This document shows, piece by piece, positions 1 through 13,765 of a stretch of 13,765 bases of DNA. The stretch comes from Acutalibacter sp. (GTDB lineage: Bacteria > Bacillota > Clostridia > Oscillospirales > Acutalibacteraceae). A model generated the notes under the pieces. The model ran no database searches and was not told the origin of the DNA. It worked only from the letters and a program-made list of their open reading frames with translations. How positions within the stretch are numbered: position 1 is the first letter of the stretch; each line of letters begins with the position of its first letter. The stretch is taken from NCBI GenBank assembly GCA_022801475.1, contig JAAWSH010000015.1:1-13765 (forward strand), read 5' to 3'. Position numbers and translations under genes: made by a program.

Positions 1-395
1 GTAAGGCGCTCCTTGCACTGAATGGCCTTGTAGGCTGTGTCCCGCATGGAGCGGCTGACCCGCACAGAGTTGTTGTCCCTGAGAAAACGCCGGACTTCGC
101 CAATAATCATGGGCACTCCGTAGGTGGAAAACTGTACCCCCTGGCTTACATCAAAGTGGTCGATGGCTTTCATCAGGCCAATGCACCCCACCTGGAACAG
201 ATCGTCGGGATTCTCGCCCCGGTTGCCAAAACGCTGGATCACGCTGAGCACCAGCCGCAGGTTGCCGTTAATCAGCTTTTCTCTGGCTTCCCGGTCGCCG
301 TCGTGGCTTCGGATAAGCAGCTCCCGCATTTCGTCGCTTTTCAGCACCTTCAGTTTCGCAGTGTTCACGCCGCATATTTCCACCTTGCCTTGCAT
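1..395 (-). CDS. sigG: RNA polymerase sporulation sigma factor SigG (N-terminal part, cut by window edge)
   Basis: Sigma-G directs late gene expression in the forespore, recognising forespore promoters as part of RNA polymerase. The visible 131 residues start MQGKVEICGVNTAKL and include the sigma region 2 block with the stretches NGNLRLVLSVIQRF, DDLFQVGCIGLMKAID and FSTYGVPMIIGEVRRFLRDN, followed by VRVSRSMRDTAYKA at the start of region 3. The VEICGVNT opening is typical of SigG rather than SigF or SigE. The start at 395 is preceded by an AAGGGGG ribosome binding site eight bases away. Regions 3 and 4 lie beyond the window. In many spore formers sigG follows sigE, but here a divergent regulator gene lies upstream instead. 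The family call is firm; SigF is the only serious alternative. Confidence 0.93.
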   Translation of the reverse strand, partial: MQGKVEICGVNTAKLKVLKSDEMRELLIRSHDGDREAREKLINGNLRLVLSVIQRFGNRGENPDDLFQVGCIGLMKAIDHFDVSQGVQFSTYGVPMIIGEVRRFLRDNNSVRVSRSMRDTAYKAIQCKERL

Positions 396-456
396 AAGCA
401 GGGCCCCCTTCCAAGTTTCAGGAGGCGCCATACCTCCATGAATGGTTTTTCAGAGG

Positions 457-486
457 TATTGTTTGCATTTTTTGCCGGGTTTAAAC
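457..486 (-). promoter_or_regulatory. Candidate sigma-F promoter of sigG
   Basis: On the minus strand GTTTA (482-486) and GCAAACAATA (457-466) are separated by 15 bases. As I recall them, the sigma-F consensus elements are GYWTA and GGNRANANTR; this fits with one mismatch. sigG is a known sigma-F target in Bacillus. A 7-bp inverted repeat (ATACCTC 430-436, GAGGTAT 453-459) would fall at the start of the leader. This is pattern matching only. Confidence 0.4.
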
Positions 487-676
487 CAAGGGCTTTGGGC
501 AGCAAAAAGATCAAAGTCCTTCCATATATAGAGATTTCCTATAAGAGCGGGAGAGAAAAAAATTTTTTCGGTCTGCTTGTGCTAAAAGAGTTTACAGCGG
601 CAGGCGCGTTTTATATTGCCTATAAAACGGGCAAAAGTGCGTCATGAAATTGGTCGCAATCCGAAAGATTTGACGG

Positions 677-682
677 TATAAT
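677..682 (+). promoter_or_regulatory. Promoter -10 box of the XRE regulator gene
   Basis: A perfect TATAAT lies 31 bases before the chosen ATG. No good -35 box sits at 16-18 bp spacing; the best candidate, TTGGTC at 650-655, is 21 bp away, so the promoter may be weak or activator dependent. The AGGAGG ribosome binding site at 701-706 is seven bases from the ATG at 714. Confidence 0.45.
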
Positions 683-713
683 GAGGGAACATCTTATCCA
701 AGGAGGAATGAGT

Positions 714-1166
714 ATGAGCTTAGGAAACAATTTATTCAGCGCGCGGAAGAAAAAAGGGATGTCGCAGGAAGAGGTGGCGGAAAAGCTGGGAGTTAGCAGA
801 CAGACTATTTCTAAATGGGAGACGGATGAGACTTTGCCAGACATCCGTCAAGCAAAAAAACTGGCGGTCCTATACGGCCTGTCGCTGGACGAACTGATTG
901 CCTTTGATATAGCCGTGAAGGAAATCCAGGAAGTGATTGAAAAGATAAATCAAGAGGTTTCGGATAAAATCAATTGGACAGAGGTATGGAGCAAAAAGTA
1001 TCCCGTTCTATCCGCCTATCAAAGTCAAGTGGAAGTGCCCAGGTTCACGGCGGAATTGAGCAGACTGCTGGAAGAACTGCAAAAAGAGTATGGGTATAGC
1101 GAACTAGACGCCTTTTTAGTCTTAAAAGATATTCTGGCGGGTATTTGGAATAACAAAAAAGAGTAA
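714..1166 (+). CDS. XRE-family helix-turn-helix transcriptional regulator
   Basis: The product is a 150-residue cytoplasmic DNA-binding protein. Residues 1-60 form a Cro/C1-type helix-turn-helix domain: LFSARKKKGMSQEEVAEKLG followed by the recognition helix VSRQTISKWE and then LPDI, with the usual tail KLAVLYGLSLDELIAFD. The remaining ~90 residues are helical and charged and match no domain I recognise. I chose the ATG at 714 because AGGAGG (701-706) is seven bases upstream; in-frame starts at 681 and 708 are too early or only one base from that site. It stands alone between divergent sigG and a convergent CLC gene, so its targets cannot be inferred from neighbours. Autoregulation is common in this family, but no clear operator is visible. 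Confidence 0.88.
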   Translation: MSLGNNLFSARKKKGMSQEEVAEKLGVSRQTISKWETDETLPDIRQAKKLAVLYGLSLDELIAFDIAVKEIQEVIEKINQEVSDKINWTEVWSKKYPVLSAYQSQVEVPRFTAELSRLLEELQKEYGYSELDAFLVLKDILAGIWNNKKE

Positions 1167-1225
1167 GCAGCGGCAGCTTTGCGGTCCGCCCTTTGTAGGG
1201 TGAATTGCTAATTAAAACCGAAAAC

Positions 1226-1250
1226 CCCTGGAGTATTCCAGGGTTTTTTT
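1226..1250 (+). terminator. Rho-independent terminator after the XRE gene, probably bidirectional
   Basis: CCCTGGA (1226-1232) and TCCAGGG (1237-1243) form a 7-bp stem with a four-base loop, followed by seven T. Four A precede the stem, so it can also end transcripts of the convergent CLC gene read from the minus strand. Confidence 0.88.
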
Positions 1251-1344
1251 GGCATAACAAGTCTTTCGCCTTCCTCCCGCGTAGGGATAGAGAATTTCCT
1301 ACTCTGGAAGCTCTGTCATGTGGGTGTTCCCTATAGGCCGGAAA

Positions 1345-2616
1345 TTAATGCGTGTTCGTGTCAATGGTCCTGTGCTTCACCTTTGAAAAGCGGATGACTT
1401 GGCTGCTGTACAGCCCAAAATAGCCCGAGAGCACAAAGCTGACCGCAATAGCCAGAGCGAACAGCCCCAGCTCGTCGGTAGAGAACAATTCAGCAGCCAA
1501 AAAGAGCGTGGCAATGGGGCAGTTTACCACAGAGCAGAATAGAGCGCACATTCCCACAGCGGCGGAAAAGCTTGGGTCTAGACCCAGTAGCGGGCCCACT
1601 GCGCTGCCAAAGGTAGCTCCCACGAATAAGGTGGGCACGATCTCGCCCCCTCGAAAACCCGCGCCCACGCACAGGGCCGTTAGGACAATCTTCAGCAGAA
1701 ACGCCCAGGGAACGGCCTGGCCACCTACAGCCTGTTCGATGATATGGGCTCCCGCTCCTGTGTAGTCGTACAGGCCGAACAAGACCACCAACAAGGTCAT
1801 AAGAACCCCTCCTAACGCGATGCGCAGGTAGGAATTTTTTATCAGCTTCTCCGCCCAGTGTGCTGCTTGATGCAGGGCCACACATAGGAGAATCCCCACC
1901 CCGCCGCACAGGGCGGCCAGCAAAGCGGTCTGTCCCGCTGTGGCTGGCGTGAGGCCGGGAATGCTGCCGGACAGTTCAAACCGCATGGGGGGAACCCCCA
2001 GCAGACCGCTAATAAAGAAAGCGGTATAAGAGGCCGCCACACAGGGCAGAAAGGCGTTGTAAGAGATAGACCCCACCACAATGACCTCCAGCACAAACAC
2101 AGCCGCCGCAAGAGGCGTGCCGAACATGGCGGAAAAACACGCCGCCATGCCGCACATGGACAAAACCCGGACATCATCCTCGTCAAAACGGAGCAGCTCG
2201 CCAAAATTGTGCCCTAGAGAGCCCCCCAGCTGCAAAGCCGCGCCCTCCCGGCCCACCGAGGCCCCGAACAGGTGGGAAAGCAGGGTGCCCGCCACAATGA
2301 GTGGGGCCAGCAAAACCGGAATATGCTCGTTGGTGGTTACAGACTGGATGATCAAGTTAGTCCCAGTGCCAAAACTAACTTTACACAGCCGGTATAGCAG
2401 CAGAGTAATCAGACCCGCACATGGCAGCAGCCAGATGATCAGCGGGTAAGCCTGGCGTACCTCAGTGACACAGTCAATCAGAATATGAAAGCAGCTTCCC
2501 AAAAAGCCGCAGACCGCCCCTATTGCCAGGGCCGCTATGACCCAACGCAAAAATGCCAACAAATACTGCCCAACATCTTTGGAGGCCATCAACATACGAT
2601 CTTCATTTCTTTGCAA
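1345..2616 (-). CDS. CLC-family anion transporter, probably a fluoride/proton antiporter (CLC-F type)
   Basis: This polytopic membrane protein of ~423 residues has the CLC fold signatures. Numbering from the TTG at 2616, the first anion-binding loop reads GTGTNLI (residues 83-89) in place of the GSGIP of chloride transporters. The GREG motif with the gating glutamate is present (E124). The site of the inner proton glutamate reads EV (177-178) rather than EE. Later motifs are GFRGGEIVPTLFVGATFG and GLYSSQ. These substitutions match my memory of the fluoride-exporting CLC-F branch, which protects cells from fluoride. The start is uncertain: TTG 2616 has AAGGTGG five bases upstream, while GTG 2625 and ATG 2595 are alternatives without a well-placed site. 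No CBS domain follows. A chloride transporter or channel is the fallback call. Confidence 0.85.
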   Translation of the reverse strand: MQRNEDRMLMASKDVGQYLLAFLRWVIAALAIGAVCGFLGSCFHILIDCVTEVRQAYPLIIWLLPCAGLITLLLYRLCKVSFGTGTNLIIQSVTTNEHIPVLLAPLIVAGTLLSHLFGASVGREGAALQLGGSLGHNFGELLRFDEDDVRVLSMCGMAACFSAMFGTPLAAAVFVLEVIVVGSISYNAFLPCVAASYTAFFISGLLGVPPMRFELSGSIPGLTPATAGQTALLAALCGGVGILLCVALHQAAHWAEKLIKNSYLRIALGGVLMTLLVVLFGLYDYTGAGAHIIEQAVGGQAVPWAFLLKIVLTALCVGAGFRGGEIVPTLFVGATFGSAVGPLLGLDPSFSAAVGMCALFCSVVNCPIATLFLAAELFSTDELGLFALAIAVSFVLSGYFGLYSSQVIRFSKVKHRTIDTNTH

Positions 2617-2658
2617 GAAAGCCACCTTCTCATCCGGTAAAATTTTCTTTCAGATTTC

Positions 2659-2687
2659 AGTATACTCTCTTTCTCCTGGTTCTGCAA
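2659..2687 (-). promoter_or_regulatory. Sigma-A promoter of the CLC gene
   Basis: On the minus strand TTGCAG (2682-2687) and TATACT (2659-2664) are separated by 17 bp. The predicted start is only about 35 bases before the coding region, leaving no room for a riboswitch. Confidence 0.75.
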
Positions 2688-2782
2688 GGGGGATAGAGAG
2701 AAAAGTAAAGAAAATGCCGTGGCATAGGAGGTATACTTGAAATTTTATTACAGAATGGTTTGCTTGTATGGTGAATATTCTG

Positions 2783-2811
2783 TTGACATTGCTCTAATAA
2801 GTGCTTATAAT
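2783..2811 (+). promoter_or_regulatory. Consensus sigma-A promoter of the GH3 gene
   Basis: A perfect TTGACA (2783-2788) and a perfect TATAAT (2806-2811) are separated by 17 bp. A fully consensus promoter would be strong, which fits control by a repressor (see the palindrome at 2816-2825). The ribosome binding site AAGGAGG lies at 2833-2839. Confidence 0.9.
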
Positions 2812-2815
2812 TATA

Positions 2816-2825
2816 GTGTTAACAC
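2816..2825. promoter_or_regulatory. Candidate operator palindrome at the GH3 transcription start
   Basis: GTGTTAACAC is a perfect 10-bp palindrome beginning four bases after the -10 box, so it covers the expected transcription start. Two further outer positions (2814/2827 and 2813/2828) are also complementary. The position is typical of a repressor site; the regulator is unknown. Confidence 0.4.
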
Positions 2826-2844
2826 AATTTCAAAGGAGGTTGCT

Positions 2845-5079
2845 ATGGCTGAAAAAGAGAAACGCGCTGCTGCTTACCAGGTATACAAAAATCCAGACGG
2901 ACCGGACATTGGTACCGCTGGAGCCAATGTTTTAGAGGTGGACGGGCTCTATTTTAAAGATTTAGCCCGCACTGGCTGCCTGCTACCCTATGAGGATTGG
3001 CGGCTGCCCGCTGAAGAGCGCGCCCGGGACCTGGCCGCGCGCATGAGCGTGGAAGAGATCGCCGGGTTAATGCTCTACTCGCCTCACCAGATGGTGCCGT
3101 GCCCCGCCCAGGGGCCCTTCCCCGGCACCTACGGCGGCAAGACCCTGGATGAGAGCGGAGCCGAACACTGGGCCCTGACGGATCAGCAAAAAACTTTTTT
3201 GGAGAAAGATCACGTGCGCCACGTGCTGGCTATGGCCTTGGAAAATGCCCGGGTGGCTGCCAACTGGAGTAATGGCCTGCAAAGTTTTGCCGAGGCCCTG
3301 CCCTGGGGCATCCCAGTGAACATATCCAGTGACCCCCGCCACGGCGCCGCCAAGGCCGGGGCGGAGTACAAAAGTGGTGCGGAGGATGTTTCTAAGTGGC
3401 CGGAAGGGCTGGGCATGGCCGCTACCTTTTCTCCCGAGACCTGCCGGGCCTTTGGAGACGCGGTCTCAAAGGAGTGCAGGGCTCTGGGCATCACCACGGC
3501 CCTGTTCCCCCAGGTAGACGTGGCTACCGAGCCCCGCTGGATGCGCCTGGAGGATACCTTTGGCGCCTGCCCAGACCTGGTGACAGACTTCGGCAGGGCC
3601 TACTGTGATAGCTTGCAGACTACCCAAGGCGCCCCTGGCGGCTGGGGTAAGGACAGCGTCTGCGCTATGGCCAAGCACTGGCCCGGCGGCGGCCCCTGCG
3701 AGGGGGGCCGGGACGCCCATTATCCCTTCGGAAAGTTCGCCGTGTACCCGGGACAGCAGTTAGACGGCCACCTAAAGCCCTTCCTGGAGGGGGTTTTTCA
3801 GTTGGACGGTCCCACGGGCAGCGCCTCGGCCATTATGCCCTACTACACGGTGAGCTGGGGGCTGGACCCTTCGGGCAGGAACGTGGGCAACTCCTACAGC
3901 CAGTACATCATCCATGACCTGCTGCGGGAAAAATACGGCTACCAGGGCATTGTCTGCACCGACTGGGGCATTACAGGCGACCCGGTGCCGGAGGTGGACT
4001 CTTTTGGCAGTCGCTGCTACGGGGTAGAGGACCTGACCGAGGGCCAGCGGCACCTGCTGGCCATAGAAAATGGGGTAGACCAGTTTGGGGGCAACTCGGC
4101 GGTAGCCCCGGTGCTGGAGGCCTACCGATTAGGCTGCCAGAAGCACGGCGAGGCCGCCATGCGTAAGCGTTTTGAAGAGTCCGCCGTGCGGCTGCTGCTA
4201 AATATCTTCCGCTGCGGCCTGTTCGAGAACCCCTACCTGGACCCCGAGGAGAGCGCCGCCACGGTGGGCCGGGAGGACTTTTGCCAGGCGGGCTTTGAGG
4301 CCCAGCTAAGGTCCCTGGTGCTGGTAAAGAACAACGGCGCGCTGCCCCAGCGGGAGCGGAAAAAGGTGTATATCCCAGACCGGCATGTGGCGGCGGGCAA
4401 GACCTTCTTCCGTACGCCCATGCCCGCTCAGACCATCCAGCCGGTGGAGCGGGCCCTGGTGGAAAAATACTACGACTGGGCCCAGACCCCGGAGGAGGCG
4501 GACTTTGCCCTGGTGTTTATGGAGAGCCCCCTCTCAGACGGCTATTCCCAGGCTGACCGGGAGGCCGGGGGAAACGGCTACCTGCCCGTTAGCCTGCAAT
4601 ACAGGCCCTACACAGCTCACGCCGCCCGGGAGGAGAGTGTGGCCGGGGGTGACTTCCGAGAGGAATTTACCAACCGCTCGTATAAGGGCAAGACCACGGT
4701 AGCCCGCAATGAGAGCGACCTGGACCTGGTGCTGGACACCAAAAAGGCCATGGGGGAGAAGCCGGTGATTGTGGTGCTGCGGATGCATAACCCCACGGTA
4801 CCCGCCGAGTTCGAGCCTTACGCGGACGGAATTCTCGTTGATTTTGGAGTGCAGGGCCAGGCGCTGTTCCAGATGATCAGCGGCGGAGCCCAGCCTAGCG
4901 GTCTGCTGCCAGTGCAGATGCCGGCCCATATGGAGACGGTAGAGCGCCACTGTGAGGACACCCCCCTGGATATGGAGCCCTACACCGACAGCCAGGGCCA
5001 CGCCTATGACTTCGGCTTTGGCATGGACTGGTCCGGACCTATTGAGGACGGACGGGCCCAGCGGTACGGAAAGAAGTAG
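2845..5079 (+). CDS. Glycoside hydrolase family 3 protein (beta-glucosidase or beta-xylosidase type)
   Basis: The product is a 744-residue enzyme expected to hydrolyse terminal beta-linked sugars with retention of configuration. The N-terminal TIM-barrel half carries the family hallmarks: EPRWMRLEDTFG around R231, KHWPGGGPCEGGRDAH with K277-H278, and the nucleophile motif GIVCTDWG with D373. The C-terminal alpha/beta domain spans about residues 430-735 and ends with YDFGFGMDW, the usual GH3 closing motif; no fibronectin-like domain follows. There is no signal peptide or membrane segment, so it should act in the cytoplasm on imported oligosaccharides. I chose ATG 2845 because AAGGAGG lies five bases upstream and the consensus promoter ends at 2811, which excludes the longer in-frame TTG start at 2737. 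No transporter or regulator gene is adjacent. The exact substrate cannot be read from the sequence. Confidence 0.92.
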   Translation: MAEKEKRAAAYQVYKNPDGPDIGTAGANVLEVDGLYFKDLARTGCLLPYEDWRLPAEERARDLAARMSVEEIAGLMLYSPHQMVPCPAQGPFPGTYGGKTLDESGAEHWALTDQQKTFLEKDHVRHVLAMALENARVAANWSNGLQSFAEALPWGIPVNISSDPRHGAAKAGAEYKSGAEDVSKWPEGLGMAATFSPETCRAFGDAVSKECRALGITTALFPQVDVATEPRWMRLEDTFGACPDLVTDFGRAYCDSLQTTQGAPGGWGKDSVCAMAKHWPGGGPCEGGRDAHYPFGKFAVYPGQQLDGHLKPFLEGVFQLDGPTGSASAIMPYYTVSWGLDPSGRNVGNSYSQYIIHDLLREKYGYQGIVCTDWGITGDPVPEVDSFGSRCYGVEDLTEGQRHLLAIENGVDQFGGNSAVAPVLEAYRLGCQKHGEAAMRKRFEESAVRLLLNIFRCGLFENPYLDPEESAATVGREDFCQAGFEAQLRSLVLVKNNGALPQRERKKVYIPDRHVAAGKTFFRTPMPAQTIQPVERALVEKYYDWAQTPEEADFALVFMESPLSDGYSQADREAGGNGYLPVSLQYRPYTAHAAREESVAGGDFREEFTNRSYKGKTTVARNESDLDLVLDTKKAMGEKPVIVVLRMHNPTVPAEFEPYADGILVDFGVQGQALFQMISGGAQPSGLLPVQMPAHMETVERHCEDTPLDMEPYTDSQGHAYDFGFGMDWSGPIEDGRAQRYGKK

Positions 5080-5092
5080 ACGGAAAACAAAA

Positions 5093-5128
5093 GACCGGCG
5101 CAGCTCTTTTGCTGCCGCCGGTCCTTTT
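5093..5128 (+). terminator. Terminator after the GH3 gene
   Basis: GACCGGCGCAGC (5093-5104) pairs with GCTGCCGCCGGTC (5111-5123) with one bulged base and a six-base loop, followed by CTTTT. A run of A before the stem gives T-rich sequence on the other strand, so it may work in both directions. Confidence 0.75.
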
Positions 5129-5171
5129 CGCATCATTTATTAGACTTCTTGCGAAAATAGTTATTTACTAG

Positions 5172-5330
5172 GGCTTGTTTGAAAATAGAGGAAATGACGG
5201 ATTTTTGACGAGAAGTGGTCAGCTTCAAGGAGAAAACCGCAAGTCAACCTGTCGGTTGACGAGGATTTTTGACACAGAAGATGGCCGCTTATGGGCAAAA
5301 AGGCGCCGTTTTCGATTTTTCAAACAAGCC
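5172..5330. mobile_element. Nested 159-bp element with 14-bp terminal inverted repeats (MITE-like)
   Basis: GGCTTGTTTGAAAA (5172-5185) is repeated as its exact reverse complement at 5317-5330. Inside are a 7-bp hairpin GTCAACC/GGTTGAC (5243-5260) and a direct repeat GGATTTTTGAC (5199-5209 and 5263-5273). It has no coding capacity. Perfect terminal repeats, short length and internal symmetry are the usual marks of a miniature inverted-repeat element. No clear target duplication flanks it. Confidence 0.55.
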
Positions 5331-5516
5331 TTAATCCTGAACGAAATACTAGGAAAACTAGCGCGGTCCAAGTGCGAAGAGTTGGCCCTGTCAACTCTCG
5401 GCGCCTGGTGGGGGTTGGGGGTGAGCGTCTGCCGGTGGCAGACAAGCTGCGAACAGCCGAGGCTCTAAGCCCCAAGGTCTTGCTGTAGGGCGCGTTCCAT
5501 GTCCGTGCGTAGTGGC
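5331..5516. other. Unexplained hairpin-rich intergenic segment
   Basis: This is the remainder of the ~400-bp repeat-bounded region. It contains a perfect stem AGAGTTG/CAACTCT (5378-5384 with 5392-5398) and a perfect 7-bp stem with a GGT loop, GTCTGCC/GGCAGAC (5427-5443). CGAAATA (5342-5348) is complementary to TATTTCG (5520-5526) and could close the whole segment. I could not match it to 6S, SRP, RNase P or tmRNA signatures, and there is no gene with a ribosome binding site. Confidence 0.35.
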
Positions 5517-5537
5517 ATCTATTTCGCGAAAAGTCTA

Positions 5538-5873
5538 TTACTTGCGGAACCGCCTGCCGGTATTGCACCAGACCACCGCGAAACCCGACAGCCCCAGCAG
5601 CAGAACCAGGTACACCCAGGTCAGCCATTGCAGGCTAAAACAGAACAGCCCTACACCGTACAGAACAGTGGCCAGCCCGCAGGCCAGCAGAATCTTCCCG
5701 GTAAACCGGGCCAGGGCCGGGCCGTCCCACTGGGCCTTTTCCTGGGTGCTCATGGTGTTATATCCAGCCACTAACCAAGCGCCCTTGCCCATCAGCAGGG
5801 GAATGGACAGGCCGATGAGGGACAGGGCCACCAGGATCATAATCACAAAGCCTAAGAGATCGGATGAATTCAT
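5538..5873 (-). CDS. DUF3784 domain-containing small membrane protein
   Basis: The product is 111 residues with three hydrophobic segments at about residues 7-27, 61-79 and 83-102. Between the first two lies GKGAWLVAGYNTMSTQEKAQ (29-48), the signature I associate with DUF3784, a family of Firmicute membrane proteins of unknown function. The ATG at 5873 has GAGGT eight bases upstream. Only 28 bases separate it from the gpmI stop, so it is probably the last gene of the same transcript. Its stop codon lies within the right-hand inverted repeat at 5519-5540, so the last few residues (GRRFRK) may have been set by that element. No function can be assigned. Confidence 0.85.
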   Translation of the reverse strand: MNSSDLLGFVIMILVALSLIGLSIPLLMGKGAWLVAGYNTMSTQEKAQWDGPALARFTGKILLACGLATVLYGVGLFCFSLQWLTWVYLVLLLGLSGFAVVWCNTGRRFRK

Positions 5874-5901
5874 AGCGGTTTACCTCAGCTGGCAGCTCCT
5901 T

Positions 5902-7413
5902 TTATTTTATAATGCTTTCTCCGCTCATCTCGGCGGGCTGGGGCAGGCCCAGCACCTTCAGCATGGTGGGGGCAATGTCCGCCAGCCGGCCGCCTTCCCG
6001 CAGCTGGCAGGGGTGGTTGATAACGCAGAAGGGCACCGGGTTGGTGGTGTGGGCGGTAAAGGGCGTGCCGTCGTCGTCCACCATCTTGTCTGCGTTGCCG
6101 TGGTCCGCGGTGAGCAGGATGCAGCCGCCCATCTCCTTCACAGCAGCCTCCACCCGGCCAATGCAGGCGTCCACTGCCTCCACAGCCTTGACGGCAGCCT
6201 CAAACACGCCGGTGTGGCCCACCATGTCGCAGTTGGCATAGTTGAGAATCAGGGCGTCGTACTTGCCGGACTTGACGGCCTCCACCATCTTGTCGGTAAC
6301 CTCGTAGGCGCTCATCTCCGGCTGAAGGTCATAGGTGGCCACTGCCGGGGACTTCACCAGAATGCGGTCCTCGCCGGGATACTGCTTTTCCACGCCACCG
6401 TTAAAGAAGAAGGTCACATGGGCATACTTCTCTGTCTCGGCAATGCGCAGCTGGGTCAGGCCCTTATTAGAAATATATTCGCCAAACGTGTTCTCCAGGC
6501 CCTCGGGCTTGTAAGCCACGTCTACGTTAGGCATAGTTGCGTCGTACTGGGTCATGCACACGTAGTTGAGGGGGAAGAAGCCCTTTTTGCGCTCAAAACC
6601 AGTAAAAGCTGGGTCCACCAGGGTGCGGGTGATCTCTCGGGCCCGGTCGGGGCGGAAGTTGTAGAAGATGATAGAGTCCCCTGCCTCAATGGGCTGGGCG
6701 CCCTGGCAAACGGTGGGAACCACGAACTCGTCGGTGACCTCCTGGTCGTAGGAGTTCTGCACCGCGCAGATGGGGCACTCGGCCTCCAGGCCTTCGCCGT
6801 ACACCATAGCGGCATAGGCCTTTTCCACCCGCTCCCAGCGGTTGTCCCGGTCCATAGCGTAGTACCGGCCCATCACAGTGGCCACCTGGCCCACGCCAAT
6901 CTCCCCCAGCTTTTCCACCAGCTCCTTCACATAGTCCTTGCCGCTGCTGGGGGGCACGTCCCGGCCGTCCAAAAAGCAGTGGACAAAGACCTTTTCCACG
7001 CCGATCTTCTTGGCCATGGCCAGCAAGGCGTACAGGTGGGTGTTGTGGCTGTGCACGCCGCCATCGGACAAAAGGCCCATAAAGTGCAGGGCCTTGTCAT
7101 TCTCTTTGGCGGACTGCATGGCGTGCACCAGGGCGGGGTTCTTTTCCATATCGCCGTCCTGGGCGGACTTGGTAATGCGGGTCAGCTCTTGGTACACAAT
7201 GCGGCCCGCGCCGATGTTGGTGTGGCCCACCTCGCTGTTGCCCATCTGGCCGTCGGGCAGGCCCACGTCCATGCCGGAGGCCCCAATCTTGGTCACCGGG
7301 TTCTCCTTGAGGATGCGGTCCAGGTTGGGGGTCTGGGCGGTCACAATGGCGTTGCCCTCATCCGGGGCAATGCCAAAGCCGTCTAAGATCATCAAAACAA
7401 GGGGTTTTTTCAT
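5902..7413 (-). CDS. gpmI: 2,3-bisphosphoglycerate-independent phosphoglycerate mutase
   Basis: This cytoplasmic manganese enzyme interconverts 3- and 2-phosphoglycerate in glycolysis. At 503 residues it has the usual family length. The metal and catalytic motifs are visible: LMILDGFG with D11, [17 protein letters not shown] with the phosphorylated serine S60, [17 protein letters not shown]-like [25 protein letters not shown], and TADHGNAD near the C-terminus. The ATG at 7413 has an AAAGGAA site about 12 bases upstream, a rather long spacing, so initiation may be modest or helped by the leader. It lies downstream of tpiA, separated by a hairpin-rich 400-bp stretch, and 28 bases upstream of the DUF3784 gene. 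Mn dependence links such enzymes to pH control during sporulation in Bacillus; that is family knowledge, not shown here. Confidence 0.97.
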
Positions 7414-7440
7414 GCTGTATTCATATTCCTTTCATTAAGG

Positions 7441-7800
7441 TCAAGGGTGAGCGTCTAAACGCATTGATAAACAAAATGCTTCCCGGTGAGCGTTCATAAA
7501 AGTTTCGTCATCTCAGCTACCGCTTCGGTCTGCGCTGGATGGTCCAATTCCTTGACTTCGTCAAGAAACCGGGGATCAGCACCCGAGTCGGCAGTGGAGA
7601 AAGTCCCCACTGGGGACCGTTTTGACCCGACCGCGCTGGTAGGTGAGACTCCAAGACATCGTCACAAAATTCGCCCTTTGAACACTCCTGTCAAGGTTGT
7701 GAGGACTCATCGTCCCCACTGTGGCAAGATGGATTGGCCGCGCACACATAACGGGCTGTGGCAAACAGCGCGGCCACTACCTACAGAGTGAGAGCATATT
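7441..7800 (-). other. Hairpin-rich leader or dispersed repeat between tpiA and gpmI
   Basis: This 400-bp gap has no gene with a ribosome binding site. It is dense in inverted repeats: 7451-7462, 7461-7479, 7548-7556 with 7560-7568, the perfect GTCCCC/GGGGAC hairpin 7603-7617, 7699-7706 with 7712-7719, and the 9-bp pair TGGCCGCGC/GCGCGGCCA (7735-7743 with 7768-7776). Two stems (7548-7568 and 7699-7719) contain G-U pairs when read as minus-strand RNA but A-C mismatches on the plus strand, favouring a minus-strand transcript, the direction of gpmI. Direct repeats GGTGAGCGT (7446, 7485) and CTGTGGCAA (7719, 7756) are also present. A ~55-codon open stretch exists on the minus strand but has no start codon. 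It may be a regulatory leader, an RNA gene or a repeat family member. Confidence 0.45.
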
Positions 7801-7816
7801 TGTTCATTCGGTTGGT

Positions 7817-8587
7817 TTAGCCTTTGGTGGCGGCTTCTACAATGGCGGCAAAGTCTGCGGGCTTCAGGGAGGCTCCGCCGATGAGGCCGCCGTCTACGTC
7901 GGGCTGGGCCAGCAGCTCGGCGGCATTGCCGGCGTTCATGGACCCACCGTACTGAATGGTGATGCCGTCCCCAGCGACGGGGCTGTACAGCTCCTTAATG
8001 GTCTGGCGGATCAGGGCGCAGACCTCGTTGGCCTGGGCGGCGGTAGCGGTCTTGCCGGTGCCGATAGCCCATACGGGCTCGTAGGCGATGATAATGCGCT
8101 TCAGCTCTTCCTCACTGACCCCGCCCAGGGCAATCTTGGTCTGTAGGGCGCACAGCTCGCTGGTGATGCCCTGCTCCCGCTGCTCCAGGGTTTCGCCCAC
8201 GCAGAGGATCACGGTGAGGCCCGCGTCCAAAGCGGCACGCACCCGGTCGTGTACGGTGACGTCGGTCTCACCAAAGTACTGGCGGCGCTCACTGTGGCCG
8301 ATGATGACGATTTTTACGCCCATAGAGGCCAGCATCTCAGCGGAGATCTCTCCAGTGAACGCCCCGCTCTTGGCCCAGTGGCAGTTCTCCGCGCCGATCT
8401 GGATGTTGGTGCCCTGTGCGGCCTCCTGGGCGGCGGAAAGGTCCACAAAGGGGGTGCAGGCCACCACGTCGCAGCCAGCGTCCTTTACCAGGGGCGCGAT
8501 GGCGGCGATGAGCTCTTTGGCCTCGGCGGGGGTCTTGTTCATCTTCCAGTTGCCGGCGATAACGGCTTTGCGCAGTTGCTTGTTCAT
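7817..8587 (-). CDS. tpiA: Triose-phosphate isomerase
   Basis: This cytoplasmic glycolytic enzyme interconverts dihydroxyacetone phosphate and glyceraldehyde 3-phosphate. Its 256 residues form a complete TIM barrel of normal length. Active-site motifs are present: AGNWKMN with N13 and K15, IIGHSERR with the electrophile H98, AYEPVWAIGTGKTA with the catalytic base E170 and the flexible loop 6, and the phosphate-binding QYGGSMN. The ATG at 8587 has GGAGG ten bases upstream. That site lies in the last codons of the 48-codon gene at 8593-8739, whose stop is five bases from this ATG, so translation of the two is probably coupled. gpmI follows after 403 bases on the same strand. Confidence 0.97.
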   Translation of the reverse strand: MNKQLRKAVIAGNWKMNKTPAEAKELIAAIAPLVKDAGCDVVACTPFVDLSAAQEAAQGTNIQIGAENCHWAKSGAFTGEISAEMLASMGVKIVIIGHSERRQYFGETDVTVHDRVRAALDAGLTVILCVGETLEQREQGITSELCALQTKIALGGVSEEELKRIIIAYEPVWAIGTGKTATAAQANEVCALIRQTIKELYSPVAGDGITIQYGGSMNAGNAAELLAQPDVDGGLIGGASLKPADFAAIVEAATKG

Positions 8588-8592
8588 GATAA

Positions 8593-8739
8593 TTATTCCT
8601 CCAAAGTATTTTGCAAATTTTTCCTAAGTCTTTCAATGAGTTTTGACTTTTTCTCCGGATCATTTTCAAGCTCGATGTCATCCAGCTCGTCAATAATCAT
8701 ACGCAAAAAAGCGCAGAATTGCTTGTCAGTCTGTCCCAT
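8593..8739 (-). CDS. 48-residue small protein of unknown function, upstream of and coupled to tpiA
   Basis: The gene starts at ATG 8739 with a strong AAGGAGG site seven bases upstream and ends at TAA 8593, five bases before the tpiA start. The product begins MGQTDKQFCAFLRMIIDELD and ends KSKLIERLRKNLQNTLEE. It is highly charged, with two likely amphipathic helices around a short acidic ENDPEKK turn, one cysteine and no membrane segment or signal peptide. I do not recognise the family. Support for it being real comes from the ribosome binding site, the tight spacing to tpiA, and a degenerate paralogue immediately upstream (8808-8951) that shares its layout and conserved residues. A binding partner or regulatory peptide role is possible but unproven. 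Confidence 0.75.
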   Translation of the reverse strand: MGQTDKQFCAFLRMIIDELDDIELENDPEKKSKLIERLRKNLQNTLEE

Positions 8740-8807
8740 AGAAAATCCTCCTTGCGGTGACCGGTTTGTGGTCTGGTATATTCGGATTCAGCCTTTCAAC
8801 TTTCATT

Positions 8808-8951
8808 TTAGTCCAGCAGGGCGGTACTCTCCAGGTCCTTGATTATTTCTTTCAGCAGCTTGTCCTTTTAGGAAGGGTCCCGTTCCACACAGATTCATTG
8901 CAGCTGGCAAATCACCAGCTGCAGGAACGCGCTAAAAGCCTTGTCTCCCAT
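8808..8951 (-). pseudogene. Degenerate paralogue of the 48-residue small protein gene
   Basis: Reading from ATG 8951 (GAAGG site seven bases upstream), the frame gives MGDKAFSAFLQLVICQLQ, then TGA, ICVERDPS, TAA, and KDKLLKEIIKDLESTALLD before a final TAA. It aligns almost end to end with the intact neighbour: DKAFSAFLQLVICQL against DKQFCAFLRMIIDEL, and ERDPS*KDKLLKEIIKDL against ENDPEKKSKLIERLRKNL. Two internal stops make a full-length product unlikely. It lies directly after the pgk terminator. I read it as an old tandem duplication or an ancestral pair in which this copy has decayed. Confidence 0.75.
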
Positions 8952-8969
8952 ATTCTATCCTTCTTTCAC

Positions 8970-8996
8970 AAAAAAGGGCGGAGTCATCCCCCGCCC
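8970..8996 (-). terminator. Strong intrinsic terminator after pgk
   Basis: On the minus strand GGGCGG and CCGCCC (plus positions 8991-8996 and 8976-8981) form a GC-only 6-bp stem with a nine-base loop, followed by six T (8970-8975). It begins 15 bases after the pgk stop and precedes the broken small gene, so it should limit read-through into tpiA. Confidence 0.88.
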
Positions 8997-9011
8997 TCCC
9001 GCATAGCAAAA

Positions 9012-10310
9012 TTATTTCTCGTTCAGGCAGGCAATACCAGGCAGCTCCAGGCCCTCCAGGAATTCCAGGGAGGCGCCGCCGCCGGTGGAGATGTGGGTCA
9101 TCTTGTCCGCAAAGCCCAGCTTCTCTACCGCCGCCGCGCTGTCGCCGCCGCCGATGATGGAGATGGCGCCGCTCTCGGCCACAGCGGAGGCTACGCCAAT
9201 GGTGCCCTTTGCGAAGTTGTCCCACTCGGAGACGCCCATGGGGCCGTTCCACACCACGGTGGCCGCGCCCTTAATGGCCTCGCTGAACAGCTCAATGGTT
9301 TTGGGGCCAATGTCCAGGCCCATCCAGCCCTCGGGAATACTGGTGGAGTCCACTACCTGGCTCTCGGTGTCGGGGTCGAACTCCTTGCCCACCTTGGTAT
9401 CCACAGGCAGCAGGAACTTCACGCCGTTCTTCTGGGCCTTCTCCAGGGTAGCCTTGGCCAGCTCCAGCTTGTCCTCTTCGCACAGCGAAGTGCCAATGCC
9501 ATAGCCCTGGGCCTTGAAGAAGGTATAGGCCATGCCGCCGCCAATGATCAGGGTGTCCACCTTGCTGATCAGGTTGTCGATTACGCCAATCTTGTCGGAG
9601 ACCTTTGCGCCGCCCAAAATGGCCACAAAAGGACGCTTGGGCTCGGTCAGGGCGCCGCCCATGACGGTGATCTCCTTCTGGATCAGGTAGCCGCACACGG
9701 CGGGCAGATAGTGGGACACGCCTTCGGTAGAAGCGTGGGCCCGGTGGGCGGTGCCAAAGGCGTCGTTTACATAAATCTCAGCCATAGAGGCCAGCTCTTT
9801 GGCAAAGGCGGGGTCGTTCTTGGTCTCTTCAGCATGGAAGCGGATGTTCTCAATAATCATCACGTCGCCGTCCTTCAGAGCGGCGGCTTTGGCTTTGGCA
9901 TCGGGACCGATCACGTCCTTGGCCATAGCCACGTCTTTGCCCAAAAGCTTACCCAGCTCGGCGGCCACAGGGGCTAGGGAGAATTTGGTTACGTCGCCCT
10001 TAGCGGCCTCCAGGGCCTTAGCGGTGGCCTCGGCCTGCTCGGCCTGGGGCATAGCGTCAATCTTTTTCTTCTCCTTCTTGTCCAGCTTAACGGTATCGTT
10101 AAAAATATTGTGGGGACGGCCCATGTGAGAGCAGAGAATCACCTTGGCGCCGTGATCAGAAAGGTACTTTACAGTGGGCAGCGCGCCTACAATGCGCTTG
10201 GTGTCAGTGATTGCGCCGTCCTTCATAGGGACGTTAAAGTCGCAGCGGACCAGAACCCGCTTGCCGGCTACGTCAATGTCCTCAACGGTCTTTTTGTTCA
10301 AATAGTTCAT
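9012..10310 (-). CDS. pgk: Phosphoglycerate kinase with an internal insertion
   Basis: This cytoplasmic glycolytic enzyme makes ATP while converting 1,3-bisphosphoglycerate to 3-phosphoglycerate. Motifs seen in order are [10 protein letters not shown] (19-28), CSHMGRP (60-66), FSLAPVA (110-116), [62 protein letters not shown] and [13 protein letters not shown], ending [13 protein letters not shown]. The length of 432 exceeds the usual ~395. The excess is a lysine- and alanine-rich stretch of about 35 residues (roughly 69-107, nucleotides 9990-10106) between HMGRP and FSLAPVA, where most homologues have a few residues. The ATG at 10310 has AAGGAG nine bases upstream, and a good sigma-A promoter lies at 10371-10399. 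No gap gene is adjacent. Confidence 0.97.
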
Positions 10311-10370
10311 GTTGGAGCACTCCTTTTGTATAGAGATAAGGTGGCGGTAACGAACAGCCTACTACCAAAT

Positions 10371-10399
10371 ATTGTATAACAAAACGCGGCTGTTTGCAA
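10371..10399 (-). promoter_or_regulatory. Sigma-A promoter of pgk
   Basis: On the minus strand TTGCAA (10394-10399) and TACAAT (10371-10376) are separated by 17 bp. The predicted leader is about 55 bases. It lies in the 138-bp gap after the GNAT gene, so pgk need not depend on upstream transcription. Confidence 0.8.
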
Positions 10400-10448
10400 G
10401 TAGAACTTTGCGAAAACAGACGCGCGAGGTCAATTTTTCCAGGGATTC

Positions 10449-10964
10449 CTAAATTCGAAAGGCATAAATATCCGCCTGCTGTCCTTCATGGGTAAAGCTG
10501 CACTGGTAGACGCCGCCGTTGCTCTTGATTACCTTTACCGAGGGGATGTTTTCCCGCTCTACAGAGATATGCAGCGCTGTCAGTCTCACTTCTTTGGCCC
10601 GGTCCAGCACCTGCCGCAGCATCTGCCCAGCATAGCCTTTTTGGCGCTGGCTGGGCCGCACACTGTAGCCGCAGTTGCCCAAGTCCGCTAAAAAGTCATT
10701 GAGAGTATGGCATAGGTCAATGATGCCCACGAGCTCGTCCTCGCCGTCCACTGCGAAAAACGTGTCGGTCCGCACCCAGCCAGGGCTTACGGTCTCAGGG
10801 TCCGCGTTTTTGGTGACGCCATCCAGCCAATCCTCATAGCGCTCGGTTTGGTCCAGCAGCTCGCTGCCAAAGATCACCGGCTCGCCGGAACTGAAAAATT
10901 CTTGCCGAAAAGCCAGCGCGCTCTTTGTGGTTTGGACGGGGAACTTCCAGATAAATCCTCTCAT
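10449..10964 (-). CDS. GNAT-family N-acetyltransferase with an apparent N-terminal frameshift
   Basis: GNAT enzymes transfer an acetyl group from acetyl-CoA to amines; the substrate here is unknown. The open frame encodes 171 residues with the acetyl-CoA binding motif VRPSQRQKGYAGQML (R107, G110, A112) and the later IKSNGG. The 5' end looks wrong. The best-placed ribosome binding site (AAGGAG, 10981-10986) is nine bases from an ATG at 10971 in another frame, which reads MKNERIYLEVPRPNHKE, a typical start for this family. Skipping one base (10920) after that GAG codon joins it to ALAFRQEFF in the main frame. So an extra base near 10920 probably broke the gene or is a sequencing error. The in-frame ATG at 10964 is 16 bases from the site and gives an atypical N-terminus. 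It lies 29 bases after the kinase-like gene, probably in one transcript. Confidence 0.8.
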   Translation of the reverse strand: MRGFIWKFPVQTTKSALAFRQEFFSSGEPVIFGSELLDQTERYEDWLDGVTKNADPETVSPGWVRTDTFFAVDGEDELVGIIDLCHTLNDFLADLGNCGYSVRPSQRQKGYAGQMLRQVLDRAKEVRLTALHISVERENIPSVKVIKSNGGVYQCSFTHEGQQADIYAFRI

Positions 10965-11000
10965 TTTTCATAATAACATACTCCTTGGCTTATTCTTTGT

Positions 11001-11633
11001 TTATTGATCTGATGAACTCCCTCCCTCCGCGCCCTCATAGCACATTCGCTGTGCCGTAAGGGTTTGTAATATCTCGTCAAATACGTTCTCCCGCTGAAGG
11101 GAGGTCTCATAGTAGGGCAGGCCCAGCTTTTGGCACTGGTCCCGAATCATTCGGCTTTGTTCCACCAGGTATTCGCAGCCCTCCATGCGCTCTTCATCAG
11201 AGAGGCAGTAGCTATAGTCCTCTGGCGTATCATATTTTTTCTGGATGTCAAAGCGCTCCTGAGGGGTTACGTCGGCGGTAAGAAGATAGAAAATATCGCA
11301 GACCGCCGGGTCCAGGAACTTGGTATAGTCCTCTGGCAGAAGTTGGTACATGTCAATGACCATGGGCCCGTTTTTCTGGTCGTATTCCTCTTGGCTGGTC
11401 ATAACCTCCAGGAAAGGGGCCATCTTTCCGCTGATGATGCGGAGAATCTCCTCCGAGGACTTCCCAGCGTTCACAGCGATGCCGGTGTCCACCCCGGTTT
11501 GGGGGAAGCAGCGCTCGAACCCGGCGATCACCGCGTCCATGGAGATGTGCTGCCAGCCAAAGGACTGGGCTACCCGGCGGGCCAGGGTGCTTTTGCCAGA
11601 CCGGGGCACCCCGGCAATAATGAGATGTTTCAT
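11001..11633 (-). CDS. P-loop nucleoside/nucleotide kinase-like protein
   Basis: The product is 210 residues, starting MKHLIIAGVPRSGKSTLARR with a Walker A motif GVPRSGKS (residues 8-15), followed by HISMDAVIAGFE, where the aspartate resembles the substrate- or base-contacting acid of small kinases. A later hydrophobic strand PMVIDMYQLLP and CDIFYLLTADVTPQERF fit an adenylate kinase/shikimate kinase-like fold. There is no membrane segment. I cannot name the substrate. The ATG at 11633 has a perfect AAGGAGG six bases upstream. The GNAT gene follows after 29 bases, suggesting an operon in which one enzyme phosphorylates and the other acetylates small molecules, though nothing shows they share a substrate. 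The permease gene upstream ends 66 bases away, with a weak terminator in between. Confidence 0.75.
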   Translation of the reverse strand: MKHLIIAGVPRSGKSTLARRVAQSFGWQHISMDAVIAGFERCFPQTGVDTGIAVNAGKSSEEILRIISGKMAPFLEVMTSQEEYDQKNGPMVIDMYQLLPEDYTKFLDPAVCDIFYLLTADVTPQERFDIQKKYDTPEDYSYCLSDEERMEGCEYLVEQSRMIRDQCQKLGLPYYETSLQRENVFDEILQTLTAQRMCYEGAEGGSSSDQ

Positions 11634-11662
11634 AGTGATCCTCCTTAATAATTTGCTAGACG

Positions 11663-11686
11663 AATAAAAGACGGCGCGATGCCCGT
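11663..11686 (-). terminator. Possible weak terminator after the ABC permease
   Basis: On the minus strand ACGGGC and GCGCCGT pair over six bases with one bulge and an ATC loop (11671-11686), followed by CTTTTATT. The stem is short, so partial read-through into the kinase-like gene is likely. Confidence 0.4.
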
Positions 11687-11699
11687 ATACCCTGATTCC

Positions 11700-13765
11700 C
11701 TACTCCGGCGCCTTCATGCTTTCCACCATACTGATATTTGCCAGCTTCTTATACATCACCAGGCTTACTAACAGGCTGAACAGGAAGGTCAGCAAAGTGG
11801 CGAATATATAGCTGAGGGGGTAGATGTTCCGGCCGAACATCACCAGGTCCACCTCTGCGGTGCGGATGACAAACTGATGCAGCACAACGCCCAGCAGCAG
11901 CCCCACCCCGGTTCCAATCAGGGTCAGCATGGCGGCCTCACGGTAGATATAGGCAGCCACCTCGTTCTGGTAAAAGCCTAGCACCTTGATGGTAGCCAGC
12001 TCTTTTTCCCGCTCGGTAATATTGATGTTGGTCAGGTTATATAGCACCACAAAGGCCAGGGCCCCCGCCGAGATAATGAGCACCAGCACAATGGAATTGA
12101 TGCTTTGCAGGCTATTATTAAAGCTGGCGGAAAGCTCTTTGATAGAGGTGGTCATGGCCACCCCGCCGCACTGAAGCAGGTCTGTGTTCAGGGCCTCTTC
12201 ACCGCCCCGGGGGCCCTCTTCCGGTAACTTACACAATAGGGAGTTTACCGTGGCTTCCTGGCCAAAAGCTTCCTGGTAGGCGGCAGGGGAAAGGTATAGG
12301 TAGTGGTGTACATAGTTTTCGCAAATATCGGTTATGACAAAGCTGGCCTGATCTTCATCCTGGTTTTTCACAGTAATACGGTCTCCCACCGAGAGACGGT
12401 GGCGCTCCGCCAGCTTTTCCGTAATAATGACAGAGTTTTCGTTATAGTCCACAGGCTGGCTGTCTGTGCGGTGGCGGAAGTGGAAAAACTCCGGCAGCCG
12501 GTCCCCTTGGGGTGTGGCGAAAATAGTCACACTGTCCTCCGGCCGGCCCTCCTTTGGCACCACTGTGCCACTGTCCTGTAGGGCGGGCAGATAGTCCAGC
12601 ACCCGGTTCTTATCGGACAGAATCTCCATAAGACCAGGAGTTTCCAGAGCCTCGCTTTCGTTTAGGGCCACAATAAGCTGATACTGGGAGAGCTGGGTAT
12701 ATTGCAGTCCCACAATGTCAGAGATGGAGTCCCGTATACCAAAGCCTGTTACCAGCAGAGCCGTGCACCCGGCAATGCCCAGCACGGTCATGAAAAAGCG
12801 CTTTTTATAGCGGAACAGGTTGCGGGCGGTAACCTTTTGGGTAAACTTCAGACGGCTCCACAAGGGGGTGATATATTCCAGCAGAATGCGCTTGCCAGCC
12901 TTGGGGGCTTTAGGCAGCATCAGCCGGGCAGGAACCTCCTTCAGGGCGTGCCAGCAGGCGGAGAGGGTGGCTATCAGGGTGCACAGCACAGCCGTTACCG
13001 CCGAGACCAGCGCCAGGGTCCAGCTAAAGGGCGTCAGCACCTGGGGCAGGTCGTACATGATATTATAGGCGTTTACAATAATGGTGGGGAACAGCCACAT
13101 GCCCATAGCCACCCCCACCGCGCAGCCCAAAAGGCTGGCCGCAGCGGCATACAGCAGGTACTTGGCGGCAATGGAGAGGGAGGAATAGCCCAGGGCCTTC
13201 ATGGCGCCAATAAGCTGCCGCTCTTCCTCCACCATGCGGGTCATGGTGGTCAGGGCCACCAGCGCGGCCACTAGGAAGAAGAACACTGGGAACACCTGGG
13301 CAATGGCGGCAATCTTGTCCGCGTTGTCCGCGTAGCTGGAAAAGCCCGCATTGTCCTTTCGGTCAAAGATATACCACTCGCAGGCCTCTATTTCGTCGAT
13401 GTCCGCCTGGGCGTCATGGATCTTCTCCTCCGCGTCGGCCAGCTCCCGGTCCGCGTCGGTCTTGCCAGTCTCGTACTCATCCCAGCCCTGGGCCAGATCC
13501 TTTTTACCATCCTCCAGCTTTTGCAGGCCCTCGTCATAGTCAGCCTGTCCCTGGACCAGGTCGTTTTCCGCTTGGGCAAACTCTGCCTCGGTGTCCCGCA
13601 TGGTCTGCTGTAAGGTGGCCTCCGAGCGGTCCAGCTCCGCCTTTTGACTGGTAAGCTGGGCCTGCCGCTGTTCCAGCTGGGTTAGCTGGGCGTTTAGCTG
13701 CCGCTGGCTCTCTTCCAGGCGGGCCCGGGCCTGCTGGGCCTGGGCCAGACCTGTGTGATACTGGG
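11700..13765 (-). CDS. FtsX/MacB-type ABC transporter permease (C-terminal part, cut by window edge)
   Basis: The visible 687 residues remain open to the window edge, so the start and first membrane segment lie outside. The first ~125 residues (13391-13765) are a charged, glutamine-rich coiled coil, probably extracytoplasmic. A first FtsX domain follows, with a membrane segment around 13242-13310, the motif EEERQLIGAMKALGYSS and two or three more hydrophobic segments. After FTQKVTARNLFRYKKRFFMT comes another membrane segment, an extracytoplasmic domain of about 230 residues, and a second FtsX domain with NINITEREKELATIKVLGFY and two further hydrophobic segments, ending SMVESMKAPE. This duplicated layout is typical of Firmicute FtsX-like permeases of about 1,000 residues that work with a separate ATPase, expected upstream beyond the edge. 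Such systems export or sense lipids and antimicrobial peptides; the cargo here is unknown. Confidence 0.9.
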   Translation of the reverse strand, partial: QYHTGLAQAQQARARLEESQRQLNAQLTQLEQRQAQLTSQKAELDRSEATLQQTMRDTEAEFAQAENDLVQGQADYDEGLQKLEDGKKDLAQGWDEYETGKTDADRELADAEEKIHDAQADIDEIEACEWYIFDRKDNAGFSSYADNADKIAAIAQVFPVFFFLVAALVALTTMTRMVEEERQLIGAMKALGYSSLSIAAKYLLYAAAASLLGCAVGVAMGMWLFPTIIVNAYNIMYDLPQVLTPFSWTLALVSAVTAVLCTLIATLSACWHALKEVPARLMLPKAPKAGKRILLEYITPLWSRLKFTQKVTARNLFRYKKRFFMTVLGIAGCTALLVTGFGIRDSISDIVGLQYTQLSQYQLIVALNESEALETPGLMEILSDKNRVLDYLPALQDSGTVVPKEGRPEDSVTIFATPQGDRLPEFFHFRHRTDSQPVDYNENSVIITEKLAERHRLSVGDRITVKNQDEDQASFVITDICENYVHHYLYLSPAAYQEAFGQEATVNSLLCKLPEEGPRGGEEALNTDLLQCGGVAMTTSIKELSASFNNSLQSINSIVLVLIISAGALAFVVLYNLTNINITEREKELATIKVLGFYQNEVAAYIYREAAMLTLIGTGVGLLLGVVLHQFVIRTAEVDLVMFGRNIYPLSYIFATLLTFLFSLLVSLVMYKKLANISMVESMKAPE

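Follow-up and report, generated by a model that had tools for sequence, protein, structure and literature searches.

Between the glycolytic genes pgk and tpiA of an Acutalibacter species lie two small genes, one intact and one decayed, which raises the question of what such genes are doing inside a glycolytic block and whether they have anything to do with tpiA. The arrangement was examined in the window, which is the whole 13,765-nucleotide stretch of DNA analysed here, and its features are collected in Table 1; the flanking open reading frames (ORFs) are taken to be tpiA and pgk from their sequences. The first-pass annotation of this DNA had described a 48-codon gene with a strong ribosome-binding site that ends five bases before tpiA, and the sequence bears this out. 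Five bases separate the stop codon of the intact gene (hereinafter designated copy 2) from the tpiA ATG at position 8587, and the Shine-Dalgarno site AAGGAGGA, reading from 8753 to 8746, is spaced 6 bases from the copy 2 ATG. The final codons of copy 2 are Leu-Glu-Glu-stop and contain GGAGGA (8602-8597), likely the tpiA ribosome-binding site, in agreement with the same annotation.

Table 1 Features of the pgk-tpiA region in the window.
Feature	Position	Strand	Basis
tpiA	7817..8587	minus	ORF; name presumed from sequence
GGAGGA within final codons of copy 2, likely tpiA Shine-Dalgarno site	8597..8602	minus	Sequence and distribution
Copy 2, intact small gene, 48 codons	8593..8739	minus	ORF, homologues, dN/dS, predicted helical hairpin
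Shine-Dalgarno site AAGGAGGA of copy 2	8746..8753	minus	Read from sequence
Copy 1, decayed relative, 47 codons plus stop, in-frame TGA and TAA	8808..8951	minus	Sequence comparison
Terminator-like hairpin and T run, directly 3′ of pgk	8972..9000	minus	Fold z-score -3.4
pgk	9012..10310	minus	ORF; name presumed from sequence

A hairpin 3′ of pgk is seen, as judged by eye, in most gaps of the genus; the one in the window is absent from the list of terminators returned by a pattern scan. A regular-expression test of four pgk-tpiA family copies found no promoter-like site upstream of them (0/4), and a looser promoter scan of this strand gave two 9-of-12 matches, one ahead of copy 2, the other within copy 2 and ahead of tpiA. 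An Rfam search of the window gave 0 matches.

Copy 2 is a real gene of a selected small-protein family that is uncurated and unnamed, as judged from its homologues, purifying selection and a conserved start codon and ribosome-binding site. Relatives of its protein are encoded at 17 GTDB loci, 14 of them exactly 48 amino acids long, and 457 of 736 candidate proteins are relatives at E ≤ 0.01 by a profile built from 22 members. Among the matches listed (120 of the 457 relatives), the majority are 48 amino acids long and the readable names are 'hypothetical protein'. M1 and F8 are invariant in a 90-sequence family alignment, and G2, T4, D5, K6, Q7, F11, R13, L42, Q43, L46, E47 and D48 are conserved in at least 90% of sequences. 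The family N-terminus reads MG(Q/M)TDxQFxxFLR and the C-terminus DLQxTLED; the N-terminus distinguishes two types, MGMTD and MGQTD, and the window protein is of the MGQTD type. Four close family pairs show nonsynonymous/synonymous differences of 3/10, 3/15, 0/7 and 1/4, giving dN/dS values of 0.06, 0.03, 0 and 0.06, synonymous sites being saturated in more distant pairs; the earlier proposal that the protein had been under selection is well supported by these values and by the homologues. The distribution of the family is patchy, with members in 8/148, 11/296 and 10/394 genomes of three samples that overlap and differ in queries and thresholds.

AlphaFold2 predicts that the copy 2 protein, modelled as a monomer, forms a helical hairpin of two helices (residues 2-24 and 28-47; mean pLDDT 88, pTM 0.56), a fold that by itself is little informative. 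Small helical hairpins commonly work by binding, and the protein may act by binding another protein or itself. The first-pass annotation could put no name to the family, and no convincing Pfam, NCBIfam, PHROGs or PADLOC model was found for it here. The window protein matched 0 families in Pfam, NCBIfam or PHROGs, and 22 family members gave only scattered, unconvincing matches in these collections (best E 0.0066, 0.0064 and 0.002). When 90 members were searched against PADLOC, the window protein was unmatched and the other matches were scattered and weak (best E 0.0005); an anti-phage defence protein was rejected on this basis. Neither P0001 and L067 in annotated phage records nor the L005 and L067 members in annotated plasmid records found a match. 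Full-text searches of the literature with the motifs MGMTDKQF and MGQTDKQF yielded no paper, and the excerpts available of the literature on small ORFs at pgk-tpiA or on phage small-protein cassettes with ribbon-helix-helix partners contain nothing on the family. The analysis defines an uncurated small-protein family, resembling the GMSC-type catalogue families outlined in the excerpted text of PMC11364881 in being a conserved small protein without domain annotation; according to that text, a CDD domain is assigned to only 6.1% of the small-protein families in the catalogue. It differs from them in that its context, its decay history and its link to the translation signal of tpiA are worked out here.

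The decayed gene directly upstream (hereinafter designated copy 1) is a relative of copy 2. In its own genome (1.78 Mb, 64% complete), the copy 2 protein matches copy 1 at E 2.4e-6 as the sole other match at E ≤ 10, so the likeness exceeds chance. The paralogue described in the first-pass annotation does carry two in-frame stops, TGA and TAA, but is 47 codons long and not 48. Likewise, a tandem pair with one intact and one decayed member is present, but a recent tandem duplication is unsupported: the copies share 44% identity over 41 amino acids and fall in separate groups of the family tree (48 columns, weakly resolved), so they are either old paralogues or separate arrivals. The nearest kin of copy 1 is an intact 47-amino-acid copy in another species, G020. 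Separate arrivals are also consistent with the synonymous divergence, which is greater in the copies than in their flanks (copy 2 between G000 and G011, pS 0.76 versus flank dS 0.73; copy 1 between G000 and G020, dS 1.11 versus 0.50). In the phage contig L061 (5001-5313), a tandem family pair has an upstream copy without an ATG and an apparently intact downstream copy, parallel to the arrangement in the window.

Comparison with the sister species G005 bears on the order of decay. The first stop of copy 1 is common to both species, so copy 1 was probably dead before they split. On the sequence evidence, copy 2 is kept in the window species while its G005 counterpart has decayed, with the start codon lost and a frameshift running into a stop. 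The two versions differ by 8 nonsynonymous changes, against a flank identity of 94%; 7 of the 8 can be polarised through G011 or family frequencies, each of them to the G005 side (binomial p 0.006). A 33-amino-acid remnant of the G005 type (P0005) is known in the protein database from 12 contigs, so an assembly error is unlikely.

Across the genus, tpiA is present in 26 of 29 genomes and pgk in 27, and pgk lies directly upstream of tpiA in 25; the G014 contig ends too early. Family copies occupy 4 of these 25 gaps and are absent from the other 21. Besides the window, the occupied gaps are those of G005, with both copies decayed, G011, with an intact gene of the copy 2 type, and G020, with an intact gene of the copy 1 type that stops short of tpiA. 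The shortest gap of the genus measures 67 bases, and some gaps contain other sequence. That of G002 (L086) holds an unrelated 57-amino-acid ORF, to which the cassette ORF of the viral contig L193 is 60% identical over 42 amino acids and which is also related to an ORF of L133 that lies close to a family member. Because the L193 ORF resembles the G002 ORF, the pgk-tpiA gap appears to have held two kinds of phage-borne small gene. A repeat-like insert, AAAAGTTTCGTCCACCTTTTCAAAGGTGGCAGGG, is found in the gaps of the related G022, G010, G017 and G018 (L077, L081, L083 and L085).

The earlier suggestion that the place of the gene inside a glycolytic block links its protein to TpiA or glycolysis fails on this distribution: the copies fill 4 of 25 gaps, both are decayed in G005, and elsewhere the family has unrelated or phage neighbours. 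A partner role specific to TpiA or glycolysis was rejected, other loci of the family lying behind unrelated genes. The homologue search proposed at the outset did return homologues with dN/dS below 1, but their position beside tpiA is not conserved.

Among the 17 GTDB loci, two (L001 and L002) lie in the pgk-tpiA gap and apparently belong to the same genomes as G011 and G005. The others follow topA (L003, L005 and L006) or pnp (L007), or lie behind metG with a transposase fragment in between (L004), gene names being assigned by eye; L008 is beside a baseplate gene, and the remainder are in other gaps or at contig ends. A scan of IMG/VR, in which every confirmed match came through the pattern MG[QM]TDxQF, placed the family in 33 contig loci, 25 of them distinct. 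Ten neighbours from L043, L061, L055, L065 and L008 were compared with PHROGs, and nine of them match virion, lysis or packaging families, namely tape-measure (a second-best match, the best being of unknown function), endolysin, tail, terminase, neck, major head, portal, major tail and baseplate; the tenth, at the MGMTD-type locus L065, matches a phage repressor family. The phage context of the other viral loci was judged by eye only. A promoter-like consensus site is found at 19 of the 25 distinct viral loci (shuffles, mean 0.8, maximum 3) and at 7 of the 15 distinct chromosomal loci L003-L017 (shuffles, mean 0.3, maximum 4). In phage contigs, the family appears to behave as an accessory, moron-type gene, situated among structural genes and often with a promoter of its own. 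The likeness to phage morons, as these are characterised in the excerpted text of PMC7067206, lies in being an extra gene among structural genes, with its own promoter and a patchy occurrence across phages. The family departs from them in that its copies also stand alone behind housekeeping genes, in its very small and nearly fixed length and in having no known phenotype.

The connection to tpiA is found in the end of the gene. At unrelated loci too, the C-terminal codons of the family are a Leu codon, GAG/GAA, GAY and a stop, and this ending, Leu-Glu-Asp/Glu-stop, carries the GGAGG that in the window is the likely tpiA Shine-Dalgarno site. TGGAGG occurs within the last 26 bases before tpiA in 11 of the 14 members of one clade (support 100/99) and in 0 of 11 genomes outside it. 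Four of the 11 carry family copies (the window, G005, G011 and G020), and seven carry neither copy; of the remaining clade members, G022 has CGGAGG, and G027 and G002 have another site without the tail. The complete tail, TTTGGAGGACTGA, precedes tpiA in G024, G010 and G017, which do not have the gene, and in G011 as the end of its gene. It is matched at 11/13 letters in G018, 10/13 in G022, 9/13 in G026, G020 and G006 and within 8-9/13 in G001; the best of the 11 genomes outside the clade reaches 9/13. With the window, G005 and G011 left out, tail matches differ between the clade and the outside (Mann-Whitney p 0.003, 11 versus 11), the genomes compared being related and the row counts not independent. 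The pattern TGGAGGAYTGAN{3,7}ATG occurs at 21 places (22 rows) in 15 of the 29 whole genomes; tpiA accounts for five of them, including the G011 gene, and a reversed control pattern gives 1 match. The tail before tpiA in species without the gene would most simply be a fossil of a lost family gene, and tpiA ribosomes may use it as their binding site. The kinship of the genomes compared, the exceptions G027 and G002, and the synonymous divergence of the copies in excess of their flanks count against this reading. A link to the translation control of tpiA, also suggested at the outset, holds to the extent that the tail contains the likely Shine-Dalgarno site, and no further. The locus offers a testable case of the stop-codon end of an accessory gene serving as a lasting Shine-Dalgarno site of a core glycolytic gene.

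We consider it probable that a moron-type gene of the family settled at pgk-tpiA, that its tail became the tpiA ribosome-binding site and that the gene was then lost in most species. The starting point would be a phage-borne unit, a self-contained gene with its own promoter among structural genes, copies of which would have lodged behind housekeeping genes. One such copy may have arrived at pgk-tpiA in or near the ancestor of the 14-species clade. Copy 2 of the window, which is without a clear promoter of its own, is probably transcribed by read-through past the pgk hairpin. The last codons with their GGAGG would have taken on the role of the tpiA ribosome-binding site, and the genes would have decayed or vanished in most species, the tail staying behind; the window species would be one that still has an intact copy 2. 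The protein is most likely an accessory helical-hairpin binder carried by phages, and here carried along with tpiA. This account draws on what can be observed directly, that is, the family, its constraint, its contexts, the pattern of decay and the distribution of the tail sequence, and from it we infer the direction in which the family gene moved.

Four other readings were weighed against this history. One concerns the tail: TGGAGGAYTGA before tpiA in gene-less species could be an ordinary Shine-Dalgarno site, arisen by chance or predating the gene, with its likeness to the tail coincidental. GGAGG is common in strong Shine-Dalgarno sites, another site precedes tpiA in the clade members G027 and G002, and in some members the match to the tail does not exceed that of the best outgroup. 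The longer pattern, however, is rare (21 places in 29 genomes) and is the normal ending of the family at unrelated loci, and we regard coincidence as unlikely. It is considerably less likely that the gene belongs to a two-gene operon of toxin-antitoxin-like or phage regulatory kind and is repressed by a ribbon-helix-helix-like partner, the window copy being an orphan. A gene of the TK(S/A)HQ(K/E)WVA...RVVMNLNHNTD type was recognised by eye downstream in seven loci (L004, L012, L015, L041, L049, L055 and L132), in four of which (L004, L012, L049 and L055) the palindrome GGATGTACATCC covers the small-gene promoter and looks self-regulatory, and the repressor-like neighbour in L065 would be a partner on the MGMTD side. 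Yet the partner is absent at most loci, including those at pgk-tpiA, so that the constant two-gene operon of type II toxin-antitoxin systems is not seen; the TKSHQKW type has no Pfam match and only a PHROG of unknown function, no toxin-like feature was seen, and the PADLOC matches are scattered and weak.

A further reading makes the ORF a cis-acting leader, the translation of which opens or couples that of tpiA, the peptide being incidental. In its favour, the ORF stops 5 bases ahead of tpiA and encloses the likely Shine-Dalgarno site of that gene. Against it, the protein sequence is conserved in family members at unrelated loci, the family is present in only 4 of the 25 gaps of the genus, and the G020 copy falls short of tpiA. 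Nor is an RNA structure that would hide the tpiA start supported, a fold at least as good being obtained in 123 of 200 shuffled sequences (z 0.31). A leader peptide or cis attenuator of tpiA would keep its position before that gene, whereas the family elsewhere has other neighbours, and we judge this reading improbable to about the same degree as the operon. The ORF might be taken for a functionless open frame arisen by chance, given its shortness and the decay of both copies in G005; this is contradicted by the homologues, the purifying selection and the conserved start and ribosome-binding site, and the probability of such a frame is negligible. The settled and then mostly lost moron-type gene is the reading we retain.

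Some of the viral family loci have a further feature. Two hairpins with complementary loops, GGCAAG in the 5′ one and CTTGCC in the 3′ one, occur together in 10 of the 25 distinct viral loci, distributed as 10/15 of the MGMTD type and 0/10 of the MGQTD type, with 0/17 among the GTDB loci. The 5′ stems vary (ccag/ctgg, tccg/cgga and gttaag/cttaac), some with 3 pairs only, and the loop is constant. The 3′ hairpin was scanned for twice, giving 63 sites, of which 60 have 260 bases or more of upstream sequence. In 38 of these 60, GGCAAG occurs at an upstream distance of 180-255 bases, compared with a median of 1 over 60 orderings of the same letters, the runner-up ordering (22 sites) being GGGCAA, which overlaps GGCAAG; the hairpin patterns were derived from family loci and favour the family, and the other 22 of the 60 sites are without the arrangement. 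A small ORF of about 43-65 amino acids is present in 34 of the 38 sites; 29 of these are distinct and fall into at least five sequence groups, including the family of the window protein. In 17 loci searched against Rfam, no model matched the cassette RNA elements at gathering scores, and full-text literature searches found no paper pairing GGCAAG with CUUGCC. These results point to a small-ORF cassette of phage contigs that is bounded by RNA hairpins.

Rop/Rom of ColE1 plasmids is an RNA-binding helical hairpin that binds RNA kissing loops. The predicted monomer of the present family resembles it in being a two-helix hairpin of similar length, and the transcripts of some phage members contain complementary loops. 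Against this likeness, no PDB sequence match was better than E 0.042 and Rop is not among the matches listed, a Foldseek search of the predicted hairpin against the PDB and BFVD returned nothing at E ≤ 0.001, and the same RNA loops flank unrelated ORFs too.

A broader picture, which we put forward with some doubt, is that gut Firmicutes prophages hold a pool of exchangeable cassettes, each with a promoter, a 5′ GGCAAG hairpin, an ORF of about 43-65 amino acids from one of several unrelated families and a 3′ CTTGCC hairpin. Members of these protein families without RNA flanks might seed the gaps behind housekeeping genes, the pgk-tpiA gap might have received at least two kinds, and the last codons of a lost gene might persist as the ribosome-binding site of a core gene. 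The contigs carrying cassettes are L044, L046, L048, L058, L063, L066, L067, L068, L070, L071, L125, L129 and L142-L199. In L044, a viral contig with a family gene, a type II hammerhead ribozyme and five tRNAs are encoded at 4098-4166 and 9042-9928, and these are the only Rfam matches in the 17 loci.
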